Shown: in pieces, positions 1 through 64,000 of the stretch
How positions within the stretch are numbered: position 1 is the stretch's first letter
Layout of the letters: each line of letters opens with the position of its first letter
NCBI GenBank assembly: GCA_903825285.1
Contig: CAIJZY010000036.1
Span: 1 to 64,000 of the forward strand
DNA length: 64,000 nucleotides
Origin: an uncultured Opitutia bacterium
GTDB lineage: Bacteria; Verrucomicrobiota; Verrucomicrobiia; Opitutales; Opitutaceae
Reading direction: 5' to 3'
Made by a program: the position numbers and the translations under genes
The notes under the pieces: model-generated
What the model was told of the DNA's origin: nothing
Database searches by the model: none
The model's input: only the letters and a program-made list of their open reading frames with translations

Positions 1-450
<450 letters not shown>

Positions 451-452
451 GG

Positions 453-578
453 AATTACGATTTACGAGTTACGATTGCGGATTCCAGCCGGCGGCGTGAA
501 CACCGCGCCCGGAATCTGAGACCCACCGGCTGGGCGCATGAATTCGCAATCGTAAATCGTCCCTCGTAAATCGTATAT
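453..578. repeat. Heptad repeat element, inverted arms (nnTTACG type)
   Basis: Left arm 453-480 is four tandem 7-mers of pattern nnTTACG. Right arm 545-578 is their complement (CGTAAAT, CGTATAT) in 7-bp steps. The spacer of about 65 bp holds nothing recognisable. A transcript could fold into a long imperfect hairpin between rpoD and tatA. The same word recurs at 14779-14901. Confidence 0.85.
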
Positions 579-634
579 CCCCCCGTCCCGCTTTCCCGCT
601 TTACAGGCCGGAACACCGGCATAGGTTGCGCATC

Positions 635-874
635 ATGGCTTCATATCCCGCATTCCTCGCCGCGTTCGGCATCGGCGGTACCGAGCTGCTGGTCATCCTG
701 GCCCTCGCGCTCCTGCTCTTCGGCGGCACCAAGCTGCCGTCCCTCGCCCGCGGGTTGGGCCAGTCCATCAAGGAGTTCAAGAAGGCCAGCCGCGATGACC
801 CGGAGGAGGACGCCAAGGCCGCCGCCGAGGCCAAGAAGGCCCCGGACCCCACCAAGACCCACGGCTCGAACTGA
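635..874 (+). CDS. tatA: Sec-independent protein translocase subunit TatA
   Basis: A 79-residue protein. It has an N-terminal membrane segment ([17 protein letters not shown]), the [15 protein letters not shown] hinge with the start of the amphipathic helix (SIKEFKKA), and an acidic, alanine/lysine-rich tail. This is the TatA/E layout. TatA oligomerises in the inner membrane to move folded twin-arginine substrates. I chose the ATG at 635 over an in-frame TTG nine bases upstream because the [15 protein letters not shown] beginning fits the family. No tatB or tatC is in the window. A strong terminator follows directly. Confidence 0.93.
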
Positions 875-893
875 GCCCCGGTTCCCTTTCCCC

Positions 894-923
894 AGCGCGC
901 CCCATCCCGGGCGCGCTTTTTTT
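894..923 (+). terminator. Rho-independent terminator after tatA
   Basis: A perfect 9-bp stem (894-902 with 909-917), a 6-nt loop, then a run of seven T at 917-923. It starts 20 bases after the tatA stop codon. Confidence 0.9.
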
Positions 924-975
924 GCGCCCGGGTTCAGGCTGGTTCACCACGAAGGGCGCGCAACTCGATCGGCCA

Positions 976-1073
976 GCGAACGCCGAACGTCCAACGCCGA
1001 ACGCCCACCATCGAAGTGAATTCCAGTGCGCGGCCGCGCCGCGGGACGATCCTTCGGCGTTGGGCGTTCGCCT
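976..1073. repeat. Heptad repeat element, inverted arms (nCGAACG type)
   Basis: Left arm 976-1003 is four 7-mers close to CCGAACG. Right arm 1053-1073 is three 7-mers of the complementary type (TTCGGCG, TTGGGCG). It lies between the tatA terminator and the convergent antiporter stop. The same word forms the array at 57007-57048. Confidence 0.85.
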
Positions 1074-1087
1074 GGTACCTCGCCAGG

Positions 1088-3391
1088 TTACTGCCCCATG
1101 CTGGCCGCCTCACGGAGCCAGACCTTGAAGGCCTTGATCTTCGCGGGCGCGCCAAGCACGAGCACCTCGTCGGCCACGTAGAGCTTCTCCTCCGCCGATG
1201 GGTTCAGGATGCGCAGGCCGTGGCGATGGATGCCCGCCACCTGCACGCCGTGCGTGCGGGCCGGCGACAGGTCGGCGAGCGTCCGGCCCGCGGCGCGGCT
1301 GCCGGCGGCCAGCGTCACCGACTCCATCAGGATCTCCTCGTACAATGAATCCGCCGCGCCCGAGACCGCCCCCAGGAAGGCCTTGCCCGCCCGCACCTGC
1401 TCGGTCGTGCCCATCAGCAGCACGCGGTCGCGCGGATAAAGCACCGTGTCCGGCGTCGGCAGCGGGATCATGAAGCCCTGGCGCTCGATGCCGACCACCG
1501 AGCAGCCGTACCTCGCCCGCAGGTCGAGCTCGGCGATCCGGCGGCCCTGCACGTCCGCCAGGTCCGGCAGCACGCAGTCGATCATGTGCAGCTGCCAGTC
1601 CCCGTGCTGCTGCAGCCACGGCGCCGAGGTCGCGGTCATCTTGCCCTCCGCCGACGTGATCACCTCCTTGAGCTCCACCTCGAGCTGGCTGTGCCAGAAG
1701 ACGAGCCGGCGCCACAGCACGGCCAGCGCCCCGACCACCACCACCGCGACGGCCAGCAGCACCCAGCGGGTCCGGCCCTCCGCGGGCAGCAGGAGGAACA
1801 GCCAGACAAAGAGGGCGGTGCCGGTCAGGGACTTCAGCACGGTCTCGATCATGCCCGCCAGGCGGTCCGCCCGCGGATGACCCGTGGTCGACACCTGCGC
1901 GTAGAGCAGCGCGAGCGCCGAGCAGTTCCGCCAGATCGCCACCAGCGGGGCCAGCAGCACGAGGCAGAGCCCGAACCAGAAGATCACCTGCAGGCCGTTC
2001 GGGAACAGCCAGTCCCGCCCCAGCCAGGCCTCCGCCGCGGTGAACAGCTGGCCGGAAAACACGAGCAGGCCGCTCACGAGCAGCACCTCCACGCCGACCT
2101 GCACGAACCGCTTCTCGCTGAGCTGCCACAGCCGGTTGCGCTGGGTCTGCGCCTGCAGCTGCTCGAGCCACTCGCGGTAGTACCGCAGCGCGTCCTCGAG
2201 CCACCGCGGCTGCCGCGCCAGCAGCGCGTCCGCGATCGGACCCGACCGCCGGATCAGCGCCGGGGCCACCAGCGTGGTCAGCAGCGACACGCCGACCGCC
2301 AGCGGGTAGAAGTTGGCCGGCACGACCGCGTACGCCACGCCGAGCTGCGCGATGATGAAGGAAAACTCGCCGATCGGCGTGACCGCGAGGCCGGTGCGGA
2401 GCGCGTCGCGCGGCGGCGTGCCGACCAGCGTCAGCGCCGTGGTGCAGGCAAAGAATCGCGCCGCAAGCGTGAACGCCGCCACCCCGGCGATCAGCCCGGC
2501 CGAGCTGAACAGCTCGTGCACGTTGATCTGCATGCCGATCGCCACGAAGAAGACCGCGCTGAAGACGTCCCGCATGCCCTCGAACGTGCGCTCGACCTGG
2601 TGCCGGTGCGGCGTCTCCGCCACGATCGTGCCGAGCAGGAACGCCCCGAGCGCGAGCGAGTAGCCCGCATGCTGCGCCACCACCGCCAGCCCAAAGAGCA
2701 GCGCCGCGATCCCGAGGGTCTGCAGCTCCTCGTCCGCCGAGATGCTCATCCGCCGCAGCAGCCACGGCACCAGCAGCAGGCCGCCGACGCCCGCCAGGGC
2801 CACGAACGCGCCGAGCAGGCCGAGCGTGTGGCCCAGCGACTGCCCCCGGCCGGCGCCCGCGCCGCCGAGCTGCACGAGGGAGTTGAGCAGCGTCAGCATC
2901 ACCACCGCCACCACGTCCTCCAGCACGGACACGCCCATCGCCAGCTGGCCCGCGCGCTCGTGGTTCTCGCCGGTCTCGTGGAGGATCTTGGAGATGATCG
3001 CGGACGAGGACACCATCAGCATGCCCGCGAGGAAAAGGGTCTCCGTGCTGCCCCACCCGAGCGCCGCGCCCAGCAGCCGCGTGAGGTAGTAGACCAGGAT
3101 CGCGCCGCCGAAGCTCGCGAGCATCAGCGTCAGGCCCAGCCGGCGCAGCTTGCGCACGCTAAGGCGCAGGCCGATGGAGAACATCAGGAACACCAGGCCC
3201 ACCTGCGCCAGGGTCGCGATGCGCTCGGGGTCCGACACGAGCGAAAACGGCGGCGTGTACGGTCCCACCACCATGCCGGCGGCCAGGAAGCCCACGACCA
3301 CCGACAGGCCCACGCGCTGGCAGACCCAGCCCACGACCCCCGCCACCACGAGGATCACCGCCAGGTCTTGGATGAAATTGATGCCGTGCAT
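1088..3391 (-). CDS. CPA2-family cation:proton antiporter with two RCK_C domains
   Basis: 767 residues. The first 390 or so form a Na+/H+-exchanger membrane domain with the GFLAAGMVVGP, LEDVVAVVML and GAFLLGTIVAETPH segments typical of KefB/YbaL-like antiporters. Further hydrophobic helices lie at about 430-565. The C-terminus carries two TrkA-C (RCK_C) regulatory modules, about 595-680 and 690-765. A Rossmann TrkA-N domain is not apparent, so gating by NAD(H) as in KefC looks unlikely. Predicted role: K+ or Na+ exchange for protons at the inner membrane. The ion is not determinable here. It is transcribed alone, convergent to tatA, and a perfect 14-bp palindrome lies 13 bases upstream of its start. 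Confidence 0.88.
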   Translation of the reverse strand: MHGINFIQDLAVILVVAGVVGWVCQRVGLSVVVGFLAAGMVVGPYTPPFSLVSDPERIATLAQVGLVFLMFSIGLRLSVRKLRRLGLTLMLASFGGAILVYYLTRLLGAALGWGSTETLFLAGMLMVSSSAIISKILHETGENHERAGQLAMGVSVLEDVVAVVMLTLLNSLVQLGGAGAGRGQSLGHTLGLLGAFVALAGVGGLLLVPWLLRRMSISADEELQTLGIAALLFGLAVVAQHAGYSLALGAFLLGTIVAETPHRHQVERTFEGMRDVFSAVFFVAIGMQINVHELFSSAGLIAGVAAFTLAARFFACTTALTLVGTPPRDALRTGLAVTPIGEFSFIIAQLGVAYAVVPANFYPLAVGVSLLTTLVAPALIRRSGPIADALLARQPRWLEDALRYYREWLEQLQAQTQRNRLWQLSEKRFVQVGVEVLLVSGLLVFSGQLFTAAEAWLGRDWLFPNGLQVIFWFGLCLVLLAPLVAIWRNCSALALLYAQVSTTGHPRADRLAGMIETVLKSLTGTALFVWLFLLLPAEGRTRWVLLAVAVVVVGALAVLWRRLVFWHSQLEVELKEVITSAEGKMTATSAPWLQQHGDWQLHMIDCVLPDLADVQGRRIAELDLRARYGCSVVGIERQGFMIPLPTPDTVLYPRDRVLLMGTTEQVRAGKAFLGAVSGAADSLYEEILMESVTLAAGSRAAGRTLADLSPARTHGVQVAGIHRHGLRILNPSAEEKLYVADEVLVLGAPAKIKAFKVWLREAASMGQ

Positions 3392-3403
3392 GCCGAAACA
3401 GAA

Positions 3404-3417
3404 GTCAGACGTCTGAC
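3404..3417. promoter_or_regulatory. 14-bp perfect palindrome upstream of the antiporter gene
   Basis: GTCAGACGTCTGAC is a perfect palindrome 13 bases upstream of the antiporter start codon, in the leader region where a repressor or activator dimer could bind. It could also be two chance 7-mers, given how common heptad repeats are in this genome. No regulator is known. Confidence 0.3.
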
Positions 3418-3476
3418 GTTGAAGACGCGGTGAACCCCTCGCGGCGTCAAGCCAAGGCGTGGTTGGACGATTCTAG

Positions 3477-3644
3477 GGCAAACGCCAAAACGGCAAACGC
3501 CAAAAAAACCCGGGCAAACCCAGCAGGACTCCAAAAATGCCGAGGACGAAGCCAGGGCGGACCAGGATCGGATTTCCTGGTTTTGAAGCCTCAAACGTAG
3601 TCCGATTTCGTTGGCGTTTGGTCCTTGGCGTTTGCCGTTTGCGC
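3477..3644. repeat. Heptad repeat element, inverted arms (GGCAAAC/GCCAAAA type)
   Basis: Left arm 3477-3504 repeats GGCAAAC/GCCAAAA at 7-8 bp steps. Right arm 3610-3644 is five exact 7-mers of the complementary kind (GTTGGCG, TTTGCCG). It fills most of the 346-bp divergent gap between the antiporter and mreB. Confidence 0.85.
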
Positions 3645-3676
3645 GGGAAAGCACGGAGGCTCCGCGCTTTCCCGCG

Positions 3677-3705
3677 TTGACACCCCGCGCGTTGGCCGAT
3701 TCGTT
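3677..3705 (+). promoter_or_regulatory. Possible promoter for mreB
   Basis: A perfect TTGACA at 3677-3682, then 17 bp to TTCGTT at 3700-3705, which is a poor -10. The position, about 33 bases before the mreB ATG and just after the repeat element, is sensible. The weak -10 keeps this tentative. Confidence 0.35.
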
Positions 3706-3737
3706 TCCGTCGGCGGAAACAGCCCCTTCACGCAATC

Positions 3738-4751
3738 ATGGCCAACTTCCTCGGTTACTTCTCAAACGACATCGGCATCGATCTGGGCACCGCTAACACG
3801 CTCGTTTATGTAAAGGACAAGGGCATCGTCCTCCGCGAGCCCTCCGTCGTGGCACTGGACACGGTCAGCCGCAAGGTCCGCGCCGTCGGCGACGAGGCCA
3901 AGCGCATGCTCGGCCGCACCCCCGGCAACATCACCGCCATCCGCCCGATGAAGGACGGCGTCATCGCCGACTTCGACGTCACCGAGGCGATGCTGCGCTA
4001 CTTCATCCGCAAGGTCAGCAGCAGCTCCTTCCGCGCCCCGCCCCGGGTCGTCATCGCCATCCCCTCCGGCATCACCGAGGTCGAGAAGCGCGCGGTCAAG
4101 GACTCCGCCCTCCACGCCGGCGCCCGCGACGTCATCACCATCCCCGAGCCGATGGCCGCGGCCATCGGCGTCGGCCTGCCGATCGACGAGCCCGCCGCCA
4201 ACATGATCGTGGACATCGGCGGCGGCACCACCGAGATCGCCATCATCTCCCTCAACGGCATCGTCTTCTCCAAGTCGATCCGCGTGGCCGGCGACGAGCT
4301 CGACGCCGCCATCATCAATTACATGAAGCGGGCCTATAACCTGCTTATCGGCGAGCGCACGGCGGAAGAGATCAAGATGCGCGTCGGCTCGGCTTACCCG
4401 CTGGACGAGGAGCTCACCATGGAGGTCAAGGGCCGCGACTCCGTGGCCGGCCTGCCCAAGACCATCCACATCACCTCCCAGGAGATCCGCGAGGCGCTGA
4501 GCGACACCATCGCCGCGATCGTGGACGCCGTCCGCGTCACCCTCGAGCGCTGCCCGCCGGAACTTTCCGCCGACCTCGTGGACCGCGGCTTCGTGATGGC
4601 CGGCGGCGGCGCCCTCATCCGCGGCATCGACCGCCTGCTCAGCGAGAAGACCGGCCTGCCGGTCACCGTCGCCGACGACCCGCTCTCCGCCGTCGCCAAC
4701 GGCACCGGCGCGGTCCTCAACGACCTCGCCTGGCTGATGCAGCATGTCTGA
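3738..4751 (+). CDS. mreB: Rod shape-determining protein MreB
   Basis: 337 residues, the usual MreB length. Actin-fold motifs are in order: phosphate-1 [10 protein letters not shown] near residue 15, [13 protein letters not shown], phosphate-2 [10 protein letters not shown] and adenosine motif [12 protein letters not shown]. MreB filaments at the inner membrane orient lateral wall synthesis by the elongasome. It heads mreB-mreC-mreD-PBP2, the standard order, all on the plus strand. No Shine-Dalgarno is visible before the ATG. A heptad element separates it from mreC. Confidence 0.97.
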
Positions 4752-4775
4752 TCCCGGCGCGGAGCGCCGGGAAAG

Positions 4776-4858
4776 GGCAGGTGCCACGTGACAAGTGACC
4801 GGATGCGGCCCCCCGCCGACCTCGGCTTGATACTTGTCCCTTGATCCTTGTTACTTTC
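4776..4858. repeat. Heptad repeat element, inverted arms (nnCAAGT type), between mreB and mreC
   Basis: Left arm 4776-4803 has 7-mers such as GACAAGT. Right arm 4824-4858 has five exact 7-mers (GGCTTGA, TACTTGT and variants). It fills the mreB-mreC junction inside an operon and ends 7 bases before the mreC start. Related words occur at 12967, 41264 and 44538. Confidence 0.85.
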
Positions 4859-4865
4859 CCGCATC

Positions 4866-5693
4866 GTGCCCAAACGCTTTGACCAGGCCCGCCCGTTCCT
4901 GACGCTCGCCCTCGTCGGCCTCGCGTGGCTGCTCGTGCCGGTGGTGGTGAAGACGTTCACCCGCGCGAGCTTCTTCGAGCTGACGGCTCCGCTCTCCGTC
5001 GCCCCCTCGTACGCGCGCGACCTGCAGGAGTACTGGACGCTCCGCCTGCACACCAACAGCGAGCTGATCGAGGCCGGCCGCGACCTCGCGCGGCTCAACG
5101 CCTCCTACGAGGAGTCCGTGCAGCAGAACCTCAGCCTGCAGGCCGAGATCGCCCGGCTCGAGGAACTGCTCCGGTTGCCCGCCTACGCCGACTACCGTTC
5201 CGAGCACGCCCGCGTCGTCCGCCGCGACTTCTCCGGCTGGTGGCAGCGGCTCGTCATCCGCAAGGGCCAGAACTACGGCATTCCCGTCGGCGCCCCCGTC
5301 ATCTTCGCCGGCGGCGTCGTCGGCCGCGTCTCCGAGGTCCACACCTACACCGCCGTCGTCGAGCTGATCAGCGATCCCACCGTGCGCCTCGCCGCCGTCG
5401 TCGAGGGCGAGACCCAGCCGATCAGCTTCCAGGGCGGCATCAACACCACTTTCGATCCCCCGAAGGGCGTCATCGAGTTCGTCCCCCTCAACGTCTTCGC
5501 CAGCTCCACCATGCCCAAGAAGCTCGTCACCTCCGGGCTCGGCGGCGTCTTCCCGCCCGGGCTCAGCCTCGGGACCATCACCAAGGTCGAACCCAGCCTC
5601 GACGGCCTCTACAAGACCGGCGAGGTCCAGCTCGACCCGCGCCTCATGTCGCTCACCGAGGTCACCGTGCTCGTCCCGCGCAACCCGGAGTAA
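4866..5693 (+). CDS. mreC: Rod shape-determining protein MreC
   Basis: 275 residues from a GTG start. An N-terminal membrane helix (FLTLALVGLAWLLVPVVV) is followed by a coiled coil at about 50-95 and the paired beta-barrel periplasmic domain (GVVGRVSEV, LISDPTVRLAAVVEG, VTSGLGGVFPPGLSLG). MreC links MreB to the PBP2 machinery in the periplasm. An in-frame TTG 18 bases upstream would place the start inside the heptad array, so I prefer the GTG, which begins VPKRFDQARPF. Confidence 0.93.
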   Translation: MPKRFDQARPFLTLALVGLAWLLVPVVVKTFTRASFFELTAPLSVAPSYARDLQEYWTLRLHTNSELIEAGRDLARLNASYEESVQQNLSLQAEIARLEELLRLPAYADYRSEHARVVRRDFSGWWQRLVIRKGQNYGIPVGAPVIFAGGVVGRVSEVHTYTAVVELISDPTVRLAAVVEGETQPISFQGGINTTFDPPKGVIEFVPLNVFASSTMPKKLVTSGLGGVFPPGLSLGTITKVEPSLDGLYKTGEVQLDPRLMSLTEVTVLVPRNPE

Positions 5694-5787
5694 GGTGTCA
5701 GGTTTATGGTGTAAGTTGTAAGCCCATCCCTCCCTCGCCCCGGCCCACCGCTTACCTCCTAAACCTTACACCTTACCCCTTACACCC
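5693..5787. repeat. Heptad repeat element, inverted arms (AGGTGTA type), between mreC and mreD
   Basis: Left arm 5693-5720 overlaps the last base of the mreC stop and has 7-mers AGGTGTC, AGGTTTA and relatives. Right arm 5749-5787 has five or more exact 7-mers of type nCCTTAC. It ends 9 bases before the mreD ATG. This is the second operon-internal element of the mre cluster, and it uses a different word from the first. Confidence 0.88.
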
Positions 5788-5795
5788 ACCGCCCC

Positions 5796-6305
5796 ATGCG
5801 CCGCACGCTCGTCACCTTCTTCACCCTGCTCCTGCTCTGGGTGCTCCTGGCGGAGGTGAACCACGGGCTCGGGCCGGCGCACGTCTACCTCTTCGCCGGC
5901 GGCCTGTTCATCACCTACGCGGCGCTGGTGCTGCCGCTGCGCGACGGGATCGCCGCCGTGATGCTGGCCGGGCTGGTCTGCGACGCCAGCGCGCCCGTGC
6001 GCGTCGGCACGCACCTGCTGCTCTTCGCCGCCGCCCACGCGGTCGTGTTCAACATCCGGGACCGCCTGCCGCGCGACGAGACCGTGGCGCGGGTGATCGT
6101 CGCCCTGCTGCTCAACCTCGGCCTGTTCCTCGCGCTCTCGTTCGCCCTGATCGGCCGCGGGCCCGCCCCCGGCGCCGTCTGGCCGCGGCTCATCCTCGAC
6201 CTCGTCTGCTCGCAGGTGTTCATCGCGCTGGTCGCGCCCTGGTTCTTCGCGCTGCAGGCGCGCGTGCTCGTGGTCACCCGCGTCGAACGCGACCCTCTCG
6301 CCTGA
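5796..6305 (+). CDS. mreD: Rod shape-determining protein MreD
   Basis: 169 residues with about five hydrophobic segments and little else, the usual size and character of MreD, an integral membrane partner of MreC in the elongasome. Sequence motifs are weak in this family, so the call leans on its place between mreC and PBP2, the hydropathy and the length. The gap to the PBP2 start is 10 bases. Confidence 0.85.
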   Translation: MRRTLVTFFTLLLLWVLLAEVNHGLGPAHVYLFAGGLFITYAALVLPLRDGIAAVMLAGLVCDASAPVRVGTHLLLFAAAHAVVFNIRDRLPRDETVARVIVALLLNLGLFLALSFALIGRGPAPGAVWPRLILDLVCSQVFIALVAPWFFALQARVLVVTRVERDPLA

Positions 6306-6315
6306 GCCCCCGGCC

Positions 6316-8292
6316 ATGGCCGCCAACGACACCAATCTGGCCGACCGCTCCGGCAGCCTCGTCGAGTCGCACAAGAGCTACCAGCCGCGCGTCATCTTCT
6401 TCCATTTCGTGATCCTGGCGCTGCTGGCGACCCTCGTGGCCGGCCTCGCCTACCAGCAGCTGTTCAACACCGCGCGCCACCGCGACACCGAGCGCATGCA
6501 GAACCAGCGGCGCATCCTCGTCCCGGGGCCGCGCGGCAACATCTACGACCGCGAGGGCCGCCTGCTCGTCGGCAACCGCCCGCGCTTCGCCGTCGTCCTC
6601 TACCTCGATGAGCTCAAGGCCGAGTTCATCAGCGAGGCGCGCATCATCCGCCGCAACTACGCCGAGGCCGGCGACAAGGACCTGCCCACCCGCGACCAGT
6701 TCAACCAGATCGCCCGCGCCAGCGTGGTCCAGCGCTACCTCGACCAGGTCAACCAGATCCTCCAGCGCCACGGCAACGTCGACCTCGTCGACCTCCGCAA
6801 GCACTTCTCCCGCGAGCTGCTGCTGCCCTACACGCTGATCGACGACCTCGAGCCCGCCGACTACGCCAAGCTCGTCGAGCGCCTGCCGGTGAAGTCCCCG
6901 CTGCAGGTCTATGCCTCCAGCACGCGCTTCTACCCCTACGGCTCCACCCTCGCGCACACGCTGGGCTATATCGGCGTTGAGACCGACATCGATGCCGAGG
7001 ACTTCCCGGGCGACGACCTGAAGACGTTCAAGATGAAGGGCACCATCGGACGCGACGGCCTGGAGAAGGTCTTCGACACGCGCCTGCAGGGCGAGGCCGG
7101 CGGCTCCATCTTCCGCGTCAGCCCCGCCGGCTACAAAATCAACCCGCCCCTCGAGAAGCGCCTCCCGGTGCAGGGCAAGAACCTGGTCACCTCGATCGAC
7201 CTCGACCTCCAGCGCGTCGCCGAGGAGGCCATCGTCAAGATTGCCGGCGACGACATGGTGGGCTCAGTCGTGGCGCTTGATGTGCGCACGGGCGAGGTGC
7301 TCGTGATGGCCAGCAAGCCCGATTACGACCTGACGCATTTCACGCCGCGCCCCAGCCACGACACCATCGCCGACATCGAAGCCCGCCAGGCCTGGTCCAA
7401 CCGCACGATCAGCAGCGCTTACCCGCCCGGCTCCACGTTCAAAATCCTCACCTCCATCGCCGCGATGCGGGCCGGGGCGATCGATCCCGATACTCCCATC
7501 ATCGATTGCGAGGGCACGCTGCGAAAGAACAACCGCACCTACTACTGTTACAATGGCCGGGGCCACCACGGCGAGGTGCTCTTGGCCGATGCCATCGCCG
7601 ACAGCTGCGACATCTACTTTTACCAGGCAGGCTGGCTGACAGATGCCGAAGTCGTCGCCGCTGAAGCGCGCCGCTTTCACCTGGATCAAAAGACCGGAAT
7701 CGAACTGCCCCATGAGACCGGTCGCATGGTCATTCCCGACAAAGCCTACAAGGAACGTGTGAGGGGCGAAAAATGGTACCCCGGCGATACCGCCAACATG
7801 GCGATTGGGCAGGGCGACGTGCTTGTCACCCCGCTGCTGATGGCCTGCTTCACCGCTTCCGTCGCTCGCAACGAGGTCATCACCCAGCCCACCCTCATCC
7901 ACCACGACAACGCCCCGACACAGCACACGGAGTCCATCGGACTCACTGCAAAGCAGCGTGCGGCCCTGCTCGCCGGCATGGAAGGCTGCATCACGCATGG
8001 CACGGCGGCCAAGACTTTGGCACTGCCCGAATTTCATATCCCGGGTGTGCGCTTCGGCGGCAAGACCGGCACCGCCCAGGTACCCGGCAAAAAGAATGTC
8101 GCCTGGTTCATCTGTTTCGCCCCGCTCGAAAACCCGGAAATCGCCGTCGCCGTCGCCATCGAAGGCGACACCCCGAACGAGGAATACGGCGGAGGCCGCT
8201 ACGCCGCCCCCATCGGCGCCACGATTCTCCGGAAATATTTCGACAAGCGAAACCACCCGCCCGCCTTCAGCACGCCGATCAAGCCCGAATGA
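6316..8292 (+). CDS. mrdA: Penicillin-binding protein 2 (peptidoglycan transpeptidase)
   Basis: 658 residues. An N-terminal membrane anchor lies at about 30-50, followed by the dimerisation/pedestal region and a C-terminal transpeptidase. Catalytic motifs are complete: SxxK as S373-TFK-376 (PPGSTFK), SxD as S430-C-D432, and K583-T-G585 (GGKTGTAQV). SxD rather than SxN is normal for PBP2. It cross-links lateral wall glycan during elongation, with MreBCD. RodA is not adjacent. The length and the operon position support class B PBP2 rather than FtsI. Confidence 0.95.
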   Translation: MAANDTNLADRSGSLVESHKSYQPRVIFFHFVILALLATLVAGLAYQQLFNTARHRDTERMQNQRRILVPGPRGNIYDREGRLLVGNRPRFAVVLYLDELKAEFISEARIIRRNYAEAGDKDLPTRDQFNQIARASVVQRYLDQVNQILQRHGNVDLVDLRKHFSRELLLPYTLIDDLEPADYAKLVERLPVKSPLQVYASSTRFYPYGSTLAHTLGYIGVETDIDAEDFPGDDLKTFKMKGTIGRDGLEKVFDTRLQGEAGGSIFRVSPAGYKINPPLEKRLPVQGKNLVTSIDLDLQRVAEEAIVKIAGDDMVGSVVALDVRTGEVLVMASKPDYDLTHFTPRPSHDTIADIEARQAWSNRTISSAYPPGSTFKILTSIAAMRAGAIDPDTPIIDCEGTLRKNNRTYYCYNGRGHHGEVLLADAIADSCDIYFYQAGWLTDAEVVAAEARRFHLDQKTGIELPHETGRMVIPDKAYKERVRGEKWYPGDTANMAIGQGDVLVTPLLMACFTASVARNEVITQPTLIHHDNAPTQHTESIGLTAKQRAALLAGMEGCITHGTAAKTLALPEFHIPGVRFGGKTGTAQVPGKKNVAWFICFAPLENPEIAVAVAIEGDTPNEEYGGGRYAAPIGATILRKYFDKRNHPPAFSTPIKPE

Positions 8293-8316
8293 CCCGGACG
8301 CCGGGGCCGATCGGAT

Positions 8317-8465
8317 TTCTCACCACGAAGGGCATGAAGCCAAGCCCGGTTGGACTTCGCGCGCTTCGCGGCCTTGGCGGTAAGTCACACTCCGCCGAAC
8401 AGGTTTACGGCCAAGCACGCAGGCCAGAGAATCCGGCTTCGTGCGCTTCGCGTCCTTCGTGGTGC
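8317..8465. repeat. Nonad (9-bp period) repeat element
   Basis: The convergent gap between PBP2 and the transglutaminase gene holds CACGAAG-type units at 8317-8339, complementary units (CTTCGCG, CCTTGGCGG) at 8355-8382, and GGCTTCGTG, CGCTTCGCG, TCCTTCGTG in exact 9-bp steps at 8435-8461. It is the same class as 21138-21302 and 42139-42315, with one inner arm decayed. Confidence 0.75.
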
Positions 8466-8476
8466 AACCCGGCTCC

Positions 8477-10693
8477 TCAGTCGCGCCGCCGCATGCGGCG
8501 CAGCTCGCGCACCGTCCGCCGCGCCCGGCGGAACACCGCCTCCGGCTCCGGCCAGGTGCCGCGCGCCCCGAACCGCAGCCGCTGCAGCTCCGCGAAAATC
8601 TCCTCGCCCTCCGGCCGCTCCACCCCGGTCTCCGTGATGCGGCGCAGCCAGCGCGACGCCTCGGCCCGCACCGGATCCAGCCGCCGGCCTCGCGCCCCGG
8701 GACGGCCCCGGAGCCGCCAGGTTCGGGTCAGCCTCACTGCGCCCCAGACCACGGCCGTCACGCCCACGACCTCCGCCAGCAGCCGGGACACGCGGCGCGC
8801 ATCCCACGGTTCCGCCAGCCAGGCCCGGATGCCATGGATCGCCGCGATGAACAACGAGAACAATTGCCGGCCGGAGTTCTCCGTCGCGGCCTTCACCGCC
8901 TTCAGCGTCTCGACCTGCGAGCGCTGGTCAAAGTTCACCACGCGGCGGTACCAGAACACGCGCAGGCTGTCGAAGCGCGCCGCCCAGCTGCGGTCGGTCC
9001 GCCGCGCCAGCGCTGCGTCACCGCGCGTCTCATCCACCACCGTCGCCGCCGCCCCGGCGGTCGGATCCGTCCGCCGCCACGCGCCCGCCGCCCGGTCGAA
9101 GATCTCGCACCAGGCATGCGCGTCGGAGTTCCGCAGCGTGAAGTTGCCCGAGTAGGCGTTCCACGTGCCGCCCTTGAAGCCGGTCACGAGGCGCGTCGGA
9201 AACCCCGCCGTCCGCGCCAGCAGCACGAACGCGCCGGCGAACAGCTCGCAATGCCCGCCTTCCTGGGATTTCAGCCAGCGGACCAGCGCGTCGCCCGGCC
9301 CGCCCGGGATGAGCGGCTGCAGCGAATAGCTGTGCCGCTGGCCGAGCCAGGTGCCGGCCCGGCGCGAGAATTCCTCCGCCGTCAGCGCCTCGCCGCGGGT
9401 GATCTCCGCCACCATCGCCCGCAGTGTCACGCGGTCGGCCTCGCCGACGCCCAGCCGGAGCATCAGCGACGGCAGCTCCAGCGGCCCCGGGGTCCGTCCC
9501 GACGCCAGCAGCGCCGCGAACTTCGGGTCCGGGAGCAGGTTGCCCGTGCTCATGCCCTCCACGCGGTACGCGACCATCGACACGGGCTCGTCGCGCAGCG
9601 CCAGCAATCCCGGATCCGCGCCCAGCCGGAAGTTCTGCAGTTCCTGGAAGCGGAGCTGTTCAAATGGCCCGAGCAGCGGGAGGTAGCGGCTGATGCCCGC
9701 CTCGAGGTAAAACGTCCAGTACACGGGTTCGCCGAGCCGGGACCGCACCGGGCCGCGCACGGCCGCGCTGGTCTGCTCGCGGCCGAACGCCGACCGTCGC
9801 AGCGCGGGCGACAGCCGGAAGCCGCCATCGCGGTACTCGTCCAGCACCAGCATGCGCCAGTACGGCGTGGCCGGGATCTGACCGCGGTCGGACACGTCCA
9901 CGTTCGCCGCGACGCTGTTGTCCTGCAGGATCTCCGTCACCTCGCCAAACTTGATGGACTCGTTGAAGCCCGACCGCGCCTTCTTCGTCATGAACCGCTC
10001 GAGGAACAGGCTGTTCTCGAGCTGGAAGCGCGGGATGGCGAGGAACAGCAGCGCCGACACGCCGACGAGGCCCGCGAAGAGCACGCCTCCGAGCGTCACG
10101 ATGCGCCAGTCCGTGACCGACCGCACGCGTCTCAGCAGCCGGCCCCACCGCACATGCACCCAAGAGGGTTCGACCACCGCGGGCGCCGGCGGCAGCCCGG
10201 CCTCGGCGGCCTCGACCAGCGTGATGAGGAAAAGGAAACCCAACGCGCAGGCGGTGAACACGAGGATCTGCGCGGCGAACACGAGCGACACGGTCAACAC
10301 GCCGGCCACGACGATCAGGAACAGCCCGAGCACGACCACCTGCAGGTCGTCGCGCTTCTGGCGGTAGCTGGTGCCGCGGTACGCCAGCAGGAGGAGATCC
10401 AGCCGCACGATCGCCGGCAGCACCTCGCCCGTCACCCACAGGTCACCGACAAAGAAGGCCACGACCGCGGGGAACACCAGCCGGTGCGCCCAGGCCGGCA
10501 CGCGCGCCGGCCAGTCCGGCCGCACCAGCGCCACCAGCACGGCGGCCGTCGTCAGGCCCATCAGCGTCCAGGCATCGAGATCCAGGTAGCACACGCTCCA
10601 CGCGGCCAGCAGGACGAGCCCGCCGCCGAGCAGCCACTTGAGCTGGTGCAGCTCGTCGAGGCTAAGCCTTGGCCGCTTGTTCTCCATCGACAA
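8477..10693 (-). CDS. TgpA-like membrane protein: DUF3488 plus transglutaminase core
   Basis: 738 residues. The N-terminal third has five to seven membrane helices (DUF3488-like). A periplasmic transglutaminase-like domain follows, with a full triad: C482 in GGHCELFAGA, H526 in DAHAWCE and D543 in RTDPTAG. A further membrane helix lies at about 610-640, with a basic C-terminal tail. The family acts on protein or peptide amide bonds in the periplasm; the substrate is not known. The start overlaps the upstream DUF58 gene by 32 bases, so the pair is translationally coupled in a moxR-DUF58-TgpA operon. An alternative start two codons in is possible. Confidence 0.88.
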   Translation of the reverse strand: MSMENKRPRLSLDELHQLKWLLGGGLVLLAAWSVCYLDLDAWTLMGLTTAAVLVALVRPDWPARVPAWAHRLVFPAVVAFFVGDLWVTGEVLPAIVRLDLLLLAYRGTSYRQKRDDLQVVVLGLFLIVVAGVLTVSLVFAAQILVFTACALGFLFLITLVEAAEAGLPPAPAVVEPSWVHVRWGRLLRRVRSVTDWRIVTLGGVLFAGLVGVSALLFLAIPRFQLENSLFLERFMTKKARSGFNESIKFGEVTEILQDNSVAANVDVSDRGQIPATPYWRMLVLDEYRDGGFRLSPALRRSAFGREQTSAAVRGPVRSRLGEPVYWTFYLEAGISRYLPLLGPFEQLRFQELQNFRLGADPGLLALRDEPVSMVAYRVEGMSTGNLLPDPKFAALLASGRTPGPLELPSLMLRLGVGEADRVTLRAMVAEITRGEALTAEEFSRRAGTWLGQRHSYSLQPLIPGGPGDALVRWLKSQEGGHCELFAGAFVLLARTAGFPTRLVTGFKGGTWNAYSGNFTLRNSDAHAWCEIFDRAAGAWRRTDPTAGAAATVVDETRGDAALARRTDRSWAARFDSLRVFWYRRVVNFDQRSQVETLKAVKAATENSGRQLFSLFIAAIHGIRAWLAEPWDARRVSRLLAEVVGVTAVVWGAVRLTRTWRLRGRPGARGRRLDPVRAEASRWLRRITETGVERPEGEEIFAELQRLRFGARGTWPEPEAVFRRARRTVRELRRMRRRD

Positions 10694-11882
10694 AGGCCGA
10701 CACCCCGCGGGCCCCGTCGGGCGCGAAGGTCAGCAGGTTTCGCTTGTTGCCATGTCCCGTAATCCACGGCGCCGCGGCGCCCGCTTTTTCCGGCCGCGGC
10801 TGCACGACCGCGAGGCGGTCCAAAAACTGCTCGAGGTCCCGCACGCGCCGCATCGGCAGCGGCGCCTCGTCATCCAAGGCGGCCGAGTCCAGCTGGCCGG
10901 CCCGGAAGAGGTCCTCCGCCATGGTCGCGGCGAGGCTCACCAGCAGCTCGAACTGCTCCGGCCGCTTCCAGACGGCCGCATCGGTGCGCAGCCAGAGTGC
11001 GAAGCCCGTGGTGCTCTCGGCGGCAAACTGGCGGACCAGCAGCTGGCCCGACCGCGCGCTGGCCTTCCAGTGGATCAGCCGGTGCGAGTCGCCCGCGTCG
11101 TAGCGCCGCAGCGCCAGCAGGTCCCCGCCGCTCCCGGCCCGCGGGGAGCGGTCGCCGCCGGCGGGATGACGCTCGGCCGCGACGGACTGGCGCCGGTATG
11201 CCACCGACGCCGGCCACACGACCAGCTCCTGCTGCTGCTCCGTGCTGAAGGTTTTCCGCAGGAACCCAAAGGGGAACAGCGAGCCCACCCCGGACACCGC
11301 GACGGTCAGCCGCCCGCGCTTCGCCGGCTGGAACGTCCATTCCAGGCGCGTCTCGCCGGCCGGGTCGAGCCGCTCGCGCAGGAACAGCTGGCGCCGCGTC
11401 TCGGCGGCCTCGGCCTTCGCCAGCTCCGCCCGCAGGTCGAGGCCCCGGCCCGTGATCGTGGATTCCGCCACCGCCGGGGGACCCTCCGCCTCCGCCCGCG
11501 CCACCAGGTCGAACCACATCCCGTAGCTCGGCAGGAAGCCCTTGCCGTTGCGGACCGCGAGCCCGGCCTGCGCGTCGTGCCCGGCACGCAGCGGCGGCGC
11601 CACCTCGAGCCGCCAGGCCACGCCGCGGAAATTCAGCCAGGACATCACGCCGCTGAGGATCAGGCAGGCCAGCAGCAGCGAGAGGGTGATGAACAGGATG
11701 TTGTTCGCCGAGTTGTAGGCGGCGGTCCCGATGCCGAACGAGAGCAGGATCAGCAGCGTGCCCGACACCGTCGGCACGATCCGCTGCCCGCGCCGCGGAA
11801 ACACCAGGGCCCACAGGAGGCGGTTCCAGGTGAAGCGGCGATCCCGAGACCCGCTTTGGACGGTGGCGTAGGCGGAATTCAT
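10662..11882 (-). CDS. DUF58 domain protein
   Basis: 406 residues. Two membrane helices lie at about 40-85, then a beta-rich region, then the DUF58 signature GGDLLALRRYDAGDSHRLIHWKASAR is spread over about 270-300, a von Willebrand A-like fold. DUF58 proteins occur with MoxR ATPases and transglutaminases and are thought to help fold or activate periplasmic complexes. That role is established only by association. It sits between MoxR (32-base gap) and the transglutaminase (32-base overlap). Confidence 0.88.
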   Translation of the reverse strand: MNSAYATVQSGSRDRRFTWNRLLWALVFPRRGQRIVPTVSGTLLILLSFGIGTAAYNSANNILFITLSLLLACLILSGVMSWLNFRGVAWRLEVAPPLRAGHDAQAGLAVRNGKGFLPSYGMWFDLVARAEAEGPPAVAESTITGRGLDLRAELAKAEAAETRRQLFLRERLDPAGETRLEWTFQPAKRGRLTVAVSGVGSLFPFGFLRKTFSTEQQQELVVWPASVAYRRQSVAAERHPAGGDRSPRAGSGGDLLALRRYDAGDSHRLIHWKASARSGQLLVRQFAAESTTGFALWLRTDAAVWKRPEQFELLVSLAATMAEDLFRAGQLDSAALDDEAPLPMRRVRDLEQFLDRLAVVQPRPEKAGAAAPWITGHGNKRNLLTFAPDGARGVSAFVDGEQAAKA

Positions 11883-11914
11883 TTCCCGAGTTGAGAGGCC
11901 CGGCGCCGGGCCGC

Positions 11915-12886
11915 TTACTTTGGCCTCGGCAGGGTCGACAGAATGCGCCGGAGCGCCCCGATCACGACGGCGCGCTCCTCGAGCGCGTCGCTGGTCTGCC
12001 GCACCAGCGCCAGCCGGTGCGCCAGGATCGACGGCACGAGTTCCGCCACGTCCTCCGGCAGCACAAAGTCCCTCCCCTGCAGCAGCGCGCGCGCCTGCGC
12101 CGCCGCGCGCAGCGCCAGGCCGCCGCGCACGCTCACCCCGGCCTTGAACTCCGTCTCCGACCGCGTCGCGGTCACCAGGCGCAGCAGGTAATCCAGCACG
12201 CTGTCCTCCACGAAGACCTGCGTCGTCAGCGCCTGCAGCCGCAGCACCTCGTCGCGCGAGATCACCGGGCTGATCGCGATCGCGTCGTAGCTCATGCGGG
12301 CGAGGCGCAGGATCTCCAGCTCGTCGCCGGGCTGGGGATAGCCCATCTGCAGCCGCATCAGGAAGCGGTCCATCTGGCTCTCGGGCAGCGGGAACGTGCC
12401 CTCGTAGTCCACCGGGTTCTGCGTCGCGAAGACCATGAACGGCGCGCCCACGGCGTGGGCCACGCCATCCACCGTCACCCGCGCCCGGTCCATGACCTCC
12501 AGCAGGGCCGACTGGGTCTTCGGCGTGGCGCGGTTGATCTCGTCCGCCAGCACCACGCTCGCGAACACGGGGCCCTTCTTGAACACGAACTCCTTCGCCG
12601 TCTCGTCGTAGATCGCCACGCCGGTCACGTCGCTCGGCAGGAGGTCGCTGGTGAACTGGATGCGGTTGAAGTCGCAGTCCATCGAGCGCGCCAGCGCGTA
12701 CGCCAGCGTGGTCTTGCCCACGCCCGGGAGGTCCTCGAGCAGCAGGTGACCGCCCGCCAGGAGGCAGACGAGCACCTGGTCGATCACGTCGTTCTTGCCC
12801 TTGATCGAGGTCCGCATGCCGGTCCGCAGCCGGTTCAGCGCCTGCTTCGCCTGCGTGACCTGCTCCGCCTTAAGAATGTCGCTCAT
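11915..12886 (-). CDS. MoxR-family AAA+ ATPase
   Basis: 323 residues, typical length. Walker A is LEDLPGVGKTTLA at about 52-64. Walker B is VVLADEINRA, followed by the MoxR hallmark TPKTQSALLEVM and the sensor ATQNPVDYEGTFPLPE. MoxR proteins are cytoplasmic chaperone-like ATPases that work with DUF58/VWA partners, encoded here immediately downstream. It is the first gene of the three-gene minus-strand operon. Confidence 0.94.
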   Translation of the reverse strand: MSDILKAEQVTQAKQALNRLRTGMRTSIKGKNDVIDQVLVCLLAGGHLLLEDLPGVGKTTLAYALARSMDCDFNRIQFTSDLLPSDVTGVAIYDETAKEFVFKKGPVFASVVLADEINRATPKTQSALLEVMDRARVTVDGVAHAVGAPFMVFATQNPVDYEGTFPLPESQMDRFLMRLQMGYPQPGDELEILRLARMSYDAIAISPVISRDEVLRLQALTTQVFVEDSVLDYLLRLVTATRSETEFKAGVSVRGGLALRAAAQARALLQGRDFVLPEDVAELVPSILAHRLALVRQTSDALEERAVVIGALRRILSTLPRPK

Positions 12887-12966
12887 TGGGGAGGAGCATG
12901 GCCGAGGGAGTTGGGGGCGTCAATCTGGGTGGTCGAGATCCGTTGCGATTCCGTGCCGGTTCGGCC

Positions 12967-13069
12967 GATCAAGGATCAACTGGCAGGGGACAAGGAGCAG
13001 GAAACCACCTCGGCCCATTCCGGGCCGCGCCGGATTCTTGACCCTTGCGCCTTGCCACCTGTCACTTCG
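12967..13069. repeat. Heptad repeat element, inverted arms (GATCAAG type)
   Basis: Left arm 12967-13001 is five exact 7-mers (GATCAAG, GGACAAG and variants). Right arm 13035-13069 is five exact 7-mers (TTCTTGA, CCCTTGC and variants). It lies upstream of moxR and downstream of the dehydrogenase gene. Confidence 0.87.
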
Positions 13070-13095
13070 CTGAAACCCGCCAACCCTCCCCGCGC

Positions 13096-13926
13096 TCAAT
13101 CCCCATTCAGCAGCTTGATCAGCGCCGAGAAGTCCTCGTCGCCCATCCCGCGGGCCTCGGCGGTCTTGAGCGCCTCGCGCACGGCGTCGAGCACCGGGAA
13201 GTCGTCGCACGCGGCCGTCTTCGACGCCAGGCGCATGTCCTTGTGCATGTGCTTCACCGAGAACTGCGGCGCGAAGTCGCCGGCACGGAGCTTGGGCTCC
13301 TTCAGCTTGGTCAGCCCGGAGTAGCCGGCGTTCTTGCCCATCGCCGCGAAGAACACCTCGTCGGTCACGCCGGCGCGGCGGGACAGCACCAGCGCCTCGC
13401 TCAGCGCCTGCATCTGCGCCGCGAGGTTGAGGTTCATGGCGAGCTTCAGCGTGCAGGCCTGCTCGTTGGTGCCGATCAGGAAGCGGTGCGCCGAGACCAG
13501 CACCAGCAGCGGCTCGAGCTCCGCGACCAGCGCCGCGTCGCCGCCGAGGTAGAAGATGGTCTGGCGCAGCTCCGCCGCCGGCTTGCTGCCGGTGAACGGC
13601 GCCGCGAGGTAGCGCGCGCCGCGCGCCGTCACCTGCGCGGCGAACTGCGCGCTGCTCTCCGCGTCAATCGTGCTCGACTGCACGACGACCTGGCCCGGCC
13701 CGAGCCGGGGGAGGATGCGCGCGAGCACGCTCGCCACCGCCGGCGGGTCGGCCACGACGATCTGGATGACGTCCGCCGCGGCCGCGACCGCCTCGGGGGT
13801 CGGCTGCCACAAGGGGAAGTCCGGCTGCGGCGTGCGATTCCACGCCCCGGCCAGCACGCCCGCCGCGTGATAATGCCGCGCCCACACCGACCCGATGATC
13901 CCCAGTCCGAGTACGCCGATTTTCAT
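13096..13926 (-). CDS. NAD(P)-dependent 3-hydroxyisobutyrate/6-phosphogluconate-type dehydrogenase
   Basis: 276 residues from the ATG at 13926. An N-terminal Rossmann motif (KIGVLGLGIIGSVWARHY) and the NAD-binding domain lead to the long interdomain helix with the family lysine (ACTLKLAMNLN). The small C-terminal helical domain is present (FSVKHMHKDMRLA). Enzymes of this class oxidise 3-hydroxyacids or reduce aldehydes; the substrate cannot be told. The open frame extends 37 codons upstream, but that part reads as repeat-derived sequence, so I trimmed it. Confidence 0.88.
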   Translation of the reverse strand: MKIGVLGLGIIGSVWARHYHAAGVLAGAWNRTPQPDFPLWQPTPEAVAAAADVIQIVVADPPAVASVLARILPRLGPGQVVVQSSTIDAESSAQFAAQVTARGARYLAAPFTGSKPAAELRQTIFYLGGDAALVAELEPLLVLVSAHRFLIGTNEQACTLKLAMNLNLAAQMQALSEALVLSRRAGVTDEVFFAAMGKNAGYSGLTKLKEPKLRAGDFAPQFSVKHMHKDMRLASKTAACDDFPVLDAVREALKTAEARGMGDEDFSALIKLLNGD

Positions 13927-13937
13927 AAGTGAGTTCT

Positions 13938-13966
13938 CATCACGAAGACCACGAAGCGCCCGAAGG
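13938..13966. repeat. Solitary nonad repeat arm (CACGAAGnn)
   Basis: Three 9-bp units close to CACGAAGAC lie just upstream of the dehydrogenase start, with no partner arm seen. It appears to be a half or decayed copy of the nonad class. Confidence 0.6.
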
Positions 13967-13987
13967 CAATTCTCTCCGGGTCGAATT

Positions 13988-14065
13988 GTAGGGCGGGGTC
14001 GCCGACCCCGCCTTGCTCCGCTCTTAAAGTTGGCCAATACGGCGGGGTCAGCGACCCCGCCCTAC
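13988..14065. repeat. Pair of GC-rich palindromes, inverted
   Basis: Two 25-bp copies face each other: 13988-14012 begins GTAGGGCGGGGTC and 14041-14065 is its near-exact reverse complement. Each copy is itself palindromic (GGCGGGGTC against GACCCCGCC). A second pair lies at 63715-63826. It could act as a bidirectional transcription or mRNA-end element between two minus-strand genes. Confidence 0.85.
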
Positions 14066-14076
14066 ACCGATCCGGG

Positions 14077-14775
14077 TCAACCCAGGATCTCCAGCATCCG
14101 GGTGAACAGCCGGTTCACCTTGGCCTGGTTGTCCTTCACGAGGTCCTTGAACTTCGCGAAGTCGATCTCCGTGCCCTCGAGCCCGTTCGCGTAGTTGTCG
14201 ATCAGCGCGAGGCTGTTGTAGCGCAGCCCGGCCTCGGTGCAGAGGTCCGCCTCGTGCGCCGCGGTCATGCCGATGACGTCGCCCCAGTGCTGCACGACCC
14301 GGATCTCCGCCTTGGTCTCAAAGCGCGGCCCGCGCATCTGCACGTAGACCTTGCCGGGATGGATCGTGAACTCCGGCGCGAGCTTCGCGATCAGGAGCGG
14401 GATGAGGTTGTTCGCGATGCCCGGTGCACCGCCCTTGAGTTCGGAGTCGAAGAAGGTCGCCGGCCCCTGCTGCAGGCCCACGTAGTCGCTGCACGACACG
14501 AATGTCCCCGGCGGCAGCTCCTTTTTGAGCGAGCCGACCGAGTTGAGCGACACCACGTCCTGGTAGCCGAGGTCCGCCAGCGCGCGGATGTTGGCGCGGT
14601 AGTTGATCGAGTGCGGCGGCAGCGGGAAGGCGTAGCCGTGGCGGTTGATCAGCGCGAAGTCGCCCTTGGTCTTGTACGTGACCGGCCCGTGCGCGGTCTC
14701 GATGGTCTTCACCGCCCAGGACGCGAACAGCGTGGAGTTGACGATGCTGGTGCCGCTCAGGAATGCGACTTTCAT
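14077..14775 (-). CDS. Purine nucleoside / 5'-methylthioadenosine phosphorylase family protein
   Basis: 232 residues of the PNP_UDP_1 fold. Recognisable pieces are FLSGTS at the start, INRHGYAFPLPPHSINYRANI (phosphate/ribose region), YVQMRGPRFETKAEI and the purine-site stretch GMTAAHEADLCTEAGL. These match the MTAP/PNP-II branch, which cleaves MTA or purine nucleosides with phosphate. The exact substrate is uncertain, and the protein is somewhat shorter than typical MTAP (about 270-290). Cytoplasmic purine or methionine salvage is the likely role. Confidence 0.85.
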   Translation of the reverse strand: MKVAFLSGTSIVNSTLFASWAVKTIETAHGPVTYKTKGDFALINRHGYAFPLPPHSINYRANIRALADLGYQDVVSLNSVGSLKKELPPGTFVSCSDYVGLQQGPATFFDSELKGGAPGIANNLIPLLIAKLAPEFTIHPGKVYVQMRGPRFETKAEIRVVQHWGDVIGMTAAHEADLCTEAGLRYNSLALIDNYANGLEGTEIDFAKFKDLVKDNQAKVNRLFTRMLEILG

Positions 14776-14778
14776 GGA

Positions 14779-14901
14779 ATTTACGATTTACGAGTTACGA
14801 TTTACGATTGTCGGACGCAAGCGACAGCGTATCTATTTTTTCACCGACGATCGCCTCGCACGATCCAATCGCAAATCGTACATCGTAAATCGAAAATCTT
14901 C
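14779..14901. repeat. Heptad repeat element, inverted arms (ATTTACG type)
   Basis: Left arm 14779-14806 is four exact 7-mers (ATTTACG, AGTTACG). Right arm 14867-14901 is five exact 7-mers (AATCGCA, AATCGTA and variants), running up to the ATG of the acetylxylan esterase with no space for a Shine-Dalgarno. It is the divergent region between two genes, and the word matches 453-578. Confidence 0.9.
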
Positions 14902-15867
14902 ATGCCGCTCATCGACAAACCCCTCGCCGAACTGAAAACGTACCCGGGCCTCAACCCCCGCCCCGCCGACTTCGACGCCTACTGGGCCGCCGCGCTCAAG
15001 GAGCTCGACGCCACGGACCCGAAGCCGGAGCTGGTGCCCTCGCAGGAAATCACCCCGCGGCACAGCGAGGCGTTTGACCTCTGGTTCACCGGCGTCGGCG
15101 GCGCGCGGGTCTACGCGAAGTACGTCCGCCCGAAGCGGGCCGCCGGCAAGCTTCCCGCCGTGCTCCAGTTCCACGGCTACACCGGCAGCAGCGGCGACTT
15201 CTCCGGCCGGCTCGCCTGGTCCGGCGAGGGCTTCTGCGTGGCGGCGCTCGACTGCCGCGGCCAGGGCGGGCGCTCGGAGGACATCGGCGGCGTGAAGGGC
15301 ACCACCTACCGCGGCCAGATCGTGCGCGGGCTCGAGGATCCCGACCCGCGCAAGCTGCTTTTCCGGCAGATCTTCCTCGACACCGCCCAGCTGGCGCGGG
15401 TCGTGATGGGCTTCCCCGAGGTGGATGCCGCCCGCGTCGGCGCCATGGGCGGCTCACAGGGCGGCGCGCTCACGCTCGCGTGCGCCGCGCTCGAGCCGCG
15501 GATCAAGCGCGCGGCTCCCGTCTTCCCGTTCCTGTGCGACTACCAGCGCGTGTGGGAGATGGACCTCGCCAAGGATGCCTACGACGAGCTGCGCACCTGG
15601 TTCCGGCAGTTCGACCCGCGCCACTTCCGCGAGCAGGAGATCTTCACCAAGCTCGGCTACATCGACTGCCAGTTCCTCGCCCCGCGCATCAAGGCGGAAG
15701 TCCTGATGTACATCGGGCTCATGGACACGATCTGCCCGCCCAGCTCGCAGTTCGCCGCCTACAACAAGATCACGTCGAAAAAGGACACGGTCATCTATCC
15801 CGACTACGGCCACGAGGGCCTGCCCGGCGAGAGCGACCGGACCTTCAACTTCATGCTGGGCCTCTGA
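14902..15867 (+). CDS. axeA: Acetylxylan esterase / cephalosporin-C deacetylase family (CE7)
   Basis: 321 residues, the CE7 length. The alpha/beta-hydrolase triad is visible: S185 in GAMGGSQGGAL, D275 in GLMDTICPPSSQ, and H304 in YGHEGLPGE. The family opening PLAELKTYPGLNPRPADFDAYW is also present. It removes acetyl groups from xylo-oligosaccharides and similar esters. No signal peptide is seen, so it is probably cytoplasmic, acting on imported oligosaccharides. The start is fixed by the family N-terminus. The heptad array directly abuts the ATG. A second esterase gene follows 40 bases downstream. Confidence 0.93.
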   Translation: MPLIDKPLAELKTYPGLNPRPADFDAYWAAALKELDATDPKPELVPSQEITPRHSEAFDLWFTGVGGARVYAKYVRPKRAAGKLPAVLQFHGYTGSSGDFSGRLAWSGEGFCVAALDCRGQGGRSEDIGGVKGTTYRGQIVRGLEDPDPRKLLFRQIFLDTAQLARVVMGFPEVDAARVGAMGGSQGGALTLACAALEPRIKRAAPVFPFLCDYQRVWEMDLAKDAYDELRTWFRQFDPRHFREQEIFTKLGYIDCQFLAPRIKAEVLMYIGLMDTICPPSSQFAAYNKITSKKDTVIYPDYGHEGLPGESDRTFNFMLGL

Positions 15868-15907
15868 ACGGCCCGCCCGGCCGGACCCCGCCCCTGCCCT
15901 CCCGGCC

Positions 15908-16636
15908 GTGAACGAGCACCTCCACCGCTTCCAGAGCGTCCACCTGGACAACGAGCGGGCCGTCTGGGTTTGCCCGCCCGCGGTCCCCGCGCGGCACCTC
16001 ACGATCTTCCTCGATGGCGAGCTGTACCGCGACCAGGTGGGCGCCCCGGCGCTGCTCGCCGCGCTGGACGCGCAGCAGGCCATCGCGCCGACCTGGGTCG
16101 TCTACGTGGCCTTTGAGCGCGAGGAATTCCGGTGGCGCGAATGCCCGTGCCATCCCCCGTTCGCCCGTTTCGTGGTGGACGAGCTCCTGCCGTGGCTCGA
16201 GCACACCTACCCCGCGCTCCGGGATTGCCCGGCGCGCACGCTGGTGGGCCTGAGCTACACCGGCCTGGCCGCGGCCTACATCGCCCACCAGGCCCCGGGC
16301 CGATTTGCGCGGATCCTCGCGCAGTCCGGCTCCTTCTGGTGGAACGAGGGCTGGCTGATCGGCCAGTACGCCGCGGCCCGGCCCCATCCCTCGACCGCGT
16401 TCTACCTGGATGTCGGCACGAAGGAATCCGAGGAAAACGTCCGGCATCGCGAGGACGTGTTCCAGCGCCAGTCCCAGATCGAGGCCACCCGGCGGTTCCG
16501 CGACGTGCTGCTCGGCCACGGCTGCGAGGTGAACTACCGCGAGTTTGACGGCGGGCACGACTGCGCCGAATGGAAGAAAACCCTCCCCGCCGCCCTGGTC
16601 TGGGCGCTGCCGCCCGCGCCGCGCGGCCGGTCATAA
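15908..16636 (+). CDS. Esterase of the Fes/YieL (enterochelin esterase-like) family
   Basis: 242 residues from a GTG start. An alpha/beta-hydrolase with its nucleophile in GLSYTG (S116) and a C-terminal GGHDCAEWKK that would supply the histidine. LTIFLDGELYRDQVGAPALL matches the esterase D/Fes superfamily. It has no signal peptide. It follows the acetylxylan esterase by 40 bases and precedes a Gfo/Idh enzyme by 19, suggesting one carbohydrate-related transcript. The substrate is unknown; carbohydrate esters fit the context. Confidence 0.82.
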   Translation: MNEHLHRFQSVHLDNERAVWVCPPAVPARHLTIFLDGELYRDQVGAPALLAALDAQQAIAPTWVVYVAFEREEFRWRECPCHPPFARFVVDELLPWLEHTYPALRDCPARTLVGLSYTGLAAAYIAHQAPGRFARILAQSGSFWWNEGWLIGQYAAARPHPSTAFYLDVGTKESEENVRHREDVFQRQSQIEATRRFRDVLLGHGCEVNYREFDGGHDCAEWKKTLPAALVWALPPAPRGRS

Positions 16637-16655
16637 TTTTCCGCTCCCTCCCGCC

Positions 16656-17792
16656 ATGGCCAAACTCAACGTCGCCCTCGTCGGCCTCGGCTTCGGCAGC
16701 GCCTTCGCCGCGATCTACCAGCGTCACCCCGACGTGGGCCGGCTCGTGCTGTGCGACGCCAACGCGGCGCGGCGGCGCGACCTGCAGGCCAAGCTGGGCG
16801 GCCTGACGCCCGCCGTCGCGTCCCTCGACGAGGTCCTCGCCGACCCGGCGATCGACGCCGTGCACCTCAACACGGGCATCCCCGACCACTCGCGTCAGGC
16901 GGTCGCCGTGCTCGCGGCCGGCAAGCACTGCGCCTGCACCGTGCCCATGGCGACGTCGCTCGACGACTTGCGCGCCGTGATCGCCGCGCGGCGGCGCAGC
17001 GGGAAAAACTACATGATGATGGAGACGCAGGTCTACGCGCGCGAGTTCCTGCACGCGCTCGACCTGCACGCCCGCGGCGTGTTCGGCCGGCTCCAGTTCC
17101 TCGGCGGCACGCATTACCAGGACATGGAGAACTGGCCGCCGTACTGGGCCGGCCTGCCGCCGATGTGGTACGCCACCCACGCGGTCGCCCCATGCCTCGC
17201 GCTCGCCGGCACCCGCGCGCGCCGCGTGAGCTGCCTCGGCAGCGGCTGGCTGCGCGAGGAGCTGCGGCAGCCGTACTGCAACCCGTTCCCGATGGAGACC
17301 GCGATCTTCGACCTCGAGGGCGCGGAGCCGCTCGCCATGCAGATCACACGCGCGCTGTTCCACTCCGCCCGGGGCTACGCCGAGTCCTTCAGCATCTATG
17401 GCGAGGACGCGACCCTTGAGGCCGCCCAGGTCCACGGCGAGGCGCCCGTGCTCTTCCGGCTCACGCGGCTCGGCGAGCATCCCGGCCCGCGCCGCAGCCA
17501 GGAGGAGCGCATCTACGTGCCGGACTTCGCGCACCGCCTGCCGCCCGAGATCGCCGGCTTCACCGGGGCCGTGGCGCTCGACGACCGCGGCGAGCACCCG
17601 TCCGTGATGCACGGCGGCGGCCACGGCGGATCCCATCCGCATCTGGTCCATGAGTTTCTGCGCAGCATCATCGAGCGGCGCCCGCCGGCGATCGACGAGA
17701 TCCGGGCGGCGGACTGGACCGCCCCGGGCATCTGCGCGCACGCGTCCGCGCTGCAGGGCGGCGCCCTTATCGATATTCCTACTTTCGCCTGA
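16656..17792 (+). CDS. Gfo/Idh/MocA-family oxidoreductase
   Basis: 378 residues from the ATG at 16656 (longer open frame trimmed). An N-terminal Rossmann fold (VALVGLGFGSAFAAIYQ) is followed by the region where the family carries an EKP motif, here read as CTVPMATS. A C-terminal beta-sheet domain includes HGGGHGGSHPHLVHEFL. These enzymes oxidise or reduce sugars and inositols with NAD(P). Replacement of EKP means the usual catalytic or cofactor lysine is not obvious. It is the third gene of the esterase run, with a 19-base gap. Confidence 0.87.
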   Translation: MAKLNVALVGLGFGSAFAAIYQRHPDVGRLVLCDANAARRRDLQAKLGGLTPAVASLDEVLADPAIDAVHLNTGIPDHSRQAVAVLAAGKHCACTVPMATSLDDLRAVIAARRRSGKNYMMMETQVYAREFLHALDLHARGVFGRLQFLGGTHYQDMENWPPYWAGLPPMWYATHAVAPCLALAGTRARRVSCLGSGWLREELRQPYCNPFPMETAIFDLEGAEPLAMQITRALFHSARGYAESFSIYGEDATLEAAQVHGEAPVLFRLTRLGEHPGPRRSQEERIYVPDFAHRLPPEIAGFTGAVALDDRGEHPSVMHGGGHGGSHPHLVHEFLRSIIERRPPAIDEIRAADWTAPGICAHASALQGGALIDIPTFA

Positions 17793-17846
17793 CTTCAGCG
17801 GTTCGGCGTTGCCCTCCACCGTGCGGGTTCGTACCTAGGACGCGCC

Positions 17847-18404
17847 ATGGACCGGACCGAGCGCGAGCTGCGCGACATGCTGGCGGACCGCCGCCTGAAG
17901 CTCTGGCCCACGGAGCCGCAGTGGAACGCCATCTGGCTCGCGGCCAATGCCCGCGGTTTCCAGGGCACCGTCTCCCGCGCGGTCCACGCCGTCGCCCCCG
18001 AGCTCCTCCATCCCGACTGGATCGACATGATGGACGTCGATCCCGCGGAGGCGCGCACGCTGTGGGCCGAGATCTGCGTGCGCAACTCGGTCTCGCCGTT
18101 CGTGGAGGAGAGCACGCCCTACACCGACGCGCAGAAGGCCGAGGTGGCGTTCAAGGCGGAGCTCAAGCAGCGCCTGGCCCAGGGCTGGAAGGTGGTCAGC
18201 AACGGCCCCGACGGCATGGAGCTAAGGTCGCCCAAGCGGCTGCGGCGCCGCGACCTGGTCTGCCTCATCCTCGGGGTCCTGACGCTTGTCGCGTACGGCT
18301 TCGGGCTGCTGCTCATCGCCTTCGCCCTCATCGACCACTTCGGGTACAATCATCCCGAGTCGGTCTTCCTGGTCCGCTCGGGCCACGCGAAGCCGGCGCG
18401 ATAA
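17847..18404 (+). CDS. Hypothetical protein with one C-terminal membrane helix
   Basis: 185 residues, not recognised. A soluble charged N-terminal part of about 135 residues contains tryptophan-rich stretches (KLWPTEPQWNAIWLAANARG). It is followed by a basic hinge (PKRLRRRD) and one or two closely spaced hydrophobic segments (VCLILGVLTLVAYGFGLLLIAFALI), with a short tail. This gives a membrane-anchored protein with its N-terminal domain probably in the cytoplasm. It lies 54 bases after the Gfo/Idh gene on the same strand. Confidence 0.7.
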   Translation: MDRTERELRDMLADRRLKLWPTEPQWNAIWLAANARGFQGTVSRAVHAVAPELLHPDWIDMMDVDPAEARTLWAEICVRNSVSPFVEESTPYTDAQKAEVAFKAELKQRLAQGWKVVSNGPDGMELRSPKRLRRRDLVCLILGVLTLVAYGFGLLLIAFALIDHFGYNHPESVFLVRSGHAKPAR

Positions 18405-18495
18405 GCGGGCAAATCGCTCGCCAGCCCGCGTTCGTTGCCTACGCTTCCGTCACCCCTCAGCGCGACCGCCGACCGCGGTCGCTTGAACCTACCCC

Positions 18496-19050
18496 ATGAA
18501 AAAGTTCCTGCTCGCGCCGGCGCTGGCTGCGTTGGCGATGTTTGTGTTCGGGGCGCTCTTTTGGACGAGCCCCCTGCCGTACCGGGCCCTCTCGACCGTG
18601 ACCGACAACGCCGCGGCGTCCGATGTCCTGGGCCGCCTCTTCCCCGCCACCGGCACCTACCTCATCCCCGGGCCCGAGATGAAGGACCAGGCGCAGCTCA
18701 CCGCCCTGCTGGAGCGCGGCCCCAGTGCCGAGGTGCGCTTCATCCGGGAAGGCCACCCGGTCATGGAGCCCCGGGTCTTCGTGCTGGGCTACCTGCACTA
18801 CTTCGCCGTCGCGCTGATCCTCGGCTTCCTGATGGAAAAGGCCGGGCCCTCCTTCAAGGGCTACAGCGGCCGCGTGCAGTTCTCCGCCGGCGTCGGCCTC
18901 GCGGGCGCCGTGCTCATCTGCCTCTCCAATCCCATCTGGTGGCACCATCCGTGGGGCTGGGAGCTGATGACCGCGCTGTATGCCGTGCTCGTCTTCACGG
19001 TGGGCGGGCTCGTGCTGGCCCGGTTTTTCACCCCGCGGCCGGCCGCCTGA
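18496..19050 (+). CDS. Hypothetical inner-membrane protein
   Basis: 184 residues, not recognised. The N-terminal hydrophobic segment (LLAPALAALAMFVFGALFW) is followed by a periplasm-sized loop of about 75 residues, then three hydrophobic helices (YLHYFAVALILGFLM, AGVGLAGAVLICLSNPIWW, LMTALYAVLVFTVGGLVL). It resembles small integral membrane proteins of unknown function common in Verrucomicrobiota. A rho-independent terminator overlaps its stop codon. Confidence 0.7.
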   Translation: MKKFLLAPALAALAMFVFGALFWTSPLPYRALSTVTDNAAASDVLGRLFPATGTYLIPGPEMKDQAQLTALLERGPSAEVRFIREGHPVMEPRVFVLGYLHYFAVALILGFLMEKAGPSFKGYSGRVQFSAGVGLAGAVLICLSNPIWWHHPWGWELMTALYAVLVFTVGGLVLARFFTPRPAA

Positions 19051-19066
19051 CCGGCCGGTTTTTTTT
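19036..19066 (+). terminator. Rho-independent terminator overlapping a stop codon
   Basis: A 7-bp GC stem (19036-19042 with 19051-19057), an 8-nt loop that contains the stop codon of the preceding gene, then eight T at 19059-19066. Confidence 0.88.
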
Positions 19067-19113
19067 CGCATTCCCGGGATTGCAGGGAACCCGACCGCTT
19101 CCAAACTGAACTC

Positions 19114-19755
19114 ATGGCCATGGCCCGCCCCCACCGCTTTCCCCTGCTGACCGCCCACCTAACCCTCGCCCTGGTGCTGACCGCCGGCGCGGCGGCCGCC
19201 GACGGCTCCGGGACGCCGGCTAACGCCCCGGCCAACGCCCCGGCCGACCCCGCGGTGGCCACGCCGAGCCCGGCGCCCCGGCCCCGCCGGCCGCGTGTCA
19301 TGTCGGACGAGCTCGCCGCCACCCTCTCCGTCGGCATGCCCAAGTACAGCCCGCCCAAGCCCGTGGAGAAAAAGCCCGCGGAGCTGGTGGCCGACGCCGG
19401 CGACCAGGACAAGCCGAAGAACGGCATCATCCGCCTGCCCGAGTACGTCGTGCGCGAGAAGCGTCCGCCGGTTTTTCAGGAAAAGGACCTGGCCGGCTCC
19501 GAGCGCAAGGCCGACCTCGGCATGAGGCGCTACGCCGGCCTCAACATCGGCCCGTTTTCCTACCTGAACCGGCCGATCGCGCTCGCCATGTACCAGGAGC
19601 AGGAGCGGCTCGACGACATGGCCGTGCTGGCCGACGATGCCCAGACCGCGCGCCGCGCGGGCGACAAGGACACCGCCGCCTACATCACGAAGCAGAGCCA
19701 GGAGACCTACATCCGCCGGGACTTCGGCTCCAACTTCGGCCTCGGGCCGAGGTGA
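19114..19755 (+). CDS. Hypothetical secreted protein
   Basis: 213 residues, not recognised. A signal peptide (LLTAHLTLALVLTAGAAAADG, cleavage likely after the AAA) is followed by a proline/alanine low-complexity linker at about 30-60. The conserved-looking body has the segment GIIRLPEYVVREKRPPVFQEKDL and a basic C-terminal half. RLPEYVV-type segments occur in secreted proteins of Opitutaceae, but no function is known to me. A second ATG two codons in is an alternative start. It is monocistronic after the terminator. Confidence 0.7.
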   Translation: MAMARPHRFPLLTAHLTLALVLTAGAAAADGSGTPANAPANAPADPAVATPSPAPRPRRPRVMSDELAATLSVGMPKYSPPKPVEKKPAELVADAGDQDKPKNGIIRLPEYVVREKRPPVFQEKDLAGSERKADLGMRRYAGLNIGPFSYLNRPIALAMYQEQERLDDMAVLADDAQTARRAGDKDTAAYITKQSQETYIRRDFGSNFGLGPR

Positions 19756-19771
19756 TGCCGGGATCCGGCCT

Positions 19772-20056
19772 TCACTCCGCCAACAGCGCCTCGCCGATGG
19801 CCGTGCGCTCGGCGTCGAGCGTGATGGTTTTCGCTGGAGGCGGCCGGCCGGCCCGCGCGTACCAGTAGCGCGCGTTCGCCTCGTCGCCCTCCCGCCGGTG
19901 CAGGTAGGCATGCACCCACGCCGCCGTCCGGCCCGCATCGTCCTGCACCAGCCGGTGCGCGCGCTCCCAGTCGCCGCGCGCCTCGTGCCACAGCGCCTGC
20001 AGCGGCGCGGCGGCGGCGGACGGGGACGCGGCGGCGAGAAATTCCACAAATGACAT
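19772..20056 (-). CDS. Small conserved hypothetical protein (GDWERAH...[12 protein letters not shown] family)
   Basis: 94 residues. The central block [19 protein letters not shown] and [24 protein letters not shown] matches a small, widely distributed helical family with TPR-like character. Its function is unknown. It is convergent with the secreted-protein gene (16 bases apart) and divergent from birA, with only 53 bases between the two starts, so the promoters must overlap. Confidence 0.8.
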
Positions 20057-20109
20057 TTGCCCAGCATGGGCGGACGCTCTCTAGTTTCAATCGCGGCCGT
20101 GCCGCCTGC

Positions 20110-21102
20110 ATGTCCTCCCTCGAGACCGTCATCCTCCGCGAGCTCCTCGCCCGTGACCCCGGCTTCATGTCCGGCGGCGCGCTGGCCGCCAAGCTGGGGC
20201 TGAGCCGCGTGGCCGTGTGGCAGCACATGGAGAAGCTGCGCGCGCAGGGCTTCGAGTTCGAGGCGGCCCGCGCCCGCGGCTACCGGATCGCCCGCCGCCC
20301 CGCGGGGCTGCACGCGGCGTTCATCGCCGCCCACCTCAAGGGCCGCACGAAGGAGGGTGCGCTCACGCTGCTCGACGAGGTGGACAGCACCAACGACGAG
20401 GCCGCGCGCCAGCTGGCCGCGGGCCGCCCGGCGCCCTTCGTCGTCCTCGCCCGCCGCCAGACCCGCGGCCGCGGCCGGCTCGGGCGCGTCTGGCACAGCG
20501 AGGCCAACGGCAACCTCTACGCCAGCTTCGGCTTCCGCCCCCGGCTCCCGCCCGCGCGCATGCCGACCTTCACCCTCTGGATGGGCGTCAATGTCTGCGA
20601 GCTCATCGCCAACTTCTGCCAGGCCGCCCCCGGCATCAAGTGGCCCAACGACCTGCTCTTCGACGGCCGCAAGGCCGGCGGCATGCTCACCGAGGCGCGC
20701 ATCGACGCCGACCAGATCCGCGACCTCGTGTTCGGCCTCGGCCTGAATCTCAACAGCCCCGCCGGCGCCTGGCCGCCCGAGCTCGCCCGCCAGGCCGTCT
20801 CGCTTGCCGAGCAGACCGCCCACCCGCTCGATCCCAACCGCTTCACCGCCGCCCTCATCGGCCGCGTCCTGCTCGCCTACGAGCAGTTCGTCGACGGCCG
20901 GCACCTCAAGACCTTCGCCGACCTGTGGAACCGCCACGACGCCCTCCGCGGCCGGCCCGTCGCCGTGCTCCAGGGCAGCCGGCGCTTCACCGGCACCGCC
21001 GCGGGCGTGGACGACGCCGGCTCCCTCCTCGTCCGCCCCGCGGGCGGCGGCCGGCCCCTCCGCTTCCAGGCGGGCGACGTCACGCTGGAAAAAAACTCCT
21101 AG
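20110..21102 (+). CDS. birA: Biotin--[acetyl-CoA-carboxylase] ligase BirA with N-terminal HTH
   Basis: 330 residues. A winged-helix domain (about 1-60, GGALAAKLGLSRVAVWQHMEKLR) precedes the catalytic domain with DEVDSTNDEA, the biotinyl-AMP loop TRGRGRLGRVWHS and KWPNDLLFDGRKAGGML, then the C-terminal SH3-like domain. It ligates biotin to BCCP and probably also represses biotin genes, as HTH-containing BirA proteins do. The ATG at 20110 is chosen because upstream in-frame codons read into the divergent promoter region. Confidence 0.95.
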   Translation: MSSLETVILRELLARDPGFMSGGALAAKLGLSRVAVWQHMEKLRAQGFEFEAARARGYRIARRPAGLHAAFIAAHLKGRTKEGALTLLDEVDSTNDEAARQLAAGRPAPFVVLARRQTRGRGRLGRVWHSEANGNLYASFGFRPRLPPARMPTFTLWMGVNVCELIANFCQAAPGIKWPNDLLFDGRKAGGMLTEARIDADQIRDLVFGLGLNLNSPAGAWPPELARQAVSLAEQTAHPLDPNRFTAALIGRVLLAYEQFVDGRHLKTFADLWNRHDALRGRPVAVLQGSRRFTGTAAGVDDAGSLLVRPAGGGRPLRFQAGDVTLEKNS

Positions 21103-21137
21103 CCGGCTGGGCACCCAACTCCCGCCAGCGGTCTGGA

Positions 21138-21302
21138 TTCACCACAAAGATCACGAAGCGCACGAAGTGCACTGCCGAACCTCCGCGGCCTTGGCGGTCT
21201 TCGCGGTTATCCAAGATGGTAGGCCGACCCTTTTCACCGCAAAGCACGCCAAGATCGCGAAGATCCGGTTCGCCTGGGCTTCGTGATCTTTGTGGTGAAT
21301 CC
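21138..21302. repeat. Four-arm nonad repeat element
   Basis: The 313-bp gap after birA holds four arms in 9-bp steps. A: CACAAAGAT/CACGAAGCG at 21143-21169. B': CCTTGGCGG/TCTTCGCGG at 21180-21206. B: CGCAAAGCA/CGCGAAGAT near 21238-21264. A': CTTCGTGATCTTTGTGGT at 21279-21296. A pairs with A' and B with B', giving a nested double hairpin. The rest of the gap shows no gene. Confidence 0.88.
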
Positions 21303-21415
21303 TCCATTCCACCTCATTGTTGGTTCCCAAGCCACCGCCGGCGGGGTGCGGATAACCCATTTGGGCCGAAACATTGGAGTTTATTCGTGTCTATTGCTGA
21401 TTAAGCCTTTGCCCG

Positions 21416-22402
21416 ATGCCAGATACGCCCGCCATTGAAGTCACCCGCCTGGTCAAGTCCTATGCGGGCGTCACGGCGGTCAATGACATCTCCTTCCGTG
21501 TCGCCCGCGGCGAGATCCTCGGCTTCCTCGGCCCCAACGGCGCCGGCAAGTCCACCACCATGCGCGTCCTCACCGGCTACCTGCCCGCCACCTCGGGCAG
21601 CGTGCGCATCTGCGGCGTGCCCGTCGCGTCGCAGCCCGACGAGGTCAAGCGCCACATCGGCTACATGCCGGAGAACAACCCGCTGCCGGAGGACATGCGC
21701 GTCTCCGAGTACCTCTACTTCCGCGGCCGGCTGAAGGAACTGCGCCGCCGCATGCTCGGCCCGCGCATCGACGAGGTCCTCGAGCTCTGCGACCTGAAGC
21801 GCGTCCGCCACAAGATCATCGGCCAGCTGTCCAAGGGCTACCGCCAGCGCGTCGGCATCGCCGAGGCCGTCCTCGCCGAGCCACCCGTCATCATCATGGA
21901 CGAGCCCACCATCGGCCTCGACCCGCACCAGATCCTGATCGTGCGCGACCTCATCTCGAGCCTGCGCGGCCGCATGACGGTCATCATCTCCTCCCACATC
22001 CTGCCCGAGATCGAGGTCACCTGCGACCGCGTGCTGATCATCAACCAGGGCCGCGTCGTCGCCCAGGGCACGCCGGCCGACCTCCGCCGCGAGATCCTCG
22101 GCCGCACGTCCTACCAGGTCGAGCTGGCGGGCGACCTCGCCGCCCTGCCGGTGCTCCTCGCCACTGTCGAGCCGACGCTCCAGGTCGGCGCCCAGGGCGA
22201 GCCCGACGCCGAGGGCTTCCGCAAGCTGACGCTCACCACGGAGCGCGACGCCGACCTCGGCGAGGCGCTGCTGCGGGCGCTGGCCCTGCCCGGCTACCGC
22301 CTGCGCGCCCTCAGCCGCACCAACCCCACGCTCGAGGACGTCTTCCTCGCCGCCACCCGCCGCAGCTGGGACGCCAAGTCGCCCGAGCTGCCCAAGAAAT
22401 GA
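21416..22402 (+). CDS. ABC transporter ATP-binding protein, GldA-like
   Basis: 328 residues. Walker A is LGPNGAGKSTTM near residue 40, signature LSKGYRQRVGIAEAV, Walker B VIIMDEPTIGLDP and a switch histidine in ISSHILPEIE. The C-terminal 90 residues are the extension typical of ABC-2-type exporters. It heads a co-directional set with an ABC-2 permease, a GldG-like protein and a DUF4340 protein. In Bacteroidota, GldA/F/G support gliding. In Verrucomicrobiota the same set is widespread and its cargo is unknown. Confidence 0.92.
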   Translation: MPDTPAIEVTRLVKSYAGVTAVNDISFRVARGEILGFLGPNGAGKSTTMRVLTGYLPATSGSVRICGVPVASQPDEVKRHIGYMPENNPLPEDMRVSEYLYFRGRLKELRRRMLGPRIDEVLELCDLKRVRHKIIGQLSKGYRQRVGIAEAVLAEPPVIIMDEPTIGLDPHQILIVRDLISSLRGRMTVIISSHILPEIEVTCDRVLIINQGRVVAQGTPADLRREILGRTSYQVELAGDLAALPVLLATVEPTLQVGAQGEPDAEGFRKLTLTTERDADLGEALLRALALPGYRLRALSRTNPTLEDVFLAATRRSWDAKSPELPKK

Positions 22403-22418
22403 AACCCACTCTTCCCCC

Positions 22419-22480
22419 TGTGGAAGCGAGCTGGCTCGCGACCGACCCCCCCAGCCGTCGCGAGCCAGCTCGCCCCCACC
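22419..22480. repeat. REP-like palindromic doublet
   Basis: Two inverted copies of an about 25-bp unit (22419-22443 and 22455-22480) are present, each with an internal palindrome GCGAGC-n-GCTCGC. It resembles REP sequences described in Pseudomonas, and a second doublet is at 50193-50254. It sits between the ATPase and permease genes of one operon. Confidence 0.82.
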
Positions 22481-22531
22481 CGCCGACCCGCGCGGGCCGG
22501 CCGTGAGCCACCCAACGCACCCCGCCCTGGC

Positions 22532-23293
22532 ATGAAACATTTCTTCACGCTCCTCAGCCACGAGATCCGGATGCTGCTCGTCAGCGTCAGCACCTACATC
22601 GCGGCGACGCTCTTCCTCGCGTTCATGGGGTTCATCTTCTACACCATCCTCGAGAGCTACAGCAAGGCGCCGCAGGAGGTCTCGCCCGCCTATGTGTTCT
22701 TCCAGTTCTTCTGGTTCCCGGTGCTGTTCATGGTGCCGATGCTCACCATGAAGTGCCTGGCGGAGGAGCGCCGGCTCGGGACGATCGAGACGCTGCTCAC
22801 GACGCCCGTGACCACCACGGAGGTCGTGCTCGGCAAATACACCGCCGCCTACCTCCTCTACCTGACGCTCTGGGGCTCGACCGCCGGCTTCTTCTACATC
22901 CTGCGGCGGTTTTCCGGCGACGTCCGCTTCCTCGACCCGGGCCCGCTCACCGGCGGCTACCTCTTCATCGCGGTGTCCGGCCTGCTGTTCGTCGCGCTCG
23001 GCGTCTTCGCCAGCTCGCTCTCCCGCAACCAGGCCGTCGCCGCCATCCTCTGCGCCACGATGATCTTCGGGCTCGTCTTCGGCCTCAGCTGGCTGGCGGG
23101 CTCCACCGCGCTCAACCCGGACGTGCTCCAGCCGGTCCGCGTCGTGGTGGACTACGCGCAGGTCTTCACCCACCGCGACGACTTCACGCGCGGCATCGTG
23201 GACACCCGCCAGCTGCTCTTCTACCTGAGCGGCACCGTGCTCGCCCTCATCTTCAGCATCCTCGGCGTCGAGGCGAAGCTGCTGCATTCATGA
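22532..23293 (+). CDS. ABC-2 type transporter permease, GldF-like
   Basis: 253 residues with six predicted membrane helices. The family features include an N-terminal helix preceded by FFTLLSHEIRMLLVS, the conserved FPVLFMVPMLTMKCLAEERRLGTIETLLTTPVTTTEVVLGKY amphipathic region and GVFASSLSRNQAVAAIL. It forms the membrane channel with the GldA-like ATPase upstream. The 129-bp gap between them contains the REP-like doublet. Confidence 0.9.
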   Translation: MKHFFTLLSHEIRMLLVSVSTYIAATLFLAFMGFIFYTILESYSKAPQEVSPAYVFFQFFWFPVLFMVPMLTMKCLAEERRLGTIETLLTTPVTTTEVVLGKYTAAYLLYLTLWGSTAGFFYILRRFSGDVRFLDPGPLTGGYLFIAVSGLLFVALGVFASSLSRNQAVAAILCATMIFGLVFGLSWLAGSTALNPDVLQPVRVVVDYAQVFTHRDDFTRGIVDTRQLLFYLSGTVLALIFSILGVEAKLLHS

Positions 23294-23395
23294 AGTTGAA
23301 CAATGAAAGTCCCCGGTTGAAAGCCGCCGCCCATCGGGCGCGTGCGGCTTCACCCCGCCCGGCTTTCAGCCTTCAACGTTCAACCTTCAACTAAC
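23294..23395. repeat. Heptad repeat element, inverted arms (AGTTGAA type)
   Basis: Left arm 23294-23324 has 7-mers AGTTGAA, GGTTGAA and relatives. Right arm 23361-23395 is five exact 7-mers (GGCTTTC, AACGTTC and variants). It fills the permease-gldG gap in the operon. The same word is at 24906-24999 and 60425-60511. Confidence 0.9.
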
Positions 23396-23399
23396 CCGC

Positions 23400-24896
23400 A
23401 TGGTCTCCCCCGACAGTTTCCGCACCGCCCGCTGGATCCGCACGCTCAACCTCGTGCTGCAGGCGATCCTGTTCCTGACGCTGTTCGGCGGCCTGAACTA
23501 CCTCGCGCGGAACCACTCCTGGCGCTTCGACCTCACCCACCAGCACCGCTACTCCCTGTCGGCCGAGACCAAGGCTTACCTCGGCAACCTGCCCCAGCCC
23601 ACCCGCATCGTCGTCACGCTCACCTCCGACACGGAGAACCCCGCCAACGCCCAGGCCTTCCGCGACCTCAGCGGCCTGCTGCGCGAGTACACCTACGCCA
23701 GCGAGGGCAACCCCACCGGCCGCATCACGGTCGAGTACCTCGACGTCTACAAAAACCGCCGCAAAGCCGAGGAGTACGCCATCGAGTCACCGGATGTCGT
23801 CGTGGTCATCTCCGGTGCGAACCGGAAGGCGCTCACCGTGGATGACTTTTACCGCGTGCGGGACCGGCAACGCGAGGCGTTCCAGGGCGAGCAGACGCTG
23901 ACCGCGGCACTGCTCGAAGTCTCGAACCAGGTCAGGAAGAAAATTTACTTCCTCACCGGCCACGGCGAGCTGAACCCCGACGACGTCGACCCGGTCCACG
24001 GCCTCTCGGCGCTCAAGGACCAGCTGCGCGTGCGCAACTTCGACATCGACCGCCTCGACCTCGCCGGCAACGCCAAGATCCCGGCCGACGCCGCCCTGAT
24101 CGTCGCGGTCTCCCCGCAGGCCGCCTACACGCCGCCCGAGCAGGAACTGCTCCGCCAGTACCTCTCCGCCGGCGCCGGGCGCTTCATCGCCCTGCTGGCG
24201 CCGGCGCAGCCCCACGGGCTGGCCAGCCTGCTGCTCGACTGGGGCGTGCTGGTGGACGACGACCTCGTCTATGACCCGGGCCCCGGCACCATGACCGAGG
24301 AGGGCGACCTGATCCTCGGGCAGTTCGCGCCCCACCCGATCACGCAGACGCTGATCGACTACCAGATGCCCCTCCGCATCGGCCAGGCGCGCAGCGTCCG
24401 CCCCGACCCCGGCCGCAAGCTCGCGGGCGGGCTCACCGTCAGCACCCTCGCCGTCACGTCCACCACGGCCTGGGGCGAGGTCAGCTACCGGCTGCAGCGC
24501 GCGCCCGAGTACAATCCCGGCTACGACATCCGGAACGACCGGCCCGGCCTCGAGCCGGCCGATCACCTCGGCATCGTCATCGCCTCCGAGCGCGTGAACG
24601 TCCGCGCCGGCCTCGACTTCAGTGTCCGCGGCGGCCGGCTTGTCGTGTTCGGCACCGGCGATCTCATCGCCAACAACCGCATCGCCCTGCCCGGCAACCT
24701 CGACATTTTCCTCAGCGCGGTGAACTGGGCCGTCAACAACGAGCAGCAGTTCAACATCCCCGTCCGTCCCATCGAGCGCTTCCAGCTCTCCCTCTCCGCG
24801 GGCGAGCTGTCGCGCCTCCGCAGCGCCCTGCTGCTCGCCCTCCCCGGCGCCGCCCTCGTCCTCGGCCTCATCGTCTACTGGACCCGGCGGCGCTGA
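23400..24896 (+). CDS. GldG-like ABC transporter auxiliary protein
   Basis: 498 residues. An N-terminal membrane helix (LVLQAILFLTLFGGLNYL) is followed by a large periplasmic part with RFDLTHQHRYSLSAETKAYLGNL, the Gld/IFT52-like domain (KKIYFLTGHGELN, ALIVAVSPQAAYTPPEQELLRQYL), and a C-terminal helix (ALLLALPGAALVLGLIVYW) before a short basic tail. GldG partners the GldA/F transporter. Its role outside Bacteroidota is not established. Heptad elements sit on both sides. Confidence 0.88.
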   Translation: MVSPDSFRTARWIRTLNLVLQAILFLTLFGGLNYLARNHSWRFDLTHQHRYSLSAETKAYLGNLPQPTRIVVTLTSDTENPANAQAFRDLSGLLREYTYASEGNPTGRITVEYLDVYKNRRKAEEYAIESPDVVVVISGANRKALTVDDFYRVRDRQREAFQGEQTLTAALLEVSNQVRKKIYFLTGHGELNPDDVDPVHGLSALKDQLRVRNFDIDRLDLAGNAKIPADAALIVAVSPQAAYTPPEQELLRQYLSAGAGRFIALLAPAQPHGLASLLLDWGVLVDDDLVYDPGPGTMTEEGDLILGQFAPHPITQTLIDYQMPLRIGQARSVRPDPGRKLAGGLTVSTLAVTSTTAWGEVSYRLQRAPEYNPGYDIRNDRPGLEPADHLGIVIASERVNVRAGLDFSVRGGRLVVFGTGDLIANNRIALPGNLDIFLSAVNWAVNNEQQFNIPVRPIERFQLSLSAGELSRLRSALLLALPGAALVLGLIVYWTRRR

Positions 24897-24905
24897 ACTC
24901 ACCGC

Positions 24906-24999
24906 CGTTGAAAGTTGAACGTCACCCGCTGACCGACCCAGACCCTTTCCCTCCCGCGCTCATCCAGCCCTCAACTTTCAATCTGCTTCTTTCAACTCC
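24906..24999. repeat. Heptad repeat element, inverted arms (AGTTGAA type)
   Basis: Left arm 24906-24933 (CGTTGAA, AGTTGAA and decayed units). Right arm 24972-24999 (CAACTTT, CAACTCC and variants), all in 7-bp register. It lies between the GldG-like and DUF4340 genes and ends 8 bases before the next ATG. Confidence 0.85.
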
Positions 25000-25007
25000 C
25001 CCGGAAA

Positions 25008-26993
25008 ATGCGCACCAAAGTCACGCTCGTTCTCCTCTTCCTGAACGTCGCCCTGTTCTTCTTCATCTTCCAGTTTGAGCGCCGCTGGCGCACGGAGGAC
25101 GCCTGGAAGGTCACGCGCACCAACGTGCTCGGGCCGGAGGCCACCGACATCCGCGCCCTCGAGGTCACCGGCGGCACGCACATCCTCACGCTCAAGAAGG
25201 TCGGCGACACCTGGTTCGTGAAGTCCCCGCTCGACTGGCCCGCCAACCCCAACGCGGTCAACCGCATCCTCACCGAGCTCCAGTTCCTCAAGCACGAGAC
25301 CAGCTTCAGCGTCGCCGACCTCGCCAAGAGCGGCCAGTCCCTCGCCGACTACGGCCTGGACCAGCCCCGCCTTACCCTTACCATCACCTCCGGCGACCCC
25401 AGCAGCCCCTCCCTCGCCGGCCCGGCCACCCGCGTCACCCGCCTGCGGATCGGCGACCTGACCAAGGACGGGCTCCTGCTCTACCTGCTCTCGCCCGACG
25501 GCGAGCGCATCCACGTCGTCAGCGCCACGCTCGCGCGCAGCCTCGGGCTGACGTTCGACGACCTCCGCGCCGACGCGCTCTTCACCATCCAGGTCTTCGA
25601 GGCCCGCTCGCTCAGCCTCCAGACCGCCGCGCCCGCCAGCCTCCGCATCCGGCTGCGCCGCGACGGCGGCCGGTGGTCGTTCGAGACGCCCATCGTCGCC
25701 CGCGCCAGCAAGACCGCCACCGAGCTCGCCATCAACGGGCTCAACCAGCTGCGCGTCGACAGCTTCGTCACCGCCAACCTCCCCGCCACGCGGCCCATGG
25801 ACAAGCCGTCGCTGCGGATCACCCTCGAGGGCAACAACCGCCGCGAGACCCTCGTCCTGGGCGACCCGGTCCCGGTCGCGCCCGACGCCCATCACAACGG
25901 CACGACCCTGTTCTACGCCCAGCTCGAGGGCCGCGACGCGCTCTTCACCGTGGCGCTGCCCTCCGGCCCGGCGGCCGCCGGCCCCAAGCCCCTGCTCGAG
26001 ACGCTGCTCACCGCGCAGGTGGCGCTGCGCGAGAAGCGGCTCCTTGATTTCGACGCCGTCGGGGTCAAGACCATCACCCTCGCCGCGCCCAACCAGCCCG
26101 AGCTCGTGCTGCAGCGGCTCGAGTCCGGCGCGAAGTCCGCCGACACCGCGGCGTGGCAGATCCTCCGCCGCAGCGAGGGCGCGGCCGGGCCGCAGACCCT
26201 CCCCGCCGACCGCGCCGCGGTGCAGCGGCTGCTCGACCAGCTGGGCCAGCTGGCCGCGGCCGAGCCGGACGGCTTCAAGAGCGACGCCCCCACCGCCGCC
26301 GACCTCGAGACCTGGGGCTTCAACCGCCCCGAGCGCGAGGTCACGCTCTCCCTGAACGGCAGCCCCGCGCCGGTCGCGCTGCAGCTCGGCACCGATGCGA
26401 ACCACCAGGTTTACGCCCGGCTCGGCTCCGCGGCGAACCCCGGGGCCTCCGTTTTCGCGGTGGACGCCGGCATCCTGCGCGAGCTGCCCGTGGCGCCCCG
26501 CGCCTGGCGCGACCGCCTGCTGCGCGAGCTGCCGGACGGCGCGCGGCTCACGGCGCTGAAGCTGACCGACCTCTCGACCAACCAGGTCCTGCTCGACACC
26601 CCGATCGAGGCCGGCGGCAAGCCGGTCGCGCAGCTCCCCGCGGCGCAGGTGCCGGCGGTCGCCCAGGTGCTCAGCCAGCTGCACACGCTGCGCGCGAAGG
26701 CCTTCCTCCTCGACCAGTACGCCGACCACGTGAACGCGGCCGGCGAGGACCGCCCGTGGCGCTACCGGCTCGAGGCCACCGCCACGCTGGTGGGCGGCGC
26801 GGGCGAGCAGACCAGCACGACCACGCTCTTCCTCACCCCCCGCCTCGGCGGCGATCTCCAGGTGGCCGGCTCGCCCGACGCGGGGATCAACGCCGTCTTC
26901 TCCGTCGAGCAGCCGCTGCTCGATGCGCTGTGGGTCCTCACCGAGGGCCCGCGCGACCCCGGCCCGCCCGCCGCTCCCGCGCCGGCGAAATGA
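25008..26993 (+). CDS. DUF4340 domain protein
   Basis: 661 residues. An N-terminal membrane helix (LVLLFLNVALFFFIFQFE) is followed by a large extracytoplasmic region. The first DUF4340 unit shows ALEVTGGTHILTLKKVGDTWFVKSP followed by the ADYGLDQPRLTLTI stretch. A related unit recurs at about 370-500 (ETWGFNRPEREVTLSLNG). DUF4340 proteins accompany GldG-like transporters, as here, and are presumed envelope partners of that complex. It ends in a short proline/alanine tail. Confidence 0.88.
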   Translation: MRTKVTLVLLFLNVALFFFIFQFERRWRTEDAWKVTRTNVLGPEATDIRALEVTGGTHILTLKKVGDTWFVKSPLDWPANPNAVNRILTELQFLKHETSFSVADLAKSGQSLADYGLDQPRLTLTITSGDPSSPSLAGPATRVTRLRIGDLTKDGLLLYLLSPDGERIHVVSATLARSLGLTFDDLRADALFTIQVFEARSLSLQTAAPASLRIRLRRDGGRWSFETPIVARASKTATELAINGLNQLRVDSFVTANLPATRPMDKPSLRITLEGNNRRETLVLGDPVPVAPDAHHNGTTLFYAQLEGRDALFTVALPSGPAAAGPKPLLETLLTAQVALREKRLLDFDAVGVKTITLAAPNQPELVLQRLESGAKSADTAAWQILRRSEGAAGPQTLPADRAAVQRLLDQLGQLAAAEPDGFKSDAPTAADLETWGFNRPEREVTLSLNGSPAPVALQLGTDANHQVYARLGSAANPGASVFAVDAGILRELPVAPRAWRDRLLRELPDGARLTALKLTDLSTNQVLLDTPIEAGGKPVAQLPAAQVPAVAQVLSQLHTLRAKAFLLDQYADHVNAAGEDRPWRYRLEATATLVGGAGEQTSTTTLFLTPRLGGDLQVAGSPDAGINAVFSVEQPLLDALWVLTEGPRDPGPPAAPAPAK

Positions 26994-27057
26994 GCCCCGC
27001 CGTCCAAGCCCGCCCCGCCGGCCTCCGGCCCGCCGCGCGCACCGCTGAGCGATCGCC

Positions 27058-29859
27058 ATGAGCAGCCGCTTCCCGAGCCTCTGCTGGCAGGGCCTGCGCT
27101 TCTGCGCCGAGGGCGTGATGCGGCTGGTGCGCTGGACCCTCTGGCTCGCGCTCGGGCTGCTGCTGGTGGTGCAGGTCTGGATCGCCGCCTCGCAGGAGCT
27201 CGCCGTGCCGCGCTTCGTGCTGCGCCTCTTCGAGGAGCGCCTCGCCGCCTCCTCGCTCCGGGTGAAGTTCGGCCACGCCCGGTTCGACCCCTCCGGCCGC
27301 ATCCTGCTCGAGGATGTCCGGCTGTCGCTGCCGGCGTTCAACGAGCCGATCGCCGCGGCGCCCGCCGCCTACCTCGAGCTCGAGCCCTGGGCCCTGCTCG
27401 CCGGCCGCTTCGAGCTGCACCGCGTGCGCCTGTCCGGGGCCCGCTTCACCGTCGCGGCCATGCTCTCGCGCTCGGGGCGCCCGGAGGACTTCGTCCGCGA
27501 CCTCGACACCACGCTCCGGCTGGAGGACCACGAGGTTGTCGTCGAGCAGCTCACCGCCCGCGCGGGCGGCATCGCCATTTCCGCCCACGGCAGCTTTCAC
27601 CTCCTGCCGCGGGCCGGCGCCAGCGCCGCGCCGGACCTGCCCGACTACCTCGCCGCCCACTACCCCGACATCTGCCGGCAACTGATCCGGGTGGCGGACC
27701 GGCTGGCCGACCTGGACCAGCCCTCCCTGAACGTCGAGCTCACGCCCTCCGACACCCGCGGCGCCATCGCGACCGTCGAGGTCTCGGCTCGCAGCTTCGC
27801 CCTGTCCGCCCCGTTGCCCGTGGCGGCCCACGGCCTGCACCTCACCACCCGCTTCCCGCTGCAGGGCGAGACCCCCGTGATGGCGCCGGTCACCGTGGCG
27901 CTCGACGACCTGACGGTGGGACCAGGCGTGGCCCTGACCGCGGTGCGGGCTCGGCTGCGGGGCGTGCTCCAGCCCGCGCTGTACACCTACGACCCGCGGG
28001 AGATGCAGCTCAGCGCCGCGCGCGCCTCCGCCCAGGGTTTCGCGCTCACGGACCTGTCGGCCCGGCTCGACGCCGGCCCGCTGCCCTTGCTCAAGGCCGA
28101 GCTCGTGGCGGCGTGCGACGGCCAGCCCATCGCGGTGCACGGCACCGCCGACCTCGCGCGGCAGACCGCCGGGCTGGATTTCCACGGCGCGCTGGCGCCC
28201 ACCCTCCTGGCACCCGTCGGCCGCGCGATCCAGCACGACCTCCGGGCCTACATCGGCTTCGGCGCGCCGGTCCAGCTTGAGGCGCACGTGACCCTGGACC
28301 CCGGCTGGAAGTTCGCGCGGCTGACCGGCCGCGTTTCCGCGCGGCAGGTGGACGCCTACCACGTCTTCATCGACGAGGGCGGCGGCGACATCGAGCTCGA
28401 ACCCACCCACTTCATCGCCCGGCACGCGTACGCCCGGCTCGGGAACGACTTCGCGCGCGGCAGCTTCGAGCAGGACTTCACCGACCTCCGGTTCCGCTTC
28501 CTGCTCGAGGGTCGCATCCGGCCGTTGGACATCTCCGGCTGGTTCGGCCACTGGTGGCCGGCGTTCTTCTCCGACTTCGCGTTTCCCGTGGCGCCGCTCG
28601 ACGCCAGCGTGGACGTGGCGGGCTGGTGGAAGCAGGGCCACCGGACGACGGTGTTCGTCTACGCCGACAGCATGGCGCCGGTCATCCGTGGGACACCCCT
28701 GGACCACGTGCGCACCCGGCTCTTCATCCGGCCCAGTTTCTTCGACGGCCTCGAGCTGTTCGCCACGTCGGGCCCCGGCGCCGTGCGCGGCACTTTCATG
28801 CGCCAGATCGACCCCGCCACCTACGCGCTGCTGGGCATGGACCTGGATGTCGATTCGACCCTGTCGCTCGACCTCCCGGCGAGGATATTCGGCAACGCGG
28901 TGGGCGACACGCTCGCGGCGTTCAAGTTCTCCGAGCCCCCAGCCGTCCACCTGCGCGGGCGGTTCGACGGCCCGGCCGCGCCGAGCGGGGTCCACCAGAA
29001 GCTCGACCTCGAGGGTCTTTCGACCGGCGCGTTCACCTACTTCGGCTTCCCGCTGAGCAACCTCGCGTTCAAGGCCGCGGTGCGCGACGACGAGGTCACG
29101 CTGCAGGACATCCGCGTCGGCTTCGCCGGCGGGGTGGTGACCGGCCAGGCGCGCCTGTGGGGCCCGGCGCCGGAGCGGCGGCTGGGCTTCGACCTCGAGC
29201 TGCGCGACGGCAGCCTCGGCCAGGCCATCCGCGTGCTGGAGGAATTTTCCGCGGCGCGGCACGGCGAGCCGGCACCGGCGCCGGGGAAGTTTGTGCAGGA
29301 CAAGGCCAACGTGAAGCTCTCGCTCGCCGCGTCGGCCGAGGGCCGGTTCACCGATCCCTTCAGCTACCGCGGCGAGGGCCACGCCAACCTCGAGGGCGCC
29401 GCGCTCGGCGAGGTGCGCATGCTGGGGCTGCTGTCGGAGCTGCTGTCGTTCACCTCGCTGCGCTTCACCGCCGCGCGCGCCAACTTCACGCTCGCCGGCA
29501 CCCACCTGGATTTCTCCGACGTCACCGCGACCGGCGCCAACTCGGGCATCAACGCCCGCGGCCGGTACGACCTGCGCTCGCACGAGCTCGACTTCAAGGC
29601 CCGCGTGAACCCCTTCCAGGAGAGCAAATTCCTCCCCAGCGTCGTGATGGGGGCCGTGCTCATGCCCTTCTCCAGCGTGCTCGAGGTGAAACTCACGGGC
29701 TCCCTCGACAAGCCGTCATGGGCCTTCGTCAACGGACCCTCCAACTTCATCCGCAACCTCACACGGCCCAACGCCCCCGCGGCCCCCGCCGCGCCGGCCT
29801 CCCCGGCGCCCACGACACCCACGGCCCCGGCGGCGCCGCCGGATTACCTGCACCGCTAA
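27058..29859 (+). CDS. Large AsmA-like protein
   Basis: 933 residues. An N-terminal membrane helix (LWLALGLLLVVQVWIAAS) is followed by a long beta-rich repetitive periplasmic region and an AsmA-type C-terminal domain (FTLAGTHLDFSDVTATGANSGINARGRYDL, then KARVNPFQESKFLPSVVMGAVLMPFSSVLEVKLTGSLDKPSW). The last 40 residues are Ala/Pro-rich. AsmA-family proteins form bridge-like grooves that move phospholipid to the outer membrane in other bacteria; that role here is inference. It starts 64 bases after the DUF4340 gene, so it may be co-transcribed. Confidence 0.82.
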   Translation: MSSRFPSLCWQGLRFCAEGVMRLVRWTLWLALGLLLVVQVWIAASQELAVPRFVLRLFEERLAASSLRVKFGHARFDPSGRILLEDVRLSLPAFNEPIAAAPAAYLELEPWALLAGRFELHRVRLSGARFTVAAMLSRSGRPEDFVRDLDTTLRLEDHEVVVEQLTARAGGIAISAHGSFHLLPRAGASAAPDLPDYLAAHYPDICRQLIRVADRLADLDQPSLNVELTPSDTRGAIATVEVSARSFALSAPLPVAAHGLHLTTRFPLQGETPVMAPVTVALDDLTVGPGVALTAVRARLRGVLQPALYTYDPREMQLSAARASAQGFALTDLSARLDAGPLPLLKAELVAACDGQPIAVHGTADLARQTAGLDFHGALAPTLLAPVGRAIQHDLRAYIGFGAPVQLEAHVTLDPGWKFARLTGRVSARQVDAYHVFIDEGGGDIELEPTHFIARHAYARLGNDFARGSFEQDFTDLRFRFLLEGRIRPLDISGWFGHWWPAFFSDFAFPVAPLDASVDVAGWWKQGHRTTVFVYADSMAPVIRGTPLDHVRTRLFIRPSFFDGLELFATSGPGAVRGTFMRQIDPATYALLGMDLDVDSTLSLDLPARIFGNAVGDTLAAFKFSEPPAVHLRGRFDGPAAPSGVHQKLDLEGLSTGAFTYFGFPLSNLAFKAAVRDDEVTLQDIRVGFAGGVVTGQARLWGPAPERRLGFDLELRDGSLGQAIRVLEEFSAARHGEPAPAPGKFVQDKANVKLSLAASAEGRFTDPFSYRGEGHANLEGAALGEVRMLGLLSELLSFTSLRFTAARANFTLAGTHLDFSDVTATGANSGINARGRYDLRSHELDFKARVNPFQESKFLPSVVMGAVLMPFSSVLEVKLTGSLDKPSWAFVNGPSNFIRNLTRPNAPAAPAAPASPAPTTPTAPAAPPDYLHR

Positions 29860-29879
29860 GCGGGGCGATGGGCTTCATC

Positions 29880-29962
29880 GCGGAAGCGCGGAGGAGCGGA
29901 GGCGCGGAGGCGCGGAATCAGAATAGAATTTCTCCGCGCTTCCGCCCCTCCGCGCTTCCGCG
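29880..29962. repeat. Octad (8-bp period) repeat element, inverted arms
   Basis: Left arm 29880-29919 is five exact 8-mers of type GCGGAGGC. Right arm 29933-29962 is their complement (GCTTCCGC, CCCTCCGC). It fills the convergent gap between the AsmA-like and sulfatase-like genes. A single arm of the same word is at 57102-57133. Confidence 0.88.
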
Positions 29963-29977
29963 ATCAACCCGTACTCC

Positions 29978-31231
29978 CTAATCAAACCGTGGTACGCGGC
30001 GCGTCAGGTCCGCGAGCTCCGCGCGGTGCGCGGGATCGGCGGCGAGGTTGTGCTGCTCGAGCGGGTCGCGCCCGAGGTCGAAAAACAGCCACGGGGTTCC
30101 GTCCGCGTTGAGCACGAGCTTGCGCGTGCGGCTGCGCACGCCGCGCCACACGCGGTCGCATTGATGCGGCAGGGCGACCACCGAGGGCATGGAGATCGCG
30201 GCGTAGTCCCGTTTGGCCAAGGCCTCGAGGGCCGGCGCACCGCCCAGCATCGCCGGCAGGTCGAGCAGCGACACCGCGCCCGCCTCGCGTCGCGGCGCCA
30301 CGCCGGGCGCGCGGACGAGCAGCGGCACCCGCGCGCTTTCCTCGTGCGGCCACCCTTTCCGAAACAGCCCATGCGCCCCATGCATGTCCCCATGCACGCT
30401 GGTAAAAATCACGACGGTGTCCTCCCGCCCGCGCCTTGATCCGGCCCCTGCGCGCACCAGCGCGCCGATGGCCCGGTCCGTGGCCTCGATGTGCGCATAA
30501 TAGCCCGCCAGCTCGCGCCGCGCCCGCGCCTCCGCCTCCCCGCCGCGCGGCACATTGGCCGACAGGACGATTTCCTGCGGATCACGCGGCCGCATTCCCG
30601 CCGCCGGCGCATCATACGGCGGATGCGGCGCCTCCAGGCTCACGACACAGAGCCAATTGCCCGGCAATCCGGTATCCGGTTTTTGTTGTCCGGTTTGCCC
30701 TGCCATCCACTCCGCGGCCCGCGCGCAGAGCACGTCGCTCTGGTAGCCCGGGAATTTCACCGGCTCGGGCAGCCGGGTGCCGTGCAGCCACGGGTCGTTG
30801 AGGAGGAAACCGCTCTCGAAGCCCTCCCAGAGGTCGAAGCCGCCGCGCCCGGAGGGCGGGATCAAGGTGCGGGCATGGGCCTCGCCCACCAGCGGCGCCT
30901 GCGGGTCGCGCCGGCCCAGGTGCCATTTTCCGAAGAACGCCGTGCCGCCGCCCTGCGCGGCGAAGGCGTGGGCGAGGGTCCGCGCACCGGCGGGCAGCGG
31001 GTCGAAGTAGTCCCGCACGCCGTTGGCCGGTGAGGGTTCGCCCGTGAGCAGGGCCGCGCGCGCAAACGGCCCGAAGGGATGCGGCGTCACCGCCTGGGTG
31101 AAGTTCACGCTCTCCGCCGCCAGCGCGTCGAGGTGTGGCGTCCGGGCGTTCGGATCACCCGCATACCCCAGTGCCGATGCTCTTAATTGCGTCGTGAGAA
31201 TCAGCAGGACGTTGGGGGCACGGGCGGACAC
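29978..31231 (-). CDS. Sulfatase-fold protein lacking catalytic residues (pseudo-sulfatase)
   Basis: 417 residues with the overall sulfatase layout (PNVLLILTTQLRASALGY, ARTPHLDALAAESVNF, FFGKWHLG, EAPHPPYDAP, HEESARVPLLVRAPG). Key positions are changed. The metal aspartate of the usual TD/DD motif is T13-T14. The C/S-x-P-x-R formylglycine site reads G54-P-F-A-R58. The SDHG metal site reads S278-V279-H280-G. Lysine and histidine substrate-side motifs remain. The gene is intact, so I read it as a diverged, probably non-hydrolytic member. A heptad repeat lies within the coding sequence at about residues 180-191. Confidence 0.85.
   Translation of the reverse strand: MSARAPNVLLILTTQLRASALGYAGDPNARTPHLDALAAESVNFTQAVTPHPFGPFARAALLTGEPSPANGVRDYFDPLPAGARTLAHAFAAQGGGTAFFGKWHLGRRDPQAPLVGEAHARTLIPPSGRGGFDLWEGFESGFLLNDPWLHGTRLPEPVKFPGYQSDVLCARAAEWMAGQTGQQKPDTGLPGNWLCVVSLEAPHPPYDAPAAGMRPRDPQEIVLSANVPRGGEAEARARRELAGYYAHIEATDRAIGALVRAGAGSRRGREDTVVIFTSVHGDMHGAHGLFRKGWPHEESARVPLLVRAPGVAPRREAGAVSLLDLPAMLGGAPALEALAKRDYAAISMPSVVALPHQCDRVWRGVRSRTRKLVLNADGTPWLFFDLGRDPLEQHNLAADPAHRAELADLTRRVPRFD
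30661..30695. repeat. Heptad repeat array inside the sulfatase-like coding sequence
   Basis: Five 7-bp steps (CCGGCAA, TCCGGTA, TCCGGTT and relatives) lie within the open frame. They match the word of the array at 32309-32343. The encoded stretch (GQQKPDTGLPGN) lies between recognisable sulfatase blocks and looks like a loop. Confidence 0.75.
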
Positions 31232-31278
31232 GGACCCAAAGTATGGTCTGCCTCGCGCAGGGCAATGCCGGGGATGTT

Positions 31279-31423
31279 TTCACCGCTAAGCGCGCGAAGA
31301 TCGCAAAGCTTTCCGATCCTTCGCGCGCTTCGCGGCCTTTGCGGTGAACCATCCCAAATCCAGCCCGCGGTCAGCTTCGGCGGGGATTTCATTTCGTGTG
31401 ATTCGTGTTTTTCGTGGTAAATC
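31279..31423. repeat. Nonad repeat element, three arms
   Basis: Arm B 31281-31309 (CGCTAAGCG, CGCGAAGAT), arm B' 31318-31348 (TTCGCGCGC, TTTGCGGTG) and an A'-type arm 31391-31421 (ATTCGTGTT, TTTCGTGGT) run in 9-bp steps. An A arm is not seen. It occupies the divergent gap between the sulfatase-like and dienelactone hydrolase genes. Confidence 0.82.
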
Positions 31424-31463
31424 TTCCAGGATTGATCCGAATCAGCCCCGAACCGTTATCCCC

Positions 31464-32255
31464 ATGACCCTTCACGACTCCGAATTCGTCGATCTCGCCA
31501 CGCCGTCCGGACCGATGCGGACGCACCTCTTTCGTCCCACGGCACCCGGGAAGTATCCCGGCCTGCTGCTCTACTCCGAAATCTTCCAGGTCACGGGCCC
31601 GATCCGCCGCACCGCGGCGTTTCTCGCCGGGCACGGCTTCGTCGTGGCCGTGCCGGAGATCTACCATGAATTCGAGCCGGCGGGCACCGTGCTCGCCTAC
31701 GACCAAGGCGGTGCCGAGCGCGGCAACACACTCAAGACCACCAAGGAGCTGGCCGCGTACGATGCCGACGCGCGGGCGGTCCTCTCCCATCTCGCGCAGC
31801 ACCCGCAGTGCTCGGGGAAGCTGGGCGTGATGGGCATCTGCATCGGCGGCCATCTCGCCTTCCGCGCGGCGATGAACCCCGCGGTGCTGGCGGGGACCTG
31901 CTTCTACGCGACCGACCTCCACAAACACGGGCTCGGCAAGGGCATGAAGGACGACTCGCTCGACCGCGTGGCGGAGATCAAGGGCGAGCTGCTGATGATC
32001 TGGGGCCGCCAGGACCCGCACGTGCCGCTCGAGGGCCGGGGCAAGGTGCACGCGGCGCTGTGTGCGGCGGGCACGAACTTCACCTGGCACGAGTTCAACG
32101 GGGCGCACGCCTTCCTTCGCGACGAGGGCTATCGCTACGACCCCGAGCTGGCGCACCTCTGCCTGGGCCTCGCGGTGGGACTCTTCCGCCGCAAGCTCGG
32201 CGAGGGCGACCTGCGCGCCGCCGGCACGGCCGGAGCGGCCGAGACCAAGCATTGA
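31464..32255 (+). CDS. Dienelactone hydrolase family protein
   Basis: 263 residues. The alpha/beta-hydrolase of the DLH family has its cysteine nucleophile in GICIGGH (C126), the acid in GRQDPHVPL and the histidine in GAHAFLRDEGYRYD. LLLYSEIFQVTGPIRR and VVAVPEIYHEF are family segments. No signal peptide, so cytoplasmic. The substrate is unclear; DLH proteins hydrolyse dienelactones or act as general carboxyl esterases. The open frame extends upstream into the repeat; I chose the ATG at 31464 from the family N-terminus. Confidence 0.88.
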   Translation: MTLHDSEFVDLATPSGPMRTHLFRPTAPGKYPGLLLYSEIFQVTGPIRRTAAFLAGHGFVVAVPEIYHEFEPAGTVLAYDQGGAERGNTLKTTKELAAYDADARAVLSHLAQHPQCSGKLGVMGICIGGHLAFRAAMNPAVLAGTCFYATDLHKHGLGKGMKDDSLDRVAEIKGELLMIWGRQDPHVPLEGRGKVHAALCAAGTNFTWHEFNGAHAFLRDEGYRYDPELAHLCLGLAVGLFRRKLGEGDLRAAGTAGAAETKH

Positions 32256-32308
32256 GGCGAAGCGCTTCCTCCCTCCCCAAAAGACACGCTGGCCAGTTGA
32301 GGCACTCT

Positions 32309-32343
32309 GGTTTCCGGTATCCGGTATCCGAAATCCGGCATCC
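32309..32343. repeat. Heptad repeat array abutting a start codon (GGTATCC type)
   Basis: Five exact 7-mers (GGTTTCC, GGTATCC twice, GAAATCC, GGCATCC) end at the base before the ATG of the next gene, leaving no Shine-Dalgarno. No partner arm is visible in this gap; the same word occurs inside the sulfatase-like gene. Confidence 0.85.
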
Positions 32344-33207
32344 ATGAAGCCCTTCATCCCCGGCCGGCCGCATTGGTGGCAGTGGCTCACGATCCTCTCG
32401 CTCGACGCGCCCGTCGTCGCGATGGCGTGGCAGTGGCTGCTGGCCCGTGTCGCCCGCGCGCCGCAGGGCTGGCATCACACGCTCATCCTGGGCCTCTCCA
32501 TCTGGCTGGCGTACGCGGCGGACCGCTGGATCGAGGGCTGGCGGCTGGTGCCGGATCAGATCCGCACGCAGCGGCACCATTTCTACCAGCGCTGGCGCTG
32601 GCCGATCGCGTATGCCGGCCTGGCGGCGCTGGGGGCGGACCTCACCATCGCCTGTCTCTGCCTGACGCGCCGCGAGCTTGAGGCCGGCCTGCTGCTGCTG
32701 GCGCCGGTGGCCGCCTACCTCCTCTCGCACCAGCTGGTGCACCGGCATCACCGCTGGCGCGCACCCAAGGAGATCTGCGTGGCGCTGCTGTTCGGCGGCG
32801 GCGTCGCGGTGTTCCTCGTGGCGTCGCCGGCCGCCGTCCCCGGCCTGCTCGCCGTCCCCCTCGCCTATTTCTGCCTGCTCTGCTTCGCGAACTGCGCGCT
32901 GATCTCCGTGTGGGAGCAGGAGGTGGACGAGGCGCACGGGCAGACGTCGTTTGCCCTCCAGTTCAAGGGCAGCCATCGCGTGGCCCGCACACTCCCGTGG
33001 GTGCTGCTGGTGACCGCGGTCGTGCTGGCGCAGCCGCGCGTCGGGCCGGGCCGCACCGCGCTGGCCTGCGCCGCGGCCAGCGGCGGACTGCTCGGGTGCG
33101 TCGATCTCATCGAGCGGCGCACGGGGCCGCGGCTCGCCCGCGTGCTCGCGGACATCGCCCTGATGTCGCCGCTCGGGGTGCTGGTGTTCGAGCGGGCCTG
33201 CTTCTAG
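32344..33207 (+). CDS. UbiA-like integral membrane protein
   Basis: 287 residues with seven to nine hydrophobic segments. The stretch WLAYAADRWIEGWR followed by TQRHHFYQRWR resembles the first aspartate-rich region of a UbiA-like family. VWEQEVDEAHGQTSFALQF could be the second. The DRxxD signature is altered to DRWIE, so prenyltransferase activity is doubtful. Heptads directly abut its ATG. A SAM methyltransferase gene follows 11 bases after the stop, an order reminiscent of quinone biosynthesis gene pairs, but the link is not shown. Confidence 0.65.
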   Translation: MKPFIPGRPHWWQWLTILSLDAPVVAMAWQWLLARVARAPQGWHHTLILGLSIWLAYAADRWIEGWRLVPDQIRTQRHHFYQRWRWPIAYAGLAALGADLTIACLCLTRRELEAGLLLLAPVAAYLLSHQLVHRHHRWRAPKEICVALLFGGGVAVFLVASPAAVPGLLAVPLAYFCLLCFANCALISVWEQEVDEAHGQTSFALQFKGSHRVARTLPWVLLVTAVVLAQPRVGPGRTALACAAASGGLLGCVDLIERRTGPRLARVLADIALMSPLGVLVFERACF

Positions 33208-33218
33208 CGCCGTACCCC

Positions 33219-33887
33219 ATGCCCGCCCCGGATTTCAGTCCACTTGCCCGCGGGTACCAGGCGCTCGAGTGGCTGGCCTTCGGCGGCGACCTGGAGCGGG
33301 CGCGTTTCTGCCTGCTGGAGCGGCTGGCCGGGCGGCGCTCGATCCTGATTCTCGGCGAGGGCGACGGCCGCTGCGTGGCCCGCCTGCTCCCGCTGGTGCC
33401 CGGCGCCCGGATTGACTGCGTGGACGTGAGCCCCGGCATGGTGGCGCGCACGTCGAGCCGGCTCGCGCCGCTCCCGGGCCGCGAGGCCGTGAACCTCATC
33501 TGCGCCGACGCGCTCACGCGGGAGTTTCCCCCGGCCACCTACGACGCCGTGGTCACGCTCTTCTTTCTCGACTGCTTCGAACCCGCGCCGGCCGCGGCGC
33601 TCGTCGGCCGGATCAAGGCCGCCACCGTGCCCGGCGCCTGCTGGCTGTTTGCGGACTTCCGCGTGCCGGAGCGCGGCCTGCCGCGGCTGCGCGCGCGCCT
33701 GTGGCTGGCTGGATTGTATGCGTTTTTCCGCTGGCAAACCGGCCTGCGTCCACGGGCGTTGCCGCCGTCGGAGGCGCTGATCGAGCAGGCGGGATTCCGC
33801 CGCGAGGAATCGCGGACCTTTCAGTGGGGCCTGCTCGTCAGCTCGCTCTATGCGGCGCGCGGCGCGCCGCCCTCACTGCAGCTTTAG
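33219..33887 (+). CDS. Class I SAM-dependent methyltransferase
   Basis: 222 residues. Motif I is ILILGEGDGRCVARLL, the acidic loop IDCVDVSPGMV, motif II about ICADALTREFPPATYDAVVTLFFLDCF. The C-terminal half lacks recognised substrate motifs. The N-terminus (PDFSPLARGYQALEWLAFGGDLERAR) marks a small group of methyltransferases seen in several phyla. Co-transcription with the UbiA-like gene is likely. The last 15 bases overlap the convergent coiled-coil gene. Confidence 0.85.
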   Translation: MPAPDFSPLARGYQALEWLAFGGDLERARFCLLERLAGRRSILILGEGDGRCVARLLPLVPGARIDCVDVSPGMVARTSSRLAPLPGREAVNLICADALTREFPPATYDAVVTLFFLDCFEPAPAAALVGRIKAATVPGACWLFADFRVPERGLPRLRARLWLAGLYAFFRWQTGLRPRALPPSEALIEQAGFRREESRTFQWGLLVSSLYAARGAPPSLQL

Positions 33888-35261
33888 CGGCAGCGCCAGC
33901 TTCCGGCCCGCCAGTGCATTCAGGAGGTCGCTGGTGTGCTGGCTGGAGACATCGCCCAGCGTGATCGTCTTGTTCGGGAGGAAATTGTTCACGACGGCGC
34001 AGTAGTCGCTGTTGACCATGATGCCGAGCAGCTCGCCGGTCTTGCTCAGGACCAGGTCGCCGCGCGACGGGGCGAAGTCGCCGAACAGCCGCTTGAAAAA
34101 CCGGTTGTCGACGCGGACGTAGCTGGGCTGGCTGGCGTCGAGCTTGAAGCCGACCTCGCCGTAGCCCTTGCCGCCGCCGTTCACGAGCACGGCCTCGGGA
34201 AATTTGAACGGCTCGAGGGCGGTCGGGTACACCTTCACGCCCAGCGCGGCCACCTGCGCGGGATCCACCGGGATCACGACAACACGCGGGTCGAGCGACA
34301 GGAAATGCAGCTTCCCGGCCGGGGTCGGCCGGGCCGCGCCGTGGGTGAGGTCCGCGGTGACGCGGTCCCAGTCGTAGTCGTTCTCGCCCAGGGAAAGCGG
34401 CGTGTCGTCCACATGGAGCAGCGCGTAGATGCGGGCGCCGTCGGTGACGAGAATGGTGGCGGCGGCCTTCTCGCGCGTGGCCGGGCCGAGCAGCCCGGCG
34501 TGCACGGCGGTGAAGCGGGCCGTGACACGGTTCGCAAGGAAGTCGTTGAACAGGACGTTGGCGTTGATCGGGCGGTTTTCGCGGATCTCCTGGGTGAGCT
34601 CCCCGGACTTGGCCGCGAGCTGGCCGACGCCCTGGGCAAGCTGCGTGGTGGTCTCCTGGACCTTGAGGCGGTCGGCGCGCTCGGCCTCGACCTGGGTCTT
34701 CAGCGTGTCGGCCGTCTCGCGCAGGAGCTGCTTTTCCTGCTCGGCCACCTTCACGGCGACGGTGAGGCCCTCGATCTTCTGGCGGGCCTCGGCCTGCTGC
34801 TGGGTCAGGGCGGCGAGCGCCTGCTGCTGCTTCGCCGCCTCGGTGCGCTTGTCCTCCAGCTCGCGCTGGATGCGGGCGAGCTGCTCGCGGGTCAGGGTGG
34901 CGTCCTGGGAGGCCGCGGTGAGCCGCTGGCCAAGGTCGTTGGCGCGGCGCTGGGTGTCGGAGAGCGTGGCCGCCAGGTGCTCGCGGTCGGTCTGCAGCTG
35001 GGCGAGGTTCTGCTCGCGCTGGGCGAGGGTCGACGAGGTGGCGGACAGCTGCTGCGCGAGCGCGTCGCGCGTCGCGCGCTCGTCGGCGAGCGAGAGCTGC
35101 ATGGCGGCGACGAGGTCCTGGTCCTTGGTGGCGGCGTTGGCGGCGAGCTCCGGGACGGGCGGCTGCTTCGGGCGCGACGGCTCCGCCTTCTCCCAGTGCG
35201 TGAGCGCCAGGAGGTTGAGCAGGAGAAAGTCGCAGATGACGAGCAGCAGGGTCTTGTTCAT
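33873..35261 (-). CDS. Membrane-anchored coiled-coil protein with C-terminal beta domain
   Basis: 462 residues, not recognised. An N-terminal membrane helix (TLLLVICDFLLLNLLALTHW) is followed by a long coiled coil (about 45-225, rich in Q, A, L, E, R). A C-terminal domain of about 220 residues has beta-strand character and a segment PSRGDLVLSKTGELLGIMVN that recalls the end of trypsin-like folds, but without a GxSGG motif. Predicted to stand in the periplasm. It overlaps the upstream membrane-protein gene by 4 bases (ATGA), so the two are surely co-translated. Confidence 0.72.
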   Translation of the reverse strand: MNKTLLLVICDFLLLNLLALTHWEKAEPSRPKQPPVPELAANAATKDQDLVAAMQLSLADERATRDALAQQLSATSSTLAQREQNLAQLQTDREHLAATLSDTQRRANDLGQRLTAASQDATLTREQLARIQRELEDKRTEAAKQQQALAALTQQQAEARQKIEGLTVAVKVAEQEKQLLRETADTLKTQVEAERADRLKVQETTTQLAQGVGQLAAKSGELTQEIRENRPINANVLFNDFLANRVTARFTAVHAGLLGPATREKAAATILVTDGARIYALLHVDDTPLSLGENDYDWDRVTADLTHGAARPTPAGKLHFLSLDPRVVVIPVDPAQVAALGVKVYPTALEPFKFPEAVLVNGGGKGYGEVGFKLDASQPSYVRVDNRFFKRLFGDFAPSRGDLVLSKTGELLGIMVNSDYCAVVNNFLPNKTITLGDVSSQHTSDLLNALAGRKLALPLKLQ

Positions 35262-36916
35262 GACGCGGCGGTGCTGGGAGCCTGGCTGTCGAGGATCAGC
35301 TGGCGCTTGAAGGGCCGCACGTGGCGGATCTTCACGAGGGCGACGCAGGTGATGCCGAAGAGGTTGGAGGAGTACGCGGCGAGCAGGTTGGGCTCGATGA
35401 CCCCGAGGACCTGCAGCACGAGCGCGGTGGCGGTGCCGCCGATGCCGACGTAGAGGCCGCCGTCGAAGAGGTTCTCCTCATTCTCCATCAGGCGCAGCTT
35501 GACGAGCGGCGGCAGGCCGGAGCGGTGCACCTCGCGGATTTTCAGCAGGCAGGTGAAGTACATGGCCACTTGCAGCGCGGCAAATAGCCCGATCGAGATC
35601 AGGGTGGAGGCATCCATTGTGGGAAGATTTTTGGCAAGGGACGGGGCGGGAGGAGAGGCGGTGGCGACGAGGGCGGGCAGGACGAGGCGGAAGCGGTACT
35701 CGGAGAGCGGGGCGGCCCTGAGCAGGAACGGCTCGGTGGCGACGACCAGCATCGCGGCGAACAGCAGCGCGAGCACGCCGCTCTTCATGCGCGGCAGGCC
35801 GAGGGTGACGGTCGCGCCCGGCGCGACAATCCAGCGGTCCAGGCCACGGAAGACCAGGTACGCCCCGAGCAGGTACCCGAGGTACTTCAGCACGATCATC
35901 ACGTTCGGATGCAGGATCACGAGGGCGGCGGCGGCGCCGAGCCCGGAGCCGGCGCCGTGATTCACGGGCACCTGCCAGAGCAGCAGCTGGTTCACGGACC
36001 CCTGCCCCAGCGCGGCGGCGAGGCGCAGGTCGGAGAGCCCGGTCTTGCCGAACTTGATCAGGTAGGCGGCGACATGGTCGGCCGAGCCGGAAAACAGCGC
36101 GCTGGCATAGATCAGCGGCAGCTCGTCCGGCGCGACGCGCGCGAGGTGGGCGAACTCGGCCAGGGTCTTGGTGTCATCCGTCCGGCGCAGGAGTTCCCCG
36201 AGCTGCGCCCAGTCGAGGCGCCGGCCGAGCGAGAGCAGGTCGAGGTAGACCGGCTCCAGCTCGCCGAGCTCCTTCTGCGCGACGGCGGCCTCGGCCAGGG
36301 CGCGCAGGTCGCGCTGCAGCGGCGGGGCCAGGTGCTCGCCCTGGTAGAGCAGCGCGGCGAGGAGGATGACCGCGTCGAGCGGCTGCCCGCCCGGCCGGTT
36401 CGCCGGCACGAAGCGGCCGGTGGCGGCAAGGTCGTGCGTGCGCAGCAGCGCCTGCACGCCCAGCGAGCGGGACTGCGCGAGGTAGCCGCGGAGGGTTTCC
36501 CGGGCGCGCTCGGTGATGAAGAAGGCCAGGACGGGCGTGCTCGCGGTGCGGCCGCGGTTCTCGCGCAGGTTGAAGAGCGGGTCGAGGAACGGGTCCCAGC
36601 CGCCCCAGGCGACCATCTCCGGGGTGTGCGCGGACAGGCTGGCGAGGGACTGCGTCAGCGCCGGGGTCCCGGGGTCCTGCACGGCGCGGGCGGCGGCGAG
36701 CGTCAGGGCGGCGGGCCCGATCTTCTCCGACTCGACCAGCTGCTGCCCGAACTGCGCCAGCGTCGGCGTGCCGGCGCCGGCCTCCCGCAGCAGCGCGGGG
36801 CTGATGGACTTCAGGTTCACCGGCAGCGACCAGGCCGCGAGCGCCAGCAGGACGCCGGCCGCCACCAAAACGGGGGCGGAGACCGGAAACCGGCCGGAAT
36901 GGGCGGGGGCCGTCAT
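35258..36916 (-). CDS. Multi-pass membrane protein of unknown function
   Basis: 552 residues, not recognised. One N-terminal helix (VLVAAGVLLALAAWSLPVNL) is followed by a helical soluble region of about 280 residues (repeat-like, TPR-ish in composition), then about five membrane helices from residue 330 onward (IVLKYLGYLLGAYLVF, GVLALLFAAMLVVATEPFLL, LISIGLFAALQVAMYFTCLL and others). It carries NEENLFDGGLYVGIGGTATALVLQVLGV near the end. It forms a 4-base-overlapping pair with the coiled-coil gene; together they look like an envelope module specific to this lineage. Confidence 0.72.
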   Translation of the reverse strand: MTAPAHSGRFPVSAPVLVAAGVLLALAAWSLPVNLKSISPALLREAGAGTPTLAQFGQQLVESEKIGPAALTLAAARAVQDPGTPALTQSLASLSAHTPEMVAWGGWDPFLDPLFNLRENRGRTASTPVLAFFITERARETLRGYLAQSRSLGVQALLRTHDLAATGRFVPANRPGGQPLDAVILLAALLYQGEHLAPPLQRDLRALAEAAVAQKELGELEPVYLDLLSLGRRLDWAQLGELLRRTDDTKTLAEFAHLARVAPDELPLIYASALFSGSADHVAAYLIKFGKTGLSDLRLAAALGQGSVNQLLLWQVPVNHGAGSGLGAAAALVILHPNVMIVLKYLGYLLGAYLVFRGLDRWIVAPGATVTLGLPRMKSGVLALLFAAMLVVATEPFLLRAAPLSEYRFRLVLPALVATASPPAPSLAKNLPTMDASTLISIGLFAALQVAMYFTCLLKIREVHRSGLPPLVKLRLMENEENLFDGGLYVGIGGTATALVLQVLGVIEPNLLAAYSSNLFGITCVALVKIRHVRPFKRQLILDSQAPSTAAS

Positions 36917-36978
36917 GGTGGCGGAGTATTTATTTGCGGGCGGCAGATAGCAAACCCACCCTCTGGGCCCATCGACCG

Positions 36979-37560
36979 ATGTCCTTTACAATTGTTCACT
37001 ACAACCACCCCATTTTGCGCAAGAAGGGTGCGAAAGTCGCAGTGTTTGACGCGTCCGTGGTGCAGCTGGCCAAGGCGATGGTGCGCACCATGCACGCCGC
37101 CGAGGGCATCGGCCTCGCCGCGCAGCAGATCGGCCAGGCGCTCCAACTCTGCGTCGTGGACGTGCGCCCGGCGGAGGCGGATTTCACCTGGGAGCTCGAT
37201 GGCGCGAAGCCGCCGCTCGACCTGTTCATGCCCATGACGATCGCCAACCCGAAGGTCACGCTCGTGACCGGGACGACCGAGGACACCTATGAGGAGGGCT
37301 GCCTGTCGTTTCCCAAGATTCGCGGCGACGTGGACCGGCCGGAGGCGATCGTGGTGCATTTCCAGGACGAGCGCGGCGTGCCCCATGTGCTGCGCTGCGA
37401 CGGCCTGCTCGCGCGCTGCATCCAGCACGAGGTGGATCACCTGAACGGCGTGCTGTTCATCGACCGCATGACCAAGAAGGTGCGGGCCACGGTGGAGGAC
37501 GCGGTGAAGGCGCTGGCCAAGCAGACCCGCGAGGCCGCGGCCGAGAAGGCGAAGCCGTGA
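36979..37560 (+). CDS. def: Peptide deformylase
   Basis: 193 residues. All three motifs are present: GIGLAAQQIG (motif 1), EEGCLS with metal ligand C108 (motif 2) and QHEVDHLNG with H150 and H154 (motif 3). It removes the formyl group from nascent proteins at the ribosome exit. I start at the ATG before SFTIVHYNHPILRKKG, the family N-terminus. Its stop overlaps the GTG start of the cobalamin adenosyltransferase gene. Confidence 0.95.
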   Translation: MSFTIVHYNHPILRKKGAKVAVFDASVVQLAKAMVRTMHAAEGIGLAAQQIGQALQLCVVDVRPAEADFTWELDGAKPPLDLFMPMTIANPKVTLVTGTTEDTYEEGCLSFPKIRGDVDRPEAIVVHFQDERGVPHVLRCDGLLARCIQHEVDHLNGVLFIDRMTKKVRATVEDAVKALAKQTREAAAEKAKP

Positions 37561-38093
37561 GCGCGGCCCGCTCCATCGTCACGCGGGCCGGCGACGACGG
37601 CACCACCGGCCTCCTGTACGGTCAGCGGGTGCCGAAGGACCATTTTCAGATCGAGGCGGTGGGCGCGTGCGACGAGCTCAACGCGGCGCTGGGCGTCGCG
37701 AAGGCCGCCGGCACCGACCTCACCCAGCGAGCCGAGCTGGAGCGGATCCAGCAGGACCTGGTCGCGCTGATGGGCGAGGTTGCCTGCGCCGAGGCCGACG
37801 TGGCGCGCTACGCCGAGTCGAAGTTCCGCAAGGTCGGCGCGGATGAGCTCGCCCGCGTCGATGGCGCCATCAAGGCGCTCGAGGCGCGGTCGCTGCGCTA
37901 CGAGGGCTGGGCGACGCCCGGCGCCAACCTGCATGCCGCGGCCCTCGACCTTGCGCGCACGGCCGCACGACGGGCGGAGCGCCGGCTCGCCAGTTTGCCC
38001 GCACAGGGCCGCAGCGTCCGCGCGGTCCTGCTGCAGTACATCAACCGCGTCTCGGACCTGCTGTGGCTGATGGCGCGGGCGGCGGAACAGTAA
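37557..38093 (+). CDS. Cob(I)yrinic acid a,c-diamide / cobalamin adenosyltransferase (PduO type)
   Basis: 178 residues from a GTG that overlaps the def stop codon (GTGA). Family motifs: TRAGDDGTTGLLYG (ATP-binding N-terminus), GACDELNAALGVAK, ALDLARTAARRAERR and YINRVSDLLWLMAR. It transfers adenosyl from ATP to cob(I)alamin to make adenosylcobalamin. The coupling to def has no obvious functional reason. No B12-dependent enzyme is in the window. Confidence 0.92.
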   Translation: MSAARSIVTRAGDDGTTGLLYGQRVPKDHFQIEAVGACDELNAALGVAKAAGTDLTQRAELERIQQDLVALMGEVACAEADVARYAESKFRKVGADELARVDGAIKALEARSLRYEGWATPGANLHAAALDLARTAARRAERRLASLPAQGRSVRAVLLQYINRVSDLLWLMARAAEQ

Positions 38094-38138
38094 TCCCGCC
38101 CCACCCCTTCGCGCTCCTCGCGGAAATCCCAATCCGCC

Positions 38139-39677
38139 TCAGAGCAGGTCGGCCGCCAGCTCGGCGAGCTTGGAGCGTTCGCCCTTGGTGAGCTTCACGT
38201 GGGCGGCGACGGACTGGCCCTTCATGCGGTTGTGGCAGTAGACGAGACCGTTGCTGCGCGAGTCCACGTAAGGGTTGTCGATCTGGGCCGGGTCGCCGAT
38301 CAGGACGATCTTGGAGCCCTCGGAGATGCGCGTGATGACCGTCTTCACCTCGTGCGGCGTGAGCTGCTGGGCCTCGTCGAGGATGAAGAAGCGGCGGGCG
38401 ATGGAGCGGCCGCGAATGAAGGCGAGCGCCTCGATCTCCACGAGGCCGCTCTTGAGCAGCCGCTCGTAGGGCTTGGCGAGCGGCGCGCCGCCGTGGCCGT
38501 TCTGGCTCACGTGCGCGGGCTGCGGGGCGTTCATGGCGGCCATGAAACCCTGGTCGTGCTTCTTGTGCTTCTTCTTGGAAACCTTCTTGGCCGCGAACTG
38601 CGGCTCCTTCTGCGGCTTCGACGGGATCAGCACCTCCAGCGCGTCGTAGTAGGGCTGGAGCCACGGCTTCATCTTCTCCTCGAGCGTGCCGGGGAGGAAG
38701 CCGATGTCCTTGCCGAGCGCGATCACCGGGCGGGAAATCGAGACGCCGTCGTAGCGCGACTGGTCATCCCACGTCTGGTGGAGCGCGCCGGCGATGGAGA
38801 GCAGCGTCTTGCCCGTGCCCGCCTTGCCGAAGCAGGTCAGCATGTGGATGCTGTCGTCGAGCAGCGCATCGAGGAAGAACTGCTGCTCGAGGTTGCGCGC
38901 GCGGATCGGGATGCCGCCGGGCGCCTTCACGAAATCGGGGATCTTCAGCCGCCGCACGAGGCCCTCGCCATAGTAGCGGGCCGGCATCGTCTTGCCCTCG
39001 TTCGAGCGCAGCAGGACGTATTCGTTGAGGTAAAGCGGCTTCGCCGCCTCGGGCCCGAGGTCGAACTCGCCCTCGGAGCAGAAGCGCTGCAGCTCGTACA
39101 GATTGACCGGGAGCTCGCGGTAGCTCGCCTCGTCGCTGCCCTCGGGAACCTTGTCGTTGAGGTAGTCCTCCGACTCGAGTCCGACGGCGCGCGCCTTCAG
39201 CTGCACGTTGACGTCCTTCGTGACGAGGATGGTCGGAGGCGGGTACTGCTCCTGCACGAACAGCGCCGCGGCGATGATGCGGTTGTCCTTCTTCGTGAGG
39301 TCCGGCAGGATCGAGCGCAGCCGCTGCATCGCGGGCGACGTGCGGCCGCCGTCCATCAGGTACGGATTGATGATGATCGTCAGCGTGCCGCCCGTGGGCA
39401 GCTCAACGCCCTCATGCATGGAGCGAGAGTCGGGCAGCAGCTCCTGCAGGATCCGGTGAACCCGGCGCGCGTTGCGTCCGCGTTCCGTGGACTGTTCGCC
39501 CTTGATGGCGTCCAGCTCCTCAAGGACCTCGACCGGGATCGCCAGGTTGTTTTCCTGGAATTTGTAAATCGATTGCGGATCGTGCAGGAGGACATTCGTA
39601 TCGAGCACGAAGGTCTTTACCTTGGCCGAAATCCTGATCCGCGAATTTGGAGCGACCGCTCCGCGCAGGTTTTCCAT
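38139..39677 (-). CDS. PhoH-family ATPase with N-terminal PIN domain
   Basis: 512 residues. An N-terminal PIN-type nuclease domain (KTFVLDTNVLLHDPQSIYKF, ELDAIKG) is joined by a linker to a PhoH domain with Walker A CFGKAGTGKTLLSIAGAL at about 285-303 and Walker B RRFFILDEAQQLT. The C-terminal part has ITRISEGSKIVLIGDPAQIDNPYVD. PIN-PhoH proteins (PhoH2 type) act as RNA helicase/RNases. Just upstream of its start lies a pair of DnaA-box-like 9-mers. Confidence 0.92.
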   Translation of the reverse strand: MENLRGAVAPNSRIRISAKVKTFVLDTNVLLHDPQSIYKFQENNLAIPVEVLEELDAIKGEQSTERGRNARRVHRILQELLPDSRSMHEGVELPTGGTLTIIINPYLMDGGRTSPAMQRLRSILPDLTKKDNRIIAAALFVQEQYPPPTILVTKDVNVQLKARAVGLESEDYLNDKVPEGSDEASYRELPVNLYELQRFCSEGEFDLGPEAAKPLYLNEYVLLRSNEGKTMPARYYGEGLVRRLKIPDFVKAPGGIPIRARNLEQQFFLDALLDDSIHMLTCFGKAGTGKTLLSIAGALHQTWDDQSRYDGVSISRPVIALGKDIGFLPGTLEEKMKPWLQPYYDALEVLIPSKPQKEPQFAAKKVSKKKHKKHDQGFMAAMNAPQPAHVSQNGHGGAPLAKPYERLLKSGLVEIEALAFIRGRSIARRFFILDEAQQLTPHEVKTVITRISEGSKIVLIGDPAQIDNPYVDSRSNGLVYCHNRMKGQSVAAHVKLTKGERSKLAELAADLL

Positions 39678-39681
39678 CGGT

Positions 39682-39701
39682 TGTGGATATCTTGTGAATA
39701 A
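39682..39701 (-). promoter_or_regulatory. Pair of DnaA-box-like 9-mers before phoH
   Basis: Read on the minus strand: TTATTCACA (fits TTATNCACA) and ATATCCACA (one change), same direction, 2 bases apart. They start 5 bases upstream of the phoH ATG. Two boxes and no AT-rich unwinding region are too little for an origin, but DnaA-linked control of this gene is possible. Confidence 0.35.
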
Positions 39702-39832
39702 CCACGCATGCGCCGTGCCATTTGTCGATGATAGAGTTACACGTGCCCTATAAATTCACCTAATCGCCATGCGGTTGTCAGAGTCCGGGAGAATGACACC
39801 GGCGAGAGTCGGATTCAGCGGTGAAAATGGGC

Positions 39833-39872
39833 AAAAAAGAGGGCGGGCCGCCTACCCCTAGACGACCCGCCC
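39833..39872 (-). terminator. Rho-independent terminator, minus strand
   Basis: Minus-strand RNA pairs 39872-39861 with 39852-39841 as a 12-bp stem including two G-U pairs, with an 8-nt loop, then a T-rich tail at 39840-39833. The nearest minus-strand gene upstream (40022-40342) ends 150 bases away. Confidence 0.8.
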
Positions 39873-39972
39873 ATAGCTTTCTTACTTACCCCAAATCTCC
39901 CGCTAAGCGGGAGAACGAGGGGTTGGACGGCAGGCGGGAGGAAAGGTTCCCTGTGGCTCCGGGGGCAACTGG
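39833..39972 (-). ncRNA. Candidate structured RNA ending at the terminator
   Basis: On the minus strand this stretch has a perfect 8-bp hairpin (39896-39903 with 39907-39914, 3-nt loop) enclosed by CCCC/GGGG pairing. A purine-rich single-stranded segment and the strong terminator follow. It encodes no protein I can support. It could be a small RNA or just a structured 3' UTR of the gene at 40022. No Rfam family was recognised. Confidence 0.3.
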
Positions 39973-39980
39973 GTGAGCTA

Positions 39981-40015
39981 TTTTGACAAATTCGAAGGTC
40001 AAAATCCGAATTTCG
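39981..40015. repeat. Heptad repeat array (AAATTCG/AAGGTCA type)
   Basis: Five exact 7-mers (TTTTGAC, AAATTCG, AAGGTCA, AAATCCG, AATTTCG) end 6 bases from the stop of the 106-residue protein gene. The word matches 48071-48119. Confidence 0.82.
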
Positions 40016-40021
40016 ACCCAG

Positions 40022-40342
40022 CTAGTGAGCGTTGAGTCCACCCGACGGCCCCGCGGGCTTTTTGGGCTTGGGAGCGACCCAGAGCCGCAGCAGGTGCTCG
40101 GCCAGGTTTTTCATGCTCGTGCGCTGCTGGCCCTCGTGCCGGGCGGCGTCGCGGAAGGCGGGGACATGCGTGGTGCGCTCCTCGTAATAGCGCCACAGCT
40201 CGCCTTCCAGGTGACGGGCGACCGCATGGGGATCGGACTCGGTGGCGGCGAGTTTCTGAACTTTGGCCGTCCAATGATGTCTCTCGTCCGCATGACGTTG
40301 CACATAATCGAACAAACGCTGCTCGCTGCGGTTGAGACTCAT
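40022..40342 (-). CDS. Hypothetical protein, 106 residues
   Basis: Not recognised. It is charged and mostly helical (SEQRLFDYVQRHADERHHWTAKVQKLA), with a VARHLEGELWRYYEERTTHVPAF centre and a lysine/proline tail. No signal or membrane segment. It starts with ATG and is divergent from the coiled-coil gene at 40453 (110-bp gap with nothing clear in it). A heptad array and a terminator lie downstream. Confidence 0.68.
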   Translation of the reverse strand: MSLNRSEQRLFDYVQRHADERHHWTAKVQKLAATESDPHAVARHLEGELWRYYEERTTHVPAFRDAARHEGQQRTSMKNLAEHLLRLWVAPKPKKPAGPSGGLNAH

Positions 40343-40452
40343 GGCGCCAACCTGCGTCGCAGCAGGTAAAAAACAACCGCAAAGCAGGCCACGGCGTCAT
40401 TGCAATCCCCCCGTATCTTCCTCATATCCATCTCATCAACCCCACCGCACCC

Positions 40453-41265
40453 ATGTGGTCCAAGATCAAAGAGCAACTTCCCACCATCCTCCTCACCGCG
40501 CTCCTTATTACTGGGGCGGCGTTCTGGCTCCATCAGCGCACCATCAACGACATGGCGGCCCGTGAACAGGCGGACTTGGCTCCCCTGCGCGAGCAAAACG
40601 ACGCGCTCAAGGCCTCGGCCGAGGAAAACCGTCGCCAGATCGAGGCCACCAACAAATTGCTCAAGGACGCGATCGCCAAGCGGCAGGCGGACATGTTCAT
40701 GACCGACGAGGAGGTCAACAAGCTCAACGCCGACAAGATCAACGCCCTCGCCGAGGCCGTCGCCAAAAAGGTCCAGCCGTACAATCCGCTCCCGAAGTCG
40801 CCCGAGGAGGCGGAGAAGATGCAGAACGAGCAGATCGACAAGGTCTCCTCGCGCATGACCGAGAAGATCCAGCCGATCCTCACCGAGATGGCGAACGACC
40901 AGCATCTCACGCGCGACTCCATCGCCGCCTACAGCCAGAAGATCTCCGACCAGGTCGGCAACGTGCTGACCAACGAGCTCGCGAAGAACCAGCAGCTGAA
41001 CAACAACCTGGTGGCCACGCAGACCGTCGCGCAGGACTCGCTCAAGCTCTCGCACGAGATCACAGCGCTCTACCTCAGCTCCTTCAAGGATCAGGGCCTC
41101 ATCACCCGCCTGCTCACCCTGCCGGCCAACGTCGTCAAGGACGCCGCCAGCCTCAGCATCGTCTCCAGCAGCGAGCGCAAGAAGGTCGAGGGCGACCTGA
41201 TCAACCGGATGAACGAGATCGAGAAGCGGTTGAACGAGATCCAGGCGCAGGCCCCAAGGAAATAA
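40453..41265 (+). CDS. Membrane-anchored coiled-coil protein
   Basis: 270 residues, not recognised. A single N-terminal membrane helix (LPTILLTALLITGAAFWL) is followed by an almost wholly alpha-helical, charged body with coiled-coil stretches (ALKASAEENRRQIEATNKLLKDAIAKR; RKKVEGDLINRMNEIEKRLNEIQAQ at the end). Probably anchored in the inner membrane with the coiled coil in the periplasm. A good terminator lies 33 bases downstream of the stop, so the gene is monocistronic. Confidence 0.72.
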   Translation: MWSKIKEQLPTILLTALLITGAAFWLHQRTINDMAAREQADLAPLREQNDALKASAEENRRQIEATNKLLKDAIAKRQADMFMTDEEVNKLNADKINALAEAVAKKVQPYNPLPKSPEEAEKMQNEQIDKVSSRMTEKIQPILTEMANDQHLTRDSIAAYSQKISDQVGNVLTNELAKNQQLNNNLVATQTVAQDSLKLSHEITALYLSSFKDQGLITRLLTLPANVVKDAASLSIVSSSERKKVEGDLINRMNEIEKRLNEIQAQAPRK

Positions 41266-41382
41266 CAAGTTTCAGGGACCAAGTATCAAGGTCCACCAGC
41301 CGCGCGAAACCCGCGCGGCTTTTTCATGGCCGGGCGAATTCCTTCGCCGCGCTGCCCGCCTGACACCTGCCACTTGAGACTT
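41264..41382. repeat. Heptad repeat element flanking a terminator (nnCAAGT type)
   Basis: Left arm 41264-41291 (AACAAGT, ACCAAGT, ATCAAGG) overlaps the stop codon of the upstream gene. Right arm 41362-41382 has GACACCT, GCCACTT, GAGACTT. The rho-independent terminator at 41298-41324 lies in the spacer. Confidence 0.82.
41298..41324 (+). terminator. Rho-independent terminator after the coiled-coil gene
   Basis: A perfect 9-bp stem (41298-41306 with 41312-41320), a 5-nt loop, and a T run at 41320-41324. Confidence 0.88.
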
Positions 41383-41389
41383 ACCTCAG

Positions 41390-41410
41390 AAATGAGGCCG
41401 CGCCTCATTT
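41390..41410. other. Hairpin overlapping the acid phosphatase stop codon
   Basis: A perfect 9-bp stem AAATGAGGC/GCCTCATTT with a 3-nt loop. The stop codon of the minus-strand phosphatase gene lies within one arm. No T tract follows on either strand, so it is not a classic terminator. Confidence 0.55.
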
Positions 41411-42064
41411 CATGAGGTAAAACGGACTGGGCAGCTTGAAGCTCCTCTCCGCCAGGCCGCCGGCAAAGTCGCTTTCCTGGTCGCCGATGTTCGCGACGAT
41501 CACGCAGCCCCCGGCCACGAGCCGGCGGCGCTGTTCGGTCTTCCAGGCCCCGGTCAGGAGCGTGTCCGCGTCGGCCTTGAGGATCAGCCGGGAGTAGTCG
41601 CCGCAGCCCACCGCGCGGAGGTTTTTCTCGGTGCCGGCGCGGTCGCGCTCGAGTCGGCCCGACAGCACGATCACGTCGAAGCCCAGTCGCTTCGCCGTCC
41701 GAAACAGGTCGCAGGCCGGCTGGAGGCCCGGCGCCTCACCCTGCGCCATCCAGGCCGTCCAGACCGCGGGCACGTAGCCGAAGTCGACCGAGCGCATTTC
41801 CGGCAGGTTCGAGAGCAGGGTCTCGTCCACGTCGAAGATCACGGTCAGTCGCGCGCCGCCCTGCCGGGCGCGCTGCTGCAGCCAGGCGTCCGCCTGGGAC
41901 GCGACCCGCGTGATGTCGCGGCCGTACTCACCCGAGTCGACGTAGGCGCGAAGTTCTTCCTTCAGCAGGCCGAGATTATGCGGCTCGGCCGAGGGCAGCA
42001 TGACCGCCGCCGCGAGCACGACGACCGCGGCAGCCAGGATTCGAGAAATGGGAAAGGACGGCAT
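41405..42064 (-). CDS. Secreted HAD-superfamily acid phosphatase
   Basis: 219 residues. A signal peptide (ILAAAVVVLAAAVMLPSAEP) is followed by the HAD acid phosphatase fold: motif I VIFDVDETLLSN with the nucleophilic aspartate, motif II VIVLSGR, and motif IV ANIGDQESDFAGG. This matches the plant VSP/class B-like acid phosphatase family. It likely dephosphorylates organic phosphates outside the cytoplasm. Single gene between a heptad element and a nonad element. Confidence 0.88.
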   Translation of the reverse strand: MPSFPISRILAAAVVVLAAAVMLPSAEPHNLGLLKEELRAYVDSGEYGRDITRVASQADAWLQQRARQGGARLTVIFDVDETLLSNLPEMRSVDFGYVPAVWTAWMAQGEAPGLQPACDLFRTAKRLGFDVIVLSGRLERDRAGTEKNLRAVGCGDYSRLILKADADTLLTGAWKTEQRRRLVAGGCVIVANIGDQESDFAGGLAERSFKLPSPFYLMK

Positions 42065-42138
42065 GGCGGGATTGAGGGTGATTCCAACAGGATTCCCCTC
42101 CCCGGCGCGAGTCTGCTCGCGCCTGGCGGCACTTTGTA

Positions 42139-42315
42139 ATTTACCACGAAGGACACGACGCTCACGAAGAGCTGCGGCTTAGGCTGCACTTCGCGTCCTT
42201 GGCGATCTTAGCGGTGGTAATGCATTGATTTCCGATCCATTCCACCGCTAAGGCCGCGAAGAGCGCGAAGCCGAGGCAGCCCATGCTTCGTGAGCTTCGT
42301 GCCCTTCGTGGTAAG
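42139..42315. repeat. Four-arm nonad repeat element
   Basis: The gap between the phosphatase and parC genes repeats the architecture seen after birA. A (CACGAAGGA, CACGAAGAG) at 42144-42170. B' (CTTCGCG...CTTAGCGGTGG) about 42188-42217. B (CCACCGCTAAGG...GCGCGAAG) about 42241-42270. A' (CTTCGTGAG, CCTTCGTGG) about 42286-42312. A pairs with A' and B with B'. The rest of the gap shows nothing. Confidence 0.88.
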
Positions 42316-42344
42316 AAAATCAGCCCGCCCGCGCAGTGGTGGGC

Positions 42345-44522
42345 TCACTTCAGCGCGAGGTCGGGGCGCTTCACTTCCTTGACGGCCCACTTGGTGACGG
42401 TGAGGCCCTTGGCCGAGCGGGTGCTGACGGGCACGGTGGTCAGGTCGAAGTCGATCTCGCGGATGCGCGCGCCGCTGCGGCCGTCGAGCGAGACGTGCAG
42501 CAGCTTCGGCATATCCTTCTCGGTCTTGCTGACCTCGAGGTAGACGACCTTGGAGCCCTCGCTCTTCACCAGCGCGTAGAGCTTGTCGCGCGACAGGCCG
42601 CCGATCTGGAACTTCTTCGCGAAGGCCTTTCCGGACTCCTTGTCCTGGTAGACCATGGTGTAGAAGTTCGCGTCGCCGTCCTTCGGCCAGATGGAGACGT
42701 GCATGATCTCGCGGCCCATGAAGACCTTGTCGCCGACCTTCGAGACCTTGAGCGAGCCGTCGCGCATGATCGTGAGCACGCTGTCGAGGATGGTGCACTC
42801 CTGCACGAACTCGTGCTGGCGCCAGTTGAGGCCGATGAAGCCGTCCTCGCGGTTGACGTAGAGGCGCTGGTTGGCGGACACGACCTCGGCGGCGTTGATC
42901 TGCTCGATCTCGTCGTAGCTCGTGCGGCGCTTGGCGCCCTTGCCGTATTTCTCGGCGAGCATCTCGAACCAGGCCACGGCGTAGGCGGTGAGGTTCCGGA
43001 GGTTGGCCTTGGTCTCCTTGATGCCCTCCTCGATCTTCTTCATGGCCTCCTCGGCCTGGAAGCGGTTGTAGGCGGAGATGCGCTTGATGCGGATCTCGGT
43101 GAGGCGGACGATGTCCTCCTCGGTGACCTCGCGGCGCAGCTGCTTGAGGAACGGCTTCAGCCCGGCGCGGATCTCGGCGAGCACGCTCTCCCAGGTCTTG
43201 GACTTCTCGATGTTCCGGTAGATGCGCTCCTCGATGAAGATCCGCTCAAGCGAGTCCCAGTGCCACTGCTGCTCGAGCTCCTCGAGCCGGATCTCGAGCT
43301 CGCGCTTCAGCAGCGCCTTGGTCGCCTCCGCGCTCTGCTTGAGGATCTCGCGCACGCCGAGGAACTGCGGCTTGTCCTCGTTCGTCTTCGCGTCCCGCAC
43401 GATCACGCACGCGGCGGGCGAGAGCTGGATCTGGCAGCTGGTGAAGACATAGAGCTGCTGGATGACCTTGTCCGGCTCGCTGCCCTGCGGCAGGTGGACG
43501 AGGATCTCGACCTTGTCGGCCGTGTTGTCGTCGACGTGCTTGACCTTGATCTTCCCCTTGGCGTTGGCCGCGAGGATGGACTCGATCAGGGACTCGGTGG
43601 TGACGCCGTAGGGCAGCTCGGTGATGGCGAGCAGGTACTTGGAGCGCTCCTCGATCTTGGCGCGGACCTTCACCTTGCCGCCGCGCTCGCCGTCGTTGTA
43701 TTCCGCGAAGTCCGCGGTGCCACCGGTGGGAAAATCGGGCAGGATGCGGAAGGTTTTTCCCTGGAGGTGGTTGACCGCCGCGCGGCAGAGGTCGTTGAAA
43801 TTATGGGGCAGGATCTTCGTCGCGAGGCCGACCGCGATGCCGTCGGCGCCCTCGAGGAGCACGATGGGGAACTTGGCCGGAAGCGTGACGGGCTCCTTGG
43901 TGCGGCCGTCGTAGCTGAGCTGCCAGGTGGTGGTCTTCGGGTTGAAGAGCACCTCGCGCGCGAAGGCCGTGAGCCGCGCCTCGATGTAGCGGGGCGCGGC
44001 GGCCTCGTCGCCGGTGAGCATGTTGCCGTAGTTGCCCTGGGGCTCGATCAGCCAGCCGCGCTGGCCGATCGCCACGAGCGCGGCGCCGATGGAGGCGTCG
44101 CCGTGCGGGTGCAGCTTCATCGTGGCGCCGACGACGTTGGCGACCTTGTGGAAGCGGCCGTCGTCCATCTCCCAGAGCGTGTGGAGCACGCGGCGCTGGA
44201 CGGGCTTCAGGCCGTCGTCCACGTGCGGCACGGCGCGGTCGAGGATCACGTAGCTGGCGTAGTCGAGGAACCAGTTCCGGTAATGCTGGGCCAGGGGCGC
44301 CTGGTCGTCCTGGACCTTCTCGCCCTTCTTGCGCTTGGGCGGCGCCTCGGCCGACTCACCCGGGGCGATCCCGGGTTGCGGGTCACGGGCGACGACGGCG
44401 GGGGGCGCGGCCGCCGGACCGGCCTCGGGCTTCGGGCTCTTGGCTTCGGGGGCGGTGGGCTTGGTGCCGGCGTCGAGCGGCAGCTCGGACTGGTCGTTGG
44501 AGGGTTTCTTGCGTTTGGCCAT
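42345..44522 (-). CDS. parC: DNA topoisomerase IV subunit A (ParC-type)
   Basis: 725 residues. A basic, Ala/Pro-rich N-terminal extension of about 75 residues precedes the GyrA/ParC core: DYASYVILDRAVPHVDDGLKPVQRRVLHTL, HPHGDASIGAALV and the catalytic tyrosine Y179 in APRYIEARL. The coiled-coil gate region follows, then a short C-terminal beta region in place of the six-blade GyrA pinwheel. It is the DNA-cleaving subunit, with ParE encoded upstream on the same strand. It decatenates and relaxes DNA. The small C-terminal domain favours topoisomerase IV over gyrase. Confidence 0.92.
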   Translation of the reverse strand: MAKRKKPSNDQSELPLDAGTKPTAPEAKSPKPEAGPAAAPPAVVARDPQPGIAPGESAEAPPKRKKGEKVQDDQAPLAQHYRNWFLDYASYVILDRAVPHVDDGLKPVQRRVLHTLWEMDDGRFHKVANVVGATMKLHPHGDASIGAALVAIGQRGWLIEPQGNYGNMLTGDEAAAPRYIEARLTAFAREVLFNPKTTTWQLSYDGRTKEPVTLPAKFPIVLLEGADGIAVGLATKILPHNFNDLCRAAVNHLQGKTFRILPDFPTGGTADFAEYNDGERGGKVKVRAKIEERSKYLLAITELPYGVTTESLIESILAANAKGKIKVKHVDDNTADKVEILVHLPQGSEPDKVIQQLYVFTSCQIQLSPAACVIVRDAKTNEDKPQFLGVREILKQSAEATKALLKRELEIRLEELEQQWHWDSLERIFIEERIYRNIEKSKTWESVLAEIRAGLKPFLKQLRREVTEEDIVRLTEIRIKRISAYNRFQAEEAMKKIEEGIKETKANLRNLTAYAVAWFEMLAEKYGKGAKRRTSYDEIEQINAAEVVSANQRLYVNREDGFIGLNWRQHEFVQECTILDSVLTIMRDGSLKVSKVGDKVFMGREIMHVSIWPKDGDANFYTMVYQDKESGKAFAKKFQIGGLSRDKLYALVKSEGSKVVYLEVSKTEKDMPKLLHVSLDGRSGARIREIDFDLTTVPVSTRSAKGLTVTKWAVKEVKRPDLALK

Positions 44523-44537
44523 CTAGGTGAGGGAAAG

Positions 44538-44632
44538 TATCAGGTGACTGGCAGCAGGTGACAAGGTGGGGACCAGCAGAGGATGCACGGAAGAGGCAGC
44601 GCCGGTGACTTGTCCCATGTCCCTTGTGACTA
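44538..44632. repeat. Heptad repeat element, inverted arms (nnnCAGG/GTGACnn type), between parE and parC
   Basis: Left arm 44538-44572 (TATCAGG, TGACTGG, CAGCAGG). Right arm 44605-44632 is four exact 7-mers (GTGACTT, GTCCCAT, GTCCCTT, GTGACTA). It fills the 118-bp parE-parC junction. Confidence 0.85.
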
Positions 44633-44640
44633 GGAGGCGC

Positions 44641-46482
44641 TCACGCCTCCACCAGGTCCTTCTCGACGCGGAGGTTGTCGATGATGAAGTCCTGCCGCTC
44701 CGGGGTGTTCTTGCCCATGAAGAAGGCGAGCAGCTCGTCGCTGCTGCCGAGGTGGTGCAGGTTGACCGGCTCGAGGCGGATGTTCTCGCCGATGAAGTCC
44801 TTGAACTCGCCGGCGGAGATCTCGCCCAGGCCCTTGAACCGTGTGATCTCGTGGCTGGCGCCCAGCGCGACGACGGCGGCCTGCTTCTCGGCCTCGGAGT
44901 AGCAGTAGCGCGTGACCTTCTTGTTGCGGACGCGGAAGAGGGGCGTCTCGAGGATGAACAGGTGGTTGTTGCGGATGACGTCGGGGAAGAACTGCAGGAA
45001 GAACGAGAGCAGCAGCAGGCGGATGTGCATGCCGTCGACGTCGGCGTCGGTGGCGATGACGATCTTGTTGTAGCGCAGGCCGTCGAGGCCCTCCTCGATG
45101 TTGAGCGCGGACTGGAGGAGGTGGAATTCCTCGTTCTCGTAGATGACCTTCTTGGAGAGGCCGTAGGTGTTGAGCGGCTTCCCCTTGAGGGCGAACACGG
45201 CCTGGGTCTGCACGTCGCGCGTGGCGGTGAGGGAGCCGGCCGCGGAGTCGCCCTCGACGATGAAGAGCGTGCTGTCCTCGGCGCGCTCGTTGCGGTCGCC
45301 GAGGTGGAGGCGGCAGTCGCGGAGCTTGCGGTTGTGGAGCGAGGCCTTCTTGGCCCGCTCGCGGGCGAGGCTGCGGATGCCGGCAAGCTCCTTCCGCTCA
45401 TGCTCGTTCTCCTCGATCTTGCGCTTGATGATCTCGGCCGTCTCCCGGTTCTTGTGCAGGTACGTGTCGAGCGACTGCTGCATGAACTTGCCGACGAATT
45501 CCTTGATCGAGGGGCCCTTCGGCCCGATGTCGTTCGACCCGAGCTTGGTCTTGGTCTGCGACTCGAAGACGGGCTCCTGCACGCGGACCACGAGCGCGGC
45601 GTCGATCGCCTGGCGGACGTCGGCGGCGTCGTAGTCCTTCTTGAAGTGGTTGCGGAACGTGTCCACCAGTGCCTCGCGGAACGCGGCGAGGTGGGTGCCG
45701 CCCATGGTGGTGTGCTGGCCGTTGACGAACGACCAGTACTCCTCTCCGTAGTGGTTGCCGTGGGTGAACGCGACCTCGATGTCCTCGCCCTCGAGGTGGA
45801 TGATCGGGTACAGCGGCTCGCCGCTGAGCTCCTTCGTGAGGAGGTCCTTCAGGCCGTGCTCGGACTTGAACGCCTTGCCGTTGAACGTGAGCGTGAGCCC
45901 GCGATTGAGGAAGGCGTAGTTCCACAGCATGTCCTCGATGAACTCGAGGCGGAACCGGAAATCGCCGCCGAAGAGCGCGGTGTCGGGCGTGAACTCGATC
46001 AGCGTGCCGTTGCGCTCGTCGGACTTCGACACCTTGGACTCCTTCTTCAGCCGGCCCTTCTCAAACTCGGCGGCCTTGGTTTCGCCGTCGCGGAAGGCCT
46101 GGGCGCGGTACCACACGGAGAGGGCGTTGACGGCCTTCTGGCCAACGCCGTTCAGGCCGACGGCCTTCTGGAAGGTCTCGCTGTCGTACTTGGCGCCGGT
46201 GTTGATGATCGAGACGCAGTCCACGAGCTTGCCGAGCGGGATGCCGCGGCCGTAATCGCGCACGCGAAGGGTGCGCTCGGTCAGCTCGATCTCGATCTTG
46301 CGCCCCTGCCCCATCATGAACTCGTCGATCGAGTTATCGATCGTCTCCTTCAGCAGGACGTAGATGCCGTCCTCGGCGTGGGCGCCGTTGCCGAGGCGCC
46401 CGATGTACATGCCCGGGCGGAGGCGGATGTGCTCCAGGGAGCTGAGGGTCTTGATGCTGGCTTCCGTGTAAGCTTGGGCCAT
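44641..46482 (-). CDS. parE: DNA topoisomerase IV subunit B (ParE-type)
   Basis: 613 residues from the ATG at 46482 (the open frame upstream is unrelated sequence). GHKL ATPase: [43 protein letters not shown]. Transducer domain follows. [16 protein letters not shown] and [13 protein letters not shown]-terminal [17 protein letters not shown]. It drives strand passage with ATP, pairing with the ParC encoded just downstream. This length and split pairing are standard for topoisomerase IV in the Bacteroidota/Verrucomicrobiota style. Confidence 0.94.
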
Positions 46483-46614
46483 AGGGGTTGGTTCTGGCGC
46501 ACAGCGTCCCGGCCCCCGGCGGGGTGACAAGCGAAAATCCCGCCCCGGCACTTGCCGTTTTGCCCGCGGTCCATGCCTTTGCGATCTGCCCGGGCGCCCC
46601 CGCCCAACCCCGCC

Positions 46615-47355
46615 ATGAAAAAATTCCTCACCCGCACCGCCCTGGCCTTCGCCGTTTTCGCCCTCCTGGTCTACCTGGGCCTCACCTTCTTTCTCGGTTC
46701 GATCGTGACGTCCGCGGTCAACCGCATCGGGCCGCGGCTGACCCAGACCCGCGTCGTGCTCGACGGCGCCCGCCTTTCCCCGCTGTCCGGCAGCGGCACG
46801 CTGCACGGCCTGGTGGTGGACAACCCCCCCGGCTGGAGCGCGGGGCCGGTGTTCCACCTCGGCCAGGTCTACATCCAGATGCAGCCCTTCTCGCTGTTCC
46901 GCGACCACATCATCATCGAGGAAATCACAATCGACCAGCCGGAGTTCCACTACGAGACGAAGATCCTCTCCAGCAACCTCAGCGAACTGCTGAAGAACAT
47001 CCGCGCGGCCACGGGCGACAAGTCGACCGGGTCCGCCCCGACGGCGGCCGGCCCGGAACGCCCGGTCCGGTTCGAGGTGCGGCATCTCCGGCTGATCCGC
47101 GGCAAGGTGACCGTGGGCGTCGGCAACACCGCCCTGACCCTGCCCATGCCCGAACTGGAGATGCGCGACCTTGGCACCCGGGAGGGCGGCATCAACGCCG
47201 CCCAGCTCGCGACCGCCGTGCTGACGGATGTCACCCGCAACATCGTCTCGGCCACCTTGCAGGCCGCCGGAAAGATCGGCGCGACCGGCGGCGCCGGCGC
47301 CGTGGAGGACCTCAAGAAGGCCGGCGACAGCCTGAAGAAGCTGATCGGCCGGTAA
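46615..47355 (+). CDS. Small AsmA-like membrane-anchored protein
   Basis: 246 residues. An N-terminal membrane helix ([20 protein letters not shown]) is followed by a single beta-rich domain with AsmA-like character ([46 protein letters not shown]). An Ala/Gly-rich C-terminal helix ends [18 protein letters not shown]. It resembles a short single-module version of the AsmA fold and is probably periplasmic. It is divergent from parE (132 bp) and 57 bases upstream of the DsbA-like gene. Confidence 0.72.
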
Positions 47356-47412
47356 CCCGCCGTTCATCGATTTTGGATGGACCCCGCCCGCCGGCCGCGC
47401 TGCGCTGCAACC

Positions 47413-48072
47413 ATGAAGATCACCTATTACCTCGAGGTCTTGTCGTCCTGGTGCACGTGGGTGGAGCCGACCTGGGACGCGCTCAAGGCGCGCTACGACG
47501 GGCGGGCGCAGTTCGAGTGGCGCATCGCGCTGATGAACCCGAGCGACTTCCCCACCTCGCGCGCGCAGTGCGACTGGTTTTACCAGCGGAGCGGCGGCAC
47601 GGTGATGCACTCGCCGTTCATGCTGAACTCCGGCTGGTTCGAGGCCTCGCGCAAGGGCCACTACGAGGCGCCAAATCTCGTGGCCGAGGCGGGCCGCGAT
47701 TTCGGGTTTGAGGGAGACACGATCCGCCGCGCGATCGCCCACGCGGCCGTGCGCGAGGGGCAGAAGGTCGGCGACCTCGCCACCGCCGTCGCCGTCGCCG
47801 CCAAGGCCGGCCGGATCAATCCCAAGAAGCTGCAGGCTGCGGCCGAGTCCGACGCCGTGAAGGCCCGGGTCGAGGCCAGCACCCGCGAGTTCTTCGCCCA
47901 CCAGATCGACCAGCGCCCCGCGTTCGTGCTGACCGACGCGATCGGCGACAAGGCCGTGTTCTCCGGCCTGGTCCGCCTCGACCCGCTCACCGCGGCAATT
48001 GACGCCATGCTGGCCGACACCGCGGCCTACGCGGCCCACAAGGCCCACTTCGGGGCACCGCCGGTGCGGTGA
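47413..48072 (+). CDS. DsbA-family oxidoreductase-like protein (2-hydroxychromene-2-carboxylate isomerase type)
   Basis: 219 residues with the DsbA thioredoxin-plus-helical-insert layout ([52 protein letters not shown]). The active-site region has a single cysteine (SSWCTW) rather than CxxC, so disulfide exchange in the DsbA manner is unlikely. The HCCA-isomerase/FrnE branch often lacks CxxC. No signal peptide, so cytoplasmic. Function unknown beyond the fold. The stop overlaps the beginning of a heptad element. Confidence 0.8.
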
Positions 48073-48119
48073 AATTCGAAGGTCAAAGCGCGAATTTCGT
48101 GTTTTGACCTTCGAATTTC
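48071..48119. repeat. Heptad repeat element, self-complementary (GAAATTC/GAAGGTC type)
   Basis: Seven consecutive 7-bp steps (GAAATTC, GAAGGTC, AAAGCGC, GAATTTC, GTGTTTT, GACCTTC, GAATTTC) form a compact inverted repeat between convergent genes. The word is shared with 39981-40015. Confidence 0.88.
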
Positions 48120-48158
48120 GCGCCGAAAGCCGTCGCTCTCCGCCCCCGATCCCGCCGT

Positions 48159-49064
48159 CTACTCGTGGTGCCCGCGGTAGTTCTTCTCGCCGGCGGTGAC
48201 GGCGATGGGGAGCTGGTTCTCCTTCGGCGGCAGCGGGCAGGTGGCGAAGGGCGTGAACGCGCACGGCGGATTCTGCGCGCGGTTGAAGTCGAGGATGACC
48301 TTCCCGTTCTCCGGCGGCGAGGCGTAGAGGAACCGCGCGGCCGCATAGGTCTCCTTGCCGCTGGTCTGGTCCGAGATCACGAAGAACAGGACATCGTCCG
48401 GCGCCTCCTGGATCGGCAGGAGCTCATAGGTGTGGCCGTCCCGCTGGAACACCGCCTTGCCCAGGATGAGCGCCGGGGCGACATCGCCGAGGACGTTGCG
48501 GATCGGCACCTCGCGCGGTTTCTCGTAGGCCACCCAGTCCGCCTCGATGCGCCACGACGGGTCGATGGGAAAATAGTCCAGCCCGAGGAAATGCACGCGG
48601 CGGTCCGACTCGCTGTCCTTCACGCGCAGGGCCTTCCGCCCGCCGCGGTCGATCACCAGGAAGCTCACCGTGCCGACCGACACCAGCGACTGGTGCCCGT
48701 GGGTGTCATCCCGCAGGTCCGCGGCCAGCTCCTCGTTGCCGTCCACCTGGACGCCAAGGCCGGGATTGAAGACCGCCTTCACGCGTCCGTCCTTGTCGAG
48801 GAAGACCGTGCCGAGGTGCGCCGGGCCCTTCGCCAGCACCACGGAGTTGTCCGCCGCCGAGCCGACGGTGTTCTCGCCGGTCTTCAGGAAGTGCAGGCCG
48901 ATCAGCGTGAGCCAGCCATCGGGCTTCACGAGCTGGTTCACGCGATGCGTCCGCCACGCCTCGATCTCATGCGTGTAATCGTCCGACGCGGCCGCCGCCA
49001 CCAGTCCCGCCGTCAACCCAAGCCAGCACCCCGCCGCGCACACCCGCCTCATGAATTGATTCAT
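48159..49064 (-). CDS. DUF1684 secreted protein
   Basis: 301 residues. A signal peptide ([20 protein letters not shown]) is followed by the DUF1684 body: [26 protein letters not shown] near the start and the strongly conserved end [21 protein letters not shown] with [11 protein letters not shown]. The biochemical function of DUF1684 is not known. It is convergent with the DsbA-like gene and divergent from the aldo/keto reductase gene (109-bp gap). Confidence 0.9.
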
Positions 49065-49173
49065 GCGCGGACCATAACGGGGTTCGCGTTCTCCGCCAGT
49101 CTGGAACGGCTCACGGCCGGGACCGGCGCCGCGGCGGGATTTACTTTGCCGGCCGCGGCGTTATGCTGGGTTC

Positions 49174-50166
<993 letters not shown>

Positions 50167-50192
50167 GCCCTGCGTCAGGCCTCAGCACGGAA

Positions 50193-50254
50193 TGTGGGAG
50201 CGAGCTTGCTCGCGACTCAGGGTCCAGCCGGTCGCGAGCGAGCTCGCTCCCACA
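50193..50254. repeat. REP-like palindromic doublet
   Basis: Two inverted copies of a 24-25 bp unit are present: 50193-50216 begins TGTGGGAGCGAGCTTGCTCG, and 50230-50254 is its near complement. Each has an inner GCGAGC-n-GCTCGC palindrome. It is the same family as 22419-22480. Confidence 0.88.
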
Positions 50255-50310
50255 CACCAACAGCCCAATCCAGTTGAAGGCCGGACGATGAGGGTACACT
50301 TTCCAGCCGC

Positions 50311-51444
50311 ATGAAGCTCCTCGCTGCCGCCTTGTCCTGGGGAATCACGGCCACCGCGTACGCCACCGTGACAGCTCCCGACCCGAGGGTGCCCTTCATC
50401 GACCTGTCCGGCGACACCGCCCGGCAATTCGTCGTCGACCGCCAAGCCGGCCAGTATCTCGGCCACCCCACCACCGTTCTGCTCGAGGATGGGCGCACGA
50501 TGCTCTGCATCTATCCTCTCGGCCACGGCAAGGGCGCGATCCAACTCAAGCGCAGCACGGACGGGGGCAAGACCTGGTCGGAGCGTCTGCCTGTGCCCGC
50601 CAACTGGGCGACCTCGCTGGAGACTCCCACGATCCACCGCGTCATCGACGCCGCTGGGCACAGGCGGCTGATCGTCTGGTCCGGCCTCTATCCGGCGCGC
50701 CTCTCGGTCTCCGCCGATGACGGCGCCACATGGACGCCTCTCGCCCCGGTCGGCGATTGGGGCGGCATCGTCGTCATGAGCAGCCTGACGGCCGTGCGCG
50801 GCGAGCCGGGCCACTATCTCGGGTGGTTCCACGACGACGACCGGTTCCTGCATCGCGACTCCAAGCAGGCGACGCCCGTGGTTTTCCACCTCTACCAGAC
50901 CGAATCGCGTGACGGCGGCCTCACGTGGACCGCGCCGCGGGAGATTGCCGCGTCCACCACGATCAAAATCTGCGAGCCCGGCGTGGTGCGCTCGCCCGAC
51001 GGGCACCAGCTCGCGCTGCTGCTGCGCGAGGAGTCGCGCGAACAGCCCTCGCAGGTGATGTTTTCCAACGACGAGGGCCGCACCTGGACCCAGCCCCGCG
51101 CGCTGCCGAACACGCTGGTCGGCGACCGGCATACGGCGCGCTACGCCCCCGACGGGCGGCTGTTCATCGCCTTCCGTGACACCAACCGCCAGTCCGCGAC
51201 GCAGGGCGACTGGCTCGCCTGGGTGGGCACCTATGACGACCTTGTGCAGGGCCGCCCCGGCCAGTACCGCGTGCGGCTGATGCACAACACCAAGGGCTGG
51301 GACTGCGGCTACCCCGGCGTCGAGGCGCTGCCCGACGGCACGATCGTGGCGACGACGTACGGCCACTGGGTGCAGGACCAGCCGTCCTTCATCGTGGCGG
51401 TGCGCCTCACGCTGGCCGAGCTCGATGCCAGGGTGAGGAAGTAA
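50311..51444 (+). CDS. Secreted sialidase-fold (BNR/Asp-box) protein
   Basis: 377 residues. A signal peptide (LLAAALSWGITATAYA) precedes a six-bladed propeller with four Asp-box motifs: STDGGKTWS, SADDGATWT, SRDGGLTWT and SNDEGRTWT. It is an exo-alpha-sialidase-like family, though many BNR proteins with this layout hydrolyse other glycans or only bind them. Probable periplasmic or extracellular glycan-active protein. Convergent with the MFS gene, 16 bases apart. Confidence 0.87.
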   Translation: MKLLAAALSWGITATAYATVTAPDPRVPFIDLSGDTARQFVVDRQAGQYLGHPTTVLLEDGRTMLCIYPLGHGKGAIQLKRSTDGGKTWSERLPVPANWATSLETPTIHRVIDAAGHRRLIVWSGLYPARLSVSADDGATWTPLAPVGDWGGIVVMSSLTAVRGEPGHYLGWFHDDDRFLHRDSKQATPVVFHLYQTESRDGGLTWTAPREIAASTTIKICEPGVVRSPDGHQLALLLREESREQPSQVMFSNDEGRTWTQPRALPNTLVGDRHTARYAPDGRLFIAFRDTNRQSATQGDWLAWVGTYDDLVQGRPGQYRVRLMHNTKGWDCGYPGVEALPDGTIVATTYGHWVQDQPSFIVAVRLTLAELDARVRK

Positions 51445-51460
51445 GCGCGCCGCGTCCGGC

Positions 51461-52687
51461 TCAGGCCCGGGCCGCGTCCCGCCGGAAGCTGCGGATGGCG
51501 AGGTAGAGACCGAGGGCCGAGAGCGCGGCGGACTCGAAGAAGGCGATGCCCGGCAGGTGGAAGGAGCGCTCGGGGGCGATGGCCCAGCCGAAGCTGTGCG
51601 AGGCGATGAACGGCGCGGGGATCGCCGCGAGGCTGGCCAGCCCGGCGAACACACCCTGCACGGCGCCCTGCTCGTTCGACGGGATGTGCTTGGTCACGTA
51701 GGCCTGCAGCGCAGGCTGGGCGATGCCGGCGAAGCAGCCGATGCACACCACCACGTAGAGCGCCCAGCCGAACGGCGCGAGGCCGTAGCCGATGTAGCTG
51801 ACGATCGCGATGCAGAGGCCGACGATCACGGCGCGCGTGTCGCCGAGCTTCGGGACGATCCGCTTGACCAGCGTCCCCTGCACCATGCCGGTCGCCAGGC
51901 CGACGAACATCAGCGAGAGTCCGATCTGCAGCGGGTTCCAGCCGTAGCGCTTCTCGGTGTAGAGCGCCCAGGTGGTCTGCAGCATCACCTGCGCGACGGT
52001 CAGCGTGAAGTAGCACTCGACCAGGCCAAGGACCGCCGGAAAGCGCTTGAGGGCGTAGAGGGCGCCGATCGGGTTGGCGCGCTTCCACTCGAACGGCCGG
52101 CGGTTTTCCGGCGCCAGCGACTCCGGCAGCACGAAGTAGCCGTACAGCCAGTTGGCCGCCGCGCAGCCGGCCGCGACGATGAACGGCAGCCGCAGGCTGT
52201 ACTGGCCCAGCAGGCCGCCCGCGACGGGGCCGATGATGAAGCCGATGCCGAACGCCGCGCCCATCAGGCCGAACGACTGCGCGCGCTTCTCCGGCGGGGT
52301 CACGTCCGCGATGTAGGCGTTGGCCGTGGCCAGCACGCCGGCGGTGGAGCCCGCGATGATGCGCGCGACGAAGAACCACCCGAGCGATGGCGCCCACGCC
52401 ATGATCATGTAGTCGATCGCCGAGCCCGCGGTGGCGATCAGGATGATCGAGCGGCGGCCGAAGCGGTCCGACAGCGCCCCGAGGATCGGCGAACACACGA
52501 ACTGCATGAGCGCGTAGCTGCTGACGATCCAGCCCAGCGCGTAGGAACCCGTGGTGAAGTCGCCGCCCTCAAACTGCTTGATCAGCCGCGGCATGACGGG
52601 GATCAGCAGGCCAAAGCCGACGATGGAGAGGACCAGGGTGATGAAAATGAACCCGGTGGCCGGTTTCCGGGTTGAGACGTTCGTCAT
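51461..52687 (-). CDS. MFS transporter, TetA-like
   Basis: 408 residues from the ATG at 52687, twelve hydrophobic helices. MFS motif A is LGALSDRFGRRSIIL between helices 2 and 3. FIFITLVLSIVGFGLLIPVMPRLI and NAYIADVTPPEKRAQSFGLMGAAFGIGFIIGP place it in the TetA/multidrug H+ antiporter group. Likely an inner-membrane drug or metabolite exporter; substrate specificity cannot be inferred. The longer open frame upstream is antisense to the lipoprotein gene and is not coding. Confidence 0.9.
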   Translation of the reverse strand: MTNVSTRKPATGFIFITLVLSIVGFGLLIPVMPRLIKQFEGGDFTTGSYALGWIVSSYALMQFVCSPILGALSDRFGRRSIILIATAGSAIDYMIMAWAPSLGWFFVARIIAGSTAGVLATANAYIADVTPPEKRAQSFGLMGAAFGIGFIIGPVAGGLLGQYSLRLPFIVAAGCAAANWLYGYFVLPESLAPENRRPFEWKRANPIGALYALKRFPAVLGLVECYFTLTVAQVMLQTTWALYTEKRYGWNPLQIGLSLMFVGLATGMVQGTLVKRIVPKLGDTRAVIVGLCIAIVSYIGYGLAPFGWALYVVVCIGCFAGIAQPALQAYVTKHIPSNEQGAVQGVFAGLASLAAIPAPFIASHSFGWAIAPERSFHLPGIAFFESAALSALGLYLAIRSFRRDAARA

Positions 52688-52776
52688 CCCGTCATGTTTT
52701 GGGCCGGCGGAGGGCTTGGCGAGCCTGCAAAAGTTCGTAATTCGAAGACCCTTGAGCATCAGAAAAATGGCTCCAC

Positions 52777-52805
52777 TTGACACCGGGACGGCGGGTTTGG
52801 CGTCA
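52777..52805 (+). promoter_or_regulatory. Possible promoter for the glycine-zipper lipoprotein gene
   Basis: A perfect TTGACA at 52777-52782 with 17-18 bp to a poor -10 (GCGTCA/CGTCAT), about 50 bases before the ATG. The divergent gap of 169 bp to the MFS gene shows no repeat element, unusually for this region. Confidence 0.3.
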
Positions 52806-52856
52806 TGGTGGAGGATGGAACCAAACCTCCCTTTGCCCCGTCTAAGCCAACGAACC

Positions 52857-53369
52857 ATGAACCTCTCCAAGCCTCTTGTCGCATCGCTGGCGCTGGCCAG
52901 CCTCCTCACCGGCTGCGTCGGCACCGGTCCCAACACGCAGCAGGGTGTCGTCGGTGGGGCCGCCCTCGGCGCTCTCGCCGGCGCCATCATCGGCAACAAC
53001 AGCGGCAACCATAACGGTGCCGCCGGTGCCGCGATCGGTGCCGTGGCCGGCGGCATCGCCGGCGGTACGATCGGCAACAGCATCGATCATGAGCGCGGCA
53101 CGCTTTACACGTCCGAGCAGCAGGCCACCACCAATGTCGTGGTCGCCCAGCCCCCGCCGCCGCCCCCGCCCCCCGCCGACGTCGTGGTCATGCAGTCCGG
53201 CCCCGGCACCGTCTGGATTCCGGGCTACTGGGCCTACGACGGTTACCGCTACGTCTGGATCGGTGGCCGCTGGGCCCGCCCGCCCCACCACCGTTACCAC
53301 GCCTACGTCTCCCCGCACTGGGAGCGCCGCCCCAGCGGTTACGTCTACATCCAGGGCTACTGGCGCTGA
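52857..53369 (+). CDS. Glycine-zipper lipoprotein with YXWGXW-like repeat
   Basis: 170 residues. The lipoprotein signal peptide has lipobox LLTGC (cysteine near residue 20). A glycine-zipper domain with GGAALGALAGAIIGNN and GAAIGAVAGGIAGGTIGNS follows, then a run of eight prolines and a C-terminal part with WIPGYWAYDGYRYVWIGGRW and PHWERRPSGYVYIQGYWR, matching YXWGXW-type repeats. Probably an outer-membrane or peptidoglycan-associated lipoprotein, perhaps stress related as in OsmB/SlyB relatives. A strong terminator follows. Confidence 0.88.
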   Translation: MNLSKPLVASLALASLLTGCVGTGPNTQQGVVGGAALGALAGAIIGNNSGNHNGAAGAAIGAVAGGIAGGTIGNSIDHERGTLYTSEQQATTNVVVAQPPPPPPPPADVVVMQSGPGTVWIPGYWAYDGYRYVWIGGRWARPPHHRYHAYVSPHWERRPSGYVYIQGYWR

Positions 53370-53410
53370 GCCATCCGCCCGGCGCGCCGTTTTCGCGGCG
53401 TGCTCATTAA

Positions 53411-53448
53411 ACAAGCGGCCCCGCCTTTGCAGGCGGGGCCTTGTTTTT
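53411..53448 (+). terminator. Rho-independent terminator after the lipoprotein gene
   Basis: A 9-bp GC stem (53417-53425 with 53432-53440), extended by ACAA/TTGT pairing with a small bulge, a 6-nt loop, then T at 53444-53448. It also faces the end of the next, convergent gene. Confidence 0.9.
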
Positions 53449-53465
53449 GGGAAATCTAGGGCCGG

Positions 53466-53744
53466 TTATTTCTTTGGCCCGGCTTCCTTGATCATGGCGT
53501 TGGCGTCGGCATCGCTCAGGATCATGCCTTTGTGATGCGACTTCGCATGCTCTTTCAATGCCGCGGCCACCTCGTCCTTGTCGTGGCTCTTGACGGTGAA
53601 GTCACAGGGCGACGGGCATTTTGCCATGTAGAGCGGGGCCTTGGCGGTTTCCTCAGTCTTGGCGGCTTCGGCGGCGAGCGCGACGGTCGAGGCGGACAGG
53701 GCTAACGCGAGCGTGGAGCACGCAACGATCAGGTTCCTTTTCAT
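53466..53744 (-). CDS. Small secreted protein, DUF1059-like
   Basis: 92 residues. A signal peptide (LIVACSTLALALSASTVALAAEA) is followed by KCPSPCDFTVKSHDKDEVAAALKEHAKSHHKGM, which fits the DUF1059 pattern of C-x-PC-x-F followed by a helix and paired histidines. The cysteine/histidine set could bind a metal. Function unknown. Convergent with the lipoprotein gene, and the 191-bp upstream gap has no clear promoter or repeat. Confidence 0.78.
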   Translation of the reverse strand: MKRNLIVACSTLALALSASTVALAAEAAKTEETAKAPLYMAKCPSPCDFTVKSHDKDEVAAALKEHAKSHHKGMILSDADANAMIKEAGPKK

Positions 53745-53935
53745 GATGCTCTTCCTTGGGTTAACAGACGTTCTGGCGGCCGGAACGGGCCGGCCGTCGG
53801 GGTAGTGAACTCCGAAATCATAAAATGACCTCGGCCAGAGTCAAATTGGCCAGGCGTTGCCACGGCTGGCGTTGAATTCCACCGGATTGGGATTCTCATC
53901 GCCCCGGCGGGAATGTAGGTAAGGCATCACATCAC

Positions 53936-54763
53936 GTGAAAATCTGCGTCGTCACCGACATGGAAGGACTCGCCGGCGTCGACGCCTGGGAGCAGTGCTA
54001 TGCCACGGATGATGCCTCGCCCGCCTACCGGCACGGACTGGAGCAGCTGGCCGCGGACACCAACGCCGCCGTCGCCGGCTGCCTCGACGCCGGCGCGACG
54101 GAGGTCGTGGTCTGGGACGGCCACGGCCGCAACGGCCAGCGGGCCTTCACGCGCGTGGCGCTCGATCCGCGCGCGAAGCGGCGGCGGCTCGAAGTGGGCA
54201 CACCGGTCCGCCTCGACGGCCTCGACACCGCGACCGCGGGCGTAGTGATGGTCGGCCAGCACGCCATGGCCGGCACGCTCGGCGGTTTCCTCGACCACAC
54301 GCAGTGCCCGAAGGAGATCTGCCGTTTTCTGATCAACGGCGAGGAGCACGGCGAGATGAGCCAGTTCGCGCTCCACGCCGGCGCGTTCGGCGTGCCGCTG
54401 CTGCACGTCTCCGGCGACGAGGCGCTTTGTGCGGAGGCGCGGCGACTTTTCCCCTGGGTCGGAACCACCGCGACGAAGCGCGGCACGGGTTGGGAAACCT
54501 GCGAACTCTACCCCACCGGCACGGTCCGCGCGAACATCCGCCAGGACGTGGCCGCCGCGATCAAGCGCCTGAGCCAGGCACAGGTCTGGCGGCTGCCCTC
54601 GCCCATCGAGGTCACGGTCGAATACGCCTGGAGCGCGCTGGCCGATCGCCTTGCCGCCGTCCCCGGCGTGCGCCGCTCCCATGCCCGCGTGGTGTCGTGG
54701 ACCATTCCGGACGGACGCTGGATCTACAACTGGCCCAGTGTGGACTGGCATCCGGTCGGTTGA
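53936..54763 (+). CDS. M55-family D-aminopeptidase (DppA-like)
   Basis: 275 residues from a GTG. M55 metal and catalytic segments: KICVVTDMEGLAGV at the start, VVWDGHGRN, MVGQHAMAG and INGEEHGEMSQFALHAG, all as in the DppA zinc peptidase. It releases N-terminal D-amino acids from peptides, which suits peptidoglycan peptide turnover. No signal peptide. Convergent with the GH78-like gene (57 bases between stops). Confidence 0.92.
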   Translation: MKICVVTDMEGLAGVDAWEQCYATDDASPAYRHGLEQLAADTNAAVAGCLDAGATEVVVWDGHGRNGQRAFTRVALDPRAKRRRLEVGTPVRLDGLDTATAGVVMVGQHAMAGTLGGFLDHTQCPKEICRFLINGEEHGEMSQFALHAGAFGVPLLHVSGDEALCAEARRLFPWVGTTATKRGTGWETCELYPTGTVRANIRQDVAAAIKRLSQAQVWRLPSPIEVTVEYAWSALADRLAAVPGVRRSHARVVSWTIPDGRWIYNWPSVDWHPVG

Positions 54764-54820
54764 AGCCACGAAGGCCACCCTCCTTCGCCAAGGATTCGGA
54801 GGCGAGCTTCGCGGCGAAAA

Positions 54821-56953
54821 CTATCCCCGTGCCTCCGCCAGCTGGTCGATGAGGACGGCGATGAAGGACGTGAAGCCGTGGTTGCAGCTCACGTGTTTCT
54901 CGAAGAGCTCCCAGAGCGTGCCGGTGGTCTGGGCCATCGGGACGTAGTTCTTGAGCACCTCGTTGCGGGCGGCCGCGTACTCGCCGTTGGCGAGCAGCAG
55001 CTCGAAGCGCATGATTTTCCCGACGAAGACATTGGCCGGGTACAGCGGGCCGTACTCCGCGCGCACGAGCCGGCGCCAGAGGGCCGTCTCGCGGCGGACA
55101 TCGGCCACGCCGGTGAAGAACGCGTAGTACTGGCAGGCCTCGCTCGCGTGGTCGGTGACGACCAGCTTGCCGGCCTTGTCGCGCACGGCGTTGTCCACGA
55201 AGCGCCCGTCGCGCCACGCCAGCGACCGCACGGTGGCCTCGATCATCTCGGCGCGGGCCTTGAGCCGGGGATCCCCAAGCAGCCGCGCGGCCGACCGGAG
55301 CGTCATGGCGTAGAGCATGTTGGTCGGGAAGTTCACGTCCTGCACGAACTCGTTGGCCTTGGACCATTCCACGAAGACCCAGCTCTCGAGCTTCTCGAGG
55401 AGGCCGAGGTCGTTCTCGAAGCGCCGGAAGTAGTTCACGAGTCCGCGCACGCGCCGCTCGACCAGCGGCTGCCAGGCCGCCGGCAGGCGCCGCTCCCGCT
55501 GCGCCTCATCGAGCTGCACCACGAGGAACATGGCCCAGTTCGGGATGAACTGTTTCTGGAGCGCCTCCGCCGGATAGCACATCGGCACCATGCCCGCGGG
55601 GATGTCGCGGAATTTCACCGGGCGGAGGTAGTTCTCGAGGAAGGCCCGCTCGATGCGGTTGTCGCCCGTCAGGTGCCACTCCGCCCGCGCGGTGAAGAGG
55701 CTGTCGCACAGCCAGCCGGCGCGCTCGCGCGAGGGGCAGTCCATGAAGATGTCCAGGGCGTTCTGGCGGAACGTGGTGAGCGCCGCGCGGCGCACCTGCG
55801 CCTCCGCCGCGCCCAGGCCCGCCGGGGCGGCAAGCAGCGGGGTCGAGTTGATGTAGTGCCGTAGGCGCACGTCCGACACCTCGGCCGCGCCGGACCACAC
55901 CAGCACCTGCAGGTAGCGGAAGGTGTAGGGCTCGAAGGCCTCGAAATCGATCTCGGTGCCCGCCGGCAGCTCGAGCCAGAGCGCGTTGACGCAGCCGGCC
56001 CGGTGGAATTTCACCTGCCCGTCCACCAGGATCTCGTCGAACAGCAGCACGAGGCGCGTCGCCTTGAGCGCCTTCACGCGCAGCGCCGGGAAGCCGGTGC
56101 AGTCCGTGTCAAAGTCCGCGCGGATCCACCGTTTCGCGGCCAGCGTCACCGGGACGCCGGCGCGCAGGCGGGCCGCGCCGGTGGTCTTGTACCGGCGGCC
56201 TTCCAGCGGCAGGTACAGCGGGCTTTCCACCTCCTTGAGCGGATAGCCGGCGCAGGTCTTGGGCACCTCGAACAGGTTGGGATGCTTCGTCGCCTTGGCC
56301 GCATACGCGGCGCTGTACGGCAGCGTGGTGCCGCGCACGGCCGCCGGGCGGGGGCGCAGGACGGAGAGATCGGGATAGTTCACGCCGCGCTCCAGCCAGG
56401 TGCGGCGGTAGGTCACCCGGGCCAGGGCGATCGGACGCGCCGGCACGTAGCCCGGCGCGCGCCAGGTCAGGCCGGCCGCGTTGACGCGGTAGCCCTCGAT
56501 GAAGGCGCGCTGGTAGCTGTAGCGCTCGGCGCGCTGCACGCGCTCGGTGCGGTGCTCGGCGGTGAAGCCTGAGGCCCGCGGCGCGGTCCAGGCGGCCACG
56601 CGGCCAGCCACGACCAGCTCGGCGCAGCAGAAGGGCGGCTCGAAGGTCGAGCAGAAGGTCGGGATGCCGTAGCCCATGACCTCGATGACCACCCCGAGGG
56701 CGCCGGCGGCGTTCGCCTGCACCGGCCACTCGTCCACCCGCGCGTGGCCGTGCGCGGTGCGCGCGGGGCCGCGGCCGGCGAACTCGCCGTTGACGCACAC
56801 GCGGTAGGCCTGGGCGGCGGCGAGGCGCAGCGTGGCGCGGCGGCCGGGGGCAAGCTGGAGGCTCGCGTGAAAGCTCAGCCACGTGTTCATGCGGCCGGCC
56901 AGCTTGGCGGGCCAGACAGGGAGCGCACGGGCGAAGGGGCGGAAGGAACTCAT
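54821..56953 (-). CDS. GH78-like six-hairpin glycosidase (alpha-L-rhamnosidase family)
   Basis: 710 residues from the ATG at 56953. The N-terminal beta-sandwich part (LQLAPGRRATLRLAAAQAYRVCVNGEFAGRGP) precedes a catalytic (alpha/alpha)6 barrel with the diagnostic block MDCPSRERAGWLCDSLFTARAEW followed by IERAFLENYLRP. No signal peptide visible, so a cytoplasmic or atypically exported enzyme. Rhamnosidase activity is the family default but not assured for this divergent branch. The upstream 68 codons of open frame are repeat-derived and were trimmed. Confidence 0.83.
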   Translation of the reverse strand: MSSFRPFARALPVWPAKLAGRMNTWLSFHASLQLAPGRRATLRLAAAQAYRVCVNGEFAGRGPARTAHGHARVDEWPVQANAAGALGVVIEVMGYGIPTFCSTFEPPFCCAELVVAGRVAAWTAPRASGFTAEHRTERVQRAERYSYQRAFIEGYRVNAAGLTWRAPGYVPARPIALARVTYRRTWLERGVNYPDLSVLRPRPAAVRGTTLPYSAAYAAKATKHPNLFEVPKTCAGYPLKEVESPLYLPLEGRRYKTTGAARLRAGVPVTLAAKRWIRADFDTDCTGFPALRVKALKATRLVLLFDEILVDGQVKFHRAGCVNALWLELPAGTEIDFEAFEPYTFRYLQVLVWSGAAEVSDVRLRHYINSTPLLAAPAGLGAAEAQVRRAALTTFRQNALDIFMDCPSRERAGWLCDSLFTARAEWHLTGDNRIERAFLENYLRPVKFRDIPAGMVPMCYPAEALQKQFIPNWAMFLVVQLDEAQRERRLPAAWQPLVERRVRGLVNYFRRFENDLGLLEKLESWVFVEWSKANEFVQDVNFPTNMLYAMTLRSAARLLGDPRLKARAEMIEATVRSLAWRDGRFVDNAVRDKAGKLVVTDHASEACQYYAFFTGVADVRRETALWRRLVRAEYGPLYPANVFVGKIMRFELLLANGEYAAARNEVLKNYVPMAQTTGTLWELFEKHVSCNHGFTSFIAVLIDQLAEARG

Positions 56954-56961
56954 GGGGAAGA

Positions 56962-57048
56962 AACGCTCAACGCTTAAGGGGCAGTGCTCAACGCTCAAGT
57001 TTCCGGGCGAACGCCGAACATCGAACGTCCAACGTCGAACATCGAAGG
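56962..57048. repeat. Two adjacent heptad arrays (AACGCTC type, then nCGAACG type)
   Basis: 56962-57003 is six exact 7-mers (AACGCTC, AACGCTT and variants). 57007-57048 is six exact 7-mers (GCGAACG, TCGAACG and variants). They run head to tail and out of phase by 3 bases, in the 304-bp gap upstream of the GH78-like gene. No inverted partner arms are visible. Confidence 0.88.
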
Positions 57049-57073
57049 GTCGGAGCCGACGCGGACAGGTTGT

Positions 57074-57089
57074 CTCCACCTGGGTGGAG
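57074..57089. other. Short perfect hairpin
   Basis: CTCCACC and GGTGGAG separated by 2 bases, between the heptad and octad arrays. There is no T run, and the rest of this gap up to the peroxiredoxin start shows no gene. Confidence 0.5.
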
Positions 57090-57101
57090 CAGACTTCTGC
57101 A

Positions 57102-57133
57102 TTTCCGCGCCTCTGCTCCTCCGCGCTTCCGCG
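57102..57133. repeat. Octad repeat array (CTTCCGCG type), single arm
   Basis: Four exact 8-mers (TTTCCGCG, CCTCTGCT, CCTCCGCG, CTTCCGCG), the complement of the octad word at 29880-29962. Confidence 0.75.
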
Positions 57134-57257
57134 ATCGTTCCGCTGGGAAGTACGGGCGGTCATTTCCCGCGGATGGATCGCGAAATTTCATTTTTCGGTC
57201 CGCCCCTGCATTTCTGGGCTTGGTATTTGGGCCTGATTTTACTGTGCTGCGCTCACT

Positions 57258-57893
57258 ATGCCTACCCTCGTTGGAAAACCCGCCCCCACCTTCAATGCCA
57301 GCGCCGTCGTCAATGGCGAGGTCGTCTCCGACTTCTCCCTGACCCGCTACCTTGGCAAGAAGCACGTGGTGCTCTTCTTTTACCCGAAGGACTTCACGTT
57401 CGTCTGCCCGAGCGAGCTCCATGCCTTCCAGGCCGCGCTGCCCGAGTTTGAGTCGCGCCAGACCGCCGTGGTCGCGTGCTCGACCGACACCGAGCAGTCC
57501 CACTGGGGCTGGCTGCAGGTGCCGAAGGACAAGGGCGGCATCGGCGGCGTCACCTACCCGATCGTGGCCGACACCAACAAGACCATCTCGGCGGCCTACG
57601 ACGTCCTCGTCGGCGAGCTCGTCCCCGGCGCGAAGGCCGGCGACCCGTTCACCGCGAAGGGCGACCTCATCGCCTACCGCGGCCTGTTCCTGATCGACCA
57701 GAAGGGCATCGTCCGCCACCAGCTCGTCAACGACCTGCCGCTCGGCCGCAGCGTGGACGAGGCGCTGCGCATGGTGGACGCGCTGCAGTTCTTCGAGAAG
57801 CACGGCGAGGTCTGCCCCGCCAACTGGAGCCGCGGCAAGGCCGGCATGAAGCCCACGAGCAAGGGCGTCGCCGAGTACCTCGCCGCGCACTGA
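57258..57893 (+). CDS. Typical 2-Cys peroxiredoxin (AhpC/Prx family)
   Basis: 211 residues. The peroxidatic cysteine C50 lies in FTFVCPSE and the resolving cysteine C186 in GEVCPANW, so it is a typical 2-Cys enzyme. YPIVADTNKTISAAYDVL and YRGLFLIDQKGIVRHQLVND are family blocks. It reduces H2O2 and organic peroxides in the cytoplasm using thioredoxin or AhpF-type donors; no reductase is encoded nearby. A strong terminator follows within 30 bases. Confidence 0.95.
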   Translation: MPTLVGKPAPTFNASAVVNGEVVSDFSLTRYLGKKHVVLFFYPKDFTFVCPSELHAFQAALPEFESRQTAVVACSTDTEQSHWGWLQVPKDKGGIGGVTYPIVADTNKTISAAYDVLVGELVPGAKAGDPFTAKGDLIAYRGLFLIDQKGIVRHQLVNDLPLGRSVDEALRMVDALQFFEKHGEVCPANWSRGKAGMKPTSKGVAEYLAAH

Positions 57894-57921
57894 GCCCCGG
57901 CGCCCTGCGCCGCGTCACTTC

Positions 57922-57954
57922 CGCCGTCCGGGATTTTCCCGGGCGGCGTTTTTT
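57922..57954 (+). terminator. Rho-independent terminator after the peroxiredoxin gene
   Basis: An 11-bp stem with one G-U pair (57922-57932 with 57938-57948), a 5-nt loop ATTTT, and six T at 57949-57954. Confidence 0.9.
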
Positions 57955-58150
57955 GGGAACCGCTAATGGGATTTCACCAAGGGTGAAATCCTTGACCAGC
58001 AGCTCCGGCGAATTGCCTTCGCGTCCACACTGGGCCCGCTGATCGCGGGCGAGAAGGCTGCGATCAGCAGCCCCATCTACGAGGCGGAGGCGATCCGCCG
58101 CAGCGCTGCCCAAAGATTTCACCCTTGGTGAAATCCAATTAGCGGTTCCC
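57955..58150. mobile_element. 196-bp element with 36-bp terminal inverted repeats (MITE-like)
   Basis: The ends are 36-bp inverted repeats with one mismatch, starting GGGAACCGCTAAT. Each end contains a perfect 21-base hairpin GATTTCACC-AAG-GGTGAAATC (57970-57990 and 58115-58135). The interior of about 120 bp is open in one frame for 54 codons without an ATG (includes IAFASTLGPLIAGEKAAISS). It sits exactly between the peroxiredoxin terminator and the desaturase stop codon. No target-site duplication is clear. No transposase is nearby. Confidence 0.65.
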
Positions 58151-58152
58151 TC

Positions 58153-59172
58153 TCACCCATCCTGGCGGGCCGTCGGCAGCTCCGCGACGTACTGGTAGGT
58201 CGGCTCGACCTCCTGGCGGCGCAGGACGGAGATGATGTGACGCCAGCCGGCGACCAGCCCGACGGGCGGCGGGGGCACGTCGTACCGCATCGCGGCATGC
58301 AGCCGGCTGAGATGGTAGCACGGCACCGCGGCGTACATGTGGTGCTCCATGTGGTAGTTCATCTCCCAGTAGAGGAAGCTCACCACGGGGTTCAGGACCA
58401 CGGTGCGGCAGCACAGGCGGAAGTCCGGCACCTTGTCCTGCAGGCCGACGTGCTGCATGTTGTTGCAGAGAAAAAAGAGCCACGCGCCATAACCCGGGGC
58501 GAGCGAGATGAGCACCGGGATGAGCCAGATCCCGTAGTAGAGGCTCACGGCCGTGAGCACCACATGGCCGGAGAGCATGAGGCGGGCCCAGCGGATCGGC
58601 GCCTCGCGCAGCTGCGGCTGGTCTGGCGGGTAGCAGACCAGTTCCCACGTGCCCTCGAAGCGGCCCACCGCGATGCGCAGCGCGTAGCGGAAGACCCAGA
58701 GGAAGCCGCGGACGTTGACGAAGCCCTGCTCGAGGAACTGGCGGAACATGAGCTTCACCGGCAGCACGACCTCCTGGTCGTCGGGCGGGTGCAGTGTGTA
58801 GCGGTGGTGCCGCTGGTGGCTCGCGTTGAACAGGTCGGGCTGGAGCCACCCGAGGAACGACACGACGCGTAGGAAAAACTCATTCAGCCCCTTGGTCTTG
58901 AACACCGTGCCATGCCCGAGCTCGTGCATCCCGTTCACCAGGAAGCTGGCCACCATCCCGTGCAGGAACACCAGCAGCACGGTGTAGTACCAGTGCGCGT
59001 GCTGCCGCCAGGACAGGAAGGCGAGCGTCGCCGTAGTGGCGTAGACGCCCAGGTAGCCCCCGGTCTGGAGGAAGGCCTTGAAGTCGCTCCGCTGGTGCAG
59101 GCGCTTGAAGACGTCGGAAGGCAACGGCGTGCGGTACCACTCGATGACAGGTGGGGTGCGTGTCTCGGCCAT
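58153..59172 (-). CDS. Membrane fatty acid desaturase
   Basis: 339 residues from the ATG at 59172. The three histidine boxes of the di-iron site are present: HELGH, HQRHH and HMEHH. Membrane helices lie at about 45-90 and 190-240. This is the FA_desaturase superfamily, which includes acyl-lipid desaturases and carotenoid or sphingolipid hydroxylases. The C-terminal box in NYHMEHHMYAAVPCYHLSRLH fits acyl or carotenoid modifiers. The upstream in-frame codons (GLHPFIHGHRACHG) lack family similarity and were trimmed. The MITE-like element ends 2 bases from its stop codon. Confidence 0.9.
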   Translation of the reverse strand: MAETRTPPVIEWYRTPLPSDVFKRLHQRSDFKAFLQTGGYLGVYATTATLAFLSWRQHAHWYYTVLLVFLHGMVASFLVNGMHELGHGTVFKTKGLNEFFLRVVSFLGWLQPDLFNASHQRHHRYTLHPPDDQEVVLPVKLMFRQFLEQGFVNVRGFLWVFRYALRIAVGRFEGTWELVCYPPDQPQLREAPIRWARLMLSGHVVLTAVSLYYGIWLIPVLISLAPGYGAWLFFLCNNMQHVGLQDKVPDFRLCCRTVVLNPVVSFLYWEMNYHMEHHMYAAVPCYHLSRLHAAMRYDVPPPPVGLVAGWRHIISVLRRQEVEPTYQYVAELPTARQDG

Positions 59173-59261
59173 ACGGCGTCGGGTATTTGGTGATCGCCGC
59201 CATCCATGGCAAGCTCGATGCCCGTGAATAAACGGGTGGAGGCCCATGCCCGATCGATTGT

Positions 59262-59297
59262 CCGCTTCGCGGGCTTCGCGCCCTTGGCGGTGAAATC
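59262..59297. repeat. Nonad repeat arm (CTTCGCG/CCTTGGCGG type)
   Basis: Three 9-bp steps (CGCTTCGCG, GGCTTCGCG, CCCTTGGCG) plus the GTGAAATC end are seen, equivalent to the B' arm of the four-arm elements. It touches the stop codon of the DTW gene. No partner is visible. Confidence 0.7.
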
Positions 59298-59979
59298 AGG
59301 CCGGCGGCCGGGCGTCCCGGGACCGGTGACGGGCCAGTTGGTCAATGAGATCGGGCAGCTCCGTGTGCACGGGGGAATCCGCAAGAAATTCGGCCGCCAG
59401 CGCCTTCGCCCCGCGCGAGCAGAGGCCGGCATAGACATGCAGCTCGAATTGCAGCCGCAGGTCGGCCTCCGCCTGCTTCAATCCCAGCGCCGCCAACAGG
59501 AACAGCAGCGCCTCCGCGGTGCAGAACTTGCCCTCGCCGGCCTGCGTGCGGAGCCAGTAGCGGCTCTCGCCCGTCATGGGCAGCGACACCTTCCGGCCCC
59601 ACCCTTCCACGGCGCGGAACATGTCGCCCGACTGGCGCCACGTGCCGTCGAGCAGCAGCACCTGCAGGTCCGCCGGCGCGGCGGCGGCCGGCAGCGGCTC
59701 CCCGAGCGGGTGCAGGATCCACAGCGTCCGGCCGGGCGGCACGATCTCGTCGCGCACCAGCGGACGCTCGCGGCGGTAGAGATGGACGTCGGCGTTGGGG
59801 ATCACCCGCTTAAGCAGGTGGCCCGTGCTGCTCGGGCGCCAGTTTTCCATGTGGTGCATGAGCACATCCACCTTCACCGGGCAGTCGACCGGCCGAATGC
59901 CGTCGCAGATGCACCACCGCGGCGGCAGCTGGCAGCGCGGACAGCGCGGGCTTTGACTGAGGACCACACTTCTCGCCAT
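59296..59979 (-). CDS. DTW-domain tRNA-uridine aminocarboxypropyltransferase (TapT/YfiP type)
   Basis: 227 residues from the ATG at 59979. An N-terminal zinc ribbon (CPRCQLPPRWCIC) and the DTW motif as LLDGTWRQSGDMFRAV. VLMHHMENWRPSSTGHLLKRVIPNADV is the SAM-binding region. Enzymes of this family add the acp group to uridine in tRNA (acp3U47). Cytoplasmic. It is divergent from the DUF3892 gene. Confidence 0.9.
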   Translation of the reverse strand: MARSVVLSQSPRCPRCQLPPRWCICDGIRPVDCPVKVDVLMHHMENWRPSSTGHLLKRVIPNADVHLYRRERPLVRDEIVPPGRTLWILHPLGEPLPAAAAPADLQVLLLDGTWRQSGDMFRAVEGWGRKVSLPMTGESRYWLRTQAGEGKFCTAEALLFLLAALGLKQAEADLRLQFELHVYAGLCSRGAKALAAEFLADSPVHTELPDLIDQLARHRSRDARPPA

Positions 59980-60048
59980 GGCGCCGTCATCGGGGGCGAC
60001 AAATCCCCCGCGGTCAATCCGGACCTGCCGCGCGCCGGAATAATTCGC

Positions 60049-60054
60049 TATAAT
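60049..60054 (+). promoter_or_regulatory. Consensus -10 box before the DUF3892 gene
   Basis: A perfect TATAAT at 60049-60054, 60 bases upstream of the ATG at 60115, in an otherwise GC-rich 135-bp divergent gap. No good -35 at 17 bp (TGCCGC). This is the clearest -10 in the window. Confidence 0.45.
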
Positions 60055-60114
60055 GGACAATCGCGACGAAGATGGGGGGGCTTCGTTCCGCACCTCCCCC
60101 GTCCCAGTTCCACC

Positions 60115-60405
60115 ATGGCCCGTCCCGTCAATCGCCGCATCGTCAGTTTTGCCCAGAAAGCGTACAGCTACGACCCGCATGAGCGCATCGAGCTGATCGG
60201 CGGCATCAACTCCGACCGGAGCCGCTGGAAGTTCTCGCAGCAGGTGGCGATCAGCGCGATCGAGGCCGGCACGGATGAGTTCGTCGTGCTCACCAAGGAA
60301 CGACCCGTGAAGCTCGTCGTGGTGTCGTATGCCGGGCAGAAATATCTTTCGACGGAGCCAGCGGGCAAGGGTCCGGACTGCCTGCTCGCCCTGCCGTCGA
60401 GCTGA
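60115..60405 (+). CDS. DUF3892 protein
   Basis: 96 residues. It matches the DUF3892 layout: NRRIVSFAQKAYSYDPHERIELIGGINSD, RWKFSQQVAISAIEAGTDEFVV and GQKYLSTEPAGKGPDCLLALP. The family is small, cytoplasmic and of unknown function. The ATG follows a run of C-rich leader without a Shine-Dalgarno. A heptad element begins 20 bases after the stop. Confidence 0.9.
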   Translation: MARPVNRRIVSFAQKAYSYDPHERIELIGGINSDRSRWKFSQQVAISAIEAGTDEFVVLTKERPVKLVVVSYAGQKYLSTEPAGKGPDCLLALPSS

Positions 60406-60424
60406 AGCCCGCGCGTGGCGCGGG

Positions 60425-60511
60425 CAGTTGAAAGCGGCTGGTTGAAAGTTGAAAGATACCCGGGCCTGCAGGGTCCGAGGCTTTCAACGCTCAACTTTCA
60501 ACGATCAACTC
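60425..60511. repeat. Heptad repeat element, inverted arms (AAGTTGA type)
   Basis: Left arm 60425-60459 (CAGTTGA, TGGTTGA, AAGTTGA). Right arm 60477-60511 (TCAACGC, TCAACTT, TCAACGA, TCAACTC). Both are exact 7-bp steps. The right arm supplies the stop codon of the zinc-ribbon gene (60505-60507). Confidence 0.9.
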
Positions 60512-60684
60512 CCTCCCGCCTGCTTCCCGCTGAGGTGCCAGAGACCGCAAAGGGGACAAAGGTAAGCCGTGCGGTGCCGTTCCACCCCCGCCAGCAGGGC
60601 GGCGTCCAGGGCGTCGCCCTGGCTTCGGTAGCGCCGCTTGCGGGTGCAGCGGTGCCGGCGTTCCTCGGCGGTGGGTTTCTTCAT
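60505..60684 (-). CDS. Small zinc-ribbon protein, 59 residues
   Basis: Too short for most ORF callers. On the minus strand the ATG at 60684 opens 59 codons: KKPTAEERRHRCTRKRRYRS, then a helix GDALDAALLAGVERHR, then AYLCPLCGLWHLSGK. C13 plus the CPLC pair and the histidine of WHL give a possible zinc site. CPLCGLWHL-ending small proteins are common in bacteria and phages. The stop lies inside a heptad repeat arm. The function is unknown; nucleic-acid binding is a guess from the basic N-terminus. Confidence 0.7.
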   Translation of the reverse strand: MKKPTAEERRHRCTRKRRYRSQGDALDAALLAGVERHRTAYLCPLCGLWHLSGKQAGGS

Positions 60685-60791
60685 GCGGGCGGGACGAGTG
60701 GTACGGCCGAACCCGCCCGCGCGTCAAACCCGCGCCGGAACCCCGCGCACCTTCGGCTTGGCTCGCCCGCGGATTCCGCTTCCATCAGCCC

Positions 60792-62648
60792 ATGGCCGCG
60801 CCGTCCCCGACCCCGTCACCGGAAACACCCGGCGCCATCCGCTGGACCGGGCTGCTGCTGGTCGTGGCAACCGTCCTGGCCTACGCGAACTCCCTCGGGG
60901 GCCCGCTGATTTTCGACGACAAGCCCGCCATCCTCGACAACCCGACGATCCGGCACCTCTGGCCGCTGTCCACCGTCCTCTCGCCGCCAGCCATCGGCAG
61001 CGGCGTCACCGGCCGGCCGATGGTGAACCTCACGCTGGCGCTCGACTACGCCGTGAGCGGCCCGGAGGTCTGGAGCTATCACGCGACCAACCTCCTCATC
61101 CACGTGCTGGCGGGACTGGCGCTGTTCGGGATCGTGCGGCGGACGCTCCGCCAACCCGTCATCCCCGAGCGCCTGCGCACCGCGGCACTGCCGGTGGCCG
61201 GCATGACGGCGGCGCTCTGGCTGCTGCACCCGCTGGTGACGGAATCGGTCACCAGCGTGATCCAGCGCACCGAGTCGCAGGTCGGGCTCTGCTACCTGCT
61301 CACGCTCTACGCCTTCATCCGCAGCGTCGAGTCGCCCCGGCCCCGCGCGTGGCAAACGGCCGCAGTGCTGGTCGCCGCGCTCGGCATGGCCACCAAGGAG
61401 GTCATGGTCACCGCCCCGGTGCTCGTCCTCGCCTACGACTGCGCCTTCGTGGCGGGCTCGCTGCGCGAGTCCTGGCGGCGTCGCGGCGGTTTCCATCTCG
61501 CGCTGGCCGCCACGTGGCTCGTGCTGGCGGCCCTGCTGCTCTCCGGGGGCGGCACGCGCGGCGAGGCGGCGGGCTTCGGGCTGGGCGTGACGCCCTGGAC
61601 CTATGCGCTGACGCAGTGCCGCGCCGTGATCCTTTATCTCCGGCTCGCCGTCTGGCCCCACCCGCTCGTGCTGGACTACGGCACGGACGTCGTGCGGCAC
61701 GCGGGGGATGTCTGGCCGCAGGGGCTGCTGCTGCTGGGGCTGCTGGCGCTGACGGCCTGGACCTGGATCCGCCGGCCGGTGGCGGGCTTCGCCGGAGTCG
61801 CGTTTTTCCTCATCCTGGGCCCGAGCTCGAGCGTGGTGCCGCTGGTCAGCCAGACCATCGCGGAGCACCGCATGTACCTCCCACTCGCGGCGCTGGTGGC
61901 GCTGGGGGTCGCGGCGGCGTATCTCCGCTGGGGCCGAGGAGCCCTCGTCGTGGCGGCGATTGTGGCCGTTGGTTTCGGCGGGCTCACGTGGCAGCGCAAC
62001 CGCGCGTATCAATCGGAACTGGGCCTCTGGACCGAGACCGTCGCGCAGGCGCCCGCGAACGCGCGGGCGCGGATCAACCTCGCGGAGTGCCTGCTCCTCC
62101 TCGGCCGGCCGGCCGAGGCCCTTCCGCACGCGCAGGAGGCCGTGCACCTGAAGCCCAATTATCCCGAGGCCCACACCAACGTCGCCATCGCACTCGCCGA
62201 GCTCGGGCGGCCCGAGGAGGCGCTGCCCAGCTGCCTTGAGGCGCTCCGCCTGAAGCCCGACAGCGCCCGGGCGCACAGCAACCTGGGCACCGTGCTGATC
62301 AAGCTCGGTCGCCTGCCCGAGGCCATCACCCACCTCGAGGAGTCGCTGCGGCTGGCGCCCGACGCGCCCGATGCGGCCAAGGTGCGCAACAATCTCGGCA
62401 TCGCGCTGCTCCGGGCCGGCCGGCCGGCGGACGCGATCCCGGAGTTTCTGGCCGTGCTGCGGGTTGACCCCAGCCTGGCCGAGACCCGCTTCACCCTCGC
62501 CGTGGCCTATGGCCTTTGCGAGCGCCTGCCCGAGGCGGCGCAGCAGCTCGAGGCCGTGCTGCAGCTCAAGCCCGACCATGCCGCGGCGCGCAGCGCCCTC
62601 GAGTCCGTCCGGGCCGAGATCGCCGCCGCGCGGCCGGCCGGACCGTAG
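60792..62648 (+). CDS. Multi-pass membrane protein with C-terminal TPR repeats (TMTC-like)
   Basis: 618 residues. About ten membrane helices fill the first 410 residues, with the GT-C glycosyltransferase-like luminal loop (GPLIFDDKPAILDNPTI; the acidic DD is the usual catalytic/metal spot) and WLLHPLVTESVTSVIQRTE. Four to five TPR units follow from about 430 (ARINLAECLLLLGRPAEALP, AHTNVAIALAELGRPEEALP, AHSNLGTVLIKLGRLPEAI). Eukaryotic TMTC proteins are O-mannosyltransferases; a bacterial glycosylation role is inference. Starts with ATG. Confidence 0.85.
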   Translation: MAAPSPTPSPETPGAIRWTGLLLVVATVLAYANSLGGPLIFDDKPAILDNPTIRHLWPLSTVLSPPAIGSGVTGRPMVNLTLALDYAVSGPEVWSYHATNLLIHVLAGLALFGIVRRTLRQPVIPERLRTAALPVAGMTAALWLLHPLVTESVTSVIQRTESQVGLCYLLTLYAFIRSVESPRPRAWQTAAVLVAALGMATKEVMVTAPVLVLAYDCAFVAGSLRESWRRRGGFHLALAATWLVLAALLLSGGGTRGEAAGFGLGVTPWTYALTQCRAVILYLRLAVWPHPLVLDYGTDVVRHAGDVWPQGLLLLGLLALTAWTWIRRPVAGFAGVAFFLILGPSSSVVPLVSQTIAEHRMYLPLAALVALGVAAAYLRWGRGALVVAAIVAVGFGGLTWQRNRAYQSELGLWTETVAQAPANARARINLAECLLLLGRPAEALPHAQEAVHLKPNYPEAHTNVAIALAELGRPEEALPSCLEALRLKPDSARAHSNLGTVLIKLGRLPEAITHLEESLRLAPDAPDAAKVRNNLGIALLRAGRPADAIPEFLAVLRVDPSLAETRFTLAVAYGLCERLPEAAQQLEAVLQLKPDHAAARSALESVRAEIAAARPAGP

Positions 62649-62701
62649 CCCGTCGCCGTTTCGCTCTGGTCGAACCGGGTGCGGGCCGATTGGATGCCGC
62701 C

Positions 62702-63718
62702 ATGAAAGTCCTGATCATCGGCGGCACCGGGCTGATTTCCTCCGGGATTGTGAAGGCGCTCCAGGCGCGCGGCGCGGACCTCACCGTCTTCAACCGCGGC
62801 CGGACCGACGACCGGCTGGGGGCGGTGCGGCGGCGGCAGGGCGACCGGAACGACTGCGCCGCGTTCGAGCGGACGATGGCCGGCGCCGGCAACTGGGATG
62901 TCGTGATCGACATGATCTGCTTCCGTCCCGACCAGGCTGAAAGCGCGCTGCGGGCGTTTACCGGGCGCTGCGGGCATTTCCTCCTCTGCAGCACGGTCTG
63001 CACCTACGGCAACACCCAGACCGTGGTGCCCACGCTGGAGACGACGCCGCAGGCGCCCCACTCCGCCTACGGCCGCGACAAGGTCGCGTGCGAGCAGCTC
63101 CTGCTGAAGGCGCAGGCCGACGGGCGGATGAACGTGACGATCTTCCGGCCCTCGCACACCTACGGCCCCGGCGGCAACGTGATCAACAACCTCGGCTGGG
63201 CGCCCACATTCGTGGACCGGCTGCGCAAGGGCCGCCCGATCATCGTGAGCGGCGACGGCCACGGCCTGTGGCAGAGCACGTACTCGGAGGACGTCGGCGT
63301 CGGCTTCGCCCATGCGGCCGGACGGTCGAAGTGCTTCGGTGAGGCGTACAACATCGTCGGCGACGAGGTCGTGACCTGGGACGACTACACGCGCCGCACC
63401 GCCGCGGCGATCGGGGCGCCGGCGCCGCGGATTGTCCATGTGCCAACGGATTTCCTGCTGGCGGCGGACCGTCCGCGCTTCGTGGCGCTGGAGGAGATCT
63501 TCCGCTTCCACGGCGTGTACGCCAACGCGAAGCTCAAGCGCGACGTGCCCGAGTACCGTCCCGCGATGCCGTTCGAGGAGGGCGTGCGGCGGACGGTGGC
63601 GTGGATGGACCAGCACCGGACCATTGCCGACGCGGACAGCGACCCGCAGGAGGACCGGCTGGCGGAAGCCTGGGAGCGCGCACTGGCCGAGGCCACGGCC
63701 AGCCTGCGCAAAGTGTAG
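62702..63718 (+). CDS. NAD-dependent epimerase/dehydratase family protein
   Basis: 338 residues from the ATG at 62702. An extended SDR with VLIIGGTGLISSGIVKAL at the N-terminus, FNRGRT (NADP-preference-like region), and the catalytic YxxxK as SAYGRDKVACE. RPSHTYGPGGNVINNLGW and the C-terminal HVPTDFLLAADRPRF are family blocks. Acts on a nucleotide sugar or a related substrate in the cytoplasm. It follows the TPR membrane gene by 53 bases. The stop overlaps the GC-rich palindrome pair. Confidence 0.88.
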   Translation: MKVLIIGGTGLISSGIVKALQARGADLTVFNRGRTDDRLGAVRRRQGDRNDCAAFERTMAGAGNWDVVIDMICFRPDQAESALRAFTGRCGHFLLCSTVCTYGNTQTVVPTLETTPQAPHSAYGRDKVACEQLLLKAQADGRMNVTIFRPSHTYGPGGNVINNLGWAPTFVDRLRKGRPIIVSGDGHGLWQSTYSEDVGVGFAHAAGRSKCFGEAYNIVGDEVVTWDDYTRRTAAAIGAPAPRIVHVPTDFLLAADRPRFVALEEIFRFHGVYANAKLKRDVPEYRPAMPFEEGVRRTVAWMDQHRTIADADSDPQEDRLAEAWERALAEATASLRKV

Positions 63719-63826
63719 GGCGGGGGCGCCTGACCCCGCCATGTCCGCGGCTCGGATGCTGGATAAACGGCCGAGTGACCTGGAACGCGGGGCATGAAAA
63801 AGGCGGGGTCGGCGACCCCGCCCTAC
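63715..63826. repeat. Pair of GC-rich palindromes, inverted
   Basis: 63715-63740 (starting GTAGGGCGGGGGC, overlapping the epimerase stop codon) and its inverted copy 63802-63826 (GGCGGGGTCGG...). Each is an internal palindrome. Same family as 13988-14065. It lies between convergent genes. Confidence 0.85.
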
Positions 63827-63846
63827 CTTACAGCTCGAAGCCGGCC

Positions 63847-64000
63847 TTAGGCGCGCTGCGCCATGGGCACGAAGTCGCGCTTGACCGGGCCGGCGTAGAC
63901 CTGCCGCGGGCGGTAGATGCGGCCCTTCGGGTTGGCGGCGACCTCGCGCCAGTTGGCGATCCAGCCCGGGGCGCGGCCGATGGCGAACATGACCGTGAAC
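63847..64000 (-). CDS. gltA: Citrate synthase, C-terminal end
   Basis: The last 50 residues and the stop codon are visible; the gene continues beyond the right edge. [20 protein letters not shown], followed by [16 protein letters not shown], is the conserved C-terminal part of citrate synthase (TCA cycle entry, oxaloacetate plus acetyl-CoA). The arginine in RPRQ belongs to the substrate pocket region. Confidence 0.93.

Follow-up and report, generated by a model that had tools for sequence, protein, structure and literature searches.

MITEs are gene-less derivatives of transposons, the STRRs of cyanobacteria are heptanucleotide repeats, and the IVS found in 23S rRNA is bounded by a hairpin. 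REP/BIME repeats, according to PMC3733652, are short dispersed hairpins, often paired, that are linked to the gene of a small enzyme, also exist as gene-plus-repeat units, and carry a GTAG or CGTC tag at the foot of the hairpin. The TAACTGA repeats of Beggiatoaceae are heptanucleotide repeats as well, and MacGregor (2015) proposed that the mobile element might be a repeat-binding protein (PMC4679880). We found no repeat association of the GxxExxY family (TIGR04256/PF13366) in the literature searched, including the accessible part of PMC8934634. Among open-licence PMC papers, whose silence is not proof of absence, there was no account tying the repeats described here to GxxExxY genes or heptads to S23 genes.

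We analyzed a stretch of 64,000 nucleotides (the window) from the 3.74-Mb genome of an uncultured Opitutia bacterium (G000). The first-pass annotation had placed a four-arm element of order A B' B A' at 21138-21302 and again at 42139-42315, and direct reading of the arms bears out both the coordinates and the order (Table 1). A full element is ∼165 bp long and consists of four 28-nt arms, with CACGAAG units in A and CGCNAAG units in B, single-letter departures, 9-bp steps, and free 2-nt linkers. Element 1 (21140-21297) is flanked by a BirA-like gene and by an ABC-transporter ATPase gene, and its A/A' side forms an inverted repeat with 96% identity (21135-21162/21275-21302). Element 2 (42142-42313) has a parC-like gene on one side and an acid-phosphatase gene on the other, with arms A and A' in a 93% inverted repeat (42141-42169/42286-42314). 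In both cases, the flanking genes are codirectional.

The partial versions annotated at 8317, 13938, 31279, and 59262 do contain repeats, but they are not alike, being a decayed four-arm copy, a lone A arm, a B-B' hairpin accompanied by a CACGAAA-type A' arm, and a lone B' arm, respectively. The decayed copy, whose A and degenerate B were identified by eye (B by eye only), has a penicillin-binding-protein gene on one side and, convergent with it, a transglutaminase gene on the other. Directly past the lone A arm, a separate 26-nt inverted repeat (TGTAGGGCGGGGTC.., 96%) occupies 13987-14066; it may represent a different repeat family that interrupted the element. A further gene-less hairpin (29871-29970) has words of the class seen, by eye, in the arms of GxxExxY genes at three other loci (L305, L311, and L316). 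A PF13366 profile search found no GxxExxY gene within the window itself, and no Rfam family matched the window at gathering score.

Table 1. Periodic-arm repeats located in the window (positions counted from its first letter)
Feature	Positions	Strand	Remarks
Full element 1, arm A	21140..21167	+	CACAAAG-AT-CACGAAG-CG-CACGAAG; read directly and by arm scan
Full element 1, arm B'	21181..21208	-	Arm reading and scan
Full element 1, arm B	21235..21262	+	Arm reading and scan
Full element 1, arm A'	21270..21297	-	Only outer two units good
Full element 2, arm A	42142..42169	+	Read directly and by arm scan
Full element 2, arm B'	42189..42216	-	Arm reading and scan
Full element 2, arm B	42243..42270	+	Arm reading and scan
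Full element 2, arm A'	42286..42313	-	Arm reading and scan
Decayed four-arm copy	8320..8464	.	A 8320-8339 (two units), B' 8355-8382, degenerate B ∼8406-8435, A' 8437-8464
Lone arm A	13938..13965	+	Arm reading and scan
Simple B-B' hairpin	31281..31346	.	B 31281-31308, B' 31319-31346; divergent genes either side
Lone A' arm, related CACGAAA class	31392..31419	-	Arm reading and scan
Lone arm B'	59265..59292	-	Arm reading and scan
Gene-less hairpin, other class	29871..29970	.	CGCGGAA/CGCGGAG words, 8-bp steps; class assigned by eye

The annotation had taken the repeats for a true family, and the genome agrees: with up to three mismatches, the A-arm pattern occurs at 150 places in G000 (74 forward and 76 reverse) and the reversed control pattern at none. 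A looser arm scan of 306 kb of stretches from the same genome, which had no control of its own and whose lowest-scoring arms are partly noise, returned 114 arm clusters, of which 20 have the precise order A B' B A'; our conclusions rest on the A-arm counts and on the 21 full elements of G000, all with orientation + - + -. The arm order is thus shared between copies, as had been claimed. Two other places in G000 show the reverse arm order (A' B B' A at C48:78940-79109 and A' A at C46:80775-80944), and the order A B B' A' occurs as well in the relative G009 (L136). A stricter two-unit pattern gave 82 matches in G000 and, in 11 other genomes of the genus, from 0 (G001, G006, and G007) to 56 (G009). 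CAC-type arms reach across phyla: they were present in 23 of 34 genomes of organisms with GxxExxY loci, chosen by hand from those of the 80 loci introduced below, at 407 places against one control match.

Most core letters of the 21 full copies carry 1.0 to 2.0 bits and the linkers 0.1 to 0.9, with core values lower at position 1 of the 28-mer and at position 4 of the B words, which is free. The foot of the hairpin is of the TTCACC/GGTGAA type (flanks of the 21 copies, by eye). In the outer A-A' stem, 91.3% of cells are paired and 29 cells changed on both sides compared to 11.0 in shuffles; its covariation score of 0.162 (0.088 in shuffles) was reached by none of 500 shuffles. The A and A' linkers also match at 55 of 84 positions, with 33.8 expected (p 2e-4). 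The inner B'-B stem, with 82.1% of cells paired, is able to form and showed no covariation in these same copies (308 of 500 shuffles as high), which makes it an internal negative control for relatedness of the copies. The nested double hairpin predicted in the annotation, with compensatory changes in both A/A' and B/B', is therefore upheld for the outer pair and fails for the inner one. The B' and B linkers are complementary at 16 of 84 positions (25.8 expected), which is below chance, as would be expected if perfect inner palindromes were disfavored. Linkers of A/B' and B/A' match at chance level, and the side-by-side pairing A-B'/B-A' gave no covariation (168 of 500 shuffles as high). Since the consensus outer arms are CAC type and the inner arms CGC type, we infer that nested pairing is favored over side-by-side pairing.

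We searched the genus for three gene families, RAYT (PF01797), S23/four-helix bundle (PF05635), and GxxExxY/PDDEXK_3 (PF13366). The gene that lies between arms belongs to the GxxExxY family: the GxxExxY genes of the genus stand mostly between mirror-image arms with an 8- to 10-nt step, and the word class was readable by eye for 36 of 40. Mobilization of REP/BIME-type repeats in trans by a Y1 (RAYT) transposase would account for dispersed, paired palindromes, and Y1_Tnp matches occur in 9 of the 12 genomes of the genus, but none of the 19 PF01797 loci has an adjoining arm (two weak score-18 arms, at L039 and L055, are ∼750 nt off) and none of the 38 PF01797 flanks is periodic. Nor is there a consistent GTAG/CGTC tag, since of the 21 copies one has GTAG within 12 nt to its left and another has CGTC within 12 nt to its right. 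With PF01797 genes in the genus devoid of adjoining arms or periodic flanks, a RAYT origin was rejected, and we consider it very improbable.

For the association of arms with GxxExxY genes across phyla, we took the best 80 loci, with one genome scanned per species, and used 78, leaving out two with a short flank. An exact-period test is weak for this family (5 of 40 flanks at lag 8 or 9 in the genus; across phyla, at lags 8, 9, and 10, respectively, 7, 7, and 3 of 79 upstream flanks, 7, 8, and 6 of 76 downstream flanks, and 2, 2, and 2 of 281 controls). This weakness comes from the variable letters of words and linkers, and a word-chain scan (C R C N R A G, steps of 8 to 10, bonus for a preceding AC) took the place of the test. 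The rule was set after reading GxxExxY flanks and was applied unchanged to the control windows and the S23 flanks. An arm with a score of at least 17 was detected in at least one flank at 68 of 78 testable loci and in both flanks at 55, in many phyla, and at 10 of the 78 it went undetected. The same rule found arms in 9 of 562 windows located 0.7 to 1.1 kb away in the same loci and in 1 of 120 S23 flank-strand windows. The mirror orientation that was expected is shown by arms in 50 of 79 flanks upstream and 55 of 78 downstream; opposite-orientation arms, in 13 of 79 and 21 of 78, respectively, indicate that some loci hold extra or reversed arms and depart from the arm-gene-arm arrangement.

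The two arms of a locus mirror each other closely. Over the 35 loci with both arms scoring at least 18 in gene orientation, upstream and downstream arms had an identical spacing vector in 32 (7.1 expected; no more than 16 in any of 10,000 shuffles), variable core letters agreed at 270 of 315 positions (145.7 expected; shuffle maximum, 188), and linker letters agreed at 61 of 112 (45.4 expected; shuffle maximum, 63). The whole gene-bearing element at these loci has a median length of 467 bp (range, 423 to 554), and the stop codon lies a median of 7 nt from the arm (range, -55 to 87). The locus of Stieleria tagensis (L214) has the CACGAAG word in a 9-bp step, identical to that of the window. We conclude that the window feature is very probably a gene-less form of GxxExxY elements. 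The first-pass annotation gave the repeats no function, and the link to GxxExxY nuclease genes comes from the present analysis.

The words fall into classes, nine in the genus (GAG, AAG, GAAT, TAAT, GAAA, CGGAA, AGGAA, GGAT, and GCGCAG). They were assigned by eye and not blinded, to 36 of 40 genes (L089, L308, L315, and L323 have no clear class), and these 36 labels change 9 times on the GxxExxY tree, compared to a mean of 25.4 and a minimum of 19 in 2000 shuffles. With one row per orthologous site, 26 labels again change 9 times (shuffle mean, 18.7; minimum, 13). Related proteins at different sites thus carry the same word class. As far as sequence comparison goes, this shows gene and arms to be one evolving unit; physical linkage or co-inheritance could produce the match between class and tree, so it does not imply that the protein reads the words. 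The conservation of the unit sequence stated in the annotation applies within the class of this genome, and the units differ between nuclease subfamilies. Across phyla, the test is weak, and neither core class (19 changes versus 20.5; 80 of 400 shuffles as low) nor spacing (17 versus 19.6; 25 of 400 as low) matched the protein tree significantly.

Genus genomes in which an AAG-class gene is present have 82, 56, 25, 18, and 0 two-unit matches, and those in which none was found have 15, 11, 10, 8, 1, 0, and 0, with 40 of the 47 GxxExxY gene matches in the genus looked at. Given that coverage, G002, G003, G004, and G010 hold 8 to 15 matches with no AAG-class gene found, and G001 has the gene and 0 matches. 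A link between presence of the gene and the number of gene-less copies in the genus is only suggestive.

Asp67, Glu77, and Lys79 are invariant in the 62 hand-chosen sequences that we aligned out of 80 GxxExxY proteins. An AlphaFold2 model of the protein (pLDDT, 96.3) had its best fold match in Cas4 SSO0001 (4ic1; Z, 9.7; rmsd, 4.4 over 100 residues). The archaeal Holliday-junction resolvase Hjc (1gef) followed at a Z of 6.7, where values under 8 can mean a common arrangement only. The top Foldseek matches in the PDB were Cas4 SSO0001 (E, 1.3e-3) and lambda-type exonucleases, none at an E of ≤0.001, and a sequence search of the PDB up to an E of 1 returned no solved relative. The D...E-x-K active site and the predicted fold together place the protein in the PD-(D/E)XK group (Cas4/lambda-exonuclease/Hjc) as a putative nuclease. 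A small nuclease with a Cas4-like fold and repeats directly upstream might instead belong to a defense or addiction module, its arms serving as self-marks or antitoxin-like RNA. We give this reading hardly any credence, as mirror-image arms flank the gene on either side, G000 has far more arms than genes (150 matches to 4 genes), and none of 50,697 phage records matched the L214 protein. With 8 of 72,556 plasmid records matching this one query, the element seems not to travel on the usual carriers.

The pairing of the arms could also matter in RNA. An arm stem in intercistronic or untranslated mRNA might be excised by RNase III, as in the 23S IVS, with insertions tolerated for that reason and the nuclease being a passenger or acting separately. 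The fold is very stable with RNA parameters (z of -12.75 for 42139-42316; with DNA parameters, z of -9.33 for 21136-21302; one element and one strand each), both full window copies lie between codirectional genes, and RNase III excises the Coxiella 23S IVS with its S23 open reading frame (ORF), as reported in PMC4990558. However, the repeats at 8320-8464 and 31281-31346 lie between convergent and divergent genes, respectively, so the direction of transcription is not constant, and the arms of gene-bearing loci show no coding-strand G.U bias: of 101 mismatches in 848 positions, 28 are sense wobble, 28 antisense wobble, and 45 others. The absent bias gives no sign of selection on one RNA strand and favors a structure at the DNA level, and we regard the RNA explanation as unlikely.

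Species differ in whether an orthologous site holds an element. The annotation had proposed looking for empty sites, and of the 11 genomes with the BirA-ABC locus, G000 and G008 carry the element and the other 9 lack it (by eye). Both arms of the G000 copy have CACAAAG as word 1 and AT as linker 1, and both arms of the G008 copy have CACGAAG and AA in these places (by eye). The parC-phosphatase site is filled in G000 and G008 and empty in G003, and seven other loci have another neighbor or a contig end. For word 2, the G000 copy there has CACGAAG/CACGACG and the G008 copy CACCAAG in each arm; the remaining linkers of the G008 copy do not match one another. By eye, then, three changes on both arms separate the orthologous copies of G000 and G008 at the two sites. 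The sequence evidence as a whole shows that arms and gene go together across phyla and that elements are present or absent at orthologous sites. Hairpins useful to the host, such as terminators, mRNA stabilizers, or nucleoid/gyrase sites, spread and kept by selection with nuclease genes being incidental, would agree with the placement of the window copies between genes and with the contrast between conserved words and free linkers. This explanation is quite improbable in our judgment, given the patchy distribution within one genus (0 to 82 two-unit matches, as above), the mostly empty BirA sites, and the fact that the arms bracket specifically one of the three gene families tested.

For the gene-less GxxExxY elements that we favor, the gap between parE and parC offers a view of their origin. 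It holds a gene-bearing element in G009, G011, and G004, and a close relative of its gene, with the same words, is found in G006 (L082). Gene-less hairpins with the same or similar words occupy the gap in G001, G002, and G005, and in G004 such a hairpin stands in tandem with the gene-bearing element; G010 has an other-word hairpin and G000 and G008 have heptad-like ones (all by eye). With gene-bearing, gene-less, other-word, and heptad hairpins differing by species, the gap (L248-L257) is an apparent hot spot for both this system and the S23 system described below. The loops of the gene-less hairpins in G001, G005, and G004 retain ∼35 nt from the beginning of the coding sequence, immediately inward of the upstream arm, with alignment scores to L078 of 47, 39, and 40 (shuffle maxima, 26, 22, and 25, respectively). 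The remnant in G002 is marginal (29; shuffle maximum, 26), and the G010 loop has none (12; shuffle maximum, 22). No gene remnant was found in the gene-less copies of G000 itself, where only two intact genes matched in the 306 kb. Gene-less forms thus appear, at least sometimes, to be deletion derivatives of a gene-bearing element, as supported for the parE-parC hairpins of the relatives. The 21 full copies show no target duplication (mean longest direct repeat, 1.38, compared to 1.62 in shuffles) and hence no transposition footprint.

S23 genes have arms of their own. In the genus, they lie between arms with a 7-nt step (by eye), and the best period of their flanks was 7 in 22 of 40, 9 in 2, and none in 16. 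S23 occurs in 220 of 288 genomes of the window's phylum, where the best-scoring 30 loci showed lag 7 upstream in 12 and downstream in 19 (controls, 5 of 120). In the order of Nostoc sp. 106C, whose genome holds L196, 23 of 30 genomes have S23, and the best-scoring 24 loci showed lag 7 upstream in 11 and downstream in 13 (controls, 0 of 86), lag 8 in 3 and 3, and lag 9 in 1 and 2. Words in these flanks include GTCATTG and ACTCAGC, which look like cyanobacterial STRR heptads. Tandem heptads resembling the classic short tandemly repeated repetitive sequences adjoin many S23 genes of this order (L280-L303), and these genes may thereby give cyanobacterial STRRs a source.

Within the window, hairpins with a 7-bp step are located at 984-1070, 5708-5786, 14779-14898, 23304-23382, and 60427-60509, each with a different word, and look like the arms of S23/four-helix-bundle genes of the genus, the phylum, and the Nostoc relatives. 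One S23 protein (L066) also matches the Avd model of diversity-generating retroelements with an E of 1.2e-4, which is below the model cut-off. A broader proposal can be drawn up, which we find possible and on balance somewhat doubtful: the unrelated GxxExxY and S23 families would each define minimal selfish elements, the protein family would set the step (8 to 10 nt versus 7 nt, sometimes 8 or 9), a multimer would read the row of words as a ruler, and the free letters would be set only by pairing between the arms. Gene-less arms would then be the source of unexplained heptanucleotide and CACGAAG/CACAGAG intergenic repeats across bacteria, including the cyanobacterial heptads.

For the GxxExxY elements, we propose the following mechanism. 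The complete element is an arm, a GxxExxY gene, and a mirror-image arm, ∼0.47 kb in all, with each arm made of three short words (CRCNNAG or a class variant) in steps of 8 to 10 nt. Several GxxExxY subunits may bind side by side along the repeated words, and the arms would pair in DNA, as a hairpin when single stranded or as a cruciform. The PD-(D/E)XK nuclease would cut the paired arms at their foot, and cutting would lead to loss of the element from a site or to its placement into new intergenic sites without target duplication. Gene-less copies would use the GxxExxY enzyme in trans. We advance the predicted cutting and moving by the nuclease tentatively, at slightly under an even chance. 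The proposal as one whole, a gene-less relative of a nuclease-encoding element together with this mechanism, seems to us moderately likely.

Comparison with described systems places these elements in a familiar kind. Like REPtrons (REP/BIME with RAYT; PMC3733652), they are short dispersed hairpins, often paired, linked to the gene of a small enzyme and found also as gene-plus-repeat units; unlike them, they have a PD-(D/E)XK instead of an HUH/Y1 enzyme and no consistent GTAG/CGTC tag, and their arms consist of words at regular intervals, the class of which goes, within the genus, with the subfamily of the enzyme. They share with MITEs terminal inverted arms, high copy number, and, in some relatives, an apparent internal deletion of the gene, whereas target duplication is missing, no transposase was found, and the arms are periodic rather than one fixed terminal sequence. 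Since the element fails the defining tests of REP/RAYT and MITE, we file it under neither, though it works like such a pair. The 23S rRNA IVS with an S23 ORF is similarly a small ORF on a short selfish element, and its S23 family is the one bounded here by arms with a 7-bp step (PMC4990558). The present elements differ from it in lying outside rRNA, in having 8- to 10-nt steps, a nuclease instead of S23, and many gene-less copies; the window copies stand between protein genes, and the window's contig has no S23 gene. Heptanucleotide repeats (STRRs and, from PMC4679880, TAACTGA) are likewise tandem short words, intergenic and patchy between strains, but their step is 7 bp and is tied here to S23 genes, not GxxExxY genes.

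If a periodic-arm element is defined by inverted arms of three words in 8- to 10-nt steps, with or without a GxxExxY gene between them, the window elements are gene-less members with 9-nt steps. Unexplained intergenic repeats thereby gain an owner and a testable enzyme, and heptanucleotide repeats, in cyanobacteria and elsewhere, would find their origin in the S23 parallel with its 7-bp arms. Should the nuclease act on the arms, the element would be a minimal, nuclease-only mobile hairpin, unlike the transposons compared here and spread over many phyla. A small enzyme with dispersed hairpins is a known kind of system; this pairing of GxxExxY with periodic arms appears to be new.
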